In this document: positions 1-64,000 of the stretch, piece after piece
How positions within the stretch are numbered: the first letter of the stretch is position 1
How the letters are laid out: each line of letters starts with the position of its first letter
Assembly: GCF_002806995.1 (NCBI RefSeq)
Contig: NZ_NIHE01000009.1
Coordinates: forward strand, 118,742-182,741
Length of the DNA stretch: 64,000 nucleotides
From: Confluentibacter lentus
GTDB lineage: Bacteria > Bacteroidota > Bacteroidia > Flavobacteriales > Flavobacteriaceae
Reading direction: 5' to 3'
The notes under the pieces: generated by a model
Database searches by the model: none
Told to the model about the DNA's origin: nothing
What the model saw: the letters and a program-made list of their open reading frames with translations, nothing else
Position numbers and translations under genes: made by a program

Positions 1-426
1 TTGACCTATTTCAGAGCGCTTTTTGGCTGTTTTTTTATCATCGCTATTGCCTGCCTGTATCATAAAATTATCAATAACGCGATAAAATTGTGTGCCATCA
101 AAATAATGGCGCTTTGTTAAATAGATAAAATTAGAGCGATGATACTTTGTGTCATTATATAGTAAAATATCAATAGTTCCGAAATCTGTGGTTATGCGTA
201 CCTTATTTTCTTTATGCTTTTTATTATATTCAGCAAAAAAGGGCACAGCATTTTTGTCATCTAAAATAGGGAAATTGGTTTCAGTTGCTTTGGATGTATT
301 TTCAATGGGTATTTTAGAAAGCGTATCTTTAGTTTCAGTCACTTTCATATCCATTTTCTTTTTTGATTGTTTATCTTCACAATTCAGAAATAAAATAGAA
401 ACACATAACAATAAGATAACGCGCAT
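1..426 (-). CDS. Cyclophilin-type peptidyl-prolyl isomerase, lipoprotein (C-terminus outside window)
   Basis: The reverse strand is open from an ATG at 426 to the window edge (142 codons, no stop), so the gene is cut by the window. The N-terminus MRVILLLCVSILFLNC is a lipoprotein signal with a lipobox ending at Cys16, followed by a Lys/Asp/Glu-rich spacer of about 45 residues. From about residue 75 the cyclophilin fold begins: VRITTDFGTIDILLY, then HRSNFIYLTKRHYFDGTQFYRVI and FMIQAGNSD, matching the family's GTIxxxLf, YFDGTxFHRVIxxFMIQGGD core. It should isomerise X-Pro bonds in envelope proteins. It diverges from the Nudix gene with only 5 bp between start codons. A TAttTTTG box reads toward it at 463-470, inside the neighbour. 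Confidence 0.9.
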   Translation of the reverse strand, partial: MRVILLLCVSILFLNCEDKQSKKKMDMKVTETKDTLSKIPIENTSKATETNFPILDDKNAVPFFAEYNKKHKENKVRITTDFGTIDILLYNDTKYHRSNFIYLTKRHYFDGTQFYRVIDNFMIQAGNSDDKKTAKKRSEIGQ

Positions 427-431
427 AAAGA

Positions 432-1073
432 ATGGATTTTAATGAATTTTTGGGATTATCTTCAAAAATAAAAAATATACAGCTTCCAGCCGAAGAATCC
501 CATCTTAAAATGATACCGCCCTCTCGTAAGGCTTTGTTAAATGTTCAAATTGAAGCTGTTAATCTAGCTAAAAAAGCAGGTGTTTTGGCATTGTTCTATC
601 CAGATGAAAACAACCAAACAAAATTTATTTTAATATTAAGAAAGACTTATGAAGGCATTCATTCGGCACAAGTCAGCTTTCCAGGAGGGAAGTTAGAAGT
701 TCAAGATACCTCATTAAAAGAAGCAGCTATAAGGGAAACATTTGAAGAAGTTGGCGTTTCAAAAAATGCTATTGAAATTTTAAGGGCATTAACACAGGTT
801 TACATTGCACCTAGTAACTTTTATGTGCATCCATTTATGGCAATTACGCCAAAAACGCCGTTTTTTAAACTTCAAGAAGATGAGGTTGAAGCACTTATTG
901 AGGTGGATTTACGGCATTTTTTGGATGATAACATCGTTACGACCAAACGTGTCAAGGCATCCTATAACATTGATGTTGAAGTTCCTACATTCCTTTTAAA
1001 CGATCACATTGTTTGGGGAGCAACCGCTATGATATTAAGCGAAATAAAAGACTTGCTAAAAGAATTAATGTAG
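432..1073 (+). CDS. Nudix hydrolase, CoA pyrophosphatase-like
   Basis: A 213-residue protein with the NuCoA-type signature LRKTYEGIHSAQVSFPGG (about residues 69-86) running into a Nudix box ending REtfEEvGV (101-109), whose acidic residues bind the catalytic metal. The first Glu of the general Nudix box is replaced, as is usual in the CoA subfamily. The family splits coenzyme A or its derivatives into phosphopantetheine and 3',5'-ADP in the cytoplasm; substrate choice is inferred. The start fits because the N-terminal MDFNEFL region resembles flavobacterial relatives. The start lies only 5 bp from the divergent lipoprotein start, so its promoter must lie inside that gene or it has a very short leader. 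An acyltransferase follows 49 bp downstream. Confidence 0.87.
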   Translation: MDFNEFLGLSSKIKNIQLPAEESHLKMIPPSRKALLNVQIEAVNLAKKAGVLALFYPDENNQTKFILILRKTYEGIHSAQVSFPGGKLEVQDTSLKEAAIRETFEEVGVSKNAIEILRALTQVYIAPSNFYVHPFMAITPKTPFFKLQEDEVEALIEVDLRHFLDDNIVTTKRVKASYNIDVEVPTFLLNDHIVWGATAMILSEIKDLLKELM

Positions 1074-1122
1074 TTTATAGATTTATTACATTTGTAATCT
1101 CTAACTAATTGAAGCATGATGC

Positions 1123-1920
1123 ATGGGATTGTTTAAGCGAAATCCATTCGGACATATACTTTTTGTAAAAAAATGGCTCATACGCATTTTGGGTGCTATG
1201 ACTCACAGACGCTTTCGTGGGTTCAATGAATTGCAAATTGAAGGTTCTGAGGTTATTAAAAATTTACCAGAAACCAACGTCCTATTTATATCCAATCACC
1301 AAACTTACTTTGCTGATGTTGTTGCCATGTTCCATGTGTTTAACGCTAGTTTAAGCGGTCGTACAGATTCCATAAAAAATGTGGGTTATTTATGGAATCC
1401 CAAACTTAATATCTATTATGTTGCTGCCAAAGAAACCATGAAAGCAGGTTTATTGCCAAAAATTTTAGCTTATGTAGGCTCCATTAGTATAGAGCGTACT
1501 TGGCGAGCCGAAGGTAAAGATGTAAACAGGCAAGTTAAAATGAGTGATATCTCCAACATTGCTAAAGCGTTGGATGATGGTTGGGTCATCACCTTTCCGC
1601 AAGGTACCACTACGCCTTTTAAACCTATAAGAAAAGGAACAGCGTTTATTATTAAAAACTACAGACCTATTGTGGTTCCTATTGTTATAGATGGTTTTAG
1701 ACGTTCTTTTGATAAAAAGGGACTTCGAATTAAAAAGAAAAATATTTTGCAATCTATGGAGATTAAAGAGCCGTTGGTGATTGATTATGAAAACGAAACC
1801 ACCGATGATATTGTAAAAAGAATTGAATACGCCATAGAACAACATCCTTCCTTTTTAAAAGTAATTCCACGAGAAGAAGTGGAAGCCCAAGAAGCTTTAA
1901 ATAAACTCCGAGAGTGGTAG
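1123..1920 (+). CDS. Lysophospholipid acyltransferase (PlsC-like)
   Basis: A 265-residue protein of the PlsC/LPLAT superfamily, expected to acylate a lysophospholipid at the inner membrane. The N-terminal block holds the catalytic His in SNHQTYFAD (His59), and a later block has the substrate-binding FPQGTT (158-163). Both are atypical: the usual HX4D spacing is HX5D here (His59 to Asp65), and the usual FPEG glutamate is Gln160. I recall flavobacterial relatives with the same changes, so this is probably a subfamily trait rather than decay. No strong transmembrane helix is evident; an amphipathic N-terminus could anchor it. It follows the Nudix gene on the same strand and may be co-transcribed. 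Confidence 0.85.
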   Translation: MGLFKRNPFGHILFVKKWLIRILGAMTHRRFRGFNELQIEGSEVIKNLPETNVLFISNHQTYFADVVAMFHVFNASLSGRTDSIKNVGYLWNPKLNIYYVAAKETMKAGLLPKILAYVGSISIERTWRAEGKDVNRQVKMSDISNIAKALDDGWVITFPQGTTTPFKPIRKGTAFIIKNYRPIVVPIVIDGFRRSFDKKGLRIKKKNILQSMEIKEPLVIDYENETTDDIVKRIEYAIEQHPSFLKVIPREEVEAQEALNKLREW

Positions 1921-2065
1921 TAAAGCCTTGTTATTCCTAGAAAAATAAATAATAATCATTTTCTTTTTTTGATTCATCTTGCGTGAAATTTAACTAACTT
2001 CGTAATTAACTGATTCTTTATTTTAATAATTTGAATATCAGTAATTTAAAGTTATTTATTCCGCG

Positions 2066-3712
2066 ATGAAAAAAGAATTTACCCCCAAATTATTTTCTCT
2101 TATAAAAGAAGGCATTTCTAAGGGAACTATTGTAAAGGATGTGCTTTCTGGAATTATCGTAGGTATTGTAGCGCTTCCTCTTGCTATTGCTTTTGCCATT
2201 GCTTCTGGAGTGTCACCAGAAAAAGGTATTATAACGGCTATTATAGCTGGAATCATCATCTCAACCTTTGGTGGTAGCCGTGTACAAATAGGTGGGCCCA
2301 CAGGTGCTTTTATTGTCATAGTTTATGGGATTGTTCAGGAATTTGGAATCAACGGATTAACCATTGCCACTTTTATTGCTGGGTTTATAATTATAGGATT
2401 GGGCTTGGCACGTTTGGGTAATTTGCTGAAGTTTATTCCATATTCGCTTATTGTTGGTTTTACAAGTGGCATTGCTTTAATTATTTTTTCTTCTCAAATC
2501 AATGATTTTTTTGGTTTGCACATTGACAAAGTCCCTGCTGATTTCATAGATAAATGGAAAGTCTATTTTGAGAATTTCAATCATGTGAATTGGTATGCCA
2601 TCGTCATAGCAGCCGGAACCATTCTTATTACCTTATATTTTCAAAAACTTATAAAAAAAATACCTGGATCTATTGTTGCTATTTTGGTGTCGACTATTAT
2701 AGTCAAGCTGTTTGAAATCCCTGTTGATACTATAGAAAGTAACTTTGGTAATATTCCCAATCATTTTAGTTTGCCATCACTACCAAATGTAGATTTCGAA
2801 ACAATAAAATTACTGATAGCACCCGCTTTTGCCATTGCTTTATTGGGCAGTATAGAATCATTGCTTTCGGCAGTCGTATCCGATTCAATGATTGGAGGGA
2901 AACACCGCTCTAATATCGAATTAATAGCGCAAGGTGCTGCAAACATTGTGGCATCATTATTTGGTGGTATACCCGCCACAGGTGCTATCGCCAGAACGGC
3001 AACCAATGTTAAGAATGGCGGCAGAACACCTATTGCGGGCATCACGCATGCATTGGTTTTATTATCCATTATGCTGTTATTTGCGCCTTATGCTAAATTA
3101 ATTCCACTTTCCTGTCTTGCTGGGGTTTTAATGGTCGTGGCTTATCATATGAGCGAATGGCGGCAATTCAAATCCATTTTAAAAGGTAATAGAATGGATA
3201 TCATCATTTTATTAACCACTTTTTTTCTCACGGTCATTTTCGATTTGGTCATCGCTATTGAAATTGGTATTGTACTTTCCAGCTTTATGTTTATGAAACG
3301 CATGAGTGAATCGGTGCTTGTTGAAAACATATCAACAGACCATATAAATGGCGAACATTTATTTGATGAAGAACAATTGGACTTGCCTAAAGATGTGTTG
3401 TTATATGAAATAAATGGGCCTTTATTTTTTGGAGCGGCACGCCAATTTCAAGAAACCATAACCAATACACATTTACAGCCCAAAGTTATTATTATTAGGA
3501 TGCGTTACGTTCCCTTAATAGATGCTACAGGGTATCAAAGCTTAAAAGAAATCATTAAATCTTATCACACAAGAAACATAAAAGTTATTTTGTCTGGCAT
3601 ACTCGAAACATTAAAAATCGATTTCGAAAAAAATGGTATGTACGCCGTTTTAGATAGTCAATATATAGTAGGAGATATCAAAGAAGCCATTAGAATAGCA
3701 AGTGAACATTAA
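2066..3712 (+). CDS. SulP-family anion transporter with STAS domain
   Basis: A 548-residue inner-membrane transporter of the SulP/SLC26 family. The first about 420 residues form 10-14 hydrophobic segments, beginning KDVLSGIIVGIVALPLAIAF, the classic SulP entry helix, with the conserved Gly-rich block GGSRVQIGGPTGAFI in helix 3. The last about 110 residues are a STAS domain: LYEINGPLFFGAARQF, then IIIRMRYVPLIDATG and EIIKSYHTRNIKVILSG. SulP proteins carry sulfate, bicarbonate or other anions with Na+ or H+; the substrate cannot be told from sequence. It sits in its own unit with about 145 bp of AT-rich DNA upstream and a fucosidase gene 92 bp downstream. Confidence 0.92.
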   Translation: MKKEFTPKLFSLIKEGISKGTIVKDVLSGIIVGIVALPLAIAFAIASGVSPEKGIITAIIAGIIISTFGGSRVQIGGPTGAFIVIVYGIVQEFGINGLTIATFIAGFIIIGLGLARLGNLLKFIPYSLIVGFTSGIALIIFSSQINDFFGLHIDKVPADFIDKWKVYFENFNHVNWYAIVIAAGTILITLYFQKLIKKIPGSIVAILVSTIIVKLFEIPVDTIESNFGNIPNHFSLPSLPNVDFETIKLLIAPAFAIALLGSIESLLSAVVSDSMIGGKHRSNIELIAQGAANIVASLFGGIPATGAIARTATNVKNGGRTPIAGITHALVLLSIMLLFAPYAKLIPLSCLAGVLMVVAYHMSEWRQFKSILKGNRMDIIILLTTFFLTVIFDLVIAIEIGIVLSSFMFMKRMSESVLVENISTDHINGEHLFDEEQLDLPKDVLLYEINGPLFFGAARQFQETITNTHLQPKVIIIRMRYVPLIDATGYQSLKEIIKSYHTRNIKVILSGILETLKIDFEKNGMYAVLDSQYIVGDIKEAIRIASEH

Positions 3713-3804
3713 AGTATTTATGATGTGTATTGACCGTGCCGAGATTTAAATTTCTTAGTTTTATATATTTCTAATCAAACGAATGCCAACTAAAACCAAT
3801 TAAG

Positions 3805-5352
3805 ATGATTAAAAAAGTAAATCAAATTATATTTATGCTATGTGTATTAATAGCATTTATATCTTGTAAGGATAAATCTCAACCTCAATCAGAAACGTCT
3901 AATGAAGCACCTAAATATGAGGAGACTTGGAAATCGCTCGCAACCAACGATCGAGAGCCAGAATGGTTTAAGGACGCCAAGTTCGGTATTTATTTTCATT
4001 GGGGACTTTATAGTGTTCCAGCGTTTGATAACGAATGGTACCCAAGATGGATGTATGTGCCTGGGAGAACAGAATGGGGCGGAAAGATCTTTGAGCACCA
4101 ACAAAAAACCTATGGGCCTTTGTCCGAATTCAATTATCACGATTTTATTCCCATGTTTACGGCGGAGCATTTTGATGCCAAGGAATGGGCAGATTTATTT
4201 AAAAAAGCGGGGGCTAAATTTGCAGGTCCCGTAGCGCAACACCATGATGGATTTGCTATGTGGGGCAGTAAGGTAAATCCTTGGAACGTTAAGGATATGG
4301 GGCCTAAAAAAGATATTTTAGGTGAATTATATGTCGAATTGAAAAAGAACGACATGAAAACCATTGCCACATTCCACCATGCCAGAGTGTTGCAACGTTA
4401 CGCGCAAGATACGTTACAATGGGCTAAGAATTCATCTAATCCAGGATGGGATAGCCATTATCCATATCATCCAGATTATGTCACTTCTACAACCGACCCA
4501 AAACTCAGGATGCTTTATGGAAACATGCCAGAGGATGAGTTTCATGAGTATTGGTTAAATCAAGTGAATGAGGTGGTGGATAATTATGCGCCCGACATCA
4601 TTTGGTTTGATTCGTGGCTAGATAAAATTCCAGAAAATTACCGTCAAAAAATGGTAGCACACCATTTCAACACAGCCGTTTCTAGAGGTCAACAACCCAT
4701 TGCCGCTTATAAGCAGGAAGATTTACCTGCAAATGTTGGGATGTTGGATATAGAGCAAGGTGGAAAAACGGGTCTTTCAGACGATTATTGGCTAACGGAT
4801 ATTACCATAAGTAATTATAGTTGGAGTTATATTACAGGACAAACTTATAAAAAACCAGATTTAGTTATCAGAAACATGATTGATGTGTGGAGCAAAAGAG
4901 GTATCGTATTGCTGAATATTTCACCAAAAGCAGATGGTACCATTATAGATGAGCAAAGACAAGTATTGTTAGCTATTGGTAAATGGATTGATAAGCATAA
5001 AGAAGCTGTATATGAAACCAGGGCCTTTACCACATTTGGTTATGGTGAAGCAGCATTTGAAAAAGGGGAGTTTGGAGGACAATCGGCTACCATGGATTAT
5101 AATGAAAAAGATATTCGTTTCATGGTATCGAAAGATAATAAGCATTTATATATTTTCTCATTAGGACTTCCTAAAGCCGAATCAAATATCGAAATTCGTA
5201 CACCTATAACATCCAAAATAAAAAACGTATCCGTTGTTGGTAGTGGAGTAGATTTAAAATGGACTTTTTTCGATAACAAATTAACGCTTACAACACCAAG
5301 TGTATCACAAATGGATGATATAGCAACGGTGTTTAAGGTCGATTTTGAATAA
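3805..5352 (+). CDS. Alpha-L-fucosidase, GH29 lipoprotein
   Basis: A 515-residue lipoprotein with signal MIKKVNQIIFMLCVLIAFISC (lipobox Cys21). The body is a GH29 alpha-L-fucosidase: EWFKDAKFGIYFHWGLYSVPAF near residue 52, AGAKFAGPVAQHHDGFAMW near 130, and a WFD motif whose Asp269 is the expected nucleophile. A C-terminal beta domain runs from about residue 410. GH29 enzymes release alpha-linked fucose with retention of configuration. A lipidated enzyme would act in the periplasm or at the cell surface, suggesting use of fucosylated algal or glycan substrates. A GH63-type glucosidase lies downstream, but hairpins separate the two, so they are probably separate transcripts. Confidence 0.9.
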   Translation: MIKKVNQIIFMLCVLIAFISCKDKSQPQSETSNEAPKYEETWKSLATNDREPEWFKDAKFGIYFHWGLYSVPAFDNEWYPRWMYVPGRTEWGGKIFEHQQKTYGPLSEFNYHDFIPMFTAEHFDAKEWADLFKKAGAKFAGPVAQHHDGFAMWGSKVNPWNVKDMGPKKDILGELYVELKKNDMKTIATFHHARVLQRYAQDTLQWAKNSSNPGWDSHYPYHPDYVTSTTDPKLRMLYGNMPEDEFHEYWLNQVNEVVDNYAPDIIWFDSWLDKIPENYRQKMVAHHFNTAVSRGQQPIAAYKQEDLPANVGMLDIEQGGKTGLSDDYWLTDITISNYSWSYITGQTYKKPDLVIRNMIDVWSKRGIVLLNISPKADGTIIDEQRQVLLAIGKWIDKHKEAVYETRAFTTFGYGEAAFEKGEFGGQSATMDYNEKDIRFMVSKDNKHLYIFSLGLPKAESNIEIRTPITSKIKNVSVVGSGVDLKWTFFDNKLTLTTPSVSQMDDIATVFKVDFE

Positions 5353-5367
5353 TGCGTTACAAATTGC

Positions 5368-5392
5368 TACCGCTAGCTGAAAGCTAGCGGTA
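5368..5392. repeat. Perfect 11-bp palindrome with 3-nt loop
   Basis: Arms 5368-5378 and 5382-5392 (left arm TACCGCTAGCT) are exact reverse complements around the loop GAA. No T-run follows, so it is not a typical terminator by itself. It is more GC-rich than its surroundings and looks like a palindromic intergenic unit. Together with the terminator 17 bp downstream it ends the fucosidase region. Confidence 0.6.
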
Positions 5393-5408
5393 TATAGTAC
5401 AAAAAGTA

Positions 5409-5447
5409 AAAAAACCACAATCATTTTTATGAAGATTGTGGTTTTTT
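5409..5447 (+). terminator. Rho-independent terminator after the fucosidase gene
   Basis: Arms 5409-5422 and 5434-5447, core CCACAATC/GATTGTGG flanked by six A and six T, form a classic A-stem-T hairpin that can work in both directions. It lies 57 bp after the GH29 stop codon. Confidence 0.85.
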
Positions 5448-5690
5448 ACGTTATTAGACAAATACAATATTTGTGTTATAAGCATACGACTTCATCAAAT
5501 TACCCTATGTTTTTTTACGAGATATTAAAAGAATTATAGTAAAAATAGCAATTAAGCAATACTGTTCATAAGCTTGGTAAGGTGTTAAAAAAAAACTATT
5601 TTTATTCAAAACTGACGGATTTCATTAAAAAGAAAACAACATTTTTTGTTCGGTTTATGTAATATTTAATTCAATATATATTTAAAATAT

Positions 5691-8321
5691 ATGATTCAGA
5701 AAGGTGCTGAAGCAGAGAGACTAGCTGTACCCGATACATACAAATACTGGAAAAAATGGGGGCCTTATTTGGCCGAAAGACAATGGGGAACCGTTCGCGA
5801 AGATTATAGCGAACACGGTACTGCTTGGGAATTTGTTGACCACGAAAAAGCACGTAGCAACGCTTACAGATGGGGAGAAGAGGGTATAGCGGGTTTTTGC
5901 GATACTCGAGAAATATTGTGTTTAGCGCCAGCATTTTGGAATGGTAAAGATGCCATTTTAAAAGAGCGCTTGTTTGGACTGACCAACAATCAAGGGAATC
6001 ATGGTGAAGATGTTAAAGAGCTTTATTTTCATCAAGTGTCGTCACCCACTCATTCCTATTGCAAGTATCTTTACAAATATCCGCAAAATGAATTTCCTTA
6101 TGGCGATTTGGTCAAAGGTAATCAGCGGGGTCGCGATCAATTTGAATATGAATTATTGGATACGGGAAGCTTTAAAAACAGCGCATATTTTGATTGTTTC
6201 ATTGAATATGCCAAAGCTGATGTAGATGATATTCTCATGAAAATCACCGTAGTAAACAGAGGTTCTAATATGGCCGATATTCATGTATTGCCACATTTGT
6301 GGTTCCGTAATTTTTGGAAGCATAACAAGCGGCATACACGCCCCAATATGAAATCCATTTCCAATACCACTGTGCAATCCAGAAGCACCAGAAATGGTCG
6401 GTATTATTTATATCACGAAGAAGCTGAGCAGCTATTTTGTGAAAACGAGACCAACAATAAGCGTATTTATAATTATCCTAATGAAGTCGATTATGTGAAA
6501 GATGGTATCAACGATTATGTGGTACATAGCAAACCGACTGTAAACCCAGAAAAAAACGGTTCGAAATTCGCTGTGTGGCATCATTTTAAACTGAATTCAG
6601 GTGAAGAAAGAACCGTAAAAGTGCGCCTTAGCAAAACCAAATTAGAACAGCCTTGGGCAAATTTTGATACCGTTTTTCGCCAACGAATCACAGAATGCGA
6701 ACAGTTTTATAACGAAACTATCAAAACCAACATTCCAGAAACCCATCAAGCCATTGCTAAAAGTGCGTTTTCTGGGTTGTTGTGGACCAAGCAATTCTAT
6801 TATAACGATGTATTTAAATGGTTATTTGGTGGCCCAGGCGAACCCACGCCACATCGAGCAAACATGCGTAACCACAGTTGGCAGCACCTCACCAACAGAC
6901 ACGTAATTTCTATGCCCGATAAATGGGAATATCCATGGTATGCCGCATGGGATTTGGCCTTTCACATGGCGTCCTTTGTAGAAATAGATCCCTTTTTTGC
7001 CAAGGAACAATTGTTGTTGGTACTGCAAGAGAGCTATATGCACCCTAACGGACAAATTCCAGCCTACGAGTGGAATTTTAGCGATGTGAATCCTCCTGTC
7101 CATTCTTGGGCGGTTTGGAGCGTTTACGAAAAAGATAAAAGTCACACAGGTAAAGGCGACATACCATTCTTAGAAAAAGCCTTCCAAAAATTGCTCATTA
7201 ATTTCACTTGGTGGGTCAATCAAAAAGATAAAAGTGGTACTGACCTTTTTGAAGGCGGTTTTTTGGGCTTGGATAATATTGGGGTGTTCGACCGCAACCA
7301 CATGCCACCCGGTATCAAGCGCATGCAACAGGCCGATGCCACCAGTTGGATGGCGATGTTTACGCTCAATATGCTGCGCATGTCCTTAGAGCTTGCCAAA
7401 ACCAATAAAATTTACGAAGAGTCCGCTGCCAAGTTTTTTAGGCACTTTTTAAATATTGCTTGGGCGATGCATCATATAGGTAAAAAGGATATTTCCCTTT
7501 GGGACGATGAAGATAATTTTTACTATGATGTTGTAGAAATGGCAACTGGAGCTACCGATCGTTTGCGGGTGCGCTCTTTGGTGGGCGTGATTCCTATGTT
7601 TGCGGTTGAAATCATTCATAAAGATCTTTTTGAGGAATTAAAGGAATTCAGGATTCGTGCCAACGAAATTATAAGGACCCGCCCAGACCTTGCTTCATTG
7701 ATATCCAATTTAGATGATAGCAATATTGATGGCAATTATTTATTCTCCATCATGCGCGGATTTAGGTTGGAAAAATTACTCATACGCTTGTTGGATGAAA
7801 GCGAATTTCTATCAGATTTTGGAATTCGTTCCCTATCCAAATACCACGAAAAACATCCATTTGTGTTCCAACATCATGGTCACCATCAAATCCAGTACGA
7901 ACCTGGGGAGAGCCGTTCCAATATGTTTGGTGGCAATTCCAATTGGCGAGGCCCTATTTGGCTGCCCATTAATTATATGATTATCCAGTCATTACGCAAG
8001 TATTACACCTATTACGGCAATACGTACACCTATGAGTTTCCAACGGGTTCAGGTAATAAACTTAATTTAAAGGACATTGCCAATCAGCTTACCAAACGCT
8101 TAATTAAACTATTTGAAGCTAATTCAGATGGTAAGTTTCAATACCATGCAGACGACCCCGACCATGTGTTTTCAAAAGACGAACACTTTAAAAATCTGCA
8201 CTTATTTTACGAGTTTTTTGATGGCGACACCGGTAAAGGATTGGGCGCGTCGCATCAAACAGGTTGGACAGCCCTTATAGCCAATTTAATTATGGAAATG
8301 GAAGACAGTAACGCCAAGTAA
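5691..8321 (+). CDS. GH63-type glucosidase (large cytoplasmic)
   Basis: An 876-residue protein without a signal peptide. It matches bacterial proteins related to mannosyl-oligosaccharide glucosidase (GH63, six-helix-barrel). The N-terminus has YKYWKKWGPYLAERQWGTVREDYS, then WRWGEE-like AYRWGEEGIAGF. Later blocks include WDLAFHMASFVEIDPFFAKEQL (about residues 420-440), with WEYPWYAAWD just before it, and C-terminal FGGNSNWRGPIWLPINY and GASHQTGWTALIANL. Family members hydrolyse alpha-glucosidic or alpha-mannosidic bonds with inversion; the substrate is not predictable here. The start MIQKGAEAERL sits directly before the conserved N-terminal block, which supports it. A 338-bp gap and a terminator separate it from the fucosidase. 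Confidence 0.85.
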   Translation: MIQKGAEAERLAVPDTYKYWKKWGPYLAERQWGTVREDYSEHGTAWEFVDHEKARSNAYRWGEEGIAGFCDTREILCLAPAFWNGKDAILKERLFGLTNNQGNHGEDVKELYFHQVSSPTHSYCKYLYKYPQNEFPYGDLVKGNQRGRDQFEYELLDTGSFKNSAYFDCFIEYAKADVDDILMKITVVNRGSNMADIHVLPHLWFRNFWKHNKRHTRPNMKSISNTTVQSRSTRNGRYYLYHEEAEQLFCENETNNKRIYNYPNEVDYVKDGINDYVVHSKPTVNPEKNGSKFAVWHHFKLNSGEERTVKVRLSKTKLEQPWANFDTVFRQRITECEQFYNETIKTNIPETHQAIAKSAFSGLLWTKQFYYNDVFKWLFGGPGEPTPHRANMRNHSWQHLTNRHVISMPDKWEYPWYAAWDLAFHMASFVEIDPFFAKEQLLLVLQESYMHPNGQIPAYEWNFSDVNPPVHSWAVWSVYEKDKSHTGKGDIPFLEKAFQKLLINFTWWVNQKDKSGTDLFEGGFLGLDNIGVFDRNHMPPGIKRMQQADATSWMAMFTLNMLRMSLELAKTNKIYEESAAKFFRHFLNIAWAMHHIGKKDISLWDDEDNFYYDVVEMATGATDRLRVRSLVGVIPMFAVEIIHKDLFEELKEFRIRANEIIRTRPDLASLISNLDDSNIDGNYLFSIMRGFRLEKLLIRLLDESEFLSDFGIRSLSKYHEKHPFVFQHHGHHQIQYEPGESRSNMFGGNSNWRGPIWLPINYMIIQSLRKYYTYYGNTYTYEFPTGSGNKLNLKDIANQLTKRLIKLFEANSDGKFQYHADDPDHVFSKDEHFKNLHLFYEFFDGDTGKGLGASHQTGWTALIANLIMEMEDSNAK

Positions 8322-8453
8322 GATGTTGGTTATCAAAAATATGGAATATTGAAAAGTTTGACTGCTAAATTCAAGTTTTGACGAATATACCTCATTAAAT
8401 TTTTTTTAATCCTAAAAAAGATTTAGTTTCAGTCTCATTTTTTTTGTTAATAA

Positions 8454-11400
8454 ATGAAAAGAAACCTGTGTTGTCTTTTTTTTGCTTTCTTGATGCATTC
8501 TATTGTTTTCTCGCAATGGGTACAAACTAATGGTCCAATTGGAGCTTACACAAACCACATAGTTAGGTCTGGATCTTATTTAGTTTTAAATGCAGGCAAT
8601 GCAGGTATATTTAGGTCATCTGACAATGGGGCTACATGGGAATGGAGTGGTTGGGGCTTGCCTTGTGATGAACAAGTGCTTGCTTTGGCAGAATACAATA
8701 CAACTTTATATACTTCAATTTCTAGAAGCGGCATATTTTTTTCTACAGATAATGGTGCTTCTTGGAGGCCTATAAATTCTGGTATTCAGGATAAAACATT
8801 CTATTCCTTATTTGTGGATAGAATAGAACTTTTTGCGGGAAATTCTCAAGGCGGTATGTATTATTCTGGTGATAATGGTACTACTTGGACTGATAGAAGT
8901 ATAGGAGTTACAGATATGGGCTTCACCAGTTTTTTGTATTTTAACTCAAAGCTTTATGCTGGAGGTCGTTCATCTGCCCTTGACCCATCTCGTGCGCTAT
9001 TTGAAACATCTGATAACGGGATATCATGGCAACCAGTAATCATTCCCGGTATTGGGCCTAATGGCGTACAATCCATGGTTGTGAAAGATGGGTTATTTTA
9101 TGTAGCCAATGATGATACCGTTTTTATTTCTAGTGATGGTGTTAATTGGAATTCTACCTCAGTCAATACAAATGCTTCCATTGTAAGTATGGGCGTTACA
9201 GGTAATTCAGTGTATCTAACAACTTCAGCAGGGAGGTATTATATATCGCCAGATAATGGGGCCACCTGGAATTTGGTGCAAAACACGTCTACTAATGCCA
9301 TGGCTAATCATCTTATTTTTTTAAATAATAAAATTATTATGAGCACCAATCAAGGACTTTACGAGTCCTTTGATTCTGGCGCTACATGGCAACTCAATAA
9401 TACAGGAATTACGGGTTTGGAAATTGAATCATTTGGAGAAAATAGTGCCTATATATTTGCTGGAACAGATAATCAAGGCGTTTTTAGATCGTCTGATGGT
9501 GGACTAAACTGGGAGTTAATCAATACGGGCATTAATACATTTAATTCTTTACATGTTACTAGCATTATTAATGTTAATGACGATATGTATTTGGGAACAG
9601 GCGATGGGGTTTACAAATCCACAAACAATGGAAATAGTTGGGACTTTATATTTAATCCAGGATTAAATATAGCAACCCATGCTTTAGACTATGATAATGG
9701 TGTACTTGTAACAGGAGCTAGTGGTATTGGTATTTATATTTCCCAAGATTTTGGTGTGACATGGACCTTAACTTCAACAAACGGGATTAGTACCAATGTA
9801 GATTATGAGAGCATCGAAATTATTGGAAATACAATCATAGTAAGTACAACTAATAGTGAAATATTCGTTTCTGAGAATCTCGGTGCAAGCTGGAACAACA
9901 GATCCATTCCCGGAGGGTTTTCAACAACTTCAGATTTACAATTGATTAATAATAAATTATACGCAGCTACTAATAGGGGTTTGTTTATAAGTGATAATCT
10001 TGGAGTTAGCTGGCGTTTGTATAATACAGATATAAAATCAATTAATGGTATCGCGATTGATGGGGATAAAATATATGCGGCCACTAGCACTGGAGTATAT
10101 GTTACTAACCAAACTTTAGGTGAATGGTATCCCTTATGTGAAGGTTTAGGGCTTAAATATACGAATGAAATCTACGTTAAGGAAAGTATCTTGCTGGCAG
10201 GAACTTTTTCATCCAGTGTATGGAGACGTTTTAAAATTATTGGAGGATTGCCTCCAATAGAGGATGAACGTACAATTGGTATTGATGATCTGGTTTTATG
10301 TCCCGACAGTGCAGAGGTAAATTTAGCCTCATACGTTGGTTTGTCATCTAGTGCTAGAGGACAATGGATGCCAAGCCTGTCAAGAAATGGGTTTTTCTCC
10401 CCAGGTATTGATGCTGAAGGAATCTATACGTTTGTCTATGAAAATGATGTATGTGGATGTGAAGCTTATATAAAATTAAATATTTCTCTTGAAGGGCTTT
10501 TTGCAGGTAACGATAATGATATCACATTGTGTACCGTAAGTGCCCCAGTCGATTTATTTGAAAGGCTTGGGCCATTTGCAGATCAAGGAGGTGTTTGGAG
10601 CCCGACCCTAGCAAGTGGAACTGGGGTTTTCGACCCGAAAATAGATGCTCAGGGCATATATACCTATACTGTTACAAATAATGGGTGTCCCAACGATTTT
10701 TCAGAAGTAAACGTTACTGTTACAGATAATTTTAATGTGGGTATTGGTGGGGACGTAGTTATTTGTTATTCCGATACACCAATAAATTTATTTACTTTAT
10801 TAGGAGGAACGCCAGATGTTGGAGGCGAATGGATTCCGGAATTATCAGGCGGGATTGGTTTGTTCAATCCGGCCATAGAAAAATCAGGAACCTATACGTA
10901 TTATTTTCCGGATTCAGAGTGTTCAAATGACAAATCAGAGATACGTGTTACTTTGGTAACTAAAGCAAATCCAGGGATAAGTAGTGGGTCTGTTCAGGTT
11001 TGTATCAATAGTGGAGGTATCGATTTGTTTAGTACATTAGGTGCAAGTCCAGATAGCGGAGGTGTTTGGAGTCCATCACTTGCTAGTGGCACAGGTTTTT
11101 TCAATCCTAGAACAGATGCCCCAGGAATGTATACGTATACTGTTGAAAATAGTTGTGGAATAGATATCGCCAATATAGAAGTTTCAATTTATGAATCTAT
11201 TCAAATGGACAATTATTCCATTACTATTGAAGCATCCGAAAACAATAGAAATACGGTCAAAATAAATGTCGATTCAGCCTTAACTTATGAATTTTCATTA
11301 GATGGCATACATTTTCAAAGAGAGCCTGTTTTTTACAATGTTTCAGGTGGCGTATATACGGTTATGGGTAGGGAAATGGGTGGTTGTAGATATTTTGAAG

Positions 11401-11666
11401 ATAAACTATTGCTTGTTGGTTATCCAAGCTTTTTTACGCCAAATGGCGATGGTGTGAATGATACATGGTTTATTAAAGGCACTTCCAATCAAAATTATAA
11501 TTTATATATATACGATCGCTACGGCAATCTATTAAAAAGTTTGCTAACTGCCCAACGATGGGATGGCACATTTAATGGTCAGCCTTTGCCTTCCACAGAC
11601 TATTGGTTTAAATTGGTTTTTGAAGATGGCACAAGTAAAATGGGACATTTTACTCTAAAAAGATAA
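8454..11666 (+). CDS. Secreted BNR-repeat beta-propeller protein with type-B T9SS sorting domain
   Basis: A 1070-residue secreted protein. Residues 1-20 (MKRNLCCLFFAFLMHSIVFS) are a signal peptide. Residues about 25-590 hold roughly 13 repeats at about 45-50-residue spacing, each with a BNR/YCF48-like turn such as SSDNGATW, STDNGASW or SSDGGLNW, predicting one or two seven-bladed propellers. Residues about 610-930 hold four Ig/PKD-like repeats of about 80 residues with WxPxLxxGxGxFxP and GxYTYTV motifs and paired Cys. The C-terminus (FFTPNGDGVNDTW to the end) is the gliding-associated type-B sorting domain, so type IX secretion should export it to the surface or medium. The ligand is unknown; sialidase activity is unlikely because no catalytic Arg triad or Asp box array of that type is evident. 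Confidence 0.9.
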   Translation: MKRNLCCLFFAFLMHSIVFSQWVQTNGPIGAYTNHIVRSGSYLVLNAGNAGIFRSSDNGATWEWSGWGLPCDEQVLALAEYNTTLYTSISRSGIFFSTDNGASWRPINSGIQDKTFYSLFVDRIELFAGNSQGGMYYSGDNGTTWTDRSIGVTDMGFTSFLYFNSKLYAGGRSSALDPSRALFETSDNGISWQPVIIPGIGPNGVQSMVVKDGLFYVANDDTVFISSDGVNWNSTSVNTNASIVSMGVTGNSVYLTTSAGRYYISPDNGATWNLVQNTSTNAMANHLIFLNNKIIMSTNQGLYESFDSGATWQLNNTGITGLEIESFGENSAYIFAGTDNQGVFRSSDGGLNWELINTGINTFNSLHVTSIINVNDDMYLGTGDGVYKSTNNGNSWDFIFNPGLNIATHALDYDNGVLVTGASGIGIYISQDFGVTWTLTSTNGISTNVDYESIEIIGNTIIVSTTNSEIFVSENLGASWNNRSIPGGFSTTSDLQLINNKLYAATNRGLFISDNLGVSWRLYNTDIKSINGIAIDGDKIYAATSTGVYVTNQTLGEWYPLCEGLGLKYTNEIYVKESILLAGTFSSSVWRRFKIIGGLPPIEDERTIGIDDLVLCPDSAEVNLASYVGLSSSARGQWMPSLSRNGFFSPGIDAEGIYTFVYENDVCGCEAYIKLNISLEGLFAGNDNDITLCTVSAPVDLFERLGPFADQGGVWSPTLASGTGVFDPKIDAQGIYTYTVTNNGCPNDFSEVNVTVTDNFNVGIGGDVVICYSDTPINLFTLLGGTPDVGGEWIPELSGGIGLFNPAIEKSGTYTYYFPDSECSNDKSEIRVTLVTKANPGISSGSVQVCINSGGIDLFSTLGASPDSGGVWSPSLASGTGFFNPRTDAPGMYTYTVENSCGIDIANIEVSIYESIQMDNYSITIEASENNRNTVKINVDSALTYEFSLDGIHFQREPVFYNVSGGVYTVMGREMGGCRYFEDKLLLVGYPSFFTPNGDGVNDTWFIKGTSNQNYNLYIYDRYGNLLKSLLTAQRWDGTFNGQPLPSTDYWFKLVFEDGTSKMGHFTLKR

Positions 11667-11685
11667 AAGTCTCATTGGGAGCACC

Positions 11686-11727
11686 AAGCAATCTCATGAT
11701 GTGTAACTAAAAACAAACAGATTGCTT
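11686..11727. repeat. Intergenic inverted repeat
   Basis: AAGCAATCT (11686-11694) and AGATTGCTT (11719-11727) are exact reverse complements 24 bp apart, 20-60 bp after the propeller gene. No T-run follows. The right arm resembles the ATTGCTTC words of dispersed palindromic repeats that I associate with Bacteroidota genomes; that link is from memory. Confidence 0.4.
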
Positions 11728-11818
11728 CACATGACATGTCATTAACAATGTCAATCCCTATAATTGTATATCAAAATAAATTTCCTCAACTTTGAACTTC
11801 AAAAAATAAAATAAAAGT

Positions 11819-12046
11819 ATGAGCAAAACAAAACTTATCATAAACAGCAACGGGTCAGTAAAAATAGATGGCGATTTCGAAATAGTAGATAGCCAAGGGA
11901 ATGTGTATGGATTACAAGGTAGAACCATAGTAAGTATTTGCCGTTGTGGACTATCAAACAACAAGCCATTTTGCGATGGCGCGCACCGCAACCATTTTGA
12001 ACACGATGCCAAAGCGTTTGATTTGCCACCTATGAAAACAAGTTAA
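11819..12046 (+). CDS. CDGSH iron-sulfur domain protein
   Basis: A 75-residue protein with one CDGSH iron-sulfur motif: Cys41-x-Cys43-x2-Ser46-x3-Pro50-x-Cys52-Asp-Gly-Ala-His56. The three Cys and one His would hold a redox-active 2Fe-2S cluster like that of mitoNEET. The N-terminal half, with a D-G-D-F-E-I-V-D stretch, resembles the beta-strand lead-in of bacterial CDGSH proteins. There is no membrane segment, so it should be cytoplasmic. The role (electron or cluster transfer) is not defined for this bacterial group. It sits 72 bp before topB, but I see no functional link. Confidence 0.92.
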   Translation: MSKTKLIINSNGSVKIDGDFEIVDSQGNVYGLQGRTIVSICRCGLSNNKPFCDGAHRNHFEHDAKAFDLPPMKTS

Positions 12047-12118
12047 TAACTCCTAACAATTCCTTTTTAAAACCAACTTCTAAATTCCTATTTTGCATCC
12101 CCAATAAATAAGAATTTA

Positions 12119-14410
12119 ATGAAAGTCTGTATTGCCGAAAAACCCAGTGTAGCCCGCGAAATCGCCTCCGTTTTAGGAGCGAACACCAAGCGTGATGGTT
12201 ATTTTGAAGGCAATGGCTATGCGGTCACTTACACGTTCGGACATTTATGCACCTTAAAAGAACCCAACGACTATAAACCGCATTGGAAAAGTTGGGACTT
12301 AAATAATTTGCCCATGCTTCCCGAGAAATTTGAAACCAAAGTGGTAGCGAATTCGGGGATACAAAAGCAATTCAACATTGTAAAAAGTCTGTTTGCCAAA
12401 GCTGAAGTAGTCATTAATTGTGGTGATGCTGGGCAAGAAGGGGAACTTATCCAACGTTGGGTAATGAACGAAGCCAAATACAAAGGCGAAGTTAAACGGT
12501 TGTGGATTTCATCCTTAACTACTGAAGCCATCAAAGAAGGTTTTGAAAACCTAAAACCATCCAGCCAATACGATAATTTATTTTACGCCGGTTTTTCCAG
12601 AGCCATTGGTGACTGGTTATTGGGCATGAACGCCACCAGATTATATACTTTAAAACACGGTGCTAATAAACAAGTGTTGTCCATTGGGCGTGTGCAAACC
12701 CCAACTTTGGCGATGGTGGTAAACCGCTTTAAGGAAATAGAAAATTTTAAACCACAACCATATTGGGAATTACAAACCTTGTACAGGGATACGCTTTTTA
12801 GTTATGAAGAGGGTCGTTTTTTAGATAAAGAAGCGGGTGCCGTTTTAGCCAATAAGGTCAAGGAAAGTGATTTTGAAATTGTGTCCGTTGACAAGAAAAA
12901 AGGTAATGAATATGCACCCAAGCTGTTCGATTTAACAGGTTTGCAGGTGTATTGCAATAATAAGTTTGGATTTTCGGCAGACGATACGCTAAAAATTGTG
13001 CAAACATTATATGAACAAAAAGTAGTGACCTACCCAAGAGTCGATACCACGTTTTTACCAAACGATATCTATCCAAAAGTATCGGGTATTTTACAAAAGC
13101 TCACCAATTATACAACCTTAACGCAACCACTTTTAGGAAAAAAGATTAAAAAGTCGCCTAAAGTGTTTAACGATAAAAAAGTTACCGATCACCATGCCAT
13201 CATTCCCACAGGCATGCAAACCAATTTGCAATACAATCAGCAACAAGTATATGATATCATCGTACGGCGATTTATTGCGGTTTTTTATGAGGATTGTGAT
13301 GTGGCAAACACCACGGTGATGGGCAAAGCAGCAGAGGTTCCTTTTAAAGCTACTGGAAAAGAGATTTTGAAAAAAGGCTGGCGTGTGGTTTTCGAGGATG
13401 CGAACTCCAAAGAAAAAGAGCCAGATATCTTGCCAACTTTTGTAAAAGGGGAGACGGGACCACACGAACCCTCATTTTTAGAAAAGGAAACCAAACCGCC
13501 GAATCAGTTTACCGAAGCCTCGTTATTGCGTGCCATGGAAACGGCAGGGAAAGAAGTGGACGATGACGAGTTACGCGATTTAATGAAGGAAAACGGTATT
13601 GGGCGACCATCTACACGAGCCAACATTATTGAAACGCTTTTTAAACGCAAGTATATTGTCAGGAACAAAAAACAAGTCTTACCAACCCAAACGGGCATTC
13701 AGTTGATTGATACGATTCAGAATGATTTGTTGAAATCCGCTGAACTGACTGGCTCATGGGAAAAGCAATTAAAGGATATTGAAAAAGGCACGTTTACGGC
13801 GGGCGCGTTTATCAATAACATGAAACATATGGTGGATGCCTTGGTGTCTGATGTACGTCGAGAAGTGGTTCGTGCCAATATTTCGCATGCTGCTGCAACG
13901 CCAAAACAAGCGTTTAAAGAGGCGAAAACGAAAGCGACAGGTATAAGTACCGAAACATGTCCAAAATGCAAGCGAGCGACTTTATTAAAAGGGAAATCGG
14001 CTTATGGATGCAGTGCTTATAAGTCTGGTTGCGATTTTGTGTTGCCGTTTATCTATGCTGGCAAAAAAATATCGGAGAACCAATACATGAGATTGCTTCA
14101 AAAAGGCAGCACGGTCAATTTAAAGGATTTCAAAATCGATGCTGGAACGGTGGAAGGTTTGCTGCGTTTTGATCCTGATTTCAAATTGGTGTTAGAACCT
14201 AAGAAATCTTTCACGAAAGCGATACCTGAAACATTGGTTTGTCCGAAATGCAAAAAAGGAACGGTCATGAAAGGGAAAACCGCTTATGGGTGTAGCAACT
14301 ATAAATCAGGATGCGACTTTAGGGTGTCTTTTGAAATAGTGCGACATAAAGTAAACGGACATATTCCAACTAAAGAGCTTGTATATAATATTTTAACCGA
14401 AAGCATTTAA
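12119..14410 (+). CDS. topB: DNA topoisomerase III
   Basis: A 763-residue type IA topoisomerase. The TOPRIM domain opens the protein (VCIAEKPSVAREIA, then NCGDAGQEGELIQRW near residue 100). The active-site Tyr305 lies in VVTYPRVDTTFLP; IGRVQTPTLAMVV near residue 195 and GIGRPSTRANII near 495 are conserved core motifs. Two C-terminal zinc-ribbon-like modules follow, each with CPKCK then GCSxYKSGCDF (about residues 617-648 and 703-733), which bind single-stranded DNA. It relaxes and decatenates DNA and is probably genomic housekeeping rather than plasmid-borne, as no conjugation genes are nearby. It is followed by a complex palindromic repeat. Confidence 0.95.
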   Translation: MKVCIAEKPSVAREIASVLGANTKRDGYFEGNGYAVTYTFGHLCTLKEPNDYKPHWKSWDLNNLPMLPEKFETKVVANSGIQKQFNIVKSLFAKAEVVINCGDAGQEGELIQRWVMNEAKYKGEVKRLWISSLTTEAIKEGFENLKPSSQYDNLFYAGFSRAIGDWLLGMNATRLYTLKHGANKQVLSIGRVQTPTLAMVVNRFKEIENFKPQPYWELQTLYRDTLFSYEEGRFLDKEAGAVLANKVKESDFEIVSVDKKKGNEYAPKLFDLTGLQVYCNNKFGFSADDTLKIVQTLYEQKVVTYPRVDTTFLPNDIYPKVSGILQKLTNYTTLTQPLLGKKIKKSPKVFNDKKVTDHHAIIPTGMQTNLQYNQQQVYDIIVRRFIAVFYEDCDVANTTVMGKAAEVPFKATGKEILKKGWRVVFEDANSKEKEPDILPTFVKGETGPHEPSFLEKETKPPNQFTEASLLRAMETAGKEVDDDELRDLMKENGIGRPSTRANIIETLFKRKYIVRNKKQVLPTQTGIQLIDTIQNDLLKSAELTGSWEKQLKDIEKGTFTAGAFINNMKHMVDALVSDVRREVVRANISHAAATPKQAFKEAKTKATGISTETCPKCKRATLLKGKSAYGCSAYKSGCDFVLPFIYAGKKISENQYMRLLQKGSTVNLKDFKIDAGTVEGLLRFDPDFKLVLEPKKSFTKAIPETLVCPKCKKGTVMKGKTAYGCSNYKSGCDFRVSFEIVRHKVNGHIPTKELVYNILTESI

Positions 14411-14432
14411 AATAATGCATAAGCCAACGAAT

Positions 14433-14542
14433 GTCGCTTCGAGTGGTTTTCGAAGTATGAGGAAATTGTATCGAGAAGCATCGTGACTTAAAAGGTTCTC
14501 GATACAAAATATTTCGTGCCTCAATATTTCACTCGAACTGAC
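14433..14542. repeat. Nested double inverted-repeat element
   Basis: An inner perfect 12-bp pair (14466-14477 TTGTATCGAGAA and 14496-14507) lies within an outer 13-bp pair (14433-14445 and 14530-14542, two mismatches, core TCGAGTG/CACTCGA). A further TGAGG/CCTCA pair lies between them. The whole 110-bp unit can fold as one long cruciform and fills most of the gap between topB and rluE. It looks like a dispersed palindromic unit rather than a simple terminator. Confidence 0.65.
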
Positions 14543-14576
14543 AACTGATAAATATTATAATGGCTTTTAATAAATC

Positions 14577-15161
14577 ATGAGTTTAGATAAAATCAATCAC
14601 TGCCACTTTATCATCTACAAGCCTTATGGTTATTTGAGTCAGTTTGCCAGTAACGCCAGCAAACAACAGTCGAAAAAATTCTTGGGTTTACTGCATGATT
14701 TTCCAGAAGGTATTATGGCGATTGGTAGGTTGGATGAAAAATCGGAGGGTCTTTTATTATTGACTACCGATGGTAAAATGAGTGATTTTATCAACAGTCA
14801 AAAAGTAGACAAGGAATATTATGCCTTGGTGAATGGTGACATCACACCAGATGCTATTGGGCAACTTTCAAAAGGTGTGGAAATTGGCTTTGAAGGCAAG
14901 AAATACCAAACCAAACCTTGTGCTGTTTTTAAGTTGGAACAAGATCCCAATTTACCCGAACGTTCTAAAAAAATACGTGATGCCCGTCACGGACCAACAT
15001 CATGGATTTCCATAACCCTAAACGAAGGCAAGTTTAGGCAAGTCCGCAAAATGACTTCGGCGGTGGGTTTTTCAACCTTGCGGTTAGTTCGGGTTCGGGT
15101 TGGAACCATTCATCTAAACACGATGCAGGTTGGTGAAGTTATTGCCGTTAATGGATTTTAA
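14577..15161 (+). CDS. rluE: 23S rRNA pseudouridine synthase, RluE-like
   Basis: A 194-residue RsuA/RluB/E/F-family pseudouridine synthase without the N-terminal S4 domain, which is the RluE layout. The catalytic Asp is in GRLDEKSEGLLLLT (near residue 52), preceded by YKPYGYLSQF and followed by KEYYALVNG and EGKFRQVRKMTSAVGF. RluE modifies one uridine in domain V of 23S rRNA; the exact target here is inferred from the E. coli enzyme. It is convergent with the membrane protein gene, with a single base between the stop codons and no terminator between them. Confidence 0.9.
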   Translation: MSLDKINHCHFIIYKPYGYLSQFASNASKQQSKKFLGLLHDFPEGIMAIGRLDEKSEGLLLLTTDGKMSDFINSQKVDKEYYALVNGDITPDAIGQLSKGVEIGFEGKKYQTKPCAVFKLEQDPNLPERSKKIRDARHGPTSWISITLNEGKFRQVRKMTSAVGFSTLRLVRVRVGTIHLNTMQVGEVIAVNGF

Positions 15162-15162
15162 T

Positions 15163-15804
15163 TTATTCATCCAACTTCTGTAATTCCTTGTAATTTCTGT
15201 TTAAACGTTTTAATAATAAACCATAAACTGCCCAATAAAACAGTAGTAAAACCCCAATAGCAACAACTAGCAGTATAAGGACCGTTATTATAAACAAGAC
15301 GTAGAATTTTAATGCTTGGCCATTGGCCGTGGCTTGATTTACTTGCTCTATGAATATAGAGTCTTTATTGAATTCAAAAATTAAGATGATTATGGTGGAG
15401 ATTACTAAGTAAATTAAATTAAAAGCAACGTATTGTTTAACCGTTTTGCGGGTTTTAAGAATATTTTCCATGAGCACTTTGGCATTGTCGGTTGCCGAAA
15501 TGGTTTTGTAGTTTTTAAAAAAACAATAAAAGAAATATGCTAGTATAACATAGCCGATAGCCATTAAGGGGATGAAAACAGCATCACTGTTAAATTGGTC
15601 AAAACGCTTCATGCTTTCAGTGTCTTTTAGCAATAGCGAGATGAATGTCCAGAAAATAAATTCTAGCAAGCTTATGATAAATATCCACTTAACAATGGAA
15701 GAAGACCTTTTTAAAATCATCTTATAAATTTCATTATAAGTTAATTTAGGATACTTATTATCTTCTTTATTCCAATCTTTTTTTAATAATTCTAATTCAT
15801 CCAT
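15163..15804 (-). CDS. Four-helix membrane protein paired with an ECF sigma factor
   Basis: A 213-residue protein with a soluble acidic N-terminus (MDELELLKKDWNKEDNKYPKLTYNEIYKM) and four hydrophobic segments at roughly residues 36-57, 76-95, 120-142 and 166-192. I do not recognise a named domain. It starts 3 bp after the stop of the upstream ECF sigma gene, so the two are an operon. Its cytoplasmic head with several membrane helices fits a membrane-bound partner or anti-sigma-like protein; this is inferred from position only. Similar sigma/membrane pairs are common in flavobacteria. Confidence 0.75.
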   Translation of the reverse strand: MDELELLKKDWNKEDNKYPKLTYNEIYKMILKRSSSIVKWIFIISLLEFIFWTFISLLLKDTESMKRFDQFNSDAVFIPLMAIGYVILAYFFYCFFKNYKTISATDNAKVLMENILKTRKTVKQYVAFNLIYLVISTIIILIFEFNKDSIFIEQVNQATANGQALKFYVLFIITVLILLVVAIGVLLLFYWAVYGLLLKRLNRNYKELQKLDE

Positions 15805-15807
15805 AAA

Positions 15808-16302
15808 TTAAGGATTTAGTATGGTTTTAAGTTTTGTTTTGATCCTGTTCATTTTCACTCGGGCATTCACTTCGCTTATCCCCATGGTTTCACTAATTTC
15901 AGTATAGTCTTTATCTTCTAGGTATAAAAAAACCAGTGCTTTATCAATGTCGTTTAATTGGTGTAAGGCATTATATAATGTTTTAAGTTGTTGCTCTTCG
16001 GTATCATCATAATCTTCTGCCTTCATTTTGAATTCAACACCATCAAATTGTTGGGTATTGATGCTGCGTTTAGATTTTCTATAAAGTGTGATAGCGGTGT
16101 TCAAACCCACCCGATACATCCAAGTGCTAAACTTAGCATCGCCCCTAAATTTTGGGTAGGCTTTCCAAAGTTGAATAGTGATTTCTTGAAACAAATCGTT
16201 ATGCGCATCATAATTATTGGTGTACAAACGGCACACCTTATGGATGATGTTTTGATGCTTTTCAAGCAATTCAACAAAGCTATGTTCTAGTTCTTTATTC
16301 AA
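15808..16302 (-). CDS. ECF-type RNA polymerase sigma factor
   Basis: A 164-residue group IV sigma-70 factor. Region 2 covers about residues 8-75, with DLFQEITIQLWKAYPKFRGDAKFSTWMYRVGLNTAIT holding the core-binding and -10 recognition helices. Region 4 covers about residues 105-160, with DIDKALVFLYLEDKDYTEISETMGISEVNARVKMNRIKTKLK as the -35-binding helix-turn-helix. It leads a two-gene operon with the membrane protein. The long AT-rich gap upstream contains a TGTAACA word (16346-16352, reverse strand) that could be an autoregulatory -35 element, since such words are common for ECF promoters. That last point is weak. Confidence 0.93.
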   Translation of the reverse strand: MNKELEHSFVELLEKHQNIIHKVCRLYTNNYDAHNDLFQEITIQLWKAYPKFRGDAKFSTWMYRVGLNTAITLYRKSKRSINTQQFDGVEFKMKAEDYDDTEEQQLKTLYNALHQLNDIDKALVFLYLEDKDYTEISETMGISEVNARVKMNRIKTKLKTILNP

Positions 16303-16777
16303 TGTTTTGGTTTGGTTACTTTATTAGTATTCTAAATGTTTTAAATGTTACAAATAGGAGTGGGGGTTAATCAAAAATAATCATTTTTTAATGGTGCATA
16401 TTTCCGGATTTTTTACTTGCTTTTTTCGCATATTTAGTTGATATATTTTAATGATTTCTTTAGAATTTATGATTTCAGTATCTATTTTTAAAAATATAAA
16501 CTAAAACTTTATATAAAACTTTTAAAATATTGATAATATGATTTTTAAATGTACAGTATAGATAAAATCTATATAGTGTTTTTTGATGTATTTTAGACTT
16601 AAATGTAAGTTTTTATTTGCTAATATAACAAAAATATAGTTACTGCAAATGATGTGTAAAAAATTGAAAAATCTATTGAAGAATGAGCTATTTTATAATT
16701 AATATTTTGCTGAAATATTTTCAAAAAATACCGGTTGAATCATTAAGGTTTTATAAAAATAAATTAAAATTTTTTGT
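16303..16777. other. 475-bp AT-rich gap without genes
   Basis: The gap lies between the ECF sigma start and the 3' end of the TonB receptor gene. It is strongly AT-rich, with no ORF having family features, no tRNA-like fold and no clear terminator. The only candidate signal is the reverse-strand TGTAACA at 16346-16352, about 45 bp upstream of the sigma start. Confidence 0.5.
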
Positions 16778-19087
16778 CTAAAATTGAACCCTAAAACTAA
16801 CATTCGGAGTAATCCCTAGAGATAGATTTTCAACTTTAGTAATCATATCGTCATTGTCTAAAGTGTAGTACGTATTGATGGTGTTTTTTTTGTTTAAAAC
16901 ATTCCAGATAGATGCACCGATGGTCGCTTTAGAATTTTCGGAAATATCAAACGCATAGGTTGCTGAAAAATCGGTTCTTAAATAATCATCTAAATTGGAA
17001 CTGTTAGGCGATTCGTAATTTATGATGCCGTCGGTACTATCAATAGGCAATGTGGTTGGTCTTCCAGAATGCCAATTTAATCCTAAAGCGAATTTAATAT
17101 CATTTATAGAGTAAGTGCCGGAAAGAGCCAACGTGTGTCTTAAATCGGCATTATTTGGGAAGGATTCACCATTGTTTAAGTCATCAAACATATAATCATT
17201 TTTGCTGTACGAATAACTTAGCCATGTACTAACAACATCATTGAATTGCTTGTTGATTAAAAAATCAAGACCTTTAATAGTGTAACTTCCTATAGCTTTT
17301 ACAAATTGATATTGGTTTTGAAATCCTTGACTTCTGGTGGTGATGCCATCTACTTTTTTAACATACGTTTCGGCACTTATTAGCAGTTTATTTTTGTTGT
17401 AATGAAGTCCGATAGAAGCTTGTTTGCTTTTGATTACGGGAATATCGTTGTTGTTGCTTAAAATCCAACGGCGTTTTTCAATACCTAAAAAATCGTTTTG
17501 TAAGTCGATGATTTGTGAGGTGGTCTGGCTTTTTATTTCACCTAAAACTTCAAAACGAAAATCGTTCAAAAACCGTTGACTGAAACTTAAGCGCGGCTCC
17601 ACCAAAAACATATCAAACTTATTAAAATAGTTTAATCGTGTTCCGAATTTTAATTTTGTTTTAGCATTGTTTGAAAGCAGTGACGTTTCGGCATAGAAGG
17701 CATGGCTTCTAATCACTTCTTTTATATAACTTCTGAAAATAGGGTTATTGACATCCTCAAGATTGCTGATGCCAACCTCGATAAATTGATAACCGGCATT
17801 TATTTTGAATTGGTTGTTTGGAGTGTAATCAATATCGAATTTTGCAGAACCATCATACACTTCATTTTCCTGTATTAAACGTTGGTCGTTTGAAATATCG
17901 TAATTGGTAGCATCTAAATCGTAATTAGAAACATATACTTGTGAGGTGGTGGATAAATATTCATTCCAACCTCTAATATAAGTAATGCCACCAGCCAGAT
18001 TTTGTTGCGAAAGTTTGCTATTGAAAGCCTCACTTTGGTTATTGGCAGTTGATTGTTCTTCATAAACCAAATCATTATTGACATTTAGGAAATGAAATCG
18101 AACCTTATCTTTTTTAGTAATGTCATATAAAAATTTAGCGGCAATATCATAAAAATAAAAATCCTCGTTCTTGGAAATGGAGCTGCTATTTGATTTACTT
18201 AAATCGGAATCCTGAAAAATACGTTTGAAATATTGGTCGTATGTCGGCGTAATGAATAAATCGGTTACAGAACGACGCGCGGATAGTTGTAATTCGGTTT
18301 TATTTGATAAAGGTATTTTGGCATAGGCATCGGCATTTATTAAATTAAAACCCGCGCCAACTCTGAGTTCATTATCTATAGTATTTGAAAGTTGCATATC
18401 AATAATACTGGAAATACCATCACCATATTTTGCGCTTGTGCCATTTTTAGACACGTTAACAGATTTTGTGGTGTATGGATTGAAGGCAGAAATTAAACCG
18501 AAAAAGTGACCCGATTGATACATTTTGATGCCATCCCAAAGCAATAGGTTTTGGTCATGCGTGCCACCACGAACGTTAATATTGGAAACGGTTTCGTCTA
18601 TACTAAAAACGCCAGGAAGCGCTTGAATGGTCTGTAAAATGTCAGGTTCTATAAGTCCAGGCAAAATGCCAAAGGTTTCTGGTTTTATAGAAATGGAACC
18701 ATCATTTAATTTGGTAATACCAGAAGTCAGGTAATTTGTAACTACGACTTCTTCTAGACGTTGGGTTGTTAGAGTGGCTTCTTTATTATCAGATTCGTTT
18801 TTTTTTATTACAATAAAGCGATTGTTTAATATTTCAAAATCTAATTCGGTATTTCTTTTGATGCTATTTAAAGCGTCATTAAGCGTTAAATTTTCAGCAG
18901 GAAGCATCGCTTCTTTACCTTCAATGGCAGCATCAGCGTAAGAGAAACTAATGTTGTAACGTGTTTCAAGAATTTTTAAAATGCTACTAAGAGGTTGCTT
19001 TTCTTCTTGAATAATTTGGGAATTAATCTTGCCCATATTCAAAAAAAACAAGGAAATAAAAATAGAAAGAATCCCTTTTCTACTCAC
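16778..19087 (-). CDS. TonB-dependent receptor with N-terminal STN signalling domain
   Basis: A 769-residue outer-membrane receptor. It has a signal peptide (residues 1-24), then an STN domain at about 30-95 (LSSILKILETRYNISFSYAD, LTLNDALNSIKRNTELDFEILNNRFIVI). A plug follows at about 115-235 (EEVVVT as the TonB box region, then PDILQTIQALPGVFSIDETVSNINVRGGTHDQNLLLWDG), then a 22-strand barrel ending in Phe (FRVQF). The STN domain is the part that talks to FecR-type anti-sigma factors, so this is a transducing receptor like FecA. Its start overlaps the end of the fecR-like gene by 8 bp. No SusD partner is present. The ligand could be a siderophore, metal complex or peptide; the sequence does not decide. 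Confidence 0.92.
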   Translation of the reverse strand: MSRKGILSIFISLFFLNMGKINSQIIQEEKQPLSSILKILETRYNISFSYADAAIEGKEAMLPAENLTLNDALNSIKRNTELDFEILNNRFIVIKKNESDNKEATLTTQRLEEVVVTNYLTSGITKLNDGSISIKPETFGILPGLIEPDILQTIQALPGVFSIDETVSNINVRGGTHDQNLLLWDGIKMYQSGHFFGLISAFNPYTTKSVNVSKNGTSAKYGDGISSIIDMQLSNTIDNELRVGAGFNLINADAYAKIPLSNKTELQLSARRSVTDLFITPTYDQYFKRIFQDSDLSKSNSSSISKNEDFYFYDIAAKFLYDITKKDKVRFHFLNVNNDLVYEEQSTANNQSEAFNSKLSQQNLAGGITYIRGWNEYLSTTSQVYVSNYDLDATNYDISNDQRLIQENEVYDGSAKFDIDYTPNNQFKINAGYQFIEVGISNLEDVNNPIFRSYIKEVIRSHAFYAETSLLSNNAKTKLKFGTRLNYFNKFDMFLVEPRLSFSQRFLNDFRFEVLGEIKSQTTSQIIDLQNDFLGIEKRRWILSNNNDIPVIKSKQASIGLHYNKNKLLISAETYVKKVDGITTRSQGFQNQYQFVKAIGSYTIKGLDFLINKQFNDVVSTWLSYSYSKNDYMFDDLNNGESFPNNADLRHTLALSGTYSINDIKFALGLNWHSGRPTTLPIDSTDGIINYESPNSSNLDDYLRTDFSATYAFDISENSKATIGASIWNVLNKKNTINTYYTLDNDDMITKVENLSLGITPNVSFRVQF

Positions 19088-19988
19088 TTTTTAAAGTTAT
19101 AGTATGGTTGGTTTTACTATATGTTAACTGTAAGGGTAAGGTAATGGATTTTAATGCAATATCAATATTCTCATGGGTAAAATTACCTGTGAATAACTGT
19201 TTGTTATCAATGTTTTGTTGATTAAAAGTAACGCCATATTGTCTTTCAAATTCAGCTAAAACTTCTTTATAAGGCATACTTTTAAATTGACTTTCGTTAT
19301 TTAGCCACGAAGGTGTTGTGCGGTTTTCTTTTTCTTTAGCAATTATTTTCCCATCGATAATTAAAAAACTGTCGCCAGCTTTTAATTTTGTTTCTTCGGA
19401 ATTATAAATAACGCCAACTAACCCTTCGTAGCAAATAACCTCAAAATAATTGTCCCGTTGTTTTACATTAAATTGAGTACCATAAACCGTCACGGTTCCT
19501 GATTTTGTTATAACATGAAATGTAGGGCCTTTAGCGACCTTAAAAAAAGCTTCGCCTTCAAGTTCTACATCGCGTTGGTTTTTCCATGATTTTTTATTGA
19601 AAGCCAAGAGGGATTTTGCATTTAAAATGGCGGTAGATTCATCTGGTAAATCTACCGTTGTTTTTTGGGCAACTTCTGTAGTGATGTTCGTATTTAAAGT
19701 GGTTGTGTAATAATATAAACTGAAACAAATAGCAAGAATGGCTGCAACACGCATGAATGGTTTTAACCAATGTGTTTGTTTTTTGGCGTCAACAGCTTTT
19801 TTGGCCTTTATGGTAGATAATATGTTTTCTAATTCTTTAGAAGTATCAAAATCATCTACCTTAAAAGCTTGTAAGCCATTATTTAACTTAACCAAATCAT
19901 CATAGTCTTCAAGGTTTTTAAACGCTTCAAGTTCTTGATCATTTAGATTGTTATCAAGCCATTTCGATATGAGTTCTTCTCTTTTCAT
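19080..19988 (-). CDS. FecR-family anti-sigma factor
   Basis: A 302-residue single-pass membrane protein. The cytoplasmic N-terminus (about residues 1-75) contains the sigma-binding region. A membrane helix spans about 77-96 (FMRVAAILAICFSLYYYTTT). The periplasmic FecR domain includes VDLPDESTAILNAKSLLAFNKKSW and VELEGEAFFKVAKGPTFHVITKSGTVTVYGTQFNV (about 115-185). The C-terminal domain, with YKEVLAEFERQYGVTF and FTGNFTHENIDIALKSITLPLQL, resembles an STN fold and meets the receptor STN domain. It should pass the ligand signal from receptor to sigma factor. Its stop overlaps the receptor start. A GGGTAGGAA box lies 39 bp upstream, in the gap after the sigma gene. Confidence 0.93.
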   Translation of the reverse strand: MKREELISKWLDNNLNDQELEAFKNLEDYDDLVKLNNGLQAFKVDDFDTSKELENILSTIKAKKAVDAKKQTHWLKPFMRVAAILAICFSLYYYTTTLNTNITTEVAQKTTVDLPDESTAILNAKSLLAFNKKSWKNQRDVELEGEAFFKVAKGPTFHVITKSGTVTVYGTQFNVKQRDNYFEVICYEGLVGVIYNSEETKLKAGDSFLIIDGKIIAKEKENRTTPSWLNNESQFKSMPYKEVLAEFERQYGVTFNQQNIDNKQLFTGNFTHENIDIALKSITLPLQLTYSKTNHTITLKSE

Positions 19989-20000
19989 AATGCGTATTCA

Positions 20001-20035
20001 TGTATATAACAGTTATGTTTTATTTTTTCCTACCC
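20001..20035 (-). promoter_or_regulatory. Candidate FecI-type sigma promoter for fecR-receptor genes
   Basis: Reading on the reverse strand, GGGTAGGAA (20027-20035) is followed after 18 nt by TATATACA (20001-20008), which ends 12 bp before the fecR start. The same two words occur upstream of the divergent lipoprotein at 20681-20717. Sharing nine GC-containing bases in such AT-rich DNA suggests one sigma factor binds both. No biochemical consensus for this factor is known to me. Confidence 0.55.
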
Positions 20036-20117
20036 TCTTTTTTGAAAAAGTTTAAAAATTCAAGATTCAGGGTAATGGGTTCTAGGTTTAAAAGTTTAGT
20101 TTTCCAACACCTATCTA

Positions 20118-20645
20118 CTAAAGCTCCTTAATATCCTGTCTCAATTTTTCCAAAGCACCATAAATACGTTTTTCGACCGCTTTGGTAGAAATATCTAAAA
20201 TTTTGGCAATTTCCTTAAAACGTTTGCCTTCAACGCGGTTCATCATAAAGGCTTCACGTTGTGCTTCGGTTAAATTAGAAAGAGCTTTTTGGAGTTTATC
20301 CATATATTCGGTTTCCTGCATTAAAAACTCCGGACTTTCATTGGTGTGCATTTTTGGTTTGGTTTGTTGATGCTTTAAGATCACTTTTTGATGAGCGACA
20401 TCATTCAGCATTAAATTATTGGCAGTGGTAAACACAAAGCTTTTTGCTTTATCTGGAGAAATCTTGGCGCAATTTTCCCATAGTTTTACAAATGCTTCCT
20501 GTACTTTGTCTTTTGGGTTTAACAATTCGCCATACCTATAATATAAAAAGTTGTGTAAATCTTTAGAGTATTTATTAAAGATGGAAGAAAATAGTCGCTC
20601 TTCACAAATATGCTCTTGTAGTTGTTTCTCCATAATCATGGGCAA
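20118..20645 (-). CDS. FecI-like ECF sigma factor
   Basis: A 175-residue ECF sigma factor of the FecI group. Region 2 lies at about residues 15-85 (FSSIFNKYSKDLHNFLYYRYGELLNPKDKVQEAFVKLWENC). Region 4 lies at about 110-170 (LQKALSNLTEAQREAFMMNRVEGKRFKEIAKILDISTKAVEKRIYGALEKLRQDI). It precedes the FecR-like and receptor genes on the same strand with a 129-bp gap that contains its own candidate promoter box. The order sigma, anti-sigma, receptor is the standard cell-surface signalling arrangement. It is the likely factor for the GGGTAGGAA boxes on both sides of it. Confidence 0.93.
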   Translation of the reverse strand: MPMIMEKQLQEHICEERLFSSIFNKYSKDLHNFLYYRYGELLNPKDKVQEAFVKLWENCAKISPDKAKSFVFTTANNLMLNDVAHQKVILKHQQTKPKMHTNESPEFLMQETEYMDKLQKALSNLTEAQREAFMMNRVEGKRFKEIAKILDISTKAVEKRIYGALEKLRQDIKEL

Positions 20646-20680
20646 GTTGGTAATGCTAAAGTAAAAAAAATGCGAATAAG

Positions 20681-20717
20681 GGGTAGGAATTTTTAAAGGT
20701 ATCTTGTTTTATATACA
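20681..20717 (+). promoter_or_regulatory. Candidate FecI-type sigma promoter for the divergent lipoprotein
   Basis: GGGTAGGAA (20681-20689) and, 20 nt later, TATATACA (20710-20717) lie 32 bp before the probable ATG at 20749. The words match those upstream of the fecR-like gene, though the spacing differs by 2 nt. This ties the lipoprotein to the receptor regulon. Confidence 0.55.
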
Positions 20718-20748
20718 AAATGCTATGTTGAACCCAAAACTAAATATC

Positions 20749-22500
20749 ATGAAAACGAAAATGAAAACACTTTTACTACTACCTTTTTTTGCCCTTTTAT
20801 TGTTTACATCTTGTCAAGATGAAGTTACGGACATTACGCCGCCAAGTGAGGCTGAAGCTTTAACGGCAAATTCTGAGTTAACCACATTTATTGGCGCTAC
20901 TGCCAAAATGGACGGTTCTAAAGACAACATCATAGACAGAGCAAATTGTTTGTCTGTTGAATTGCCTGTAACGGTTATTGCAAATGGTCTTGAGGTTACT
21001 GTGGATTCCACCGAGGATTACAAAGTTATCAAGGCCATTTTCAATGAGTTTGATGATGATGATGACACTTTGGAAATTATTTTCCCAATTACAGTTATTA
21101 TGTCTGATTACACCGAAGTGACAATAGAAAATAGAGATGCTTTGGAAAATCTTATTAAAGAGTGTAAAGGTGAAAATGAAGAAGATGACGATATAGAATG
21201 TATCGATTTTCAATACCCCATATCGTTTTCAGTTTATAATACACAATTTCAAGTCATTGACGTGGTTACTATTGAAAGCGATAGACAATTATATCTGTTT
21301 ATTAAAAGAGTTAAACAAGGTGAAGTTTTTGCAAGTCTTAATTTCCCTGTAACCATGGAGTTGGCTGATGGTTCGACCATTGAGGTAAACAATAACCTAG
21401 AGCTACATAACACGATTAGGGAAGCTAAGGACATTTGTAATGAAGACGATGATAACAACTATAATGATGATGATTTTACTCAAGATCGTTTAGAGGAACT
21501 GTTAAAAACCTGTCCGTGGGTGGTTTATGAAGTTAATAGAAACCTAAATAATTTAACTGATATCTATTTAGAATATGTTATGGTGTTTAAAGAAGATGGT
21601 GTTGTTAAAGTTCACAAACGAGGAGGGGACATATTAACAGGTGCTTGGAGTACCCGTGTTACCGATAATGGTGTTGCTCTTAAATTAGAATTTGACACCT
21701 TGGTAGATTTCACTTTGGAATGGTTTGTTTATGAAATCGAGTATGGAAGAATCAAGTTGTATACCGAAGGTGGTAATAAAATCATCTTAAAGAAAAACTG
21801 TGATATTGTTGTAGATATCACAAAAGAGCGCATAGAAAACTATTTGCAACAATGTTTTTGGAGAGTTGCCCGTTTAAGTATCAATGGTACGGATAATGAA
21901 AAAGATTATATAGGAACACCTTTAAAATTCTTCCCAAACAACGAGGTTAAAATACGTGTAAATGGAGAGTTTGTTGTAGGTACTTATCAAGTACTTGTTA
22001 GAAATGTTGGTTTCATTTTACAAATAGATTTAGAAGGAAGGCCAGATTTAAAGCTGGAATGGTTAGTAACATTTTTGGAGCCTGGTTTAATTAAACTTGA
22101 AAATGCCAATAATAAAATGGTGTTGGAAAGACATTGTCCTGATGTTGATGATGACTTAAAGTTTATTGATGCATCACTTATTGCAGGAGCATGGGAAGTT
22201 GCAAAATACCAAGCTGGCGACATTGATAAAACTGAAAATTATGCCATGTACACTTTAGACTTCTTAATATCAGGAAGAGTTAAGGTTACAGATCCAAATT
22301 TTGGCACCATCAACGGTTCGTGGTTGGCTTACAGAAAAGAAGGCTTGTATTTAGGAATGCTTTTTGAAAATATTGCACCATTTAATGTGTTAAGCCATCG
22401 ATGGAAAATAACAAGTATTACAGCTGGTAGAATTGAGTTAAAAGAATTCGGTACTGCTGGAACTATAGAGAGTATATTAGTCCTTGAAAAGAAAATTTAA
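20749..22500 (+). CDS. Acidic modular lipoprotein linked to the FecIR/TonB locus
   Basis: A 583-residue lipoprotein of unknown family. The chosen ATG (20749) gives signal MKTKMKTLLLLPFFALLLFTSC (lipobox Cys22); an upstream in-frame ATG at 20704 would add 15 non-signal residues and overlap the promoter box. Residues 67-230 hold four related beta modules of about 32-40 residues (for example FPITVIMSDYTEVTIENRD, FPVTMELADGSTIEVNNN), two ending in Cys. Acidic linkers with runs of Asp separate them (101-106, 141-150, 231-243). Residues about 246-583 hold three lipocalin-like domains of about 105 residues with C-W or A-W entry motifs. The acidic linkers could bind Ca2+ or another cation. It lies divergently from the sigma gene and shares its promoter box, suggesting a surface partner of the receptor. 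Confidence 0.8.
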   Translation: MKTKMKTLLLLPFFALLLFTSCQDEVTDITPPSEAEALTANSELTTFIGATAKMDGSKDNIIDRANCLSVELPVTVIANGLEVTVDSTEDYKVIKAIFNEFDDDDDTLEIIFPITVIMSDYTEVTIENRDALENLIKECKGENEEDDDIECIDFQYPISFSVYNTQFQVIDVVTIESDRQLYLFIKRVKQGEVFASLNFPVTMELADGSTIEVNNNLELHNTIREAKDICNEDDDNNYNDDDFTQDRLEELLKTCPWVVYEVNRNLNNLTDIYLEYVMVFKEDGVVKVHKRGGDILTGAWSTRVTDNGVALKLEFDTLVDFTLEWFVYEIEYGRIKLYTEGGNKIILKKNCDIVVDITKERIENYLQQCFWRVARLSINGTDNEKDYIGTPLKFFPNNEVKIRVNGEFVVGTYQVLVRNVGFILQIDLEGRPDLKLEWLVTFLEPGLIKLENANNKMVLERHCPDVDDDLKFIDASLIAGAWEVAKYQAGDIDKTENYAMYTLDFLISGRVKVTDPNFGTINGSWLAYRKEGLYLGMLFENIAPFNVLSHRWKITSITAGRIELKEFGTAGTIESILVLEKKI

Positions 22501-22567
22501 TACTGTTTTTGGTTAAAAGGAGAATTTATCTTCAGTTTTTAGGTTAGTTAGCTAAGTTTCCTTTATA

Positions 22568-22601
22568 AGCTGTCAAATTAATTTTTGACAGCTTTTTTTT
22601 A
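22568..22601 (+). terminator. Rho-independent terminator after the acidic lipoprotein
   Basis: Arms AGCTGTCAAA (22568-22577) and 22584-22593 pair perfectly around a 6-nt loop and are followed by eight T. It lies about 70 bp after the lipoprotein stop. Confidence 0.9.
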
Positions 22602-22612
22602 TTTTCGTTTTT

Positions 22613-22676
22613 GTGATTTGATGCTTCTATAATAAACATCAAATCACTAAATTTTCATTCCCGTGAAAACGGGAAT
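22613..22676. repeat. Two adjacent hairpins upstream of ffh
   Basis: The first has perfect 11-bp arms at 22613-22623 and 22637-22647 (GTGATTTGATG). The second has 8-bp arms at 22657-22664 and 22669-22676 (ATTCCCGT/ACGGGAAT) closed by a GAAA tetraloop. Neither is followed by a long T-run. They sit just upstream of the ffh promoter-like box and could be palindromic intergenic units. Confidence 0.5.
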
Positions 22677-22704
22677 CTTTCTAAAGAAAAACAAAATATT
22701 TCTT

Positions 22705-22712
22705 TATTTTTG
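22705..22712 (+). promoter_or_regulatory. Bacteroidota -7 box for ffh
   Basis: TAttTTTG at 22705-22712 matches the Bacteroidota -7 element TAnnTTTG and lies 48 bp before the ffh start. I do not see a good TTG -33 element at the usual distance. Confidence 0.5.
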
Positions 22713-22760
22713 CGTCTTTGTTTATATGAGCAAAGGTTAGTTAAAATTTGAAGAAATATT

Positions 22761-24089
22761 ATGTTTAATAATTTAAGTGAAAAGTTAGATAAGGCGTTAC
22801 ATGTTTTAAAAGGGCATGGTAGCATTACAGAAGTCAATGTTGCAGAAACACTTAAAGAAGTGCGTCGCGCTTTATTGGATGCCGACGTCAATTTTAAAAT
22901 AGCAAAAGATTTTACCACAACCGTTAAGGAAAAGGCTTTAGGACAAAACGTATTAACAACGTTACAGCCAGGGCAATTAATGGTTAAGATTGTTAAGGAC
23001 GAACTTACCGAACTTATGGGTGGTGATGCCGAAGGTATTAATTTATCGGGAACGCCAAGTGTTATTTTAATGTCTGGGTTACAAGGTTCTGGAAAAACAA
23101 CCTTTTCTGGTAAACTGGCCAATTATCTTAAAACAAAAAAATCCAAAAAACCATTATTGGTAGCTTGCGACGTGTACCGTCCAGCGGCGATAGACCAATT
23201 ACATATTGTTGGAGAACAAGTTGGTGTGGAGGTTTTTAGTGATAAAGGAAATACAAATCCCGTAGCTATTGCACAAGCGGGTATCGCTCATGCAAAAGCA
23301 AATGGTTATAATGTGGTAATTATAGATACCGCAGGTCGTTTGGCTGTTGATGAAGCGATGATGACCGAAATATCAAACATCCATAAAGCCATTAAGCCAC
23401 AGGAGACTTTGTTTGTTGTGGATGCCATGACGGGGCAAGATGCCGTTAATACTGCAAAAGCGTTTAACGATGTCTTGAATTTTGATGGTGTTATCCTAAC
23501 TAAATTAGATGGTGATACCAGAGGTGGAGCGGCAATTTCTATTAAATCGGTTGTTAATAAACCTATCAAGTTTATTGGTACAGGCGAGAAAATGGAGGCG
23601 ATTGATGTGTTCTACCCATCCCGTATGGCCGATCGTATATTGGGAATGGGAGACGTGGTGTCTCTTGTGGAACGTGCTCAAGAACAATTTGATGAAGAAG
23701 AGGCTAGAAAACTTCAAAAGAAGATTGCTAAAAACCAGTTTGGATTTGACGATTTCTTGAAACAGATTCAACAAATCAAGAAAATGGGAAATATGAAAGA
23801 CTTAGTAGGCATGATTCCTGGTGCTGGAAAGATGATGAAAGATGTTGATATTGACGATAATGCTTTTAAAGGTATTGAAGCCATCATCCATTCCATGACA
23901 CCAAAAGAACGAAGCAATCCAGCTATTATTAATGCCAGCAGAAAAAAGCGTATTGGCGATGGTTCTGGAACCTCGGTGCAACAAGTGAATCAGCTTCTGA
24001 AACAGTTTGACCAAATGAGCAAAATGATGAAAATGATGCAAGGAGGCGGTGGCAAACAGATGATGCAGATGATGAAGAATATGCGTTAA
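22761..24089 (+). CDS. ffh: Signal recognition particle GTPase
   Basis: A 442-residue SRP54/Ffh protein. The N domain (about 1-95) is followed by the GTPase G domain with the P-loop MSGLQGSGKTTFSGKLA (near residue 110), then VACDVYRPAAIDQL, VIIDTAGRL, TKLDGDTRGGAA and GTGEKMEAID. The methionine-rich M domain (about 300-442) ends MMKMMQGGGGKQMMQMMKNMR and binds 4.5S RNA and signal sequences. It targets membrane proteins to the translocon with FtsY. The 4.5S RNA gene is not seen here. A heptanucleotide repeat tract follows its stop. Confidence 0.97.
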   Translation: MFNNLSEKLDKALHVLKGHGSITEVNVAETLKEVRRALLDADVNFKIAKDFTTTVKEKALGQNVLTTLQPGQLMVKIVKDELTELMGGDAEGINLSGTPSVILMSGLQGSGKTTFSGKLANYLKTKKSKKPLLVACDVYRPAAIDQLHIVGEQVGVEVFSDKGNTNPVAIAQAGIAHAKANGYNVVIIDTAGRLAVDEAMMTEISNIHKAIKPQETLFVVDAMTGQDAVNTAKAFNDVLNFDGVILTKLDGDTRGGAAISIKSVVNKPIKFIGTGEKMEAIDVFYPSRMADRILGMGDVVSLVERAQEQFDEEEARKLQKKIAKNQFGFDDFLKQIQQIKKMGNMKDLVGMIPGAGKMMKDVDIDDNAFKGIEAIIHSMTPKERSNPAIINASRKKRIGDGSGTSVQQVNQLLKQFDQMSKMMKMMQGGGGKQMMQMMKNMR

Positions 24090-24095
24090 TTTTTT

Positions 24096-24149
24096 AAGTT
24101 AAAAGTTAAAAGTTAAAAGTTAAAAGTTAAAAGTTAAAAGTTAAAAGTT
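24096..24149. repeat. Tandem heptanucleotide repeat (AAAAGTT)n
   Basis: A partial unit (24096-24100) and seven full AAAAGTT units (24101-24149) repeat without error, in the 95-bp gap between ffh and folD. It ends 35 bp before the folD start, followed by a C/A-rich stretch. A perfect repeat of this sort can change copy number by slippage. Confidence 0.95.
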
Positions 24150-24184
24150 ACCTCCACTAAACAACTAACACCCAACAACCAACA

Positions 24185-25066
24185 ATGATAATTTTAGACG
24201 GTAAAAAAGTTAGTAACGATATTAAAGATGAAATTGCTGAGCACGTAAAAGCAATGATTTCCAAAGGTGAAAAAGTGCCACATTTGGCCGCTATTTTAGT
24301 AGGAACTGATGGTGCGAGTATGACTTATGTGAATGCTAAAGTGAAGGCTTGTGAGAAGATTGGTTTTAAATCTACGTTGATTGATTTACCTGAATATACT
24401 TCAGAAAAAGAATTATTGGAAAAAATAAATGAACTGAATACCAATGATGATGTGGATGGATTTATTGTTCAATTGCCGTTGCCAAAACATATAGATGAAC
24501 AAAAGGTTTTAATGGCTGTGCATCCTGATAAAGATGTGGATGGCTTTCACCCAACAAATGTTGGAAAAATGGCTTTGGATTTGCCTACTTTTTTACCAGC
24601 AACTCCTTATGGCATTCTTGAATTATTGGAACGTTATCAAGTGGAAACCTCTGGAAAACATGTGGTTGTTATGGGAAGAAGCCATATTGTGGGTCGACCT
24701 ATGAGCATTTTAATGAGTCAGAAACGAAAAGCGGGCGATGCCACGGTTACCGTTGTTCACAGTCGCACCAAAAACTTGACTGAGATTACCAAGCAAGCGG
24801 ATATTATTGTGGCCGCCATTGGTATTTCAGAATTCTTGACGGGTGATATGGTTAAGGATGATGTTGTGATTGTTGATGTGGGTATTACGCGTGTTCCTGA
24901 TGCTACAAAATCTACAGGGTATAGATTAGCGGGTGATGTGGACTTTGAAAGCGTTAGTAAAAAAGCGAGTTACATTACGCCAGTTCCTGGTGGTGTTGGT
25001 CCCATGACGATTGCTATGTTATTAAAAAATACACTATTAGCTTGCGAGAGAGGTAGTTCTAATTAG
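24185..25066 (+). CDS. folD: Methylenetetrahydrofolate dehydrogenase / methenyltetrahydrofolate cyclohydrolase
   Basis: A 293-residue bifunctional FolD. The catalytic domain holds [14 protein letters not shown] (Tyr and Lys of the active site, near residues 47-60) and [13 protein letters not shown]. The NADP-binding domain has [17 protein letters not shown] and [10 protein letters not shown], and the C-terminus has [19 protein letters not shown]. It interconverts 5,10-methylene-, methenyl- and 10-formyl-tetrahydrofolate in the cytoplasm. It follows ffh on the same strand with the AAAAGTT tract in between, so repeat-length changes could alter its leader or coupling to ffh. Confidence 0.97.
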
Positions 25067-25124
25067 GAGTTAAAGCGTTTTGCTTTACTTGCAAACAAAA
25101 AGTTTAATTAAATTTTCTATTGGA

Positions 25125-25310
25125 TTAATTGCCTGGTTCATCTTTTCTGTATTTTAGCATGGATACACCAGCAATAAAAAATACACCACCTAATATAGTT
25201 AATGCCCAAGGACTGAGTGTTACAAAGTTATTTCCAAAAATACCTAAAACTCCTAAAATTAAGGCTATCATACCACCAACGGTTAAAATCAATGCTAATA
25301 TTCGTATCAT
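25125..25310 (-). CDS. Small two-helix membrane protein
   Basis: A 61-residue protein with two hydrophobic helices (about residues 3-25 and 33-52) joined by GNNFVTLSPW and ending in a charged tail KYRKDEPGN. I recognise no named family, but short two-helix proteins of this type are frequent in flavobacteria. It stands alone between folD (convergent) and rluF. The protein-like hydrophobic pattern and charged tail favour a real gene; function unknown. Confidence 0.6.
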   Translation of the reverse strand: MIRILALILTVGGMIALILGVLGIFGNNFVTLSPWALTILGGVFFIAGVSMLKYRKDEPGN

Positions 25311-25429
25311 AATTTCAATATTTATTATGATGCTAAAATAGAGGCAAAGGGTGTGATTGATATTATAGAATTAAGTGAGAGCTTTTTAAAATACCCATAT
25401 TAGTTAAAGAATTTGTTTAATTGTTTGGT

Positions 25430-26185
25430 TTAACTTCGGCGAAATGTATTGGGTTTATACTCTTTTGTTGAATCACTAATCAGTCTGCTTAATTCGCTAA
25501 ATTCTTCTTTGGTAAGTTCCCGGTATTTACCAACTGGCATATCCATTTTAATATTCATGATACGGACCCGTTTCAGTGTTTCAACTTCATAATTTAAATA
25601 TTCGCACATGCGACGGATTTGTCTATTTAAACCTTGGGTCAATATAATTTTGAATTCATAAGTGCTCAATTTTTCAACCACACATTTTTTCGTAACTCTA
25701 TCCAAATCTTCCAAGGGAATACCACCAGCCATCCGCTCCACAAACGTTTGGGAAATGGGTTTATCTACTTTTACAATATATTCTTTTTCATGATTGTTAC
25801 TGGCACGCAGAATTTTATTTACGATGTCGCCATCGTCTGTTAGAAGAATTAGGCCTTCACTGGGTTTATCTAACCGCCCGATTGGAAAAATACGTTTAGG
25901 ATAGTTGATAAAATCAATAATATTATCTTTTTCAACAGTGGTATCTGTGGTACAAACAATGCCTACAGGTTTGTTGAATGCTAAATAAACAAAGGATTTA
26001 TTGGTGTTACTGATTTCTTTTCCATCAACATGAACCACATCATTTGGTGCGACTTTTGTGCCCATTTCTGGAATGACACCGTTGATAGTGACCCGCCCAG
26101 CTTCAATCAATTTATCGGCTTCCCTGCGTGAACAATAACCGACTTCGCTTAAATATTTATTGATTCTTTTTAAATCTGCTTCCAT
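25430..26185 (-). CDS. rluF: 23S rRNA pseudouridine synthase, RluF-like
   Basis: A pseudouridine synthase of the RluB/E/F family with an N-terminal S4 RNA-binding domain (MEADLKRINKYLSEVGYCSRREADKLIEAGRVTING). Its catalytic domain carries the active Asp in IGRLDKPSEGLILLTDDG and ends with GLNRQIRRMCEYLNYEVETLKRVRI. I chose the ATG at 26185 (251 residues) because the conserved S4 start follows at once; an in-frame ATG at 26203 would add six residues and sit 2 bp from the upstream stop. RluF modifies a uridine in 23S rRNA domain V. It closely follows the hydrolase gene, probably in one operon. Confidence 0.9.
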   Translation of the reverse strand: MEADLKRINKYLSEVGYCSRREADKLIEAGRVTINGVIPEMGTKVAPNDVVHVDGKEISNTNKSFVYLAFNKPVGIVCTTDTTVEKDNIIDFINYPKRIFPIGRLDKPSEGLILLTDDGDIVNKILRASNNHEKEYIVKVDKPISQTFVERMAGGIPLEDLDRVTKKCVVEKLSTYEFKIILTQGLNRQIRRMCEYLNYEVETLKRVRIMNIKMDMPVGKYRELTKEEFSELSRLISDSTKEYKPNTFRRS

Positions 26186-26204
26186 AGCCCAAAAATACAA
26201 CAAA

Positions 26205-27029
26205 CTATTGGTTGATAAAGTCTAAAATATACGTATTAATTTCCTTGGATTTTAAGCCATGACCCAACCCAGAAGTTGATATAAGTATAGAATTTTTATA
26301 ATGTTTTTGATAATCTAAAGCATCATCATAAGGAATAACCCGGTCTTCTTCATCATGAATTATGAGGCCTTTTGGATGCATATTTTCTGAAAAATTACTA
26401 ATATGATAATAGCTAGGTAAATGTCCGAAACGTTTAAGCACAAATTGCTCAATCCCATTAAAAACCTTTTTGTTATAACCCATCATGGTTTTATAACGAT
26501 CAAAAATACCAGTGAAATTTGAAGGAGCACCCAGCAATACCAATTTTTTAACTGAATCCAGATTGTATTTGTGTTGAAAAATGACAGTCGCTATACCGCC
26601 AACGGAATGTCCTATAATAACAGTTGGATTTACTTTTTTTGCGACTATATGAATACATTCAGAATACAGTACCGTATTAAATAATGCGCCTCCAGAATTT
26701 CCATGCGCAGGAGCATCTAAAGCAATGATATTATAATCCAATTTTTTTAAAACATCAATTAATTTTTTCCATCTTGAGGTGTTACTCTCCCAACCATGAA
26801 CCAGCAAAATGGTTTCCTTTTTCCCAATCCATTGGTAAGTCATAATATTTATGTCTTTATATGGTAATCCTTGTTGGATTGAGGTATTAAGAAATTCAGC
26901 ATCCATTTTTTTAGCTTTTCCTTGGGGTCTGGAAAACAATTGAAAAGCCAAATGCACCGCAAATGGTGTTGATATATAACTGATAAAGTTTATGGAAGAA
27001 CCAACAATTCTTGGTAGATATTTATTCAT
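26205..27029 (-). CDS. Alpha/beta hydrolase
   Basis: A 274-residue alpha/beta-hydrolase. Visible elements are the oxyanion-hole HGWESNTSRW (near residue 78), the nucleophile elbow GHSVGG (near 141, Ser as nucleophile), a late acid in IHDEEDRVIPYDD (near 226), and a His in GLGHGL (near 256). A hydrophobic N-terminus (about residues 8-30, INFISYISTPFAVHLAFQLF) could be a membrane anchor. Such enzymes cleave esters, thioesters or related bonds; the substrate is unknown. It lies just upstream of rluF on the same strand, likely co-transcribed by proximity only. Confidence 0.88.
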   Translation of the reverse strand: MNKYLPRIVGSSINFISYISTPFAVHLAFQLFSRPQGKAKKMDAEFLNTSIQQGLPYKDINIMTYQWIGKKETILLVHGWESNTSRWKKLIDVLKKLDYNIIALDAPAHGNSGGALFNTVLYSECIHIVAKKVNPTVIIGHSVGGIATVIFQHKYNLDSVKKLVLLGAPSNFTGIFDRYKTMMGYNKKVFNGIEQFVLKRFGHLPSYYHISNFSENMHPKGLIIHDEEDRVIPYDDALDYQKHYKNSILISTSGLGHGLKSKEINTYILDFINQ

Positions 27030-27142
27030 TTAAAAGAATGGATTCACTAATTACTAAATGCAAAGAGTTTTATATTATATATTTTTCAGCAACAAATTCA
27101 TTAATCTTTATTACCCAGCACCCTAGATATAAGACCCAGCAC

Positions 27143-28117
27143 CTATTTCAGCGGTTTCCTCTTAATCATTCCTCCTTTCAAATCTTTTACAATACCCATG
27201 ATGATAAACGCCCTTTTGTCAATCTTATCAATTTCAGTCTGTAATCTTGCGAGTTCCAAGCGTGTCACTACGGTATAAATAATATCTTTATCATAGCTTT
27301 CACCATTTGTTCCAAAACCTCCTTTACCAGCATATATGGTACAAGCTCGTCTTAAATTCTTAATAATCATGTTCCTTAAATCTTCATGCTTTTCTGAAAT
27401 AATGGTAACACCTACATATTCTTCAACACCATCTACCACAAAATCTACCGTTTTGGCTGCTGATAAATACGTTAATATCGCATAAAGCGCTGTTTCAACA
27501 GAAAGAATATAGGCACCCACAGAAAATATGAGAAGGTTAATTAAAAGTAGGACGTCTCCAATAGTAAGGGATAATTTTTTACTTAAAAAGATAGCTAGCA
27601 CTTCCGTACCATCAATCACACTTCCGCCTCTCATAGACATACCGATACCCAGACCTAAAAAGAATCCTCCAAAAACAGAAATCAATAATTTATCATCGGT
27701 TACAGTTGGGTATTCTACAAAATGCACAACAAAAGCCAAAAGTGCAATGGCCGCAATACTTCGTATGGCAAATTTGATGTTGAGGGTTTTAGAAGCTAAA
27801 ATGATGAAAGGAAGATTGACAAGAATTAAAAAATAACTTAAATCTAAATTGGTCACATTTTGAAGTAATAACGACATACCCGTTGCGCCACCATCAATAA
27901 ACCGATTTGGCAATAAAAATCCTTTTAATCCAAATCCAGCCGAAAATACGCCAATTATAATAAAAATGTATTCTTTTATGGCATGCGATATTTCTACTTC
28001 AAATCTCCTAACTATAGGTACAATTTGCTTGTTACTAACAGGATTGTCAGTTTTTTGCTTCGATTTTATGCTCTTTCGAGCAATTTCTACTAAAATCTTT
28101 GATATAAAAGAATTCAT
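27143..28117 (-). CDS. YitT-family membrane protein
   Basis: A 324-residue membrane protein with about five or six helices (residues about 45-215) and a C-terminal soluble DUF2179 domain (about 230-315, VTIISEKHEDLRNMIIKNLRRACTIYAGKGGFG and DIIYTVVTRLELARLQTEIDKIDKRAFIIMG). The loop GFGLKGFLLPNRFIDGGATGMSLLL is typical of the YitT/DUF161 family. The family is widespread but without a settled function; links to redox or metabolite transport have been proposed. It carries an extended charged N-terminus before the first helix. Confidence 0.9.
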   Translation of the reverse strand: MNSFISKILVEIARKSIKSKQKTDNPVSNKQIVPIVRRFEVEISHAIKEYIFIIIGVFSAGFGLKGFLLPNRFIDGGATGMSLLLQNVTNLDLSYFLILVNLPFIILASKTLNIKFAIRSIAAIALLAFVVHFVEYPTVTDDKLLISVFGGFFLGLGIGMSMRGGSVIDGTEVLAIFLSKKLSLTIGDVLLLINLLIFSVGAYILSVETALYAILTYLSAAKTVDFVVDGVEEYVGVTIISEKHEDLRNMIIKNLRRACTIYAGKGGFGTNGESYDKDIIYTVVTRLELARLQTEIDKIDKRAFIIMGIVKDLKGGMIKRKPLK

Positions 28118-28195
28118 GGGCAGGACTTATATGTTATTCCAAAATATTAAAGAGATTGGTGCTTTTTATAATTAACTGAATCATTAAGGCAAACA

Positions 28196-29737
28196 TTATC
28201 TTTTCATAACTCTTGTTAAAATCCCAAACACACTACGAATAAACGTGGCACTTGTTAGCACTTTTACAACAGGATTCATAGCGGTGCTTTTTCTTGCTGG
28301 TGCAGACGTTTTTTGTTTAGAGGCAGCTTTTTCAAAAGCTTCTCGTTCTTGTTTCGCTTTTTCCTTGGCTTCTTCTGCTTCTGCCTGTTCTATTTTTTTA
28401 TTTAAAAGTTCATAAGCACTTTCTCTATCAATGGTTTCATTGTATTTTTTTACGAGCTTGGATTGGGAAAGCAAGGTGTTTAATTCGCTTTCTGTTAGCA
28501 CATCCATGCGGCTCATAGGTGCACGCATCATAGTTGCTGCCAATGGGGTAGGTCGACCTTTTTCATCTAATGCAGATACCAAAGCTTCGCCGATACCAAG
28601 CGATGTTAAAACAGTTTCCGTATCATAATACTCGGAATCGGGATAATTTTGAGCCGTCATTTTAATAGCTTTTCTATCGTTGGCAGTAAACGCTCTAAGT
28701 GAGTGCTGAATTTTTAAACCTAACTGACTTAAAACGGCTTCGGGCACATCAGTTGGGTTTTGGGTTACAAAATACAAGCCGACACCTTTACTTCTAATTA
28801 ACTTGACAATACTTTCAATTTGGTTCAATAAAGCTTTGGACGCCTCATTAAAAATTAAATGGGCTTCATCAATAAAAATAACCAATTCTGGTCGGTCGCT
28901 ATCACCTTGCTCAGGAAAGGTGGAATATATTTCAGCCAATAAACTCAACATAAACGTTGAAAATAATTTAGGTCTATCTTGAATATCGGTCAAACGGATG
29001 ATATTTATATAACCTCTACCATCTCTATCAATTCTTAATAAATCGTCGACATCAAAAGAGGTTTCCCCAAAAAACAAATCAGCTCCTTGTTGTTCCAATT
29101 CTACTATTTTCCTTAAAACAGAGCCTGTTGAAGCTGTAGAGATATGACCATAAGCCTCAGCAAATTTACTTTTACCTTCTTGCGTGGCGTATTGCAATAT
29201 TTTTTTGAAATCCTTTAAATCGAGAATCGGTAATTTATTATCGTCACAATATTGAAAAATAACCGCCACAACGCCAGACTGTGCTTCAGATAAATCTAAA
29301 ATACGTGATAGTAAAACAGGTCCGAATTCACTAATAGTCGCCCTAAGTCTAACTCCATCTTGTTCCGATAAGGTTAAAATTTCAACAGGAAAACTTTTAG
29401 GTTCATAAGGCAAACCAATTAGCGCATGACGTTCATCAATTTTTGGATGGCCTGCACTGGCCTGCGCCAAACCACTTAAATCACCCTTAATATCCATGAG
29501 TAATACAGGAATTCCTTTATCGCTCAAATTTTCCGCCAATACCTGCAACGATTTTGTTTTGCCAGTACCTGTGGCACCAGCAATTAAACCATGACGATTC
29601 AGGGTTTTTAATGGAATTTTTACATAAGCGTTTGTAATGGTTTCACCGTCTAACATGGCGGCACCCATAGGGATAAAATCACCTTTGGTAGTGTTGCCTT
29701 CATTGATGTAATTAAAAAAGGTTTCTTTTTTATCCAT
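28196..29737 (-). CDS. HerA-like ATPase (DUF853 family)
   Basis: A 513-residue P-loop ATPase of the DUF853/YjgR group within the HerA/FtsK superfamily. Walker A is GATGTGKTKS (near residue 53) and Walker B is LVIFIDEAHLIF (near 285). SKGVGLYFVTQNPTDVPEAVLSQLG is the sensor region. The C-terminus (about 430-490) is a charged, Lys/Glu/Ala-rich helical tail with KQKTSAPARKS. Relatives resemble DNA-pumping motors, but the cellular role of this group is unclear. No NurA nuclease gene is next to it, so a HerA-NurA end-resection role is not supported. Confidence 0.88.
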   Translation of the reverse strand: MDKKETFFNYINEGNTTKGDFIPMGAAMLDGETITNAYVKIPLKTLNRHGLIAGATGTGKTKSLQVLAENLSDKGIPVLLMDIKGDLSGLAQASAGHPKIDERHALIGLPYEPKSFPVEILTLSEQDGVRLRATISEFGPVLLSRILDLSEAQSGVVAVIFQYCDDNKLPILDLKDFKKILQYATQEGKSKFAEAYGHISTASTGSVLRKIVELEQQGADLFFGETSFDVDDLLRIDRDGRGYINIIRLTDIQDRPKLFSTFMLSLLAEIYSTFPEQGDSDRPELVIFIDEAHLIFNEASKALLNQIESIVKLIRSKGVGLYFVTQNPTDVPEAVLSQLGLKIQHSLRAFTANDRKAIKMTAQNYPDSEYYDTETVLTSLGIGEALVSALDEKGRPTPLAATMMRAPMSRMDVLTESELNTLLSQSKLVKKYNETIDRESAYELLNKKIEQAEAEEAKEKAKQEREAFEKAASKQKTSAPARKSTAMNPVVKVLTSATFIRSVFGILTRVMKR

Positions 29738-29939
29738 GGGTATTTATTTTGCATAAAAATACACGAAAAATGAAGAAGAAAAAAATAAGGCTTCATTTTA
29801 TAAAATGGGTTTTATGTTTTTCTTTTCTAACTATTCTAAACAAGAAATTAAAATTTTGAGTTGAAAATGTTTCGGGTAACTACCAAAGGAAATTTAAAAA
29901 AACCTAAATCAAAAATCGTAAATCGTAAATTTTAAAAAG

Positions 29940-29947
29940 TATCTTTG
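29940..29947 (+). promoter_or_regulatory. -7 box directly before queE
   Basis: TAtcTTTG (29940-29947) fits the TAnnTTTG consensus and lies only 6 nt before the ATG at 29954. If used, transcription would begin at or next to the start codon, giving a leaderless message. No clear TTG is present at -33. Confidence 0.45.
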
Positions 29948-29953
29948 CAAACT

Positions 29954-30583
29954 ATGAATAATGACTTGCAAATATTGGTTGATAAAGGTGAAATGTTGCC
30001 TTTAATGGAGGAGTTTTATACCATACAAGGGGAGGGTTTCCATAAGGGAACGGCCGCTTATTTTATAAGAATTGGAGGGTGCGATGTGGGTTGCCATTGG
30101 TGTGACGTTAAAGAAAGTTGGAATGCTAATTTACACCCACCGACAGAAGTTTACAAAATCGTTGAAAATGCCAAAAAACATAGTGATACCATTGTGGTTA
30201 CGGGTGGCGAACCATTAACTTGGGACATGACTATTCTAACAAATGCACTAAAAGCTGAAGGTTTGCAAATACATATTGAAACCTCTGGGGCTTATAAATT
30301 AACTGGTATTTGGGATTGGATTTGTTTGTCACCAAAAAAGATGAAATTACCGACTCAAGAAGTTTATGAAAAAGCAAATGAGCTGAAAATGATCATTTAT
30401 AATAAAGATGATTTTCGTTTTGCTGAAGAACAAGCTGCTAAAGTTAATAAAGATTGTATTTTATATTTGCAGCCTGAATGGAGCAAACGCGATAAAGTGA
30501 TTCCGGAAATTGTAGCTTATGTGATGGCGAATCCTAAATGGAAAGTGTCTTTACAAACGCATAAGTATTTGAATATTCCTTAA
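29954..30583 (+). CDS. queE: 7-carboxy-7-deazaguanine synthase
   Basis: A 209-residue radical-SAM enzyme making 7-carboxy-7-deazaguanine from carboxytetrahydropterin in queuosine or deazaguanine synthesis. The cluster motif CX3CX2C lies in GGCDVGCHWCDVKESW (near residue 45), followed by VVTGGEPLTW. The N-terminal LPLMEEFYTIQGEGFHKGTAAYFIRIGG is typical of QueE. I chose ATG 29954; a TTG nine bases upstream is open but less likely. No other queuosine genes lie nearby. Its last codons and stop lie within a perfect 34-bp inverted repeat shared with the downstream gap. Confidence 0.94.
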   Translation: MNNDLQILVDKGEMLPLMEEFYTIQGEGFHKGTAAYFIRIGGCDVGCHWCDVKESWNANLHPPTEVYKIVENAKKHSDTIVVTGGEPLTWDMTILTNALKAEGLQIHIETSGAYKLTGIWDWICLSPKKMKLPTQEVYEKANELKMIIYNKDDFRFAEEQAAKVNKDCILYLQPEWSKRDKVIPEIVAYVMANPKWKVSLQTHKYLNIP

Positions 30584-30637
30584 AAAAAATACCCTTGAAA
30601 AACTTCAAGGGTATTTTTTTTAAGGAATATTCAAATA
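30566..30637. terminator. Perfect 34-bp inverted repeat / bidirectional terminator
   Basis: Arms 30566-30599 and 30604-30637 are exact reverse complements around the loop AAAC. The centre (ACCCTTGAA/TTCAAGGGT with eight A and eight T) is a normal bidirectional terminator between the convergent queE and DUF2911 genes. The outer half is unusual: it mirrors the final five codons and stop of queE. Confidence 0.92.
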
Positions 30638-30646
30638 AAATGAATC

Positions 30647-31174
30647 TTATTTACTAACTGGTACAGCAACTCTAGTTGTGCCCCAAGCTAAGTACATGTT
30701 ATTGTTTTCAAAAACAATTGAAAAATCATCAACAGCTTCTCCAGTACTTGCAGGAACATTGACTCTTAAAACATCATTCGCTTCTTTATAGCTAAAAGCG
30801 CCCCAAACATCTAAGTCACTATTTAAAATGATAGTCCATTCTGTTTCACCTGGGATAGAAAATAAGGAGTAAGTGCCAGCTTTTACTGGTTTTCCACCAA
30901 ACGTCATGTCTTGAAAAAATTTAATTTCCGTTGCTTCATTAGCGCCAGTTCTCCAAACTTTACCGATAGGTGCCAATTTACTTAACTCCCTTCCGTTAAG
31001 TTGAGGTCGGCTATAAATAACTTTAATCATTGGCGGAGCAGTTCTTTCGGTTCTATAATAGGTAATGTCTAAAGGACTTTTGTCCACACTAGCAAATTTT
31101 TGTGCATGGGTATTTATTGAGAATAGCATACCAAAAACTAAAGCAATAGTTGTTAAGAAAGTTGTTTTTTTCAT
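30647..31174 (-). CDS. DUF2911 periplasmic protein
   Basis: A 175-residue secreted protein with signal MKKTTFLTTIALVFGMLFSINTHAQ. The mature part is one DUF2911 domain: ITYYRTERTAPPMIKVIYSRPQLNGRELSKLAPIGKVWRTGANEATEIKFFQDMTFGGKPVKAGTYSLFSIPGETEWTIILNSD. DUF2911 proteins are common in Bacteroidota and have no established function; the fold is predicted beta-rich. It is convergent with queE across the long inverted repeat. The 63-codon gene lies 77 bp upstream on the same strand. Confidence 0.9.
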   Translation of the reverse strand: MKKTTFLTTIALVFGMLFSINTHAQKFASVDKSPLDITYYRTERTAPPMIKVIYSRPQLNGRELSKLAPIGKVWRTGANEATEIKFFQDMTFGGKPVKAGTYSLFSIPGETEWTIILNSDLDVWGAFSYKEANDVLRVNVPASTGEAVDDFSIVFENNNMYLAWGTTRVAVPVSK

Positions 31175-31251
31175 TTGTCGAATTATGGATTAATTTTTTT
31201 TAAAATTAATATAAATAATCTTAATGATAATATAAAAGTTGAATGGGAATG

Positions 31252-31443
31252 TTAAAATTTAAGATTTGATGGATTGTTTTCTCGGTTATTCAATTCGTTT
31301 AGCCATTCCATATTTCTTTTATCCATGGCTTCTTGAGAAATTAATTTCCCTTTTTTGATATCCTGCTCACTCATTTCCAACATGGTTTTTTGCTCATTTG
31401 TCAATTCAACGATTTCAGATTTATATGAATTTAATGTTGACAT
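31252..31443 (-). CDS. Small helical protein, antitoxin-like by pattern only
   Basis: A 63-residue, strongly charged, helical protein (MSTLNSYKSEIVELTNEQKTMLEMSEQDIKKGKLISQEAMDKRNMEWLNELNN). Its size and the phrase LTNEQKTMLEMSEQDIKKGKLISQEAMDKRNMEWL resemble short antitoxin-type proteins that precede RelE-like toxins. No toxin gene follows: downstream is the DUF2911 gene. It may therefore be an orphan or unrelated. It sits at the left edge of a small AT-rich accessory stretch. Confidence 0.5.
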   Translation of the reverse strand: MSTLNSYKSEIVELTNEQKTMLEMSEQDIKKGKLISQEAMDKRNMEWLNELNNRENNPSNLKF

Positions 31444-31517
31444 TTGTGTTGATTTTGATTTTAAATATCTGAAAAATTAGTTGTTTTTCCTAATTGCATA
31501 AAACGTTTTTCTTTTGG

Positions 31518-31628
31518 AAAGGATTCGCACGGCAGCAGGGTAATTTATAATTTCTGCTCATGTTTACTTTTATTTAAAAATATAAAATATTTCTTTTAAG
31601 CAAGAACCACGCGAAAGGATTCGCGCGG
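31518..31628. repeat. Pair of 15-bp direct repeats
   Basis: AAAGGATTCGCACGG (31518-31532) and AAAGGATTCGCGCGG (31614-31628) differ at one base and are 96 bp apart. They are much more GC-rich than the surrounding DNA and lie in the 206-bp gap next to the unknown 567-residue gene. They could be remains of a mobile unit or a protein-binding pair. Confidence 0.6.
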
Positions 31629-31649
31629 AAACCGGGGTACTTGATGGCT

Positions 31650-33353
31650 TTATTCTTTTATTTCCTTTAAATATTTATAATCATTTCCTTGTTTTAGCAA
31701 AACATATTGATTCCAAAATTTTTCGTCATTTAGGTTGTCAACAGAAAAATTCCATTCGGTTAGAGAACCAATTTGGTCAACAACTTCGCTTCCAAATAAA
31801 TTACCTTGAATAGCTAAAGGTTCAAAATAGTTCCATTCATAAATTTTTTTGGAATCATTAAAAGCTACAAAATAGTGAAGTTTTTTTATTCCTTCCTTAT
31901 CGGTTACTAATACGGGATTAATTGCTAAATCTCTGTTTTCTGAATATATTAAGGAATGAACGGATAATTTTGAATAACTGTCAGGATTATTTTTCTTTAA
32001 AATTTCATATTTTGGTTTAAAAACATTCTCGTTTAGTTGTTCTTCAAAAGAAGTGTTTTTTGATTGCTTTTCTCTCCTTAAAGAGTCTGCGATAATTTCG
32101 TATAGTCCAATATAATTTCGATTATTAACTTCATCTGTTTTCCAAATAGATTCTCCATATTTATCCCAATCTGGGTCTTTTTTTAAGTCAGAGACTTTTT
32201 CAAATAAGTTAGTCTCCCAAAAATCAGGATTTAATTCTGTTGAATTTTCTTTGAAAAAATTCCATTTTTGAAGATTATTAAAATATTGTTTTTCTCCTTC
32301 ATTTATTGAGTTTGCTTGAAAATAAGTGACTTTTGATTTTTCGTAATACCATTTATCATTGTATTTCACGGCTTTTATGATGTAAGCATAAGTTCTTGGA
32401 ATTTCTTCCAGAAACTCCTTGTCTTTAATGTCATTTGGTGAAATGATTTTTACGTTTTTATCTTTTTTATTTTTAGTTAAATCTTTAAAGTCTTGAGAAG
32501 AAGCTTGCTCAATAAAAAAAGCTACAAATTTTGTTTTGTCATCATTTAGCAATAATTGAAAAGGCTTATCATTACTATTAGATAAAATGGTTCTTAAAAA
32601 TTGTTCATCAAAATCTTTTCTTAAATATTTATTTGAAAGAACATTTAATCTTTCTTGACTTAATTGTTTTTCTTTTTTTAATGTCGGGCTATTAATTGCA
32701 ATTGTATGAATAATATCACTCAATGCTTTGGACAAAGCATTATTAATTGTACAATTAATTGATTCATTTGCACAGGCAAACTCAAATCCTGGATTATTCC
32801 AATCTCCTATATAAGATTTGTCTATTGCTATTGAGTTTGATATGTTGTCAAATAATTGAATTTTAATTTCTGCATAAGCAACATTATCTTTTTTGTACAA
32901 CTCAATTTTTGAGAAATTAAGGACATATTGAAATTTCTCGTTTTCAGATATATTTTTTAAATTAGTTAAAGAACCATCACTTTTTTGGTCTTTTAGAATA
33001 ATTAATAGATTTGGGAATTTTTCAAAAAAACGATATGCTAAAAATTGCTCGGAAATGGAACTTGCATTTTTGAAAAAATCTATATTTTTAGCAAATTCTA
33101 TTTCACTTTTTATCATTTCTCGGATGTTTTCGGGTTGTGATAAAAAATCTTCAGATTTAAGGTAAGTTTCTGTTTCTAAAGTATTGTTTTTTTTAACAAT
33201 ACTGTCGTTGTATTCCGTTACTTCTTTCTTGAATGATTTATCGTATTTTATTTCATTTGGGGAAAGTATTAGAATCGTTGGTTCAAGTTTTTCCTGTGCA
33301 AAAGTTAAGATTGAAACAAATAGGATTATTAAAGTAAATAATTGTTTTTTCAT
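31650..33353 (-). CDS. Secreted protein of unknown function
   Basis: A 567-residue exported protein. The start at 33353 gives signal MKKQLFTLIILFVSILTFAQ; a longer in-frame ATG at 33401 adds 16 residues that lack signal character. The rest is Lys/Asn/Glu-rich with no motif I recognise. A region near residues 180-200 (GFEFACANESINCTINNALSKAL) has two Cys, and there are several W/Y/F-rich strands such as YDKWYYEKSK-like NDKWYYEKSKVTYF. The codon use is more AT-rich than in the flanking housekeeping genes, suggesting accessory or transferred DNA. It lies directly downstream of the gatCAB-aspS terminator on the same strand but is probably a separate unit. Confidence 0.75.
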   Translation of the reverse strand: MKKQLFTLIILFVSILTFAQEKLEPTILILSPNEIKYDKSFKKEVTEYNDSIVKKNNTLETETYLKSEDFLSQPENIREMIKSEIEFAKNIDFFKNASSISEQFLAYRFFEKFPNLLIILKDQKSDGSLTNLKNISENEKFQYVLNFSKIELYKKDNVAYAEIKIQLFDNISNSIAIDKSYIGDWNNPGFEFACANESINCTINNALSKALSDIIHTIAINSPTLKKEKQLSQERLNVLSNKYLRKDFDEQFLRTILSNSNDKPFQLLLNDDKTKFVAFFIEQASSQDFKDLTKNKKDKNVKIISPNDIKDKEFLEEIPRTYAYIIKAVKYNDKWYYEKSKVTYFQANSINEGEKQYFNNLQKWNFFKENSTELNPDFWETNLFEKVSDLKKDPDWDKYGESIWKTDEVNNRNYIGLYEIIADSLRREKQSKNTSFEEQLNENVFKPKYEILKKNNPDSYSKLSVHSLIYSENRDLAINPVLVTDKEGIKKLHYFVAFNDSKKIYEWNYFEPLAIQGNLFGSEVVDQIGSLTEWNFSVDNLNDEKFWNQYVLLKQGNDYKYLKEIKE

Positions 33354-33418
33354 TTGTGTTTTGTTGAGTTTAGCTTGCTGGTAACAAGTAAATATAATCA
33401 ATATTTCCTACGAAAATA

Positions 33419-33448
33419 AAAATCCCGACAGCTACCTATCGGGATTTT
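33419..33448 (-). terminator. Terminator of the gatC-gatA-gatB::aspS operon
   Basis: Arms AAAATCCCGA (33419-33428) and TCGGGATTTT (33439-33448) pair around a 10-nt loop; reverse-strand T-rich sequence follows. It lies 71 bp after the aspS stop. The spacer between them is a G/A-rich (reverse strand) low-complexity tract with repeated GACT and AGAGAC words. Confidence 0.85.
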
Positions 33449-33518
33449 GTAAATCTATTTTTTATAGTCCAAAGTCTCTAGTCTCCAGTTTAGAGTCTTT
33501 CATCTATCGTCTTTTATC

Positions 33519-36500
33519 TTACTTCTTAAGTACCCTCACATTCATTTCCTCAATCTTTTTATCGGATAGGATGGAAGGTGCTCCAAATAATAAATCGTCG
33601 CTCGTGCCTGTTTTTGGGAATGCCATCACTTCACGTATGGATGCTTTTTTCTCTAAAATCATCATCAATCTATCTACGCCCCAAGCAATACCGCCGTGTG
33701 GTGGCGCACCATAGTGGAACGCTTTGTACATGGTACCGACGCTTTTTAGCATCTCCTCTTTGTTGTAGCCCATGTTTTTATAGGTGGCTTCCAAAATTTC
33801 GGGTTTGTGCGCACGAATAGATCCACCGCCGATTTCATAACCATTTAATATTAAATCGTATTGTTGGGCAATGATGCTGCCAATTTCTTCTTCTTTGCCG
33901 TTCATGTGTTTTTCAATATCATAAACTGCTGGCATGGAGAATGGGTTGTGGGTAAACGTCCATCGGCCTTCATCCGTTTTTTCAAACATGGGGAAATCAA
34001 TCACCCACGCCGGACGTAATTCCTTCGGATTGATTAAATGCAACATACTACCCAATTCTTGACGCACCGCATCCAAAGCTTTGTTGGACGTGGCGTAATC
34101 AGCAGCCGAGAAAAATACGATATCGCCCACTTGAGCATTGGTGGTTTTTATGATTCCTGCTGCAATATCTTCACCTAAAAATTTAATAATAGGTGATTGC
34201 AAATCGGTTTCATTAACAATGATATATGCCAAACCACCTAAGCCATGTTGTTGCGCTGTGGCCGTTAATTTTTCAATTTGTCCTTTGGATAAACGCTTGT
34301 TGCCTTGTTCTTCAGCAGACACTTTGATACATTTTACAATACCGCCTTCTTCAATCGGTTTGCTAAATACTTGAAACGTCGTGTCTTTTACAATATCCGT
34401 AATGTCTTGAAGTTTTAATCCGAAACGCAAATCGGGTCGATCGCAACCATAATAATACATGGCATCTTGATAGGTAATGACTTCAAACGGACGCAATATC
34501 CATTTGTTACCGTATATTTTAGTAACCACTTCGTTAAACATTTTCGTGTTTAAATCGATGATTTGTTGCATGCTGGCATACGCCACTTCCATATCCAATT
34601 GGGTAAATTCCGGTTGACGGTCGCCACGGGAATCTTCATCCCTAAAACAACGTGCAATTTGGAAATACTTTTCGTAACCACTTACCATCAACATTTGTTT
34701 AAATTGTTGCGGTGCTTGTGGTAAGGTGTAAAAAGCGCCAGGCTGTTTGCGGGTCGGTACAATGAATTCACGAGCCCCTTCATCGGTTCCGGCACTTAAA
34801 ATCGGCGTTTCAATTTCCAAGAAATGTTCTGCATCCAAAATATCACGCAGTAATTTGATAACTTTGTGGCGGTTGACAATCACACGTCGCACATCATCAT
34901 TTCTGTGGTCTAAAAATTTATATTGAAAACGTATGGTTTCGTTGGTTTTTGTCGCACGTTTTATTTCAAAAGGAAGTGTTCTGGATAGGTTTAAAATATC
35001 CAATTCATTAGCTTCCAGTTCTATTTTTCCTGTTCGTAAAGCGGCGTTATAATCATCTTCTTTACGTTGAACAATTGCGCCAGTAACCGTTATAACCGAC
35101 TCTGGTTTTAGCTTCACCAGTTCATCTAAATTAGGAAACGATTCCCTACTTAAACGCACTTGGAAAATCTCGGTACTGGAATCGCGTAAATCAATAAAAA
35201 TCAATTCACCATGATCACGAACACTAGAAACCCAACCCGCAAAGGTTACTTTTTCGGAAATATTAGCTTCTGAAATAGCGGTGATTAGGTGCGTTCGGTA
35301 TTCCTCTTTTATGATGATGGGGATTTGTGGTAATACTTCTTCTTTGGTTGTTGGTTGTTGGTTGGTTGGTGTTTGTTGTTGAGTCGTTTGTTGTTTAGTT
35401 GTGCTTCCGTCTTCGGTCTTCTGTCTTCGGTCATCTCCAGCAAGCATATTTAAAATGCCTTCACGAACTACTTTTCCAGACGCGCCTTTTCCAATAATTT
35501 CAATCACTTTACCGACTAAAATACCTGCTTTTCCTTGGTTTCCAGCTTTAATATCGTTGGCAGTCGCTTCGTTTTCTGAAATGACTTTAGCGATGGCATC
35601 TTGAATTTTTTCTTCGGAAATGCTATTGTCTTCGAAATAGGTTTTATAGTCGAAACTAGCATTTTCAAGTAACGATTTAATAGCATTTTGAACCAATACC
35701 ACCGTTACTTTTTCATCTTTAAATAATCTGAAAATGGTACTAAAATCCTGAATATTTTCGATTTTAGAATAGTCTTCAGGTTTTATATTATTTGCCAAGG
35801 TTTTTGCAACAAACGAGGCGTCATTCAATTCGTTATTAATAGTCACAAAGGTTTCCGAACGTAAGGAATCTGCCGTAAAAAATTTAGCATCTTGGGGCAA
35901 TACTCCGCCTTGAATTAAAATAGATTCCACCGCAAAAGGAAGCGTTTTGGTATCCACGTGAATGGCTTCCACCGCACTTTTAATATTGACGAAAGGCAAA
36001 TCGGGCTCGGAAATAAAACGGTAATCCGCCTCAAATTCCTTTTTACGCATGGTTTTGGTTTGCTTTAAATCGGCATCCCATAAAACCGTGGTTTGATCAG
36101 GTCTAAATTCTTTATGCTCAATATAATAATTGAATTGTTTTTCAACTTCCTCCTTTAAGGCATCGACCATAAACTTAAAGGAGTTCAAGTTTTTGATTTC
36201 GGTACGTGGATTTAAAGTATAACTATGTTTTTTACGAAGCGATACAGAAACATCCGATTTAAATTCCCCTTTTTCCAAATTGGCTTCAGAAATTTTTAAA
36301 TTTTGAACAATACGTTGAATGTATTGGGCATAAATGGAAGCATCTTCAATATGTCGAATACAAGGTTCGGTGACAATTTCAATCAACGGCACGCCAGCTT
36401 TGTTGAAATCGACTAGCGACACCGTTTTTTCGTGCATCAATTTAGCGGCATCTTCCTCAATATGAACTTGCGTTAAATTGACCGTAAACTGACTGCCATC

Positions 36501-36869
36501 ATTTCTGAAACACGATACTTGTCCGTCAGGAATAATCGGGTTATGAAACTGCGTAATTTGAATATTCTTCGGGTTATCCGGATATTCATAATGTTTTCTA
36601 TCCCACGAAATAATCTCGTTTTCAAAAGAAGAATTCACTGCTTTTCCAAAATAAATGGCTTTGGTAATCGCTTCTTTATTAATGGCGGGCAAAACACCCA
36701 TTTGTCCCGTACAAACAGAGCAGATGTTTTGGTTTGGGATGTCTATTTCTTGATTCGGACAAGAACAGAACAACTTGGTTTTTGTGTTCAACCGAACGTG
36801 TGTTTCCAATCCGATAACCAACTCTAAATCGTGCGCTTTTAATGCTGCGTCTAATTGTTCCAGTTCCAT
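33519..36869 (-). CDS. gatB-aspS: GatB::AspRS fusion (amidotransferase subunit B + aspartyl-tRNA synthetase)
   Basis: One 1116-residue reading frame joins two complete enzymes. Residues 1-478 are GatB: LVIGLETHVRLNTKTKLFCSC, with zinc Cys pairs CSC and CSVC, HYEYPDNPKNIQITQF, HIEEDAAKLMHE, and a full C-terminal helical/YqeY tail (KAGILVGKVIEIIGKGASGKVVREGILNML). Residues 479-509 are a Gln/Thr/Lys linker. Residues about 522-1116 are AspRS: OB-fold (VTFAGWVSSVRDHGELIFIDLRD), motif 2 (CFRDEDSRGDRQPEFTQLDMEV), the bacterial GAD insertion, and motif 3 (GGIAWGVDRLMMIL). No Met lies between 477 and the OB-fold, so AspRS has no start of its own. The expected task is to charge tRNA with Asp and amidate Asp-tRNA(Asn) (and perhaps Glu-tRNA(Gln)) within one tethered complex. 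The start overlaps the gatA stop by one base. I faintly recall an automated name for such fusions, but no experiments. Confidence 0.95.
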   Translation of the reverse strand: MELEQLDAALKAHDLELVIGLETHVRLNTKTKLFCSCPNQEIDIPNQNICSVCTGQMGVLPAINKEAITKAIYFGKAVNSSFENEIISWDRKHYEYPDNPKNIQITQFHNPIIPDGQVSCFRNDGSQFTVNLTQVHIEEDAAKLMHEKTVSLVDFNKAGVPLIEIVTEPCIRHIEDASIYAQYIQRIVQNLKISEANLEKGEFKSDVSVSLRKKHSYTLNPRTEIKNLNSFKFMVDALKEEVEKQFNYYIEHKEFRPDQTTVLWDADLKQTKTMRKKEFEADYRFISEPDLPFVNIKSAVEAIHVDTKTLPFAVESILIQGGVLPQDAKFFTADSLRSETFVTINNELNDASFVAKTLANNIKPEDYSKIENIQDFSTIFRLFKDEKVTVVLVQNAIKSLLENASFDYKTYFEDNSISEEKIQDAIAKVISENEATANDIKAGNQGKAGILVGKVIEIIGKGASGKVVREGILNMLAGDDRRQKTEDGSTTKQQTTQQQTPTNQQPTTKEEVLPQIPIIIKEEYRTHLITAISEANISEKVTFAGWVSSVRDHGELIFIDLRDSSTEIFQVRLSRESFPNLDELVKLKPESVITVTGAIVQRKEDDYNAALRTGKIELEANELDILNLSRTLPFEIKRATKTNETIRFQYKFLDHRNDDVRRVIVNRHKVIKLLRDILDAEHFLEIETPILSAGTDEGAREFIVPTRKQPGAFYTLPQAPQQFKQMLMVSGYEKYFQIARCFRDEDSRGDRQPEFTQLDMEVAYASMQQIIDLNTKMFNEVVTKIYGNKWILRPFEVITYQDAMYYYGCDRPDLRFGLKLQDITDIVKDTTFQVFSKPIEEGGIVKCIKVSAEEQGNKRLSKGQIEKLTATAQQHGLGGLAYIIVNETDLQSPIIKFLGEDIAAGIIKTTNAQVGDIVFFSAADYATSNKALDAVRQELGSMLHLINPKELRPAWVIDFPMFEKTDEGRWTFTHNPFSMPAVYDIEKHMNGKEEEIGSIIAQQYDLILNGYEIGGGSIRAHKPEILEATYKNMGYNKEEMLKSVGTMYKAFHYGAPPHGGIAWGVDRLMMILEKKASIREVMAFPKTGTSDDLLFGAPSILSDKKIEEMNVRVLKK

Positions 36870-38269
36870 TATATCATGTCTTTTAAGAAGTTAGCAAACT
36901 TCAAAACAAGTTCGTCATTATTTTTTGCGGCCGTTATTTGCAAGCCAGTTTCTGTGCCTTGTGGGATGGTTAACGTCGGTAACTGTCCTAAACTAAAACC
37001 AACGGTGTATGCATCACTTAAATACATGGCATGTGGGTCTTTTAAACTATCACCAATTTTAGGCGGTGTGCCTGGTGTTACAGGGGATAAGATGATATCG
37101 ACTTCCTTAAAATCCTTTTCAAAATTTTCGGAAATAGCATCTCTTAAAGTCAATCCTTTCAGATAAATTTCATCTGAAAACCCTTGGGATAACACTTGAT
37201 TTCCTCCAACAATGCGTCGTTTTGTTTCTTCTGAAAAATTTTCAGAACGCGTGATGGCATACGATTCTTTAAGGTTTTTATCTTCAATACGATTACCGTA
37301 ATTGCTTCCATCCAATCGAGATAAATTGGAAGCCGTTTCAGCCATTGCTAGGGTATAATAAGTTGAAACCAAAATATCGGATTTAAAGAAATCAAGTTCT
37401 TTGACTTCAATGCCTTTGGCTTTTATTTTTTCGATGGTCGCTAAAAAATCAGCTTTTATTTTAGAATCAATCGCATCATTTTCAATAAAGTTTTTGAAAT
37501 AGCCGATGGTTTTAATACCTTCGGAATTTGAAATGCTATCCTTACTAATTTCCGCGGAAGCGTAAGTCGTTTGATCTTTGATATCTTTTCCGCTCATCAC
37601 ATTCAAGACAATACGAATATCCTCAACCGATTTGGCAATAGGACCCACACAATCTGTTGATGAGGCATACGCCATCAATCCGTAACGCGAAATACGTCCG
37701 TAAGTCGGTTTTAAACCATAAACATGGTTGTAACCTGCGGGTTGGCGTACCGAACCGCCTGTATCGCCTCCAATGGAAAATACGGTGTAATCTTTGGCAA
37801 CATTTACTGCTGAACCACCGCTAGAACCACCACCAACTAAATCGGGGTTGTTAGCATTTTTTACAGCTCCAAAAATGGTGTTTTCGCTGGAAGACCCATG
37901 TCCGAAACTATCACAATTCTCTTTCACGATAGGAATAGCACCAGCATCCAATAATTTTTGAATCGCCGTCGCCGTGTAAGCTGATTTATAGTTTTTCAAC
38001 AAATTGGAACTTGCTGTGGTGTACGTGCCTTGAACCATATACACATCTTTAATCCCAAACGGAATGCCTTCCAATAAGCCGATAGACTCTCCTTTAGCAA
38101 TTTTAGCATCCACTTTTACTGCCAATTGCAACGCTAAATCATCTAATAATGAATTAACGGTGTTGTTCGTGTTCTCTTTTAAAGCGGTTAATTTTTGCTG
38201 AACCAATGCCGCGCAAGATATTTTCTTATCCGCCAATTGCTGATGAATTTTATGTATTTGAGAGTCCAT
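36869..38269 (-). CDS. gatA: Asp/Glu-tRNA amidotransferase subunit A
   Basis: A 466-residue amidase-signature enzyme that frees ammonia from Gln or Asn and channels it to GatB. The Ser-cisSer-Lys triad is visible as Lys74 (GIPFGIKDV), Ser149 (GGGSSGGSA) and Ser173 (GGDTGGSVRQPAGY). SFGHGSSSENTIFGAVKNANNPDLVGG precedes the cis-Ser, and LSPVTPGTPPKIGD lies near residue 400. It is the middle gene of the operon: 2 bp after gatC, and its TAA shares its last A with the ATG of gatB::aspS, which favours translational coupling and equal amounts. Confidence 0.96.
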   Translation of the reverse strand: MDSQIHKIHQQLADKKISCAALVQQKLTALKENTNNTVNSLLDDLALQLAVKVDAKIAKGESIGLLEGIPFGIKDVYMVQGTYTTASSNLLKNYKSAYTATAIQKLLDAGAIPIVKENCDSFGHGSSSENTIFGAVKNANNPDLVGGGSSGGSAVNVAKDYTVFSIGGDTGGSVRQPAGYNHVYGLKPTYGRISRYGLMAYASSTDCVGPIAKSVEDIRIVLNVMSGKDIKDQTTYASAEISKDSISNSEGIKTIGYFKNFIENDAIDSKIKADFLATIEKIKAKGIEVKELDFFKSDILVSTYYTLAMAETASNLSRLDGSNYGNRIEDKNLKESYAITRSENFSEETKRRIVGGNQVLSQGFSDEIYLKGLTLRDAISENFEKDFKEVDIILSPVTPGTPPKIGDSLKDPHAMYLSDAYTVGFSLGQLPTLTIPQGTETGLQITAAKNNDELVLKFANFLKDMI

Positions 38270-38271
38270 AA

Positions 38272-38541
38272 TTATTCTTCTATAACTTTAGAAACTACCA
38301 AATAGCCGCCTTTTTCTTTAGGGAAGTTTTCGATGATGATTTGTTTTTCAATTGTAGAACTTTCAATCACCACATCATCTCTTAGATCGTTTAAAGACAC
38401 GTAATTATTACGATTATTATTAAAAGAGTTATTATTTGTTGGCTGTGCATTTTTAATCACATCAAATAATTTGTTCACAGCCTCACTGGGCTGGGCTCCT
38501 TTAATACTCGACAATACGTCGACTGTCATAATTTTACTCAT
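38272..38541 (-). CDS. gatC: Divergent GatC with replaced, Asn-rich N-terminal half
   Basis: An 89-residue protein. The C-terminal half, LNDLRDDVVIESSTIEKQIIIENFPKEKGGYLVVSKVIEE, matches the GatC tail pattern LREDxV..S....NAP..xxGyf.VPkVIE that wraps around GatA and GatB. The usual N-terminal half (I..LA.LA.L.lseeE) is missing; instead there is MSKIMTVDVLSSIKGAQPSEAVNKLFDVIK and an Asn-rich link NNNSFNNNRNN (about residues 37-47). Position as first gene before gatA supports GatC. The Asn codons early in the first gene of an Asn-tRNA-forming operon may add a second sensing point. A terminator-like hairpin ends 17 bp before its ATG. Confidence 0.8.
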   Translation of the reverse strand: MSKIMTVDVLSSIKGAQPSEAVNKLFDVIKNAQPTNNNSFNNNRNNYVSLNDLRDDVVIESSTIEKQIIIENFPKEKGGYLVVSKVIEE

Positions 38542-38558
38542 GTTTTAAAATTTAGATT

Positions 38559-38588
38559 AAAAAAAGCCTTCCAAACTTGGAAGGCTTT
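38559..38588 (-). terminator. Leader terminator (attenuator) before gatC
   Basis: On the reverse strand, AAAGCCTTCCAA (38577-38588) and its complement (38563-38574) form a 12-bp stem, with seven T in a row (38559-38565) at its 3' edge. The hairpin stands 17 bp before the gatC ATG. No other reverse-strand gene lies upstream for it to end, apart from the 14-codon Asn-rich leader. The segment GGAAGGGAAGG (38611-38621), beginning at the last base of the leader stop, can pair with CCTTCC of the 5' arm (38579-38584) and so prevent the terminator. Confidence 0.85.
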
Positions 38589-38620
38589 ATATTTTATTTT
38601 TAAACAATAACCTTCCCTTC

Positions 38621-38665
38621 CTAAAATTTAGGATTATTGAAATTATTATTGTTATTATTTATCAT
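38621..38665 (-). CDS. Asn-rich leader peptide of the gatCAB-aspS operon
   Basis: A 14-codon ORF, MINNNNNNFNNPKF, with eight Asn codons (seven AAT, one AAC) and a TAG stop. It begins about 15-20 nt after a TTG/TAtaTTTG promoter on the same strand and lies between that promoter and the leader terminator. The A-rich AAAAAAGTATTT before the ATG is a normal Bacteroidota initiation region. Shortage of Asn-tRNA(Asn) should stall ribosomes on the Asn run, leave the segment at 38611-38621 free to pair with the terminator's 5' arm, and let transcription reach gatC. The layout copies the his/trp leader principle. It is too short for ordinary gene finding. The role is inferred from structure; no expression data are available. 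Confidence 0.8.
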   Translation of the reverse strand: MINNNNNNFNNPKF

Positions 38666-38684
38666 AAATACTTTTTTATGCTGC

Positions 38685-38711
38685 CAAATATATATAGAAA
38701 TTATAAATCAA
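38685..38711 (-). promoter_or_regulatory. Promoter of the Asn leader / gatCAB-aspS operon
   Basis: Reading on the reverse strand: TTG (38709-38711), 16-nt spacer, then TAtaTTTG (38685-38692), close to the Bacteroidota consensus TTG-N17-23-TAnnTTTG. Transcription would begin near 38680, about 15 nt before the leader ATG. Confidence 0.65.
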
Positions 38712-38829
38712 ACACTATTTTTTATAACTATCCTATTCTGTATTATCAAATTAATAAAAAACGCCAAGATATTTTAGAGGTTTTGGTTTAATTACATATT
38801 TTTTATCGAAACAAATGTATATTTATATT

Positions 38830-39846
38830 ATGAATTTGACCATTACAGCAAAACATTTTAAGCTTCCATTAAGGCATCTATTTACCATTTCAAGGTACAG
38901 TGTAGAAACGCAAAGTACCGTGATTGTAAGCATGAGTTATGGGGAATTTACAGGTTATGGGGAAGCCACGGTGAATCCTTATTATGATAGCACTGTCGAG
39001 AAAATTGAGAGTTCCATTGAAAAAGTGAAAGACATTATTGAAACGTCTGATTTAAAGCATCCCAAGGAATTTTGGTTGGATGTTGAGCCTCATTTAAAAG
39101 ATGATTATTTTACCCTTTGTGCCATCGATTGTGCTTACTGGGATTTATATTCTAGAATTCACAACAGAACTTTACGAAGTTATTTTGATATTCAATCGAA
39201 ACAATTACCATTGACCAATTATACCATCGGCATCGATTCCATTGAAAATATGAAAGCCAAAATTCTTGAAAAGCCCTGGCCGATTTATAAAATAAAGTTA
39301 GGAACAGAGCACGATGTAGAGATTGTAAAATCCTTAAGGAAAATAACAAATTCCGTATTCAGAATAGATGCGAATGCCAGTTGGACCGCAGAAGAAACGT
39401 TGAGAAATATTGAAGAATTAAAATCTTTGAATGTCGAATTAATTGAACAACCATTAAAAGCGGATGATTGGCAAGGGATGACACTTTTAAAAGAAAGGAG
39501 CGAACTCCCCATTATAGCCGATGAAAGTTGCCAAAGATTGGAAGATGTTGATAGATGTGCTGAGGTTTTTCACGGTATCAATATAAAGCTGATGAAATGT
39601 GGAGGCCTAACGCCAGCATTAAAAATGATTGAAAAAGCCAGAAAACATAATATGTTAGTTATGGCGGGTTGTATGACCGAATCATCCATAGGAATTTCAA
39701 ATCTAACCCAACTTGCCAGTTTACTGGATTATATGGATGCTGATGGTGCGATGTTATTAAAAAAAGACATTGCCGAGGGTGTGTCTTTTGAAAACGGTAA
39801 AATTATGTTTTCTAAAGCAAATGGTTCAGGTACAAACATGCTTTAA
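38830..39846 (+). CDS. Dipeptide epimerase (enolase superfamily)
   Basis: A 338-residue enolase-superfamily enzyme. The catalytic KxK is in YKIKLGT; metal ligands are Asp in RIDANASW, Glu in LIEQPL and Asp in IADESC; the opposite catalytic Lys is in INIKLMKCGG; MAGCMTESSIG is the specificity loop. This pattern fits L-Ala-D/L-Glu epimerases that recycle murein dipeptides. I prefer the ATG at 38830 (MNLTITAKHFKL); an ATG at 38815 adds five residues. It diverges from the gatC leader region, whose promoter lies about 120 bp upstream. A gap with direct repeats separates it from gyrB. Confidence 0.88.
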   Translation: MNLTITAKHFKLPLRHLFTISRYSVETQSTVIVSMSYGEFTGYGEATVNPYYDSTVEKIESSIEKVKDIIETSDLKHPKEFWLDVEPHLKDDYFTLCAIDCAYWDLYSRIHNRTLRSYFDIQSKQLPLTNYTIGIDSIENMKAKILEKPWPIYKIKLGTEHDVEIVKSLRKITNSVFRIDANASWTAEETLRNIEELKSLNVELIEQPLKADDWQGMTLLKERSELPIIADESCQRLEDVDRCAEVFHGINIKLMKCGGLTPALKMIEKARKHNMLVMAGCMTESSIGISNLTQLASLLDYMDADGAMLLKKDIAEGVSFENGKIMFSKANGSGTNML

Positions 39847-39904
39847 TTAACCATTATTCCTATAATTATTATGCTTAATTTAAGTTTGTAAAATTCGAAA
39901 TATT

Positions 39905-40001
39905 CGATTTAAGACATTTTCTTTAAAATCCATTTCACAAACAGATAAAAAAACATCCGAAATCCATTTTAAGCCACTTTTTAGGCGATTTAAGACATTT
40001 T
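39905..40001. repeat. 16-bp exact direct repeat before gyrB
   Basis: CGATTTAAGACATTTT occurs at 39905-39920 and again at 39986-40001, 81 bp apart. The intervening DNA has two more copies of AATCCATTT. The pair lies 73-170 bp upstream of the gyrB -7 box, a position where regulators could bind. Confidence 0.75.
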
Positions 40002-40073
40002 ATAGTAATTAACAAATGTTGATAATTATAAAGGTAAATCGATAAAATACTTTTAAATCACTTTTAAATTTCG

Positions 40074-40081
40074 TATATTTG
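40074..40081 (+). promoter_or_regulatory. -7 box of gyrB
   Basis: TAtaTTTG at 40074-40081 matches TAnnTTTG and lies 77 bp before the gyrB ATG. I do not see a convincing TTG at -33, so the promoter may depend on an activator or on the upstream repeats. Confidence 0.6.
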
Positions 40082-40095
40082 TCTGTATTCAGAAG

Positions 40096-40117
40096 GATGC
40101 GCTAAGCATCTTTTTTT
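40096..40117 (+). terminator. Hairpin with T-run in the gyrB leader
   Basis: GATGC (40096-40100) and GCATC (40106-40110) form a 5-bp stem followed by seven T (40111-40117). It starts only about 10 nt after the predicted gyrB transcript start, so it could attenuate gyrB. It could also simply end read-through from the epimerase gene. The stem is short. Confidence 0.4.
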
Positions 40118-40158
40118 ATGTGATAAACTAAACTATAATTTAATATAAAATAGTAATA

Positions 40159-42108
40159 ATGAGCGAACCGAAAGAAGAATTTAACAAACACAATTATTCC
40201 GCAGATAGTATTCAGGCTTTAGAGGGCATGGAGCATGTGCGTATGCGTCCATCTATGTATATTGGAGATGTTGGGGTTAGAGGACTTCACCATTTGGTGT
40301 ATGAGGTTGTAGATAACTCCATTGATGAGGCACTTGCCGGGCATTGTAATAATATTACCGTCATAATAAATGAAGATAATTCCATTACGACTGAAGATGA
40401 TGGTCGTGGTATCCCAGTAGATTTACACAAGAAAGAAGGCGTTTCTGCCCTTGAGGTGGTCATGACCAAAATTGGGGCAGGTGGAAAGTTTGATAAAGAT
40501 TCTTATAAAGTTTCAGGAGGTTTACACGGTGTTGGTGTGAGTTGTGTGAATGCCTTGTCAGAACATTTGCGTGCTACAGTTTACAGAGATGGGAAGATTT
40601 ATGAGCAAGAATACGAACGCGGTAAAGCGATGTATCCTGTGAAGCAAATTGGTGAAACCGATAAACGTGGTACAACGGTTACTTTTAAACCAGACCAAAC
40701 TATATTTACCCAAACGGTGGAGTATAGTTATGATACCTTGGCTAGTAGATTACGAGAATTGTCTTATCTAAATAAAGGTATTACGATTCATTTAGTTGAT
40801 AAAAGAGAGAAAAAAAGTGATGGTACTTATGAAGGTGAAACATTTCATTCTACTGAAGGTTTAAGAGAATTTATAAAATTCTTAGATGGAAATAGAGAGC
40901 CTTTAATGAAAGATGTTATTGCTTTTGAAGGTGAAAAAAATGGCGTTCCAGTGGAAGTGGCGATGGTTTATAATACATCGTATGCTGAAAATTTACATTC
41001 GTATGTTAATAACATCAACACACATGAAGGAGGAACGCATTTAGCGGGTTTCCGTCGTGGATTGACGATGACCTTGAAAAAGTACGCGGATGACTCCGGC
41101 ATGTTGAAGAATTTGAAATTTGAAATTGCTGGGGATGATTTCCGAGAAGGCCTAACAGCTATTATTTCAGTAAAAGTTCAAGAGCCACAATTTGAAGGTC
41201 AGACCAAAACAAAATTAGGAAACAGGGAAGTATCGGCATCTGTAAGTCAGGCCGTATCTGAAATGTTAACCGATTATCTAGAGGAACATCCAGACGATGC
41301 TAGAACCATAGTTCAAAAAGTGATGTTAGCAGCGCAAGCACGTCACGCTGCCCAAAAAGCCCGTGAAATGGTTCAGCGTAAAACCGTTATGAGCATTGGT
41401 GGTTTACCTGGAAAATTAAGTGATTGTTCTGAGCAAGATCCTTCAAAATGCGAAGTTTTTCTTGTTGAGGGAGATTCCGCAGGTGGTACAGCAAAACAAG
41501 GTCGTGATAGGGCATTTCAAGCTATTTTGCCATTAAGAGGTAAAATTTTGAATGTTGAAAAAGCCATGACACATAAAGTATTTGAAAACGAAGAGATTAA
41601 AAATATTTTTACGGCTTTAGGTGTTACCATTGGAACGGAAGAGGATAGTAAAGCACTTAACCTTTCAAAATTAAGGTACCATAAAGTAGTGATTATGTGT
41701 GATGCCGATATTGATGGTAGCCACATTGCTACCTTAATTTTAACATTCTTCTTCAGATACATGAAAGAATTAATTGAAGGCGGACATATTTACATTGCAA
41801 CGCCACCTTTGTACTTAGTTAAAAAAGGAAATAAAAAAGCATATGCTTGGAGTGATAAAGAACGTGATGCCATTGCAGAGGAATTTGGTGGCAGTGTGAA
41901 TATCCAACGATATAAAGGTCTTGGTGAAATGAATGCTGAGCAATTATGGGACACGACCATGAATCCGGAGTTCAGGACCATGCGTTTAGTGCAGATAGAT
42001 AATGGTATTGAGGCCGATAGGATTTTCTCGATGTTGATGGGTGATGAAGTGCCACCTCGTAGGGATTTTATAGAAAAGAATGCCATTTATGCCAATATCG
42101 ATGCATAA
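40159..42108 (+). CDS. gyrB: DNA gyrase subunit B
   Basis: A 649-residue GyrB. The GHKL ATPase includes YEVVDNSIDEALAGHC, TEDDGRGIPVDLH and SGGLHGVGVSCVNALSE (residues about 45-130). The transducer contains FVNNINTHEGGTH-like YVNNINTHEGGTHLAGFRRGL. The TOPRIM domain has VFLVEGDSAGGTAKQGRDRAFQAILPLRGKILNVEKA (about 435-470) and IMCDADIDGSHIATL. The C-terminus ends with RYKGLGEMNAEQLWDTTMNPEFRTM. With GyrA it introduces negative supercoils. QAI(L)PLRGKILN is typical of GyrB rather than ParE. It is a single-gene unit closed by a strong terminator. Confidence 0.97.
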   Translation: MSEPKEEFNKHNYSADSIQALEGMEHVRMRPSMYIGDVGVRGLHHLVYEVVDNSIDEALAGHCNNITVIINEDNSITTEDDGRGIPVDLHKKEGVSALEVVMTKIGAGGKFDKDSYKVSGGLHGVGVSCVNALSEHLRATVYRDGKIYEQEYERGKAMYPVKQIGETDKRGTTVTFKPDQTIFTQTVEYSYDTLASRLRELSYLNKGITIHLVDKREKKSDGTYEGETFHSTEGLREFIKFLDGNREPLMKDVIAFEGEKNGVPVEVAMVYNTSYAENLHSYVNNINTHEGGTHLAGFRRGLTMTLKKYADDSGMLKNLKFEIAGDDFREGLTAIISVKVQEPQFEGQTKTKLGNREVSASVSQAVSEMLTDYLEEHPDDARTIVQKVMLAAQARHAAQKAREMVQRKTVMSIGGLPGKLSDCSEQDPSKCEVFLVEGDSAGGTAKQGRDRAFQAILPLRGKILNVEKAMTHKVFENEEIKNIFTALGVTIGTEEDSKALNLSKLRYHKVVIMCDADIDGSHIATLILTFFFRYMKELIEGGHIYIATPPLYLVKKGNKKAYAWSDKERDAIAEEFGGSVNIQRYKGLGEMNAEQLWDTTMNPEFRTMRLVQIDNGIEADRIFSMLMGDEVPPRRDFIEKNAIYANIDA

Positions 42109-42141
42109 AGATTTTTAAGATATTCTTTGAATTTATTGAAG

Positions 42142-42180
42142 AAAACCGTTAGCAATATAAAATTTGTTAACGGTTTTTTT
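42142..42180 (+). terminator. Terminator of gyrB
   Basis: Arms AAAACCGTTA (42142-42151) and TAACGGTTTT (42168-42177), extendable inward by four pairs including a wobble, followed by T to 42180. It lies 34 bp after the gyrB stop. Confidence 0.9.
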
Positions 42181-42305
42181 CTGTTTATTGTTTATTGTTG
42201 ATAATAACATAAAAAGGACAGGAATATTTATTATTTAAGTAATGTATTTCAAATAAATTTATAATTTACACATTCTTAAAAATTCAGGAATAATATAAAA
42301 TAATT

Positions 42306-43709
42306 ATGATACGGTTTAAATTAAGGCACCTCTTTATTATCACTATTCTCACAGGATTTCACAGTGTCAATGTAAATTCTCAATCTGGGAACGATGGATG
42401 GATTTCCCTTTTTAATGGCAAAAATCTGGATGGCTGGAAGCAGATTAATGGTCAAGCAGAATACAAAGTTGAGAACGGAGAAATTATTGGAAAATCAAAA
42501 TTGAACACACCAAATAGTTTTTTATGCACCACAAAAAATTACTCCGATTTTATTCTTGAGTTTGACGTTATGGTGAGTCCGGAAATTAATTCTGGAGTTC
42601 AATTTAGATCTAATTCAAACCCTAATTATAGAAAAGGAGTTGTGCATGGGTATCAATTTGAAATTGACCCTAGCTCCAGAAGTTTTAGTGGTGGTATTTA
42701 TGATGAGCAAAGAAGAGGTTGGTTATATCCAATGTCCATTAATAAGAAAGGGGCTAAAGCTTTTCAAAACGGAGTTTGGAATAGTTGTAGAATCGAAGCT
42801 ATTGGTAATTCCATTAGAACATGGGTTAATGGTGTTGCGTGTGCTAATTTAATTGACGATATAACGCCTGAAGGATTTATAGCTTTGCAGGTTCATAGCA
42901 TTGGAGAAGATAAAAATCTTGCTGATAAAGAAATTAAGTGGAAAAATATAAGAATTAAAACAACCAATTTAGAATCTGAACGCAAGTCATCAGACCCCGA
43001 AGTGGTTGAAATGAGTTATTTGGTCAATCAAATAACCCCTGACGAAAAACGAAAAGGTTGGCGTTTGCTATGGGACGGTAAAACAACTACAGGTTGGAGA
43101 AGTGCGAGAGCTAGTAGTTTTCCAAAATCCGGTTGGGAAATAAAGGATGGGGAGTTAACTATTTTAGCAACGAATGGCGGAGAATCTACAGGGCCAGGTG
43201 ATATTGTTACAGAAGACCTTTTTAGCAGTTTTGAATTGGAATTGGAATTTAAAATTACCGAAGGCGCTAATAGTGGCATAAAATATTTTGTTGATGCCGA
43301 TTTAAATAAAGGTCCTGGTTCTGCCATTGGATGTGAATTTCAAATATTGGATGATGTCAAGCATCCGGATGCCAAGGCAGGTGTTAACGGTAATAGAACT
43401 ATAGGTTCGCTATATGATTTAATACCTGCGGAAGGGCTTTCATCGCCCAATCGCCCAAAACAATTTAAAGGAATAGGAACTTGGAATAAAGCAAGAATAA
43501 TAGTTAAAGGAGGTAAAGTTGAACATTGGTTAAATAATGAGAAAGTTGTTGAGTACGATCGATTTTCCCAAATGTTTAGATCGCTTGTGGCGACTAGTAA
43601 ATACAAAACATGGCCGGCTTTTGGTCAATGGGCAAGTGGTTCTATTTTATTGCAAGACCACGGCAATACAGTACATTATAGAAGTATAAAAATAAGAGAA
43701 TTTAATTAA
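42306..43709 (+). CDS. Secreted tandem DUF1080 (3-keto-disaccharide hydrolase-like) protein
   Basis: A 467-residue exported protein with a signal peptide (about residues 1-25) and two DUF1080/concanavalin-like domains. Domain 1 covers about 30-218 (WISLFNGKNLDGWKQINGQAEYKVENGEIIGKSK, FDVMVSPEINSGVQFRS). Domain 2 covers about 245-465 (GWRLLWDGKTTTGWRSARASSFPKSGWEIKDGELTI, FKITEGANSGIKYFVD). DUF1080 enzymes have been linked to cleavage of 3-keto-glycosides made by Gfo/Idh/MocA-type oxidation. Two such oxidoreductases follow, the first only 6 bp away, so the three genes probably form a 3-keto pathway for sugar or glycoside breakdown. The true substrate is unknown. Confidence 0.88.
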   Translation: MIRFKLRHLFIITILTGFHSVNVNSQSGNDGWISLFNGKNLDGWKQINGQAEYKVENGEIIGKSKLNTPNSFLCTTKNYSDFILEFDVMVSPEINSGVQFRSNSNPNYRKGVVHGYQFEIDPSSRSFSGGIYDEQRRGWLYPMSINKKGAKAFQNGVWNSCRIEAIGNSIRTWVNGVACANLIDDITPEGFIALQVHSIGEDKNLADKEIKWKNIRIKTTNLESERKSSDPEVVEMSYLVNQITPDEKRKGWRLLWDGKTTTGWRSARASSFPKSGWEIKDGELTILATNGGESTGPGDIVTEDLFSSFELELEFKITEGANSGIKYFVDADLNKGPGSAIGCEFQILDDVKHPDAKAGVNGNRTIGSLYDLIPAEGLSSPNRPKQFKGIGTWNKARIIVKGGKVEHWLNNEKVVEYDRFSQMFRSLVATSKYKTWPAFGQWASGSILLQDHGNTVHYRSIKIREFN

Positions 43710-43715
43710 TATATT

Positions 43716-45044
43716 ATGGCATCAGATAGAAGGGAATTTATAAAAAAATCCGCATTAGGAGGCATCGCAACAATAGGTATGGCTATGTTGCCTAAAATTG
43801 GTTACGCTAGTATTTTAGGTTCTAACGAACGTTTAAATGTTGCTGTAATTGGTGTAAATGGCAGGGCTAAAGCATTGACCACGGGTATACACAATTATAC
43901 TGATGCCAAAATTATATATACTTGTGATGTTGATGATTTGATTATAGATAGAAACAACAAGTATTTAGAAAGAACCATTGGGTATGTTCCTAAAGTAGAA
44001 AAGGATTTTAGAAAGATATTGGAAGATAAAGATGTTGATGCCGTATTTATTGCTACACCAGAACATTGGCATGCACCCATGGCCATTATGGCATTACAAG
44101 CAGGAAAACATGTGTATGTAGAAAAACCTTGTAGTCATAATCCGCACGAAACCGAGTTATTGGTAGCGGCACAAAAAAAGTATGGAAAAGTGGTGCAAAT
44201 GGGCAATCAGCAACGCTCGGCGGAATCCAGTATTCTGGCGGTTCAAGAAATAAAAGACGGTATAATTGGAGAAGTTTATAAAGGGGAAGCGTATTATTCA
44301 AACAACAGAGGTTCCATAGGAATAGGTAAAGAGATTGAAGTGCCTTCAACTTTAGATTGGGAACTTTGGCAAGGACCAGCTCCAAGACAAAAATATAAAG
44401 ATAATATCCATACCTATAATTGGCATTGGTTTAGAACATGGGGAACAGGGGAAATACATAACAATGGAACTCATGAAATTGATGTTTGTAGATGGGCCAT
44501 GGGATTGGGATTACCAGATAGTGTCACGTCTTTTGGAGGGAAGTTTACATATAATGATGATTGGGAATTTGTAGATAACCAACAAGCAACATTTAATTAT
44601 AGAGATGGAAAGTTTATTACATGGACGGGACATAGTCGGGGTTTAATTCAGCCAAATCAGCCAGATAGAGGTGCCACCATTTATGGAAGTAAAGGAGTTA
44701 TTACATTAAGTCGCAATGAATATAAACTTTTCGGATTGGATGGAAAACTTATCAAAACCGTTGAAGAAAAAGCTAAAAGCGAAACTATTAATACTGTTGG
44801 TGCTGGAGCTTTAGATATTTATCATGTGGCGAACTTCTTTGATGCTATCCGATTGAACCAAAAGCAAAATTCACCAATAGACGATGCTAGCATCAGTACA
44901 CAAATGTGTCATTTAGGAAATATTGCCCAAGATGTTAAAAGAACAATATATATTGACAAAGATTCAGGCAAGATTAAAAATGATAAAGAAGCTATGAAAT
45001 ACTGGTCAAGGGAATATGAAAAAGGTTGGGAGCCAAAATTATAA
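43716..45044 (+). CDS. Tat-exported Gfo/Idh/MocA oxidoreductase
   Basis: A 442-residue oxidoreductase. The N-terminus MASDRREFIKKSALGGIATIGMAMLPKIGYAS is a twin-arginine signal (DRREFIKKS). A Rossmann domain follows (LNVAVIGVNGRAKALTTGI, AVFIATPEHWHAPMAIMALQAGKHVYVEKPCSHNPHE), where EKP carries the usual catalytic Lys. The C-terminal domain has WHWFRTWGTGEIHNNGTHEIDVCRWAMGL. Tat export fits a pre-folded NAD(P)-binding periplasmic enzyme. It probably oxidises a glycoside at C3 for the adjacent DUF1080 protein. Middle gene of the 42.3-46.3 kb cluster. Confidence 0.9.
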   Translation: MASDRREFIKKSALGGIATIGMAMLPKIGYASILGSNERLNVAVIGVNGRAKALTTGIHNYTDAKIIYTCDVDDLIIDRNNKYLERTIGYVPKVEKDFRKILEDKDVDAVFIATPEHWHAPMAIMALQAGKHVYVEKPCSHNPHETELLVAAQKKYGKVVQMGNQQRSAESSILAVQEIKDGIIGEVYKGEAYYSNNRGSIGIGKEIEVPSTLDWELWQGPAPRQKYKDNIHTYNWHWFRTWGTGEIHNNGTHEIDVCRWAMGLGLPDSVTSFGGKFTYNDDWEFVDNQQATFNYRDGKFITWTGHSRGLIQPNQPDRGATIYGSKGVITLSRNEYKLFGLDGKLIKTVEEKAKSETINTVGAGALDIYHVANFFDAIRLNQKQNSPIDDASISTQMCHLGNIAQDVKRTIYIDKDSGKIKNDKEAMKYWSREYEKGWEPKL

Positions 45045-45092
45045 AAGCAACCATATTAAATTTGAAAAACTGGATTAGCATATTTTATTAAA

Positions 45093-46286
45093 ATGAAAAG
45101 GAAAGATTTTTTAGCCAAAAGCGCGCTATTGTCTGTAAGTGTTATTTCTGCAACTTCAGTCTTCGGTGTTATTTCTAAAAACATCAAAATTAATAAAACG
45201 ATAAAGTTAGGAGTTATAGGTACTGGAGACAGAGGGTCGGGTCTTATATCGATACTTAATGATATTGAAGGAATTGATGTTGTTGCTGTTTGTGATATTT
45301 TGGATTTCAGATTAAAAAACGGTCTGCAAAAAACAAATAATAAGGCAAAGGCTTATATCAATTACAAAGATCTTTTAAGTGATAAAGAAATAGATGCGGT
45401 ACTTATAGCGGCACCTTTTAATACACATGCGCAAATAGCTATGGATGCTATTGATGCAGGTAAACATGTGTATTGTGAAAAAACAATGGCGAAAGGCTTA
45501 AAGGAAATACAAGCGCTTGTTAGTAAAGTTTCAAATTCCAAACTAACTTTTCAAACAGGACACCAATACCATAGTTCTAGACTTTATAAGCATATTGTAA
45601 AGCTTATTAAAAGTGGGGAGATTGGTGAGGTAGTTAGTTTTGAGTGTCAATGGAATAGAAATGGTAATTGGCGTAGGCCCGTGCCCGATCCTGCGCTAGA
45701 GCGAGCTATAAATTGGAGAATGTATAAAGAATATTCGGGAGGGTTAGTCGCCGAATTATGTTCGCATCAAATTGATTTTGTGAGTTGGGTCCTTGGGGAG
45801 AATCCAAAGAAAATCATGGGTACAGGTGGCATTGATTTTTGGAAGGATGGCAGGGAAACATACGATAATGTACATTTATTATATGAATATCCTAGCGGTG
45901 TAAAAGCGACGTTTAAATGTTTGACAAATAATTCTCTGAATGATTATCAAATTAAAGTTCAAGGAAGCAAAGGTACCATTGTAATAGGTGCGGAAGAGGC
46001 TTGGATTTATTATGAAAAAAACGGTAAAAAGGAATTTAATGATGTTGATGGAGTCTCTGGAGCAACATCGCAAAACTATTCAATTGCCAATGGGAAACGT
46101 ATTGATTCATCTCACTTAGACCCGAGTAAGCAAGCTTTAATAGATTTTAGGGATGCTATTATAAACAATCATCAACCCATTTCAAATTTATATACGGGCG
46201 CCCATACTGCCATTGCAGTTCAAATGTCTCTTGATGCGATGTATAACAATACCATTGAGTATTGGAAAGAGGCATATAATTTTTAA
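45093..46286 (+). CDS. Second exported Gfo/Idh/MocA oxidoreductase
   Basis: A 397-residue paralogue of the previous gene. The N-terminus MKRKDFLAKSALLSVSVISATSVFG has a Tat-like KRKDFL in place of the strict RR. The Rossmann part has KLGVIGTGDRGSGLISIL and AVLIAAPFNTHAQIAMDAIDAGKHVYCEKTMAKGLKEI, with Glu-Lys followed by Thr rather than Pro. The C-terminal half includes WRMYKEYSGGLVAELCSHQIDFVSWVLGENP. It is 48 bp after the first oxidoreductase and most likely belongs to the same transcript. Two different oxidoreductases with one DUF1080 protein suggest stepwise oxidation and reduction of a glycoside. Confidence 0.88.
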   Translation: MKRKDFLAKSALLSVSVISATSVFGVISKNIKINKTIKLGVIGTGDRGSGLISILNDIEGIDVVAVCDILDFRLKNGLQKTNNKAKAYINYKDLLSDKEIDAVLIAAPFNTHAQIAMDAIDAGKHVYCEKTMAKGLKEIQALVSKVSNSKLTFQTGHQYHSSRLYKHIVKLIKSGEIGEVVSFECQWNRNGNWRRPVPDPALERAINWRMYKEYSGGLVAELCSHQIDFVSWVLGENPKKIMGTGGIDFWKDGRETYDNVHLLYEYPSGVKATFKCLTNNSLNDYQIKVQGSKGTIVIGAEEAWIYYEKNGKKEFNDVDGVSGATSQNYSIANGKRIDSSHLDPSKQALIDFRDAIINNHQPISNLYTGAHTAIAVQMSLDAMYNNTIEYWKEAYNF

Positions 46287-46294
46287 AAACAAAT

Positions 46295-47071
46295 TTATTT
46301 ACCCCCATTAGCCTGTAAATCTGCAATGCATTGAGCATCTAATTGTGGAGGTGAATTTCCATTCATAATATCAGATAATCCAGATGGGGATACGGCTTCC
46401 CAATACATTAAGCAACTTGTTACATTACAATGTCTTGTATGTTCTGGGTCTTCATGTGGTGATTGTAAATCAGTTCCAAAATTGGTAAGCCCCAACAAGT
46501 GACCAAATTCATGATTTATAACCGTAGCTTCTAGCAAGCTTCTATTGGGTTCAAAAGGGCTATTACTAAAATTTCTAACGGTTTCTTCAAAAATAACAAA
46601 GGAAGTATTTCTATAGGCAGTTCCTAAAACTACAGTTTCATTATCATCTTTATCGGATTTTCCATCAGTAAAAAATACCCAAACGGCGATTTGTTGGCCA
46701 TTATTGTATTTTGTTCTATTGGTTTCTTCAATATCAGCAATTTCTTCAATCGTGTATTCTGTATCTCCAAGAGAGGGTATGGATTTTTTTATAACACTAA
46801 TACCTTCGGGTTTGTTAGATGTCGTATTTATAAAATTTTTAAAATTATCAATAGCATTTGTTGTGGGTTCAAAACCTTCTACATAAACCAATTCAATTAT
46901 AATGCTTTTAAATTTTGTGTCTGATAATATATCATTGGCAGAACTTCCAGTAGTTTGTTTGTTGCCAATCTTATTTATGCCATTAGCAACATTATCAATA
47001 TCGTCATCTTTGCTACAAGATTGAAGGACGATTAATGCAAATAATAACGTTACTAAAACTTTATATTTCAT
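46295..47071 (-). CDS. Lipoprotein zinc metalloprotease (metzincin-like)
   Basis: A 258-residue lipoprotein (signal MKYKVLVTLLFALIVLQSC, lipobox Cys19) with a zinc protease core NHEFGHLLGLTNFG near residue 188. HEXXH is intact, but the classical third ligand position (HExxHxxGxxH) is Asn. A His-rich stretch HEDPEHTRHC follows and may supply the third ligand, and CLMYW resembles a Met-turn. I recall similar flavobacterial membrane metalloproteases with the same N-G pattern. A paired Cys (HCNVTSC) suits an envelope location. It is convergent with the oxidoreductase cluster, 8 bp apart. Confidence 0.8.
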   Translation of the reverse strand: MKYKVLVTLLFALIVLQSCSKDDDIDNVANGINKIGNKQTTGSSANDILSDTKFKSIIIELVYVEGFEPTTNAIDNFKNFINTTSNKPEGISVIKKSIPSLGDTEYTIEEIADIEETNRTKYNNGQQIAVWVFFTDGKSDKDDNETVVLGTAYRNTSFVIFEETVRNFSNSPFEPNRSLLEATVINHEFGHLLGLTNFGTDLQSPHEDPEHTRHCNVTSCLMYWEAVSPSGLSDIMNGNSPPQLDAQCIADLQANGGK

Positions 47072-47238
47072 ATCTAAGAATTTCAGTTTACTAAGCTACA
47101 GACTTTTTATTAAATATTGTCCCAAGATAATAATCATATATGTAACGATTTACCAAATAAAGTTCCCATTCATTTCTTAATATTATTTAGTAAAAATCAT
47201 ACAAATATCGATAAAATGCATTTTTTTTAGATAAAAAG

Positions 47239-47268
47239 TTGTTTTGTGTAGTTTTTTATATATATTTG
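47239..47268 (+). promoter_or_regulatory. Promoter of the DUF6588-like gene
   Basis: TTG (47239-47241), a 19-nt spacer and TAtaTTTG (47261-47268) match the Bacteroidota consensus well. The ATG follows 21 bp later. Confidence 0.7.
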
Positions 47269-47289
47269 TATAACCAAATTTATTAAAGA

Positions 47290-48306
47290 ATGAAAAAAAT
47301 AGCCTTACTTATATTATTATTTGTAGCAACTATTTCTTTAAAGGCTCAAAATGATTTAGATGCCTTACTTGCGGCAGGTGTAGATGATGCCCAACGTTTT
47401 GCCAACGATTATTTAGCACCAGGAACTAATGGACTCATGTATAGCATGAATTCAAACTGGTTTAATACTGCAGATGCCAAGCCTTTGGGAGGTTTCGAAA
47501 TATCCATTATTGCGAATGCCGCATCTGTTAAAAACGAAAACAAATCTTTTTTAATGAATACAGATTTGTACAATAATGTACAATTTGTTCAGGGGCCAAA
47601 TTCTCAAATGGTTTCAACGGTATTAGGAGAGAACAATCCAGATATAGATGTTATATTAACTTATGACGATCCAATTTTCGGTCAGCAAACCGAACAAATT
47701 ACCTTACCGAGTGGTATTGGTTCAGAAAATATAAATTTAATTCCAACAGCATTTATTCAAGGTGCTGTAGGTCTTGGTAAAGGCATTGAAGTAAAGGGAC
47801 GTTTTGTGCCTAAAATAAAAACAGATGACGTTTCATTAAGTATGTATGGAGCTGGTTTACAATTTGAAGTAACCAAATGGTTGCCGGCGGATAAAGTGTT
47901 ACCTGTCGCCATATCTGGATTGGTTGCCTATACACATTTAGACGGTTCATATAATTTAGATGAATCTTCTAGCGTAGGGGGTGAAAATCAACGCTTGGAA
48001 ACTGCAACAAATACGTGGTTGTTTCAAATGATAGCATCAACAAAATTACCTGTCATTAATTTTTATGGTGGTGTTGGCTATATCAAAGGAAAATCAGAAT
48101 CAGATTTATTGGGAACTTACAGGATATCAAATGGAATTATAACTTCTGAAGATATTGTAGATCCATTTTCAGTTTCAAGTGAGGTATCTGGCGTAAGAGG
48201 CACTATAGGTACAAAGTTGAAATTAGGATTTTTCAGATTGAACGCAGAATATCATTTAGCCGAATTCAATGCTTTTTCAGTAGGTATAAATTTTGGATTT
48301 AGATAA
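47290..48306 (+). CDS. Outer-membrane beta-barrel-like protein (DUF6588-like)
   Basis: A 338-residue secreted protein with signal MKKIALLILLFVATISLKAQ, then a conserved-looking start (DLDALLAAGVDDAQRFANDYLAPGTNGLMYSMNSNWFNTADAKPLGGFEISI). Alternating beta strands with Gly and aromatic residues follow, ending FRLNAEYHLAEFNAFSVGINFGFR with a terminal Arg after Phe. The pattern fits an outer-membrane barrel; I associate it with the DUF6588 group, from memory. No partner genes point to a task. It is a single-gene unit with a strong promoter and terminator. Confidence 0.75.
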   Translation: MKKIALLILLFVATISLKAQNDLDALLAAGVDDAQRFANDYLAPGTNGLMYSMNSNWFNTADAKPLGGFEISIIANAASVKNENKSFLMNTDLYNNVQFVQGPNSQMVSTVLGENNPDIDVILTYDDPIFGQQTEQITLPSGIGSENINLIPTAFIQGAVGLGKGIEVKGRFVPKIKTDDVSLSMYGAGLQFEVTKWLPADKVLPVAISGLVAYTHLDGSYNLDESSSVGGENQRLETATNTWLFQMIASTKLPVINFYGGVGYIKGKSESDLLGTYRISNGIITSEDIVDPFSVSSEVSGVRGTIGTKLKLGFFRLNAEYHLAEFNAFSVGINFGFR

Positions 48307-48374
48307 GAAAATATTAAAGAGTCATATTATAATTGTTTGAATTAGTTTATTTTTAGTTATTAGTTGGATGTTAG

Positions 48375-48407
48375 AAAAGTGCGGGATTTAATCCCGCACT
48401 TTTTTTA
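48375..48407 (+). terminator. Rho-independent terminator
   Basis: Arms AAAAGTGCGGGAT (48375-48387) and its complement (48391-48403), loop TTA, followed by further T to 48407. It ends the barrel protein transcript. Confidence 0.93.
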
Positions 48408-48426
48408 TTAAGAACTTTTTAATTTA

Positions 48427-48434
48427 TACTTTTG
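48427..48434 (+). promoter_or_regulatory. -7 box of mdh
   Basis: TActTTTG at 48427-48434 fits TAnnTTTG, just after the preceding terminator. It would give an mdh leader of about 110 nt in which I see no riboswitch-like fold. The -33 element is unclear. Confidence 0.45.
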
Positions 48435-48550
48435 TGCTACATAATTTTATATGTTGATTTAACCAAACAAAAATCATATTTTTAGTTAAAAATAAATCCC
48501 AATTTTGATTAAAATTTATATCAATAAAAACTTTTAAAAATAATAAACTT

Positions 48551-49471
48551 ATGAAAATTACAGTAGTTGGTGCAGGAGCAGTGGGTGCAAGTTGTGCAGA
48601 ATATATTGCTATTAAAAATTTTGCTTCGGAAGTCGTTTTGTTAGACATTAAAGAAGGCTATGCAGAAGGTAAAGCCATGGATTTAATGCAAACCGCATCA
48701 TTAAATGGTTTTGATACAAAAATCACAGGTATTACAAATGATTACAGCAAAACAGCGGATAGTGATATATGTGTCATTACTTCAGGAATTCCTCGTAAAC
48801 CGGGCATGACTCGCGAAGAATTAATAGGCATTAATGCGGGTATTGTAAAAACAGTATCATCTAGTTTAATACAATATTCTCCAAATACCATCATAATCGT
48901 TGTAAGCAATCCTATGGATACTATGACGTATTTAGTTCATAAATCCACCAATTTACCTAAACATAAAATTATAGGTATGGGAGGCGCTTTAGATTCTGCT
49001 CGTTTTAAATACAGATTGGCAGAAGCTCTTGGAGGCCCCATTAGTGATGTTGATGGAATGGTTATCGCTGGCCACAGTGATACGGGAATGATTCCTTTAA
49101 CACGTTTAGCTACAAGAAATGGCGTACCTGTTTCAGAATTTTTATCTGATGAAAGATTAAAACAAGTCGCGGAAGATACTAAAGTTGGAGGAGCAACACT
49201 TACCAAATTATTAGGAACATCGGCTTGGTATGCACCAGGTGCAGCAGTTTCTGCCATGGCTCAAGCTATTGCTTGCGATACCAAAAAAGTATTTCCTTGC
49301 TCAGCATTATTAGAAGGTGAGTATGGGTTTAATGATATTTGTCTTGGTGTGCCAGTGGTTTTAGGGAAAAACGGTATAGAAGAAATCATTAAAATAAAAC
49401 TAAATGACGCTGAAATCGCTAACATGAAAGAAAGTGCAAACGGTGTTAAAAGCGTGAATGATTTATTGTAA
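48551..49471 (+). CDS. mdh: Malate dehydrogenase
   Basis: A 306-residue LDH-like malate dehydrogenase. The NAD-binding GAGAVGASCAEYIA opens the protein, Asp in VVLLDIKEGYAEGKAMDL selects NAD. SGIPRKPGMTREELIGINAGIV carries the substrate-binding Arg residues (two Arg give malate/oxaloacetate specificity). IVVSNPMDTMTYLV and the catalytic His in MVIAGHSDTGMIPL follow. It interconverts malate and oxaloacetate in the TCA cycle. It is a single-gene unit followed by a compact terminator. Confidence 0.97.
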   Translation: MKITVVGAGAVGASCAEYIAIKNFASEVVLLDIKEGYAEGKAMDLMQTASLNGFDTKITGITNDYSKTADSDICVITSGIPRKPGMTREELIGINAGIVKTVSSSLIQYSPNTIIIVVSNPMDTMTYLVHKSTNLPKHKIIGMGGALDSARFKYRLAEALGGPISDVDGMVIAGHSDTGMIPLTRLATRNGVPVSEFLSDERLKQVAEDTKVGGATLTKLLGTSAWYAPGAAVSAMAQAIACDTKKVFPCSALLEGEYGFNDICLGVPVVLGKNGIEEIIKIKLNDAEIANMKESANGVKSVNDLL

Positions 49472-49507
49472 TTATAATATTCAATATTTATAAATTCATT
49501 TTTATTT

Positions 49508-49531
49508 AAAGACTGCTAACAAGCAGTCTTT
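49508..49531 (+). terminator. Terminator of mdh
   Basis: AAAGACTGCT (49508-49517) and AGCAGTCTTT (49522-49531) pair perfectly around loop AACA; T-rich DNA follows. The next gene begins 20 bp later. Confidence 0.9.
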
Positions 49532-49550
49532 ATTTTTTTATATTTGGCGC

Positions 49551-50183
49551 ATGAAATTGAGATGGGGCATTTTATTGGGTGTAATAACCTTGATTGGTAT
49601 TGCCAGTCAGCAGCAAGTTTATTTGCCAAATCAGGAAATCGTTTTACGATTTGCTAATGATGAGGTAACATCAAACGAGGCTCAAAATGCCATTTCGATT
49701 GTGAAGAGGCAATTGCTGAATATTGGCGCTAGCAACATTTATGTGAAAAAATCCCGAAAAGGAGATTTAAAAATTACGTATTACAGTCATAAAGATGTTC
49801 ACAGTATAAAAAAACTTCTTTCCAAAGAAAAAGATTTGGAACTTGATTATATTGCTTCTAATCAAGAAAATAACCATTCTGAAACGCCATCGAAAGAAAA
49901 TACTAAATCTTATGATATTGATGTTTTTGAGATTAAAAAACAAGATACGGGGTTTGATTTAGGCGGAACATGTGCCATAGAGCGTAAACTGGAAAACACG
50001 CGATTTTTTATTCCTAATTTATTAACTTCAAATAATGAAATTGGTTTTAATGGTTTAGATAGAGTTTTAAAAGAAACCTACAAGTTTAGAAAAGATAGTT
50101 CCATAGCCATAGAAATTACTTCAAACAAAACCCCTGACGGCAGAGCAGGACCAGATATTAAAGGGGTTCCATATAATAGCTAG
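49551..50183 (+). CDS. SecD head-domain-like exported protein
   Basis: A 210-residue protein with an N-terminal hydrophobic segment (about residues 4-19), then a domain at about 27-100 (IVLRFANDEVTSNEAQNAISIVKRQLLNIGASNIYVKKSRKGDLKITYYSHKDVHSIKKLLSKEKDLELDY). That order resembles the P1 head of SecD in the neighbouring secDF (EVLRKRIDEFGVTSPNIQRLGNSGRILVELPGVKDIERASTLLQSTAQLEFW): helix, G-A/V turn, strand, KD helix, final L-E strand. The rest is low-similarity, with a single Cys. It lies just upstream of secDF, on the same strand. A soluble or anchored accessory of the translocon is a possible reading; I do not recognise a named family. Confidence 0.7.
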   Translation: MKLRWGILLGVITLIGIASQQQVYLPNQEIVLRFANDEVTSNEAQNAISIVKRQLLNIGASNIYVKKSRKGDLKITYYSHKDVHSIKKLLSKEKDLELDYIASNQENNHSETPSKENTKSYDIDVFEIKKQDTGFDLGGTCAIERKLENTRFFIPNLLTSNNEIGFNGLDRVLKETYKFRKDSSIAIEITSNKTPDGRAGPDIKGVPYNS

Positions 50184-50265
50184 TTTAATAATAAATTCAG
50201 CTATTTTAATTAGCTTTTATTATTCATTTAAAAGCGATTCAAACATTTATAATCATAAAAAATAA

Positions 50266-50295
50266 TTGTCAAATCATCGGTAAATTCTATATTTG
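50266..50295 (+). promoter_or_regulatory. Promoter of secDF
   Basis: TTG (50266-50268), 19-nt spacer, TAtaTTTG (50288-50295): a close match to the Bacteroidota consensus, 36 bp before the secDF ATG. secDF is therefore at least partly independent of the upstream gene. Confidence 0.75.
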
Positions 50296-50331
50296 CTCGT
50301 TTAAAAAATTTGACCAAAAAAACAATAAATA

Positions 50332-53310
50332 ATGCAAAATAAAGGACTAGTAAAATTATTTGCGATCTTGTTTGGTTTGGTAAGTATTTACCAATTATCA
50401 TTCACATTTAAAGCAAATCAAATAGAGAGCAATGCCGAAGCGGTTGCTATAAGTAAAATTCCAGATACTGAAGCGGACTATAGGGAGAAGCGAAGTATTG
50501 ATGAAGCCAGTTATTTAGAATCTATTTCCAATGATACTGTATTTAATATGGGTATTGCAAAATATACCTATGATGAGGTGAAGCAAAAGGCGATGAACCT
50601 TGGGTTGGATTTAAAGGGAGGTATTAATGTTATTTTACAAATATCTGTAAAAGATATTTTGAAAGGATTGGCGAATAATACCAAAAATCCCATATTCAAT
50701 AAAGCGTTAGATGATGCCAGTGAGCTTCAAAAGAATAGTCAAAACACCTATTTAGAGGATTTCTTTATCGCTTTTGATAAGATTAAAGGTAATACCAAAT
50801 TGGCATCTCCAGATATTTTTTATACTAAAGAATTAGATGGTGAGATTGACGGTAGTATGACCGATGATCAAGTTAAAAGTATTGTAACTACTAAAATTGA
50901 TGAATCAATTACTTCAGCGTTTGAAGTATTGCGAAAACGTATTGATGAGTTTGGTGTAACATCTCCAAACATCCAACGTTTAGGAAATTCTGGGCGTATT
51001 TTGGTTGAATTGCCTGGAGTAAAAGATATAGAACGTGCTTCAACTTTATTGCAAAGTACAGCACAATTGGAATTTTGGCATGTATACAAAAGCCAAATTA
51101 TATATGATTTTCTAGACCAAGCTAACGAACTATTAAAACAGTCAGAAGTTATTTCTGAGACTTCCGAGGCTGAAAGTCAAGATGAGGAAGAAGCTGAGAG
51201 TTCTGCAATAGACGATTTATTGGGAGAGGCCACTACAGATTCTACAACTGTAGCTAACGATAATCCATTGACAAGTTTATTATTTCAATCTTTAAATCCA
51301 TCAGCAATAGCAGCTATAAATATTAAGGATAAAGAAAAAATCCAAGAATATTTAAACATGCCTAGGGTAAGGGCTCTATTGCCAGCAGAACAACGTTATG
51401 TTAAGTTTGCTTTTGGTAAAGCCGAAAACAAAAATAGTGAAGTTATTGATATTTATGCTTTGGAAGGTAATAGGGAAAACATACCCGAGCTAAGTGGAGC
51501 AGTAGTCATTGATGCCAGAAATGTTTATGGGCCAACAGGAAATCCAGCAGTATCTATGCAAATGAATGCCAAAGGAGCCAAGATATGGGAGGAAATGACA
51601 GGTAGGGCTTTTTCTCAAGGCGGTCAGATTGCCATTGTTCTAGATAATGTAGTTTATTCTGCACCTGGTGTAACTACGGGGCCTATATCTGGAGGAAGCT
51701 CTGAGATTTCAGGAAACTTCACATTAAACGAAGCCATAGATTTAGCAAATGTATTACGTGCCGGTAAATTACCAGCAAGAGCAGAAATTATTGCTAGTGA
51801 AGTTGTAGGGCCATCTTTAGGTCAAGAGTCCATTGATAGCGGCACCATGTCTTTTATGATTGCTTTAACCTTAGTATTAATATGGATGATTGTTTACTAT
51901 GGTAAAGCAGGTGGTTTTGCTGATATAGCCATGGTATTCAATATAGTGTTGATTTTTGGTGTGCTATCTGGATTGGGAGCCGTATTAACATTACCCGGTA
52001 TTGCTGGTATCGTACTTACTATAGGTATGTCGGTTGATGCGAATGTTATCATTTTTGAACGTATTAGGGAAGAATTAGCAAAAGGCAAAGGACAAAAAGA
52101 AGCCATTCAAGATGGGTTTAGTAATGCCTTGTCATCCATTTTAGATGCCAACATTACAACAGGTTTAACCGCCTTGATTTTATTTGTTTTTGGAACGGGT
52201 CCTATTAAAGGATTTGCAACTACGTTATTAATTGGTATTCTAACCTCGTTATTTACGGCCATTTTCATTACAAGATTGTTAGTTGATTGGTATATCAATA
52301 AAGGTGGAAAACTAGAATTTTCAACAGCAGCTACTAAAAACCTTTTCAGAAATATAAATATTCAATTTTTAAGGAAACGAAAAGTAGCTTATATCATTTC
52401 TGGTATATTTATTTTGGTAAGTTTAGGATCGTTGTTTACCAATAGTTTGGATCAAGGTGTGGATTTTGTAGGTGGTAGGACGTATCAAGTACGCTTTACA
52501 CAAGATGTTAGTCCAACAGAAATTAAAAATGCACTTTCTAGTGCTTTTGGAAGTGCTGATGCCAAAACATTTGGAACGGCCAATCAATTAAAAATAACTA
52601 CCAAATACAAAGTTGATGAAACTAGTGCGGAAGTAGATGAGGAAATTAGAAGTAAATTGTACACCGTTTTACAACCTTATTTAAGTGGTATGACTTATGA
52701 AGATTTCATTAGTGATTCAGAAACAAAAACGGTTGGACTTATGCAGTCGTTTAAAGTAAGTCCAACAATTGCAGACGATATAAAACAATCATCTTTTTGG
52801 GCGATACTTGGGTCATTAATCGTTGTGTTTCTTTATATATTATTGCGTTTCAAAAAATGGCAATTTTCTTTTGGAGCCGTTGCAGCCTTAATTCACGATG
52901 TATTGATTGTGTTGGGCGTTTTCTCATTAACCTACAAATTTATGCCATTTAGCATGGAAGTGGACCAAGCGTTTATAGCTGCAATCCTAACGGTAATTGG
53001 ATATTCATTGAATGATACGGTAATTGTTTTTGATAGGGTTAGGGAATACGTTAATGAGCATACCACATGGGATTTAGGAAAAATAATAGATACATCGTTA
53101 AGTAGTACTTTAAGTAGGACCTTAAATACATCGGCAACCACATTGGTAGTGTTATTGGCAATTTTTATTTTTGGAGGCGAATCTATTAGAGGATTTATGT
53201 TTGCATTAATAGTGGGAATTGTTGTAGGAACCTATTCATCATTGTTTATTGCAACGCCTGTAATGTATGATACTATTAATAAATTAGAAGAAAAAAAGAA
53301 GAAAAACTAA
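50332..53310 (+). CDS. secDF: Fused protein translocase subunit SecDF
   Basis: A 992-residue fusion of SecD and SecF, the usual Bacteroidota form. The SecD half has a first helix, the motif LGLDLKGGINVILQI near residue 90, the P1 head (FEVLRKRIDEFGVTSPNIQRLG), an acidic Glu/Ser/Asp-rich insertion at about 275-315, and helices with GMSVDANVIIFERIREE. The SecF half begins near residue 665 with LGSLFTNSLDQGVDFVGGRTYQVRF and contains GYSLNDTVIVFDRVREY. Both halves have the D-x-N-V-I / D-T-V-I helix motif used in proton-driven pulling of secreted proteins. It works with SecYEG at the inner membrane. A terminator follows its stop. Confidence 0.97.
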   Translation: MQNKGLVKLFAILFGLVSIYQLSFTFKANQIESNAEAVAISKIPDTEADYREKRSIDEASYLESISNDTVFNMGIAKYTYDEVKQKAMNLGLDLKGGINVILQISVKDILKGLANNTKNPIFNKALDDASELQKNSQNTYLEDFFIAFDKIKGNTKLASPDIFYTKELDGEIDGSMTDDQVKSIVTTKIDESITSAFEVLRKRIDEFGVTSPNIQRLGNSGRILVELPGVKDIERASTLLQSTAQLEFWHVYKSQIIYDFLDQANELLKQSEVISETSEAESQDEEEAESSAIDDLLGEATTDSTTVANDNPLTSLLFQSLNPSAIAAINIKDKEKIQEYLNMPRVRALLPAEQRYVKFAFGKAENKNSEVIDIYALEGNRENIPELSGAVVIDARNVYGPTGNPAVSMQMNAKGAKIWEEMTGRAFSQGGQIAIVLDNVVYSAPGVTTGPISGGSSEISGNFTLNEAIDLANVLRAGKLPARAEIIASEVVGPSLGQESIDSGTMSFMIALTLVLIWMIVYYGKAGGFADIAMVFNIVLIFGVLSGLGAVLTLPGIAGIVLTIGMSVDANVIIFERIREELAKGKGQKEAIQDGFSNALSSILDANITTGLTALILFVFGTGPIKGFATTLLIGILTSLFTAIFITRLLVDWYINKGGKLEFSTAATKNLFRNINIQFLRKRKVAYIISGIFILVSLGSLFTNSLDQGVDFVGGRTYQVRFTQDVSPTEIKNALSSAFGSADAKTFGTANQLKITTKYKVDETSAEVDEEIRSKLYTVLQPYLSGMTYEDFISDSETKTVGLMQSFKVSPTIADDIKQSSFWAILGSLIVVFLYILLRFKKWQFSFGAVAALIHDVLIVLGVFSLTYKFMPFSMEVDQAFIAAILTVIGYSLNDTVIVFDRVREYVNEHTTWDLGKIIDTSLSSTLSRTLNTSATTLVVLLAIFIFGGESIRGFMFALIVGIVVGTYSSLFIATPVMYDTINKLEEKKKKN

Positions 53311-53332
53311 CTCAAAATTTTTTCTTTTCACT

Positions 53333-53363
53333 AAGCCTATCATGAAAATTGATAGGCTTTTTT
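53333..53363 (+). terminator. Terminator of secDF
   Basis: AAGCCTATCA (53333-53342) and TGATAGGCTT (53350-53359) pair perfectly, followed by T to 53363. It lies 23 bp after the secDF stop. Confidence 0.9.
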
Positions 53364-53478
53364 ATTTTAAAATTTAGCATACCAAATGAATAATAGATAT
53401 GTTATTTGCATAAATTCGCATATAGATTACAAGATTATAATAGTACCCAAATCATGAATAATTTCAGTATTTTTTCAG

Positions 53479-54774
53479 GTGAAAATAAAAGAAACTTCCG
53501 GTAAAAAATTCCTTTTCATCTCAAAATGGGGTGAATCTTTAGATATCGCATATACAATCTTATTAGAAGGGAATGAGGTTAAATTGTTTATTGAAGACAA
53601 ATCTTCTAAAGAAATTGGACTTGGTTTTGTTAAAAAAATCAAGAAGTGGGAAGAGCATGTTGATTGGGCCGATGTGATTATTTTTGATTACACAGGCTAT
53701 GGTAAAATAGCAAGCCAATTAAGGGCGGCTGGTAAATTGGTCATTGGCGGAACGGAATATACCGATAATTTGGAACTTGACAGAAACTTTGGTCAAGCCG
53801 AATTGCGCAAGCATAAAATTAAAGTACTACCCTCAAAAGAATTTACGTCGTTTAAAGAAGCCATTATATATATTGAGCAAAATCCGAATTCATACGTACT
53901 GAAACCTTGTGGGGAAACCCAAGAACTAAAACAATTGTTATTTGTTGGAAGTGATGATGAAGGGTTGGATGTTATTAGGGTTTTAAAGGCCTACGAAAAA
54001 TCTTGGGGAGATAACTTTGGTAATTTCCAATTGCAGCGAAAAGTTAAAGGTGTAGAAATTTCCATAGCGGCTTTTTTTAATGGCAATGAATTTATTTACC
54101 CAATCAATATCACATTTGAACATAAAAAACTTTTTCCAAAAGAGCTGGGAGTTTCCACAGGAGAAATGGGAACTAGTATGTTCTGGACCAAAGATTCTCC
54201 CATTTTTGAAGCTACACTTTTAAAGTTTCAGAATACCTTGGCAAAGCATAATTTTATTGGACATATAGATATCAATTGTATTGTTAATGGCAATGGTATT
54301 TATCCATTAGAATTTACGTCGCGTTTTGGTTATCCTCAAATATTTATCCAAAGAGCAGGAATTATAGAACCTATTGGTGAGCTATTTTATAAGCTGGCAT
54401 CTAAGCAAAAATTTAAAATTAATGTTAGGAAAGGGTTTCAAGTGGGTGCTTTCATTGTTGTGCCACCGTTTCCTTTTGATGATAAAAAAGCATTCAGATT
54501 ATTTTCTAAAGATGCTGTTGTGGTTTTTAAAAAGAACGGAAAAGAAGGTGTACACCCCATGCACTTAAAGAAAATAAATGATGAATGGTTAATAACGGGA
54601 GAAATAGGAATTGCTGTTTTGGTAACAGGAACAGGAATGACGATGAAGGACGCCCAAAAAATGATGTACAACAGGATAAGTAACATCATCATCAACAATA
54701 GCTATTACAGAACGGATATTGGAGATCGATGGAGTGAAGATTCAGATAAATTATGGTCTTGGGGACTCTTGTAG
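53479..54774 (+). CDS. PurD-like ATP-grasp ligase (function uncertain)
   Basis: A 431-residue ATP-grasp enzyme laid out like phosphoribosylamine-glycine ligase. It has an N-terminal Rossmann-like domain (about 1-100, FLFISKWGESLDIAYTILLEGNEVKLFI), an ATP-grasp core (about 105-310, with SYVLKPCGETQELKQLL, GVEISIAAFFNG and GHIDINCIVNGNGIYPLEFTSRFGYPQ), and a C-terminal domain. The N-terminal Gly-rich loop of true PurD (GxGGREHA) is absent, so it is probably not the purine enzyme but a paralogue joining some amine to an acid. The start is GTG at 53479; no in-frame ATG fits. A GNAT acetyltransferase begins 4 bp after its stop, so the two likely act together. Confidence 0.75.
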   Translation: MKIKETSGKKFLFISKWGESLDIAYTILLEGNEVKLFIEDKSSKEIGLGFVKKIKKWEEHVDWADVIIFDYTGYGKIASQLRAAGKLVIGGTEYTDNLELDRNFGQAELRKHKIKVLPSKEFTSFKEAIIYIEQNPNSYVLKPCGETQELKQLLFVGSDDEGLDVIRVLKAYEKSWGDNFGNFQLQRKVKGVEISIAAFFNGNEFIYPINITFEHKKLFPKELGVSTGEMGTSMFWTKDSPIFEATLLKFQNTLAKHNFIGHIDINCIVNGNGIYPLEFTSRFGYPQIFIQRAGIIEPIGELFYKLASKQKFKINVRKGFQVGAFIVVPPFPFDDKKAFRLFSKDAVVVFKKNGKEGVHPMHLKKINDEWLITGEIGIAVLVTGTGMTMKDAQKMMYNRISNIIINNSYYRTDIGDRWSEDSDKLWSWGLL

Positions 54775-54778
54775 CACT

Positions 54779-55225
54779 ATGGTTTTTAGGGAAACAACAT
54801 CATTCAATGATTTTTTCAATATACTACCCATGGATTGGCAAGAAAACATTTTGCCTTTTTGGGACACTTATAAACATACCACAAAGTGTTATGTACTTCA
54901 AGAGAATGATAAACTAATTGCTGGCGGATTAGTATTTTATGAATGCCCTCCAGATATGTTATACGCAAAAGAAGAAGCCAATACTTGGTTCAAAAACGGC
55001 ATTCTTTATTTAGGATTTATCTATGTTTTGGAAGAAAAGAGAGGACAAAATTTAGGTTCTATTTGGTTATCAAATCTTAAAAGCAAGTTTCCCAAGCAAA
55101 AATATTGGCTGACCATAGAAGATTTGGGTCTTGATGGTTTTTATACCAAAAATGGCTTTGTAAAAGTAAAATCACTGTTTAATAATAATCAGGAAGAAAT
55201 TATTTATTGTTTTGATGGAATTTAG
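54779..55225 (+). CDS. GNAT-family N-acyltransferase
   Basis: A 148-residue protein with the GNAT fold. Strands leading to GILYLGFIYVLEEKRGQNLGSIWLSNLK (near residues 72-100) form motif A, where RGQNLGS is a variant of the acyl-CoA pyrophosphate loop R/QxxGxG/A. The C-terminal FYTKNGFVKVKS is the usual final block. The ATG at 54779 was chosen because the longer frame from 54719 would run into the upstream gene. It starts 4 bp after the ATP-grasp gene, so translation is probably coupled. It may modify the ligase product or its amine substrate; both substrates are unknown. Confidence 0.8.
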   Translation: MVFRETTSFNDFFNILPMDWQENILPFWDTYKHTTKCYVLQENDKLIAGGLVFYECPPDMLYAKEEANTWFKNGILYLGFIYVLEEKRGQNLGSIWLSNLKSKFPKQKYWLTIEDLGLDGFYTKNGFVKVKSLFNNNQEEIIYCFDGI

Positions 55226-55236
55226 AAAAGCCACGT

Positions 55237-56286
55237 CTAGGCTTCTACGTTAAAAAACACTTTATAATAGTACATTTTCTTTTCATCATCATAACCACGC
55301 TCTAAATATTCGCTTGAAGCTTCTGGAGCATCAATATCCAATTTTATTTGAATGTTGGTATCTAATTTTATATCGGTTTTAATCTTTTTCTTTTCTTTGT
55401 TAACAACAGCTTCGGCTACGTCAAATTGATTTCGCATGACGATGTTTTGTTCACCTTCAAATGTTTTTTTGTAATCGTCAAATAAGCTTTTGTGTTTGTC
55501 TTCTTCAAAAACGTCGTCTTTAAAACGTTCAATATTAACAATCTCATTTTCCTTAAAAAAATCAATGGTTTTGGCTAAAAATGTATTTTGCTCTTGCGCA
55601 CCATAACTGGTTTTTAAAATTTCAGTAGAGAATTCCTTGCACAGCGCAATATATTGTTGTGTATGGCTATTGGCATCGTCAGCATATTTAATATTCAAAA
55701 ACTGGTTTATCCAATATTGCGCATCATAACTGTTGTTATCTACGCTTAAAATAATGTTGCCTTCGGTATCTGTTTGATTTAAAATAAGGCAACCTTTATC
55801 TACTTTTTTAGAACTAATGCCTTTTTGTACTAAAACATCGTAACTATTATTTTCTAAGTATGTTTGAAAAAAATCGACTTTAGTCTCAATTTTAAATATT
55901 CCAAGAGCGTTTGTGGTAATCTCGTTAAATTCGATGCCTTCAAACATAACAATCAAAACATCACCTGTTTTAATATTTGCCGAAGTAGATTGCTCATATA
56001 AATGCGTTACAATGTGCTTTGAAATGTCTACAAAAGCCTCATCATCATTAAAAATTTGTTTGCTATAACTGTTAATTTCGTTTAAGCTAATGTTTGCATG
56101 GTGATTAAAACGGTAACTCTGTACAACACTACCAAAAGGACGTAACAAAAAAGGGAGCATTAAATTGTAACTTGCTTCGTCAAAATCCACAATTTTTTCT
56201 GAAAAGGCATTTTTGGTATCGTTGAATTTGTTACCAACTTTATGAATAATGAATTTTGAAATAGAGGCATTTTTTCTCGTAATCAT
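55237..56286 (-). CDS. Nucleoid-associated protein (NdpA/YejK-like)
   Basis: A 349-residue cytoplasmic protein of the 37-kDa nucleoid-associated family (NdpA/YejK). Typical points are the N-terminal SISKFIIHKVGNKFND, the middle NIKTGDVLIVMFEGIEFNEITTNALGIFKIETK, and ILNQTDTEGNIILSVDNNSYDAQYWINQFLNIK. Family members are found on the nucleoid; the molecular role is not settled, and some phage-defence work has pointed at relatives. It is a single-gene unit convergent with the GNAT gene, 11 bp apart, and has a terminator-bearing gap upstream. Confidence 0.85.
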   Translation of the reverse strand: MITRKNASISKFIIHKVGNKFNDTKNAFSEKIVDFDEASYNLMLPFLLRPFGSVVQSYRFNHHANISLNEINSYSKQIFNDDEAFVDISKHIVTHLYEQSTSANIKTGDVLIVMFEGIEFNEITTNALGIFKIETKVDFFQTYLENNSYDVLVQKGISSKKVDKGCLILNQTDTEGNIILSVDNNSYDAQYWINQFLNIKYADDANSHTQQYIALCKEFSTEILKTSYGAQEQNTFLAKTIDFFKENEIVNIERFKDDVFEEDKHKSLFDDYKKTFEGEQNIVMRNQFDVAEAVVNKEKKKIKTDIKLDTNIQIKLDIDAPEASSEYLERGYDDEKKMYYYKVFFNVEA

Positions 56287-56344
56287 GTTTTGTTTTTTAA
56301 TAGTGCAATAGTACTAATTTCAAAACAGAATCCTGTAAAAAAAA

Positions 56345-56374
56345 TGAACGCCAAAGTAAAAACTTTGACGTTCA
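56345..56374 (-). terminator. Terminator of the OmpA/TapB-like operon
   Basis: Arms 56345-56357 and 56362-56374 pair over 12 of 13 positions around loop AAAA, with eight T on the reverse strand beyond 56345. It lies 38 bp after the stop of the 56412-57089 gene. Confidence 0.82.
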
Positions 56375-56411
56375 AGATTTAGGGACTTGCGATTTGGTTG
56401 CCGTTAGTTCG

Positions 56412-57089
56412 TTATTTAGAAATACTTGTCAGCTCAGAATATCCTAATAATTTTCCTGAATTGTTATAGGTTTCGCTTTTTACGGCACCAACACCTTCTG
56501 CTATCCACTCTTTTATTTCGAACGATTGTTTTATACCTATTTTCATTTCTGTATTATAGCTCAATGCAAAACAATCAAAGGTGCCAGCTGCGGTTGTTAC
56601 AGATTCTTTGGCATACACTTTTCTGTTTACCATATTAATGTTCATATTCATTTTCATACCACCCATATTTATAGCCATATTTAATTGCGCATCTTTTAAA
56701 TTTTGCCCAACGCTTAAATTATTTGGCAATTCAATATTTGTTCCTGTCATCTCAACCTCCATGTCTTGATACTGCTTAAGCATTTCAGGGTTCATTAAAG
56801 ATTTAAAATCAATTGATATGCCATCTCCATCACAGGTCATTTCATAAGTGGCTGTTGTTGTTTCCTTGCCTTTGTCATCCGATATTTTAGTCTGTATGGT
56901 CGCTACATTATTTTTAATACTTATAATTTCAGAATCTGCAACACTTTCCTTTTTGCCTTTTTTATCAAAACTTGTTATTTGAAATTTTGCTCCTTCTTTA
57001 AAAGGATAATAAGTACTACAGGCATTCTGGCTAATAGCAGATATGCTAGTTAAAAAAATGAATGATAATAGTATGATTTTGTTTTTCAT
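56412..57089 (-). CDS. TapB-like / DUF3108-like secreted protein
   Basis: A 225-residue secreted protein with signal MKNKIILLSFIFLTSISAISQ. The mature part begins CSTYYPFKEGAKFQITSFDKKGKKES and continues with YEMTCDGDGISID and a Met/Asn-rich amphipathic stretch (LNMAINMGGMKMNMNINMVNRKVYAKESVTTAAGTFDCFALSYNTEMKI), ending GVGAVKSETYNNSGKLLGYSELTSI. This pattern recalls the DUF3108/TapB group of beta-rich periplasmic proteins. It starts 5 bp after the OmpA-family gene, so both are one operon. Function unknown; envelope maintenance is a guess. Confidence 0.75.
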   Translation of the reverse strand: MKNKIILLSFIFLTSISAISQNACSTYYPFKEGAKFQITSFDKKGKKESVADSEIISIKNNVATIQTKISDDKGKETTTATYEMTCDGDGISIDFKSLMNPEMLKQYQDMEVEMTGTNIELPNNLSVGQNLKDAQLNMAINMGGMKMNMNINMVNRKVYAKESVTTAAGTFDCFALSYNTEMKIGIKQSFEIKEWIAEGVGAVKSETYNNSGKLLGYSELTSISK

Positions 57090-57094
57090 TTAGT

Positions 57095-58411
57095 TTATAA
57101 TTTAATGAATTCTACACGTCTGTTTTTTGCTTTGCCATCAATTGTATTATTGTCGCCAACAGGAATACTTTCTCCTTTTCCATCTGTTTGAATTCTGTCG
57201 GAAGAAATACTATATACTTTTATAAGTGCATCTTTAACGGATTCAGCCCTTGCTTTTGAAAGTTTTAAATTGGCATCATCGCTTCCATCGGAGTCTGTGT
57301 GTCCCACAATGTTTAACTTTAGGGTAGCATCTTGTAGTAAAACTTGGGAAATTTGTCGAATAATCCCATAAGATTGCGCTTGAATGTTTGCCGAACCAGA
57401 GTCGAATAGAATACCATTTGTTGATACCTTTCCTTTGCTAAGGAGTTCACGTCTTAAATCTTGTCCGCCTTCAGCCAATTTCAAATTTCTTATAAAAACA
57501 CGTTCTTCACCATCTTTAAAGTGATTGATATGGAATTTAATATAATTTAAAACATTTAATTCTTCTATAAACCTAGGGATATCCACATGCTTTATTTCGT
57601 TTACCCAAAGTCTAAATCTATTTTTGGTGACTGATATAGCAATATGGGGTTGGTTTTTTATTTCATCGCGAATGTCTGCTTCAATGGAAGAATTGATGCT
57701 AGATTTTCTATTAAAATAATTGTAAGTACGAATATCAAAAGCACCATATTGGCCAAAAGGCAATGATACAGAAGCATAATGGACAGCACCTTCATCAAAC
57801 AAATTGTTGTCACTCAAAAAAACCGTTAACCTAGCATTTGATGAGGTTTGTTGGCTTAAACCTTCAGCAAGTATATCAAACTCTATTGTATAGTCCTCCG
57901 GAAGACTCTCTGTGTCTGGAATAAAATAAATGCCGTAACCGGGTTTTAATTCGAACCAATTGCCTTCAACTTTATTGAATTTAACAACCTCTCCCGAGGC
58001 GTTTGTGTTCCATTTGCTTGGAAAATCACCAATAAAATCTTGAGAAAAATCATCAAAGAACAACAGTTTGTCTCCAGGAACAAAGTCGAATTTGCTATAA
58101 ATTTCCAGATTTTCAGATATGTTAGCATTCTCAATAGTGCCAGTAGGTTCATTATCAGACTTTGGAATGGTTTTATTTTGACTAGGGTTGGTTTGAGGTT
58201 CTTTTTCTGTTGAAGGATTTTCATTAGGATTTAAAATGGTATCCATTGTTTTTGAGGTTTCCTTCTCAACCTTTTGTTCTAGTTTACGTTCTACAGTTTG
58301 CTCAGCTTTTTTTTGAAGCTTTTTAAGCAATTGCGCATTTGCTTTTGGAATGGAAAATAAAATAAAGCCTAAAAGACAAATGAAGTGAATTGATTTGATA
58401 GTAATTTTCAT
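57095..58411 (-). CDS. OmpA-family peptidoglycan-associated protein with central lectin-like domain
   Basis: A 438-residue exported protein. Signal MKITIKSIHFICLLGFILFSIPKANA is followed by a coiled-coil, Lys/Glu-rich segment (about 27-60) and a Pro/Asn/Thr-rich link. A LamG/concanavalin-like beta domain lies at about 105-315 (DKLLFFDDFSQDFIGDFPSKWNTNASGEVV, YTIEFDILAEGLSQQTSSNARLTVFLSDN). The C-terminal OmpA domain (about 330-438) has GILFDSGSANIQAQSYGIIRQISQVLLQDATLKLNIVGHTDSDGSDDANLKLSKARAESVKDAL and binds peptidoglycan through the usual Asp and Arg residues. It leads a two-gene operon with the TapB-like protein. The lectin-like domain could bind surface glycan. Confidence 0.88.
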   Translation of the reverse strand: MKITIKSIHFICLLGFILFSIPKANAQLLKKLQKKAEQTVERKLEQKVEKETSKTMDTILNPNENPSTEKEPQTNPSQNKTIPKSDNEPTGTIENANISENLEIYSKFDFVPGDKLLFFDDFSQDFIGDFPSKWNTNASGEVVKFNKVEGNWFELKPGYGIYFIPDTESLPEDYTIEFDILAEGLSQQTSSNARLTVFLSDNNLFDEGAVHYASVSLPFGQYGAFDIRTYNYFNRKSSINSSIEADIRDEIKNQPHIAISVTKNRFRLWVNEIKHVDIPRFIEELNVLNYIKFHINHFKDGEERVFIRNLKLAEGGQDLRRELLSKGKVSTNGILFDSGSANIQAQSYGIIRQISQVLLQDATLKLNIVGHTDSDGSDDANLKLSKARAESVKDALIKVYSISSDRIQTDGKGESIPVGDNNTIDGKAKNRRVEFIKL

Positions 58412-58508
58412 CGTAAAAAATTGATTAATAGCTTTGTAAAGATAAAAATTACTGGATTAATAACAAGTGTTTTTTAAAAATGAAAGGTAATTCTCGATTT
58501 TATGATGG

Positions 58509-60941
58509 TCAATATATTTTATAAAGAATGATGGAGTTGTTTTCTCCTTTTACAACAAATCCAAGGCCTCTATTTTTATCAATGGTGTCAAGTGCTGCTA
58601 TTGAATTTCCGTATATGGGGAAATTTGATAAAAGGGTTCCCTGGCTGTCATACAGATATACTTTATGCGCCTGTAAATCGGTTACGGAGACATAAATTTT
58701 ATCGTTAATATAAAATAATTTGGGTGCGGTGTAACTGCCAAAATCCAATTCAATGGTTTTACCTTTAATAGTTAATTTATTTTCACTTTGGGTTACCAAT
58801 GTTTTACTGCTAGCATCTATATGGTGTTTTTCGGTAAGATTAAGGTTTAATGATGAAGTGTTTCCATTAGTGTCTATAGAAATTAAATCTCCACCAGCTG
58901 TAGTTGTTGTAAATTTATCATTATATAGAAATACAGATTCACTAGAAAAGATAGCATTTGTTTTGGGCGTGATTCTGCTTTTTCCTGTTCTGTCCAAAAT
59001 ATAGAGTTTGTTTTGGGTTTTAAATGTAATGTAATCTTTACCGTTTATTCTCGTATGTTGTGGCTGATGGATAATATTATCATTAGCAGATTTAAAATCA
59101 AAACCATTTACCAGTTTGGCATTAACATCATAAACAAGGATATTTTTCCCTTGGGTCACCAAAAGTCTGTAGTTTTTATTCTTGTCATAATCAAAAACCG
59201 ATAGAGGCTGCGTAATATTATCATTGAATTTAGCAGGAAATGGCGCTACATCTTTGCCATTTCTATCAATAACATAAACTCGGTGAGGTGTTGCAAAAGC
59301 TAATTGTAATCTTGCATTTTTGTAAATATCAATTTGTTCAATAGTTCCCAAAACGGGTCCCTCCAATTGTTTTTTCCATAGAATTTTTCCTCTATTTGAA
59401 ATTAAATATAGATTGTTGTTTACGTCCTGAACCACAATTTCCTTCTCCTCAGTAATATGATTAGTAACAAATTGAGGTGAGTTTAATAAATCGGTATCTA
59501 ATTTTATATTTAACTCTTCAGAAACAGAGTTTTCACTAGCTTTTATTTTGGTTTGTTTGATGATGCCATTAACATGGGCAAAATTGTTGTCGTAGATAAA
59601 TTGTAAAGCCGAAGCATTGTAATTACTTAGACTTGAAATAATGGTTTCATCAAGATTTTTCTCTAAAATATTCTTAAGAATGGTAGGATTTCCAACAATC
59701 ATTAAAGAGGAAGCATCATTTAATTGTTCTTTAATGTCTTTAAAGTAAGATTGCTCACTTAATGTTGTTTGGTTTTGATAGTTGGCAATAATGTTATGGA
59801 GTAATTCCATGTCGTCTGCAAACACAAAAAAGTTATCCAACACACAATATTTGCTGGCCTTATTAAAAGTTATAAGTGGTTTAAAGGTTTTAGAGAATAA
59901 ATGGGGGTTGCTAAAACTAAAAATTTCCGTTTCTCTGAAGGTTTCCAGCGTATTCAACTCACCTAATAATTCATCTTTTGTAGATATAATGTCTAAAGAA
60001 TTTAAAACAATGGCTCGCTTATTTTCTTCATAAATAACACCGACTTCAATAATATTATCAAAAAGAGAGGTTGAATTTGCAGTAGAATCGGTCTTTGTAA
60101 ATGCCTTTAAATTGGTTTCTAAATTTTCAAATTCATTAAAAGTGAAACTCATAAAACCATCACTATTGTTTGGAGTTATATTCTGTAATTGATTTTCTTG
60201 AGGAATGGTATTTTTAAAAATGTTAATGGCAGTGTTTGAAGCGTCTAATCCTTTTGTAATGCCATTAATAAATAGTTGATTCTGATTAATATCAACATCC
60301 AAAGCGATGTAATTTGTGAATGTTTTTAAAGGCAATCCTTCATCTAAAAATAAGGACTTTATAAATGAATTGTTGGATTTGATAATAACCGCCAATGTTT
60401 TATCGGTGGTTGTGGTGTTGTAAATTTTTTCTAATTCTAGGTCGATATACTCTTTGTTGTAAGCGGCATCAATGATATCTTTCGATGAGGACACCATAAA
60501 AACGCTGTCAATAACAGTGCTATAAAAAGTGTGATTTTTAAGAGTGGATTTTATTACAGACTTATCGTCATATTTCAAGGTTTCTTCCTTATAATTTTTT
60601 AAGGAATCGGTTACAAATAGTTTTTTACTATATTTTGTAATAATGGTGTATTGGAGACTATCAGTCTTATCTTTTGAAAAGCATATCAAAATATCTCCGT
60701 CAGGCTTTAGAAGTGAGATGTTTGCTAGTTCAGCTTCAAGATTTTTATAAGTTGTTGTTTGTGAAATAATTTCAAAAAAACTACTGTTGTGAATACTGCT
60801 TTTTAAGCTTTCTATGTTATTTGTTCTTAAAATGATAGAGGCATTTTCTGGGGCATAGTGAATGAGCTTAGTCCTATTAACTTCAGTATTACTACAGCTT
60901 AATACAAAAACAAGCAAGAGGGAAAAACAAAAAAATCTCAT
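58509..60941 (-). CDS. Large lipoprotein with C-terminal PQQ-like propeller
   Basis: An 810-residue lipoprotein (MRFFCFSLLLVFVLSC, lipobox Cys16). The N-terminal about 480 residues have repeated alpha/beta patterns (IHYAPENASIILRTNNIESLKSSIHNSSFFEII) that recall DUF3352-like periplasmic proteins, from memory. From about residue 500 there is a beta-propeller of PQQ/quinoprotein style: DVNNNLYLISNRGKILWKKQLEGPVLG, LAFATPHRVYVIDRNGKDVAPFPAKF, KNILVYDVNAKLVNGF, KLYILDRTGKSRI, and KVYLYDSQGTLLSNFPIYG, about six or seven blades. Catalytic residues are not evident, so a binding or scaffold role is likelier. It lies beside rnhB on the same strand, with 87 bp between them. Confidence 0.75.
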   Translation of the reverse strand: MRFFCFSLLLVFVLSCSNTEVNRTKLIHYAPENASIILRTNNIESLKSSIHNSSFFEIISQTTTYKNLEAELANISLLKPDGDILICFSKDKTDSLQYTIITKYSKKLFVTDSLKNYKEETLKYDDKSVIKSTLKNHTFYSTVIDSVFMVSSSKDIIDAAYNKEYIDLELEKIYNTTTTDKTLAVIIKSNNSFIKSLFLDEGLPLKTFTNYIALDVDINQNQLFINGITKGLDASNTAINIFKNTIPQENQLQNITPNNSDGFMSFTFNEFENLETNLKAFTKTDSTANSTSLFDNIIEVGVIYEENKRAIVLNSLDIISTKDELLGELNTLETFRETEIFSFSNPHLFSKTFKPLITFNKASKYCVLDNFFVFADDMELLHNIIANYQNQTTLSEQSYFKDIKEQLNDASSLMIVGNPTILKNILEKNLDETIISSLSNYNASALQFIYDNNFAHVNGIIKQTKIKASENSVSEELNIKLDTDLLNSPQFVTNHITEEKEIVVQDVNNNLYLISNRGKILWKKQLEGPVLGTIEQIDIYKNARLQLAFATPHRVYVIDRNGKDVAPFPAKFNDNITQPLSVFDYDKNKNYRLLVTQGKNILVYDVNAKLVNGFDFKSANDNIIHQPQHTRINGKDYITFKTQNKLYILDRTGKSRITPKTNAIFSSESVFLYNDKFTTTTAGGDLISIDTNGNTSSLNLNLTEKHHIDASSKTLVTQSENKLTIKGKTIELDFGSYTAPKLFYINDKIYVSVTDLQAHKVYLYDSQGTLLSNFPIYGNSIAALDTIDKNRGLGFVVKGENNSIILYKIY

Positions 60942-61028
60942 GGATAACTTAATTTATACAAACCTACATATTTTTCATTTTACTATTAAATAAAACCATA
61001 GCGAATATATAAGGATATGGTAAAAATG

Positions 61029-61628
61029 CTAGATATTAAGTTTTAGTTGCTCAGGTAAAAGTCTGAATGATTTTCTATGGTATTTTGTAATACCGTATTT
61101 TTTTATGGCTTCTCTATGTTCTACTGTGGGATAGCCTTTGTTTTGTTTCCAATTGTACATGGGGTATTCTTCATGTATGGAATCCATATAAGCATCACGA
61201 TATGTTTTTGCTAAAATGGATGCAGCGGCTATACTCAAATATTTTCCATCACCTTTAATAATGGTTTCATAAGGGATTGTATTTAGAGGTTTAAATCGGT
61301 TGCCATCCACAATAATGAATTCAGGTGTTAACTTTAAACTATTTACGGCTTTGTGCATTGCCAAAATAGATGCATTCAAAATGTTTATTTTATCTATTTC
61401 TTCTTGAAAAACGTGTGCGACTCCAAAAGATAAGGCTTCAAGTTCTATGATGGGCTTAAGGAATGCTCTTTTTTTCTCGTTCAGTTGTTTGGAATCATTT
61501 AATATGGAATTTTCAAAAACAGAAGGCAATATTACAGCCGCTGCCGTAACTGGGCCCGCCAAACAACCGCGCCCAGCTTCGTCGGTACCGCATTCTAGTT
61601 CAAAATTTGAATGATTTAATAGTAACAT
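61029..61628 (-). CDS. rnhB: Ribonuclease HII
   Basis: A 199-residue RNase HII. The first active-site Asp-Glu pair is in [22 protein letters not shown] (Asp16, Glu17). A second Asp is in [13 protein letters not shown] and a third in [40 protein letters not shown] is the typical central block. It cuts RNA in RNA-DNA hybrids and removes misincorporated ribonucleotides. It reads away from the porin gene, which starts 81 bp to the right; the shared gap holds the porin -7 box. It is likely a housekeeping gene unrelated to the lipoprotein downstream. Confidence 0.96.
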
Positions 61629-61685
61629 GAAATAAATCTTACTGCCAAATTTATAATTTTTACTAACACTTAACGTTCAAATAAT

Positions 61686-61693
61686 TACTTTTG
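61686..61693 (+). promoter_or_regulatory. -7 box of the porin gene
   Basis: TActTTTG at 61686-61693 fits TAnnTTTG and lies 16 bp before the ATG. The -33 TTG is not clear. Confidence 0.5.
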
Positions 61694-61709
61694 CTTCGGA
61701 AAAAATAAA

Positions 61710-63656
61710 TTGATGATAAAAATAGTTTTCGCTTTCCTTTCGGTGTTTTTTTATTGTGGGGCATTCGCTCAAGATGGGCCAAATAGACTCAGTCGAACTG
61801 GTGGAGGCCAAGGTATAAGATCTCCTCGAGACACCATTGGTAAATCTAATAAGGAAATTGCTAAAATAACGGATTACCTTATTATTTCACATGAAAACGA
61901 TACAACGCACGTTGATACTACACTAACCATAAAAAAAGATTATAAATTCAATTATTTAAGAAGGGATGAATTCGGACTCATGCCTTTCTCAAATATAGGG
62001 CAAACATATAATAGTTTGACTTACGATCTTGAAAGCACCGACTTAATGCCAAGTTTTGGTGCTAGGGCAAGACACTTTAATTATATGGAAATAGAGGATG
62101 TTAGTTATTATAGGGTTCCAACACCATTAACCGAATTATTATATAAATCCGCATTTGAGCAAGGTCAGTTAGCCGATTCCTTCTTTACCGTAAACACCTC
62201 TCCGCAATTCAATTTCTCAATAGCTTATAAAGGATTGCGTTCTTTGGGCAAGTACCAAAACATATTAACAAGTACGGGTAATTTTAGGTTTACGGCAAAC
62301 TATAAAACTAAAAACAAACGTTATTTCGTCAGGACTCACATTATAACACAAGATTTAATGAATCAAGAAAATGGTGGGTTGCAAGAAAGTAGTGTTGCTA
62401 ATTTTGAAAGTGGTGATCCAGAATTTCTAGACCGATCTATACTGGAAGTTAATTTTGAAAATGCTGAGAATATTCTAGTTGGTAAAAGGGTGTATCTAGA
62501 CCATAAATATTACCTATTAAATAAAAAAGACTCATTATCAACAAATCAAATTAGCATAGGTCATTTAATGTCTTTTGAAGATAAATATTATGAATTCAAT
62601 CAAACAAATGCGAACACTTCTTTTTTTGGGCCAGCTTTTAAAACTTCTCCATTTACAGATAGGGTTACTCTCGAAAATTTCTATAATCAAGCAAGTTTAA
62701 ATTATAGTAATGATGTTATAGGCGATTTACAATTCAATATTAGTAATGCCAATTATAATTATGGCTATAATAAGGTTGTTGTATTAAATGGTAATACAAT
62801 CACTAATAGATTGAAAGGAGATATTTTTTCAGCTGGGGGTAAATACCACAAAGCATTTAAGAAGTTTGAGTTTAATGGAGAATTAGGTTTAAATATATCT
62901 GGAGATTTTGACGGTAACTATATAAAAGGAGAAGCTACATTTAAACTCAATGAAGATTTGTCGGCTACAGCAGGTATTAATCACAATTCAAAAGCACCTA
63001 ATTATAATGTGCTATTGTACCAAAGTAATTATTTGAATTATAATTGGCGAAACAGTTTTAATAACACCGAAACCCAACAATTGTCATTTCAGCTAAAATC
63101 CAATAAAATAGCAAATATCTCGGTTGATTATTCCACAATTACGGATTATACCTATTTTAAAAGAGATGACGATGATGCTATTAAGGCATTTCAAAACAAT
63201 AAAACCATTACATATTTAAGAGTTAAATTAGAAAAGGAAATAAAGTTCGGCAATTTTGCACTCGATAATACCATACTATACCAGAATGTTCAAGATGAAA
63301 ATGGCGTGCTCAATGTTCCGGAACTAACAACTCGAAACACCTTATATTATGCCAATCATGTATTTAAAAAAGCCATGTATTTGCAAACAGGAGTTACATT
63401 TAATTATTTCACTAAGTATAATATGAATGCCTACGACCCTTTATTGGCTGAGTTTTACGTCCAAAACACTAGGCAGTATGGTGAATTCCCTAGACTGGAT
63501 TTCTTTATAAATGCCAAAATTCGTCAAACGCGTATCTATTTAAAGGCAGAACATTTCAATGCGGCCTTCACGGGATATGACTATTATTCGGCACCAAACC
63601 ATCCCTATCGAGATTTTACAGTACGTTTTGGTGTTGTTTGGAATTTCTTCTTATAA
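61710..63656 (+). CDS. Putative porin (Porin_10-like outer-membrane protein)
   Basis: A 648-residue exported protein. Signal MMIKIVFAFLSVFFYCGAFAQ precedes an N-terminal region (about 22-130) with DYKFNYLRRDEFGLMPFSNIGQTYNSLTY. The rest is beta-strand-rich (FFITVNTSPQFNFSIAYKGLRSLGKYQ-like repeats, many alternating aromatics), ending YYSAPNHPYRDFTVRFGVVWNFFL with an aromatic C-terminus typical of outer-membrane barrels. It resembles the Bacteroidota putative-porin family (Porin_10), judged from memory of the N-terminal block. The substrate is unknown. It is a single-gene unit that leads into the repeat-rich right edge. Confidence 0.82.
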   Translation: MMIKIVFAFLSVFFYCGAFAQDGPNRLSRTGGGQGIRSPRDTIGKSNKEIAKITDYLIISHENDTTHVDTTLTIKKDYKFNYLRRDEFGLMPFSNIGQTYNSLTYDLESTDLMPSFGARARHFNYMEIEDVSYYRVPTPLTELLYKSAFEQGQLADSFFTVNTSPQFNFSIAYKGLRSLGKYQNILTSTGNFRFTANYKTKNKRYFVRTHIITQDLMNQENGGLQESSVANFESGDPEFLDRSILEVNFENAENILVGKRVYLDHKYYLLNKKDSLSTNQISIGHLMSFEDKYYEFNQTNANTSFFGPAFKTSPFTDRVTLENFYNQASLNYSNDVIGDLQFNISNANYNYGYNKVVVLNGNTITNRLKGDIFSAGGKYHKAFKKFEFNGELGLNISGDFDGNYIKGEATFKLNEDLSATAGINHNSKAPNYNVLLYQSNYLNYNWRNSFNNTETQQLSFQLKSNKIANISVDYSTITDYTYFKRDDDDAIKAFQNNKTITYLRVKLEKEIKFGNFALDNTILYQNVQDENGVLNVPELTTRNTLYYANHVFKKAMYLQTGVTFNYFTKYNMNAYDPLLAEFYVQNTRQYGEFPRLDFFINAKIRQTRIYLKAEHFNAAFTGYDYYSAPNHPYRDFTVRFGVVWNFFL

Positions 63657-63660
63657 TTTT

Positions 63661-63704
63661 TGGGCATTCCCAAGCTAAAAAAAGCTTGGTCGCGCTTTCA
63701 CTAC
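63661..63704. repeat. Palindromic intergenic unit after the porin gene
   Basis: GGGCATTCC is followed by a 7-bp hairpin CCAAGCT/AGCTTGG (63670-63676 and 63683-63689) and by GTCGCGCTTTCACTAC. The order GGGCnTTCCC, hairpin, GGTCGnGCTTTC, CTAC resembles a dispersed flavobacterial intergenic repeat that I recall; this needs a genome search. Confidence 0.5.
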
Positions 63705-63707
63705 TCA

Positions 63708-63750
63708 CTAATAAATACAAATCACTTTTATAGTGATTTGTATTTATTAG
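63708..63750. terminator. Perfect 19-bp hairpin
   Basis: Arms 63708-63726 and 63732-63750 are exact complements around a 5-nt loop (TTTAT). The stem is AT-rich and the final T-run is short, so termination efficiency is uncertain. It lies 50 bp after the porin stop. Confidence 0.7.
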
Positions 63751-64000
63751 TTCAAACACGCCGTTCAATCGCTAATGCAACTCTCGAAATAATAAGAAAA
63801 TACTACGTTAAATTTAGCGAAGCGTATTGAATATTAATTACAAATAAGCGTAAACAATTAAGAATCAGGAGCTAAATTTTCGTTAAAAAAACCTCAAAAA
63901 AAGGTTTCAAAAAGTTTGCAAATAAAAGGGAAAGGGTCGTATGTTTGCAGCCGCTAAAAAAGTGAAAGCTTAGGGGCGTCGTTCGGCATGAGGTTTTGGG
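63751..64000. other. Leader of a probable stable-RNA operon at the window edge
   Basis: This stretch has no ORF with family features. Its right part holds a strong promoter (63916-63947) followed by more G-rich, non-coding-looking sequence to the end. The first bases of a 16S rRNA or tRNA gene are not recognisable inside the window. Confidence 0.5.
63916..63947 (+). promoter_or_regulatory. Strong promoter, probably of an rRNA or tRNA operon
   Basis: TTG (63916-63918), 21-nt spacer, TAtgTTTG (63940-63947), preceded by A-rich DNA and followed by GCAGCCGC. The A-rich upstream region, the TTTGCAGCCGC start and the G-rich leader resemble flavobacterial rRNA operon promoters as I remember them. 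No coding sequence follows within the window. Confidence 0.6.

What the first reader, a model, noticed from the sequence alone, without database searches (positions are those of the whole stretch)
38559..38711. Asn-rich leader peptide and attenuator in front of gatC-gatA-gatB::aspS
Seen on the reverse strand, in order: TTG-N16-TAtaTTTG promoter; ATG 15-20 nt later; leader peptide MINNNNNNFNNPKF with eight Asn codons among fourteen and a TAG stop. GGAAGGGAAGG begins at the last base of that stop; a 12-bp hairpin with CCTTCC in its 5' arm and seven T follows, 17 bp before gatC. GGAAGG can pair with that CCTTCC, so the two structures exclude each other. Known principle: his, trp and similar leaders sense charging of the tRNA whose amino acid the operon makes. 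Here the operon makes Asn-tRNA from Asp-tRNA(Asn), so starvation for Asn-tRNA would raise the enzymes that form it. I know of no described Asn-specific leader before a transamidation operon; my knowledge of that may be incomplete.
Basis: partly seen in the sequence, partly recalled or inferred. Interest (0 to 1): 0.95.

Follow-up and report, generated by a model that had tools for sequence, protein, structure and literature searches.

The report
Asparagine-sensing leader switch before gatCAB
In front of the genes predicted to make asparagine on its transfer RNA, this flavobacterium and dozens of its relatives carry a conserved mini-gene full of asparagine codons followed by a terminator hairpin, which together likely act as a switch that would turn the genes up when charged asparagine tRNA runs short.

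Summary
Of 57 family genomes with this GatA whose gatC upstream region I read, 35 have the Asn-rich leader plus terminator and 22 lack both. A pattern scan of the one-genome-per-species collection gave 77 stretches: 69 sit before gatC, 8 are chance hits. Across 78 distinct copies the layout hardly varies: Asn run, TTC-Asn-Asn-CCT, TAG-G, GGAAGG 4-5 nt after the stop in 76, then the CCTTCC/GGAAGG terminator. A third, unreported structure (leader codons paired with GGAAGG-TTATTGTT) explains the conserved Phe, Pro and stop codons.

One correction: the genome also encodes AsnRS and GlnRS, but no AsnA and no AsnB over cut-off. The operon is therefore best read as the asparagine biosynthesis operon, not the only source of Asn-tRNA.

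Against: antiterminator pairing barely varies, so covariation cannot test it; the terminator outcompetes it at equilibrium; 22 of 57 operons lack the element; no expression data. It is a new, Asn-specific member of the his/trp leader kind; I found no description of one in the searches named below.

The parts
38685..38692 (-). TATATTTG, predicted -7 box (TAnnTTTG type) of the operon promoter
   Evidence: TAnnTTTG upstream of the leader in 35 of 35 leader loci; TAnnTTTG is the -7 consensus of the primary sigma factor in F. psychrophilum (PMC9723704, passages)
38621..38665 (-). leader ORF, MINNNNNNFNNPKF, 8 Asn codons, TAG stop
   Evidence: leader in 35 of 57 family loci and before gatC in 69 of 77 scan hits
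38645..38653 (-). segment 1: Asn codons AACAATAAT, 5' arm of the leader hairpin (pairs with the last G of GGAAGG and with TTATTGTT)
38620..38632 (-). inner hairpin CCTAA-ATT-TTAGG formed by the Pro codon and the stop codon plus G
   Evidence: (CCTA:TAGG in 76 of 76 rows folded)
38611..38616 (-). segment 2: GGAAGG, antiterminator 5' arm, a copy of the terminator 3' arm; 4 nt after the stop codon (an overlapping second GGAAGG begins at the last base of the stop)
38603..38610 (-). TTATTGTT, 3' arm of the leader (1:2) hairpin
38579..38584 (-). segment 3: CCTTCC, shared by antiterminator and terminator
   Evidence: (invariant in 59 aligned rows)
38563..38588 (-). intrinsic terminator AAAGCCTTCC-AAGTTT-GGAAGGCTTT followed by T (segment 4 = GGAAGG 38572-38567)
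   Evidence: two-sided pair changes; -15.8 kcal/mol
38272..38541 (-). gatC (89 aa, Asn-rich linker)
   Evidence: weak: TIGR00135 19.5 bits, Pfam GatC 20.8 bits, both under cut-off; position helps
36869..38269 (-). gatA (466 aa)
   Evidence: TIGR00132 433.1 bits, cut-off 481.1; Pfam Amidase 371.6 bits
33519..36869 (-). gatB::aspS fusion (1116 aa)
   Evidence: fused in 35 of 35 relatives tested

Best explanation
The stretch 38692-38563 holds a TAnnTTTG box, an Asn-codon leader gene and a hairpin with a T run, and it likely works as a ribosome-mediated transcription attenuator that senses charged tRNA-Asn and controls gatC-gatA-gatB::aspS. Predicted cycle (inferred unless marked shown): when Asn-tRNA is plentiful the ribosome runs to the TAG stop; the spacing of GGAAGG from the stop (shown: 4-5 nt in 76 of 78 copies) places GGAAGG under its leading edge, CCTTCC is free to form the terminator, and transcription ends before gatC. 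When Asn-tRNA is scarce the ribosome stalls in the Asn run; that breaks the leader hairpin (Asn codons : TTATTGTT, TTC : GAA of GGAAGG, CCTA : TAGG; conserved pairing shown), leaves GGAAGG exposed, and GGAAGG would pair with the newly made CCTTCC before the terminator 3' arm emerges, so RNA polymerase reads on. If the leader is not translated, the leader hairpin would hide GGAAGG and termination would follow. The operon is predicted to make asparagine on tRNA-Asn (a likely non-discriminating AspRS fused to GatB, with GatC and GatA), so the sensed molecule would be the direct product of the enzymes: end-product control of asparagine synthesis in a genome where no AsnA, and no AsnB over cut-off, was found.
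For: Leader plus terminator in 35 of 57 family loci; terminator in 0 of 22 leaderless ones. 69 of 77 hits of a Phe-agnostic pattern lie before gatC. In 78 distinct copies: TTC 76, CCT 77, A as the next base 77, GGAAGG 4 nt (56) or 5 nt (20) after the stop, 7-10 Asn codons in the last 14. The scan pattern itself asked for Asn codons, CC and TAGG; in the 35 loci found through GatA, TAGG was not asked for and is kept in 35. Leader hairpin in the isolated-segment MFE of 76 of 76 rows; RNAalifold finds it unprompted; 96.4% of cells paired against 42.8-63.5% for slid versions; 28 cells with two-sided changes, 0 of 500 shuffles as high, nearly all in the terminator. GGAAGG:CCTTCC paired in 354 of 354 cells. 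In transcripts cut at segment 3 with a ribosome on a tested Asn codon, 2:3 is favoured in 75 of 76. No AsnA match, no AsnB over cut-off; tRNA-Asn has U1-A72; the fused AspRS has RDHG like two structures named Asp/Asn ligase, the free-standing AspRS RDKG. AsnB is missing in 36 of 58 genomes with this GatA against 30 of 339 without.
Against: Segments 2 and 3 barely vary, so covariation cannot test the antiterminator (500 of 500 shuffles equal). With the full leader made, the terminator wins at equilibrium: 2:3 is favoured in 0-5 of 76 stall states, so the switch must be kinetic. In untranslated transcripts cut at segment 3, 2:3 is favoured in 71 of 76, and in the window it displaces 1:2, which weakens default termination by 1:2. 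The outer leader helix has no two-sided changes. Synonymous-codon controls are modest: 65 of 76 more stable than random synonyms, only 48 of 76 than permuted Asn codons. Spacing fails in L082 (0 nt) and is 3 nt in L063. 22 of 57 operons lack the element, and leader presence does not track AsnB (12 of 35 against 10 of 22). 22 of 58 GatCAB genomes also have an AsnB-family match. No transcript, ribosome or expression data.
Confidence: 0.88

Rival explanations
1. Constitutive short transcript: the leader and terminator make a small RNA or a constant brake, and termination does not depend on Asn-tRNA.
For: The terminator wins at equilibrium in nearly all states computed; there are no expression data.
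Against: An sRNA or fixed terminator needs no run of Asn codons and no copy of the terminator arm 4-5 nt after the stop; the pattern was found only before gatC, apart from 8 chance hits.
Confidence: 0.06
2. Nascent-peptide arrest: the conserved NNNNFNNP peptide itself stalls the ribosome in response to a ligand, as TnaC does (recalled).
For: Peptide conservation is very high: Phe in 68 of 69 Phe-agnostic scan hits (TTC 67, TTT 1).
Against: Phe, Pro and stop are explained at RNA level: TTC pairs with GAA of GGAAGG, CCTA with TAGG, and Pro to Ser in L037 keeps a U-G pair. Residues after Pro vary while their first base is A in 77 of 78.
Confidence: 0.04
3. Terminator of an upstream gene, with the Asn run an accidental AT-rich ORF.
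For: Short AT-rich ORFs are common in such genomes; at 23 of 69 scan loci the nearest long upstream ORF points towards gatC.
Against: In the window the upstream gene is divergent, as at 39 of 69 scan loci; a promoter box lies before the leader in 35 of 35; leader and terminator occur and vanish together.
Confidence: 0.01
4. A T-box or other riboswitch controls the operon.
For: [quoted passage not shown] details recalled).
Against: No Rfam match at gathering score in the window; the best sub-threshold match is Phe_leader, 30.9 bits against 55, and no T-box is in that list.
Confidence: 0.01

Closest known systems
his, trp, ilv, thr, phe leader-peptide attenuators (ribosome-mediated transcription attenuation)
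   Same: Short ORF with a run of the regulatory codon, alternative RNA hairpins, intrinsic terminator before the first gene, operon that makes the amino acid sensed.
   Different: Asn-specific; the controlled enzymes are predicted to make the sensed charged tRNA directly; the stop codon is part of a conserved hairpin. The comparison with classical leaders is from recall.
[quoted passage not shown] only titles seen, in the reference list of PMC4206432)
   Same: Same kind of operon, same signal (charging of tRNA-Asn), attenuation (recalled).
   Different: A T-box binds tRNA directly; here a translating ribosome would be the sensor. No T-box match here.
Structured 5' elements with leader-peptide clues in Flavobacterium psychrophilum (PMC9723704; passages and section 19 read)
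   Same: Same family; leader-peptide attenuation proposed before amino-acid operons.
   Different: The elements named in section 19 are pheA, hisG, ftsY, acsA, alaS, rimP; Asn or gatCAB is not named there. Its supplements were not read.
tRNA-dependent Asn synthesis beside AsnRS and GlnRS (Deinococcus, Thermus, Bdellovibrio; PMC4206432, passages and section 16 read)
   Same: AsnRS, GlnRS and GatCAB together, no AsnA or AsnB, tRNA-Asn with U1-A72; that survey lists Bacteroidetes among the clades.
   Different: Here the second AspRS is bacterial-type and fused to GatB; the survey saw a second AspRS in that group only in Deinococcus-Thermus, of archaeal type.

Membership tests
ribosome-mediated transcription attenuator (his/trp type) | leader ORF rich in codons for the amino acid of the pathway | tested here: met
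   8 Asn of 14 codons in the window; 7-10 Asn in the last 14 codons of 78 distinct copies
ribosome-mediated transcription attenuator (his/trp type) | intrinsic terminator between leader and first gene | tested here: met
   35 of 35 leader loci; two-sided pair changes in the stem
ribosome-mediated transcription attenuator (his/trp type) | alternative antiterminator that excludes the terminator | tested here: inconclusive
   GGAAGG:CCTTCC paired in 354 of 354 cells but too invariant for covariation; loses to the terminator at equilibrium
ribosome-mediated transcription attenuator (his/trp type) | a ribosome at the stop codon masks the antiterminator arm | tested here: inconclusive
   spacing 4 nt in 56, 5 nt in 20, 3 nt and 0 nt in one each of 78; a leading edge 13 nt from the first base of the stop, a recalled value, would cover 5-6 of 6 nt
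ribosome-mediated transcription attenuator (his/trp type) | read-through rises when the cognate tRNA is uncharged | not testable with these tools
   needs a reporter or RNA-seq
T-box riboswitch | T-box covariance model match | tested here: not met
   no match at gathering score, none in the sub-threshold list
tRNA-dependent asparagine synthesis (GatCAB with ND-AspRS) | GatC, GatA, GatB and an AspRS encoded together | tested here: met
   GatC and GatA score under the NCBIfam cut-offs, GatB and AspRS over
tRNA-dependent asparagine synthesis (GatCAB with ND-AspRS) | no AsnA and no AsnB (not needed for the pathway, but makes it the only known route) | tested here: met
   for the window's genome; among 58 relatives with this GatA 36 lack and 22 have an AsnB-family match
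tRNA-dependent asparagine synthesis (GatCAB with ND-AspRS) | tRNA-Asn with U1-A72 | tested here: met
   one tRNA-Asn among the 30 of 40 tRNA hits given loci; sequence, pairing read by eye
tRNA-dependent asparagine synthesis (GatCAB with ND-AspRS) | AspRS that charges tRNA-Asn | tested here: inconclusive
   RDHG in the query and in 3 of 5 displayed structures, two of them named Asp/Asn ligase; RDLG in the other two, one named Asp ligase. The role of this residue is recalled

The most novel reading that the evidence does not exclude
This is the first asparagine-specific leader-peptide attenuator: a translating ribosome reads the level of Asn-tRNA, the direct product of the transamidation enzymes it controls, and the leader codons, the stop codon and the sequestering hairpin are one overlapping RNA and protein code. 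Flavobacteria exchange this switch, repeatedly and as a whole, with a second conserved promoter that has no leader.
Probability: 0.7. Interest if true: 0.7.

Novelty: new member of a known kind. Interest (0 to 1): 0.62.

Why it matters
It would extend leader-peptide attenuation to asparagine and to tRNA-dependent amino-acid synthesis, where the signal read by the ribosome is made directly by the controlled enzymes. It would tie a GatCAB found in genomes that already have AsnRS and GlnRS to a function: end-product-controlled asparagine synthesis. And it offers a compact, testable attenuator with 78 distinct natural copies in hand, in a phylum where (from recall) little is known about coupling of transcription and translation.

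Tried and rejected
Asn-tRNA supply as the only role of the operon: rejected, AsnRS and GlnRS are present. T-box and other known RNA families: no Rfam match at gathering score. A wider spread of the element: a covariance model found copies of 88.7 bits or more in 6 of 395 order-level genomes, all six beside gatC and gatA, and only the window's own among 395 phylum-level genomes. The other matches listed score 46.6 bits or less and look like terminators; only those given loci were checked for gatC and gatA (none), the order-level list was cut, and both searches used stricter filters. Asn leader before the genome's own asnS (330 nt) or free-standing aspS (only about 120 nt were in the locus): no short ORF with 5 or more Asn. 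Link between leader presence and AsnB: none. A single gain or loss of the leader: the tree needs at least 13 changes, 8 if only starred branches count, though the label is somewhat clustered (11 of 500 shuffles as low; quick tree). My first spacing count could not see gaps under 4 nt by construction; one search recounted it without that limit.

Literature: six searches aimed at leader peptides showed no Asn-specific leader in their listings (searches listed 20 of 340 and 20 of 91 papers). PMC2965389 and PMC1262725, searched in full for asparagin and gatC, hold neither word. The library holds open-licence papers only and supplements could not be read, so absence is not proven. Four further searches concerned T-boxes, the fusion and AspRS specificity.

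Full report
WHAT IS THERE. On the - strand: TATATTTG at 38692-38685; leader ATG at 38665; MINNNNNNFNNPKF with TAG ending at 38621; GGAAGGGAAGG from 38621 (segment 2, GGAAGG, 38616-38611); TTATTGTT 38610-38603; CCTTCC 38584-38579 inside an 11-bp terminator 38588-38563; gatC from 38541 (positions). Downstream are gatC (weak family scores), gatA and a 1116-aa gatB::aspS fusion. The upstream gene in the window is divergent. The window's genus is probably Confluentibacter: two genomes marked same genus (G110, G308) have contigs of the same lengths as Confluentibacter citreus and C. flavum records; this is an inference from lengths.

CONSERVATION. One search covered 397 family genomes with GatA: 58 gave a strong match (over 750 bits). 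One (G170) is cut by a contig end and was not followed; the upstream region of gatC was read in the other 57. 35 have the leader and the terminator; 22 have neither, though leaderless L062 holds a short ORF with three Asn. A scan of genome contigs with a pattern that leaves the Phe codon open gave 77 stretches: 69 precede gatC, 8 are chance hits with neither gatC nor gatA (L075, L084, L095, L112, L116, L127, L134, L144). The two sets overlap; together they are 104 rows, 78 of them distinct. For folding and alignment I used 76 rows split by anchors: of 103 rows that could be split, 78 were distinct and two mis-anchored ones (L014, L056) were dropped; L082, a Polaribacter variant, could not be split.

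AN OVERLAPPING CODE. In the 78 distinct copies: Phe codon TTC 76 (TTT 1, TCT 1), CCT 77 (TCT 1), next base A 77 (G 1), GGAAGG 4 nt after the stop in 56 (four of these, the window included, also have one overlapping the stop), 5 nt in 20, 3 nt in L063, 0 nt in L082. The scan pattern asked for Asn codons, CC and TAGG, so those are free of selection only in the 35 loci found through GatA, where TAGG is kept in 35 and Pro in 34. Folding the segment from the Asn run to TTATTGTT gives a reason: AACAATAAT pairs with G-TTATTGTT, T-TTC with GAA-G of GGAAGG, and CCTA with TAGG, in the minimum-energy fold of 76 of 76 rows. RNAalifold finds the same structure on an alignment of 59 diverse rows without being told. 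96.4% of cells pair against 42.8-63.5% when the partner is slid; 28 cells have two-sided changes, more than in any of 500 shuffles. Nearly all of these are in the terminator: at the pair on top of the stem 23 rows have A-U, 22 a two-sided change, and 12 no pair. The outer leader helix varies only one side at a time (99.0% paired). The antiterminator GGAAGG:CCTTCC pairs in all 354 cells but hardly varies, so this is conservation, not covariation. Controls on leader codons are modest: 65 of 76 fold better than random synonyms, 48 of 76 better than permuted Asn codons.

STATES. If a ribosome with the stop codon in its A site reaches 13 nt from the first base of the stop (recalled value), the spacings put 5-6 of the 6 nt of GGAAGG under it. 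With a ribosome on a tested Asn codon (four positions) and the transcript ending at CCTTCC, GGAAGG:CCTTCC has probability 0.5 or more in 75 of 76. Once the whole terminator is made it wins at equilibrium (0-5 of 76 keep 2:3), so the switch has to be kinetic, as is held for classical leaders (recall). In the untranslated transcript cut at CCTTCC, 2:3 is favoured in 71 of 76, so termination without translation would depend on the leader hairpin forming first. Window energies: leader hairpin -11.9, antiterminator -10.1, terminator -15.8 kcal/mol.

WHAT THE OPERON LIKELY DOES. The genome encodes AsnRS and GlnRS over cut-off and a second, free-standing AspRS-like protein. It has no AsnA match and two AsnB matches far under cut-off, to ORFs that I read as GlmS and PurF. 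tRNA-Asn has U1-A72, the pair that PMC4206432 gives as needed for bacterial GatCAB (section 16). The fused AspRS carries RDHG, as do three of five displayed structures, two of them named Asp/Asn ligase; the other two have RDLG, and the genome's free AspRS RDKG; that this residue matters is recalled. Among 397 family genomes an AsnB-family match at E 1e-60 is missing in 36 of 58 with this GatA and in 30 of 339 without it (counted by hand from the lists). So the operon is best read as an asparagine biosynthesis route, and the leader as feedback from Asn-tRNA. The gatB::aspS fusion is intact in 35 of 35 further relatives tested; 22 of the 57 loci, the window's own among them, were not in that test.

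LEADERLESS OPERONS. All 22 leaderless loci share another element with GTAATTT starting 35-51 nt before gatC; TAATTT also lies in the last 60 nt of 4 of 35 leader loci. Both forms occur beside the same neighbours (a gene I read as gyrB: 17 leader, 5 leaderless; a second neighbour: 7 and 11) and are interleaved on a GatA+GatB tree (at least 13 changes, 8 on starred branches alone; quick method). The switch seems to be lost or exchanged as a whole. Leader presence does not follow AsnB presence, so what favours it is unknown. This is the main unexplained point.

SPREAD. In the genomes searched, the covariance model finds full-score copies only in the same family and only beside gatC and gatA.

PRIOR KNOWLEDGE. 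PMC9723704 (passages and section 19) reports clues for leader-peptide attenuation before amino-acid operons in F. psychrophilum; Asn or gatCAB is not named in the parts read. PMC7366714 (passages) mentions leader-peptide-like short ORFs in Bacteroides. PMC2965389 (passages) wrote in 2010 that leader-peptide systems were known only from Proteobacteria and Actinobacteria, and reports switching between sensing systems at one gene. T-box control of amidation genes in Clostridium is known from titles in a reference list and recall. Six leader-directed searches listed no Asn-specific leader peptide; the library is partial.

VERDICT. A real, highly conserved element; very likely an Asn-specific ribosome-mediated attenuator: new specificity and new target operon, known mechanism class.

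Noticed in passing
22 relatives, e.g. L019, L024, L030, L062, last 60 nt before gatC: Leaderless operons share a different conserved upstream element (AAAACTTTYGTAATTTTRC in most) in place of leader and terminator, beside the same neighbour genes; the two forms alternate on the tree.
   Followed up: partly
33519-36869 (-): GatB and AspRS are one 1116-aa protein joined by a Gln/Thr-rich linker; the fusion is kept in 35 of 35 relatives tested, beside a second free-standing AspRS in the window's genome.
   Followed up: partly
38272-38541 (-): GatC carries an Asn-rich linker (TNNNSFNNNRNN) in leader and leaderless genomes alike (means 10.9 and 11.9 Asn per protein); it resembles the leader peptide and could itself slow translation when Asn-tRNA is scarce.
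   Followed up: partly
L082 (Polaribacter), hit 3855-3885 (-): Variant with GGAAGG directly after the stop, terminator arms AAACCTTCC/GGAAGGTTT and G after CCT; not in the folded set.
   Followed up: no
G110:C45:164094-165773 and similar: Several AsnB-family hits in GatCAB genomes lie in ORFs of 600-660 aa and may not be asparagine synthetases, so the count of genomes with another Asn route may be too high.
   Followed up: no
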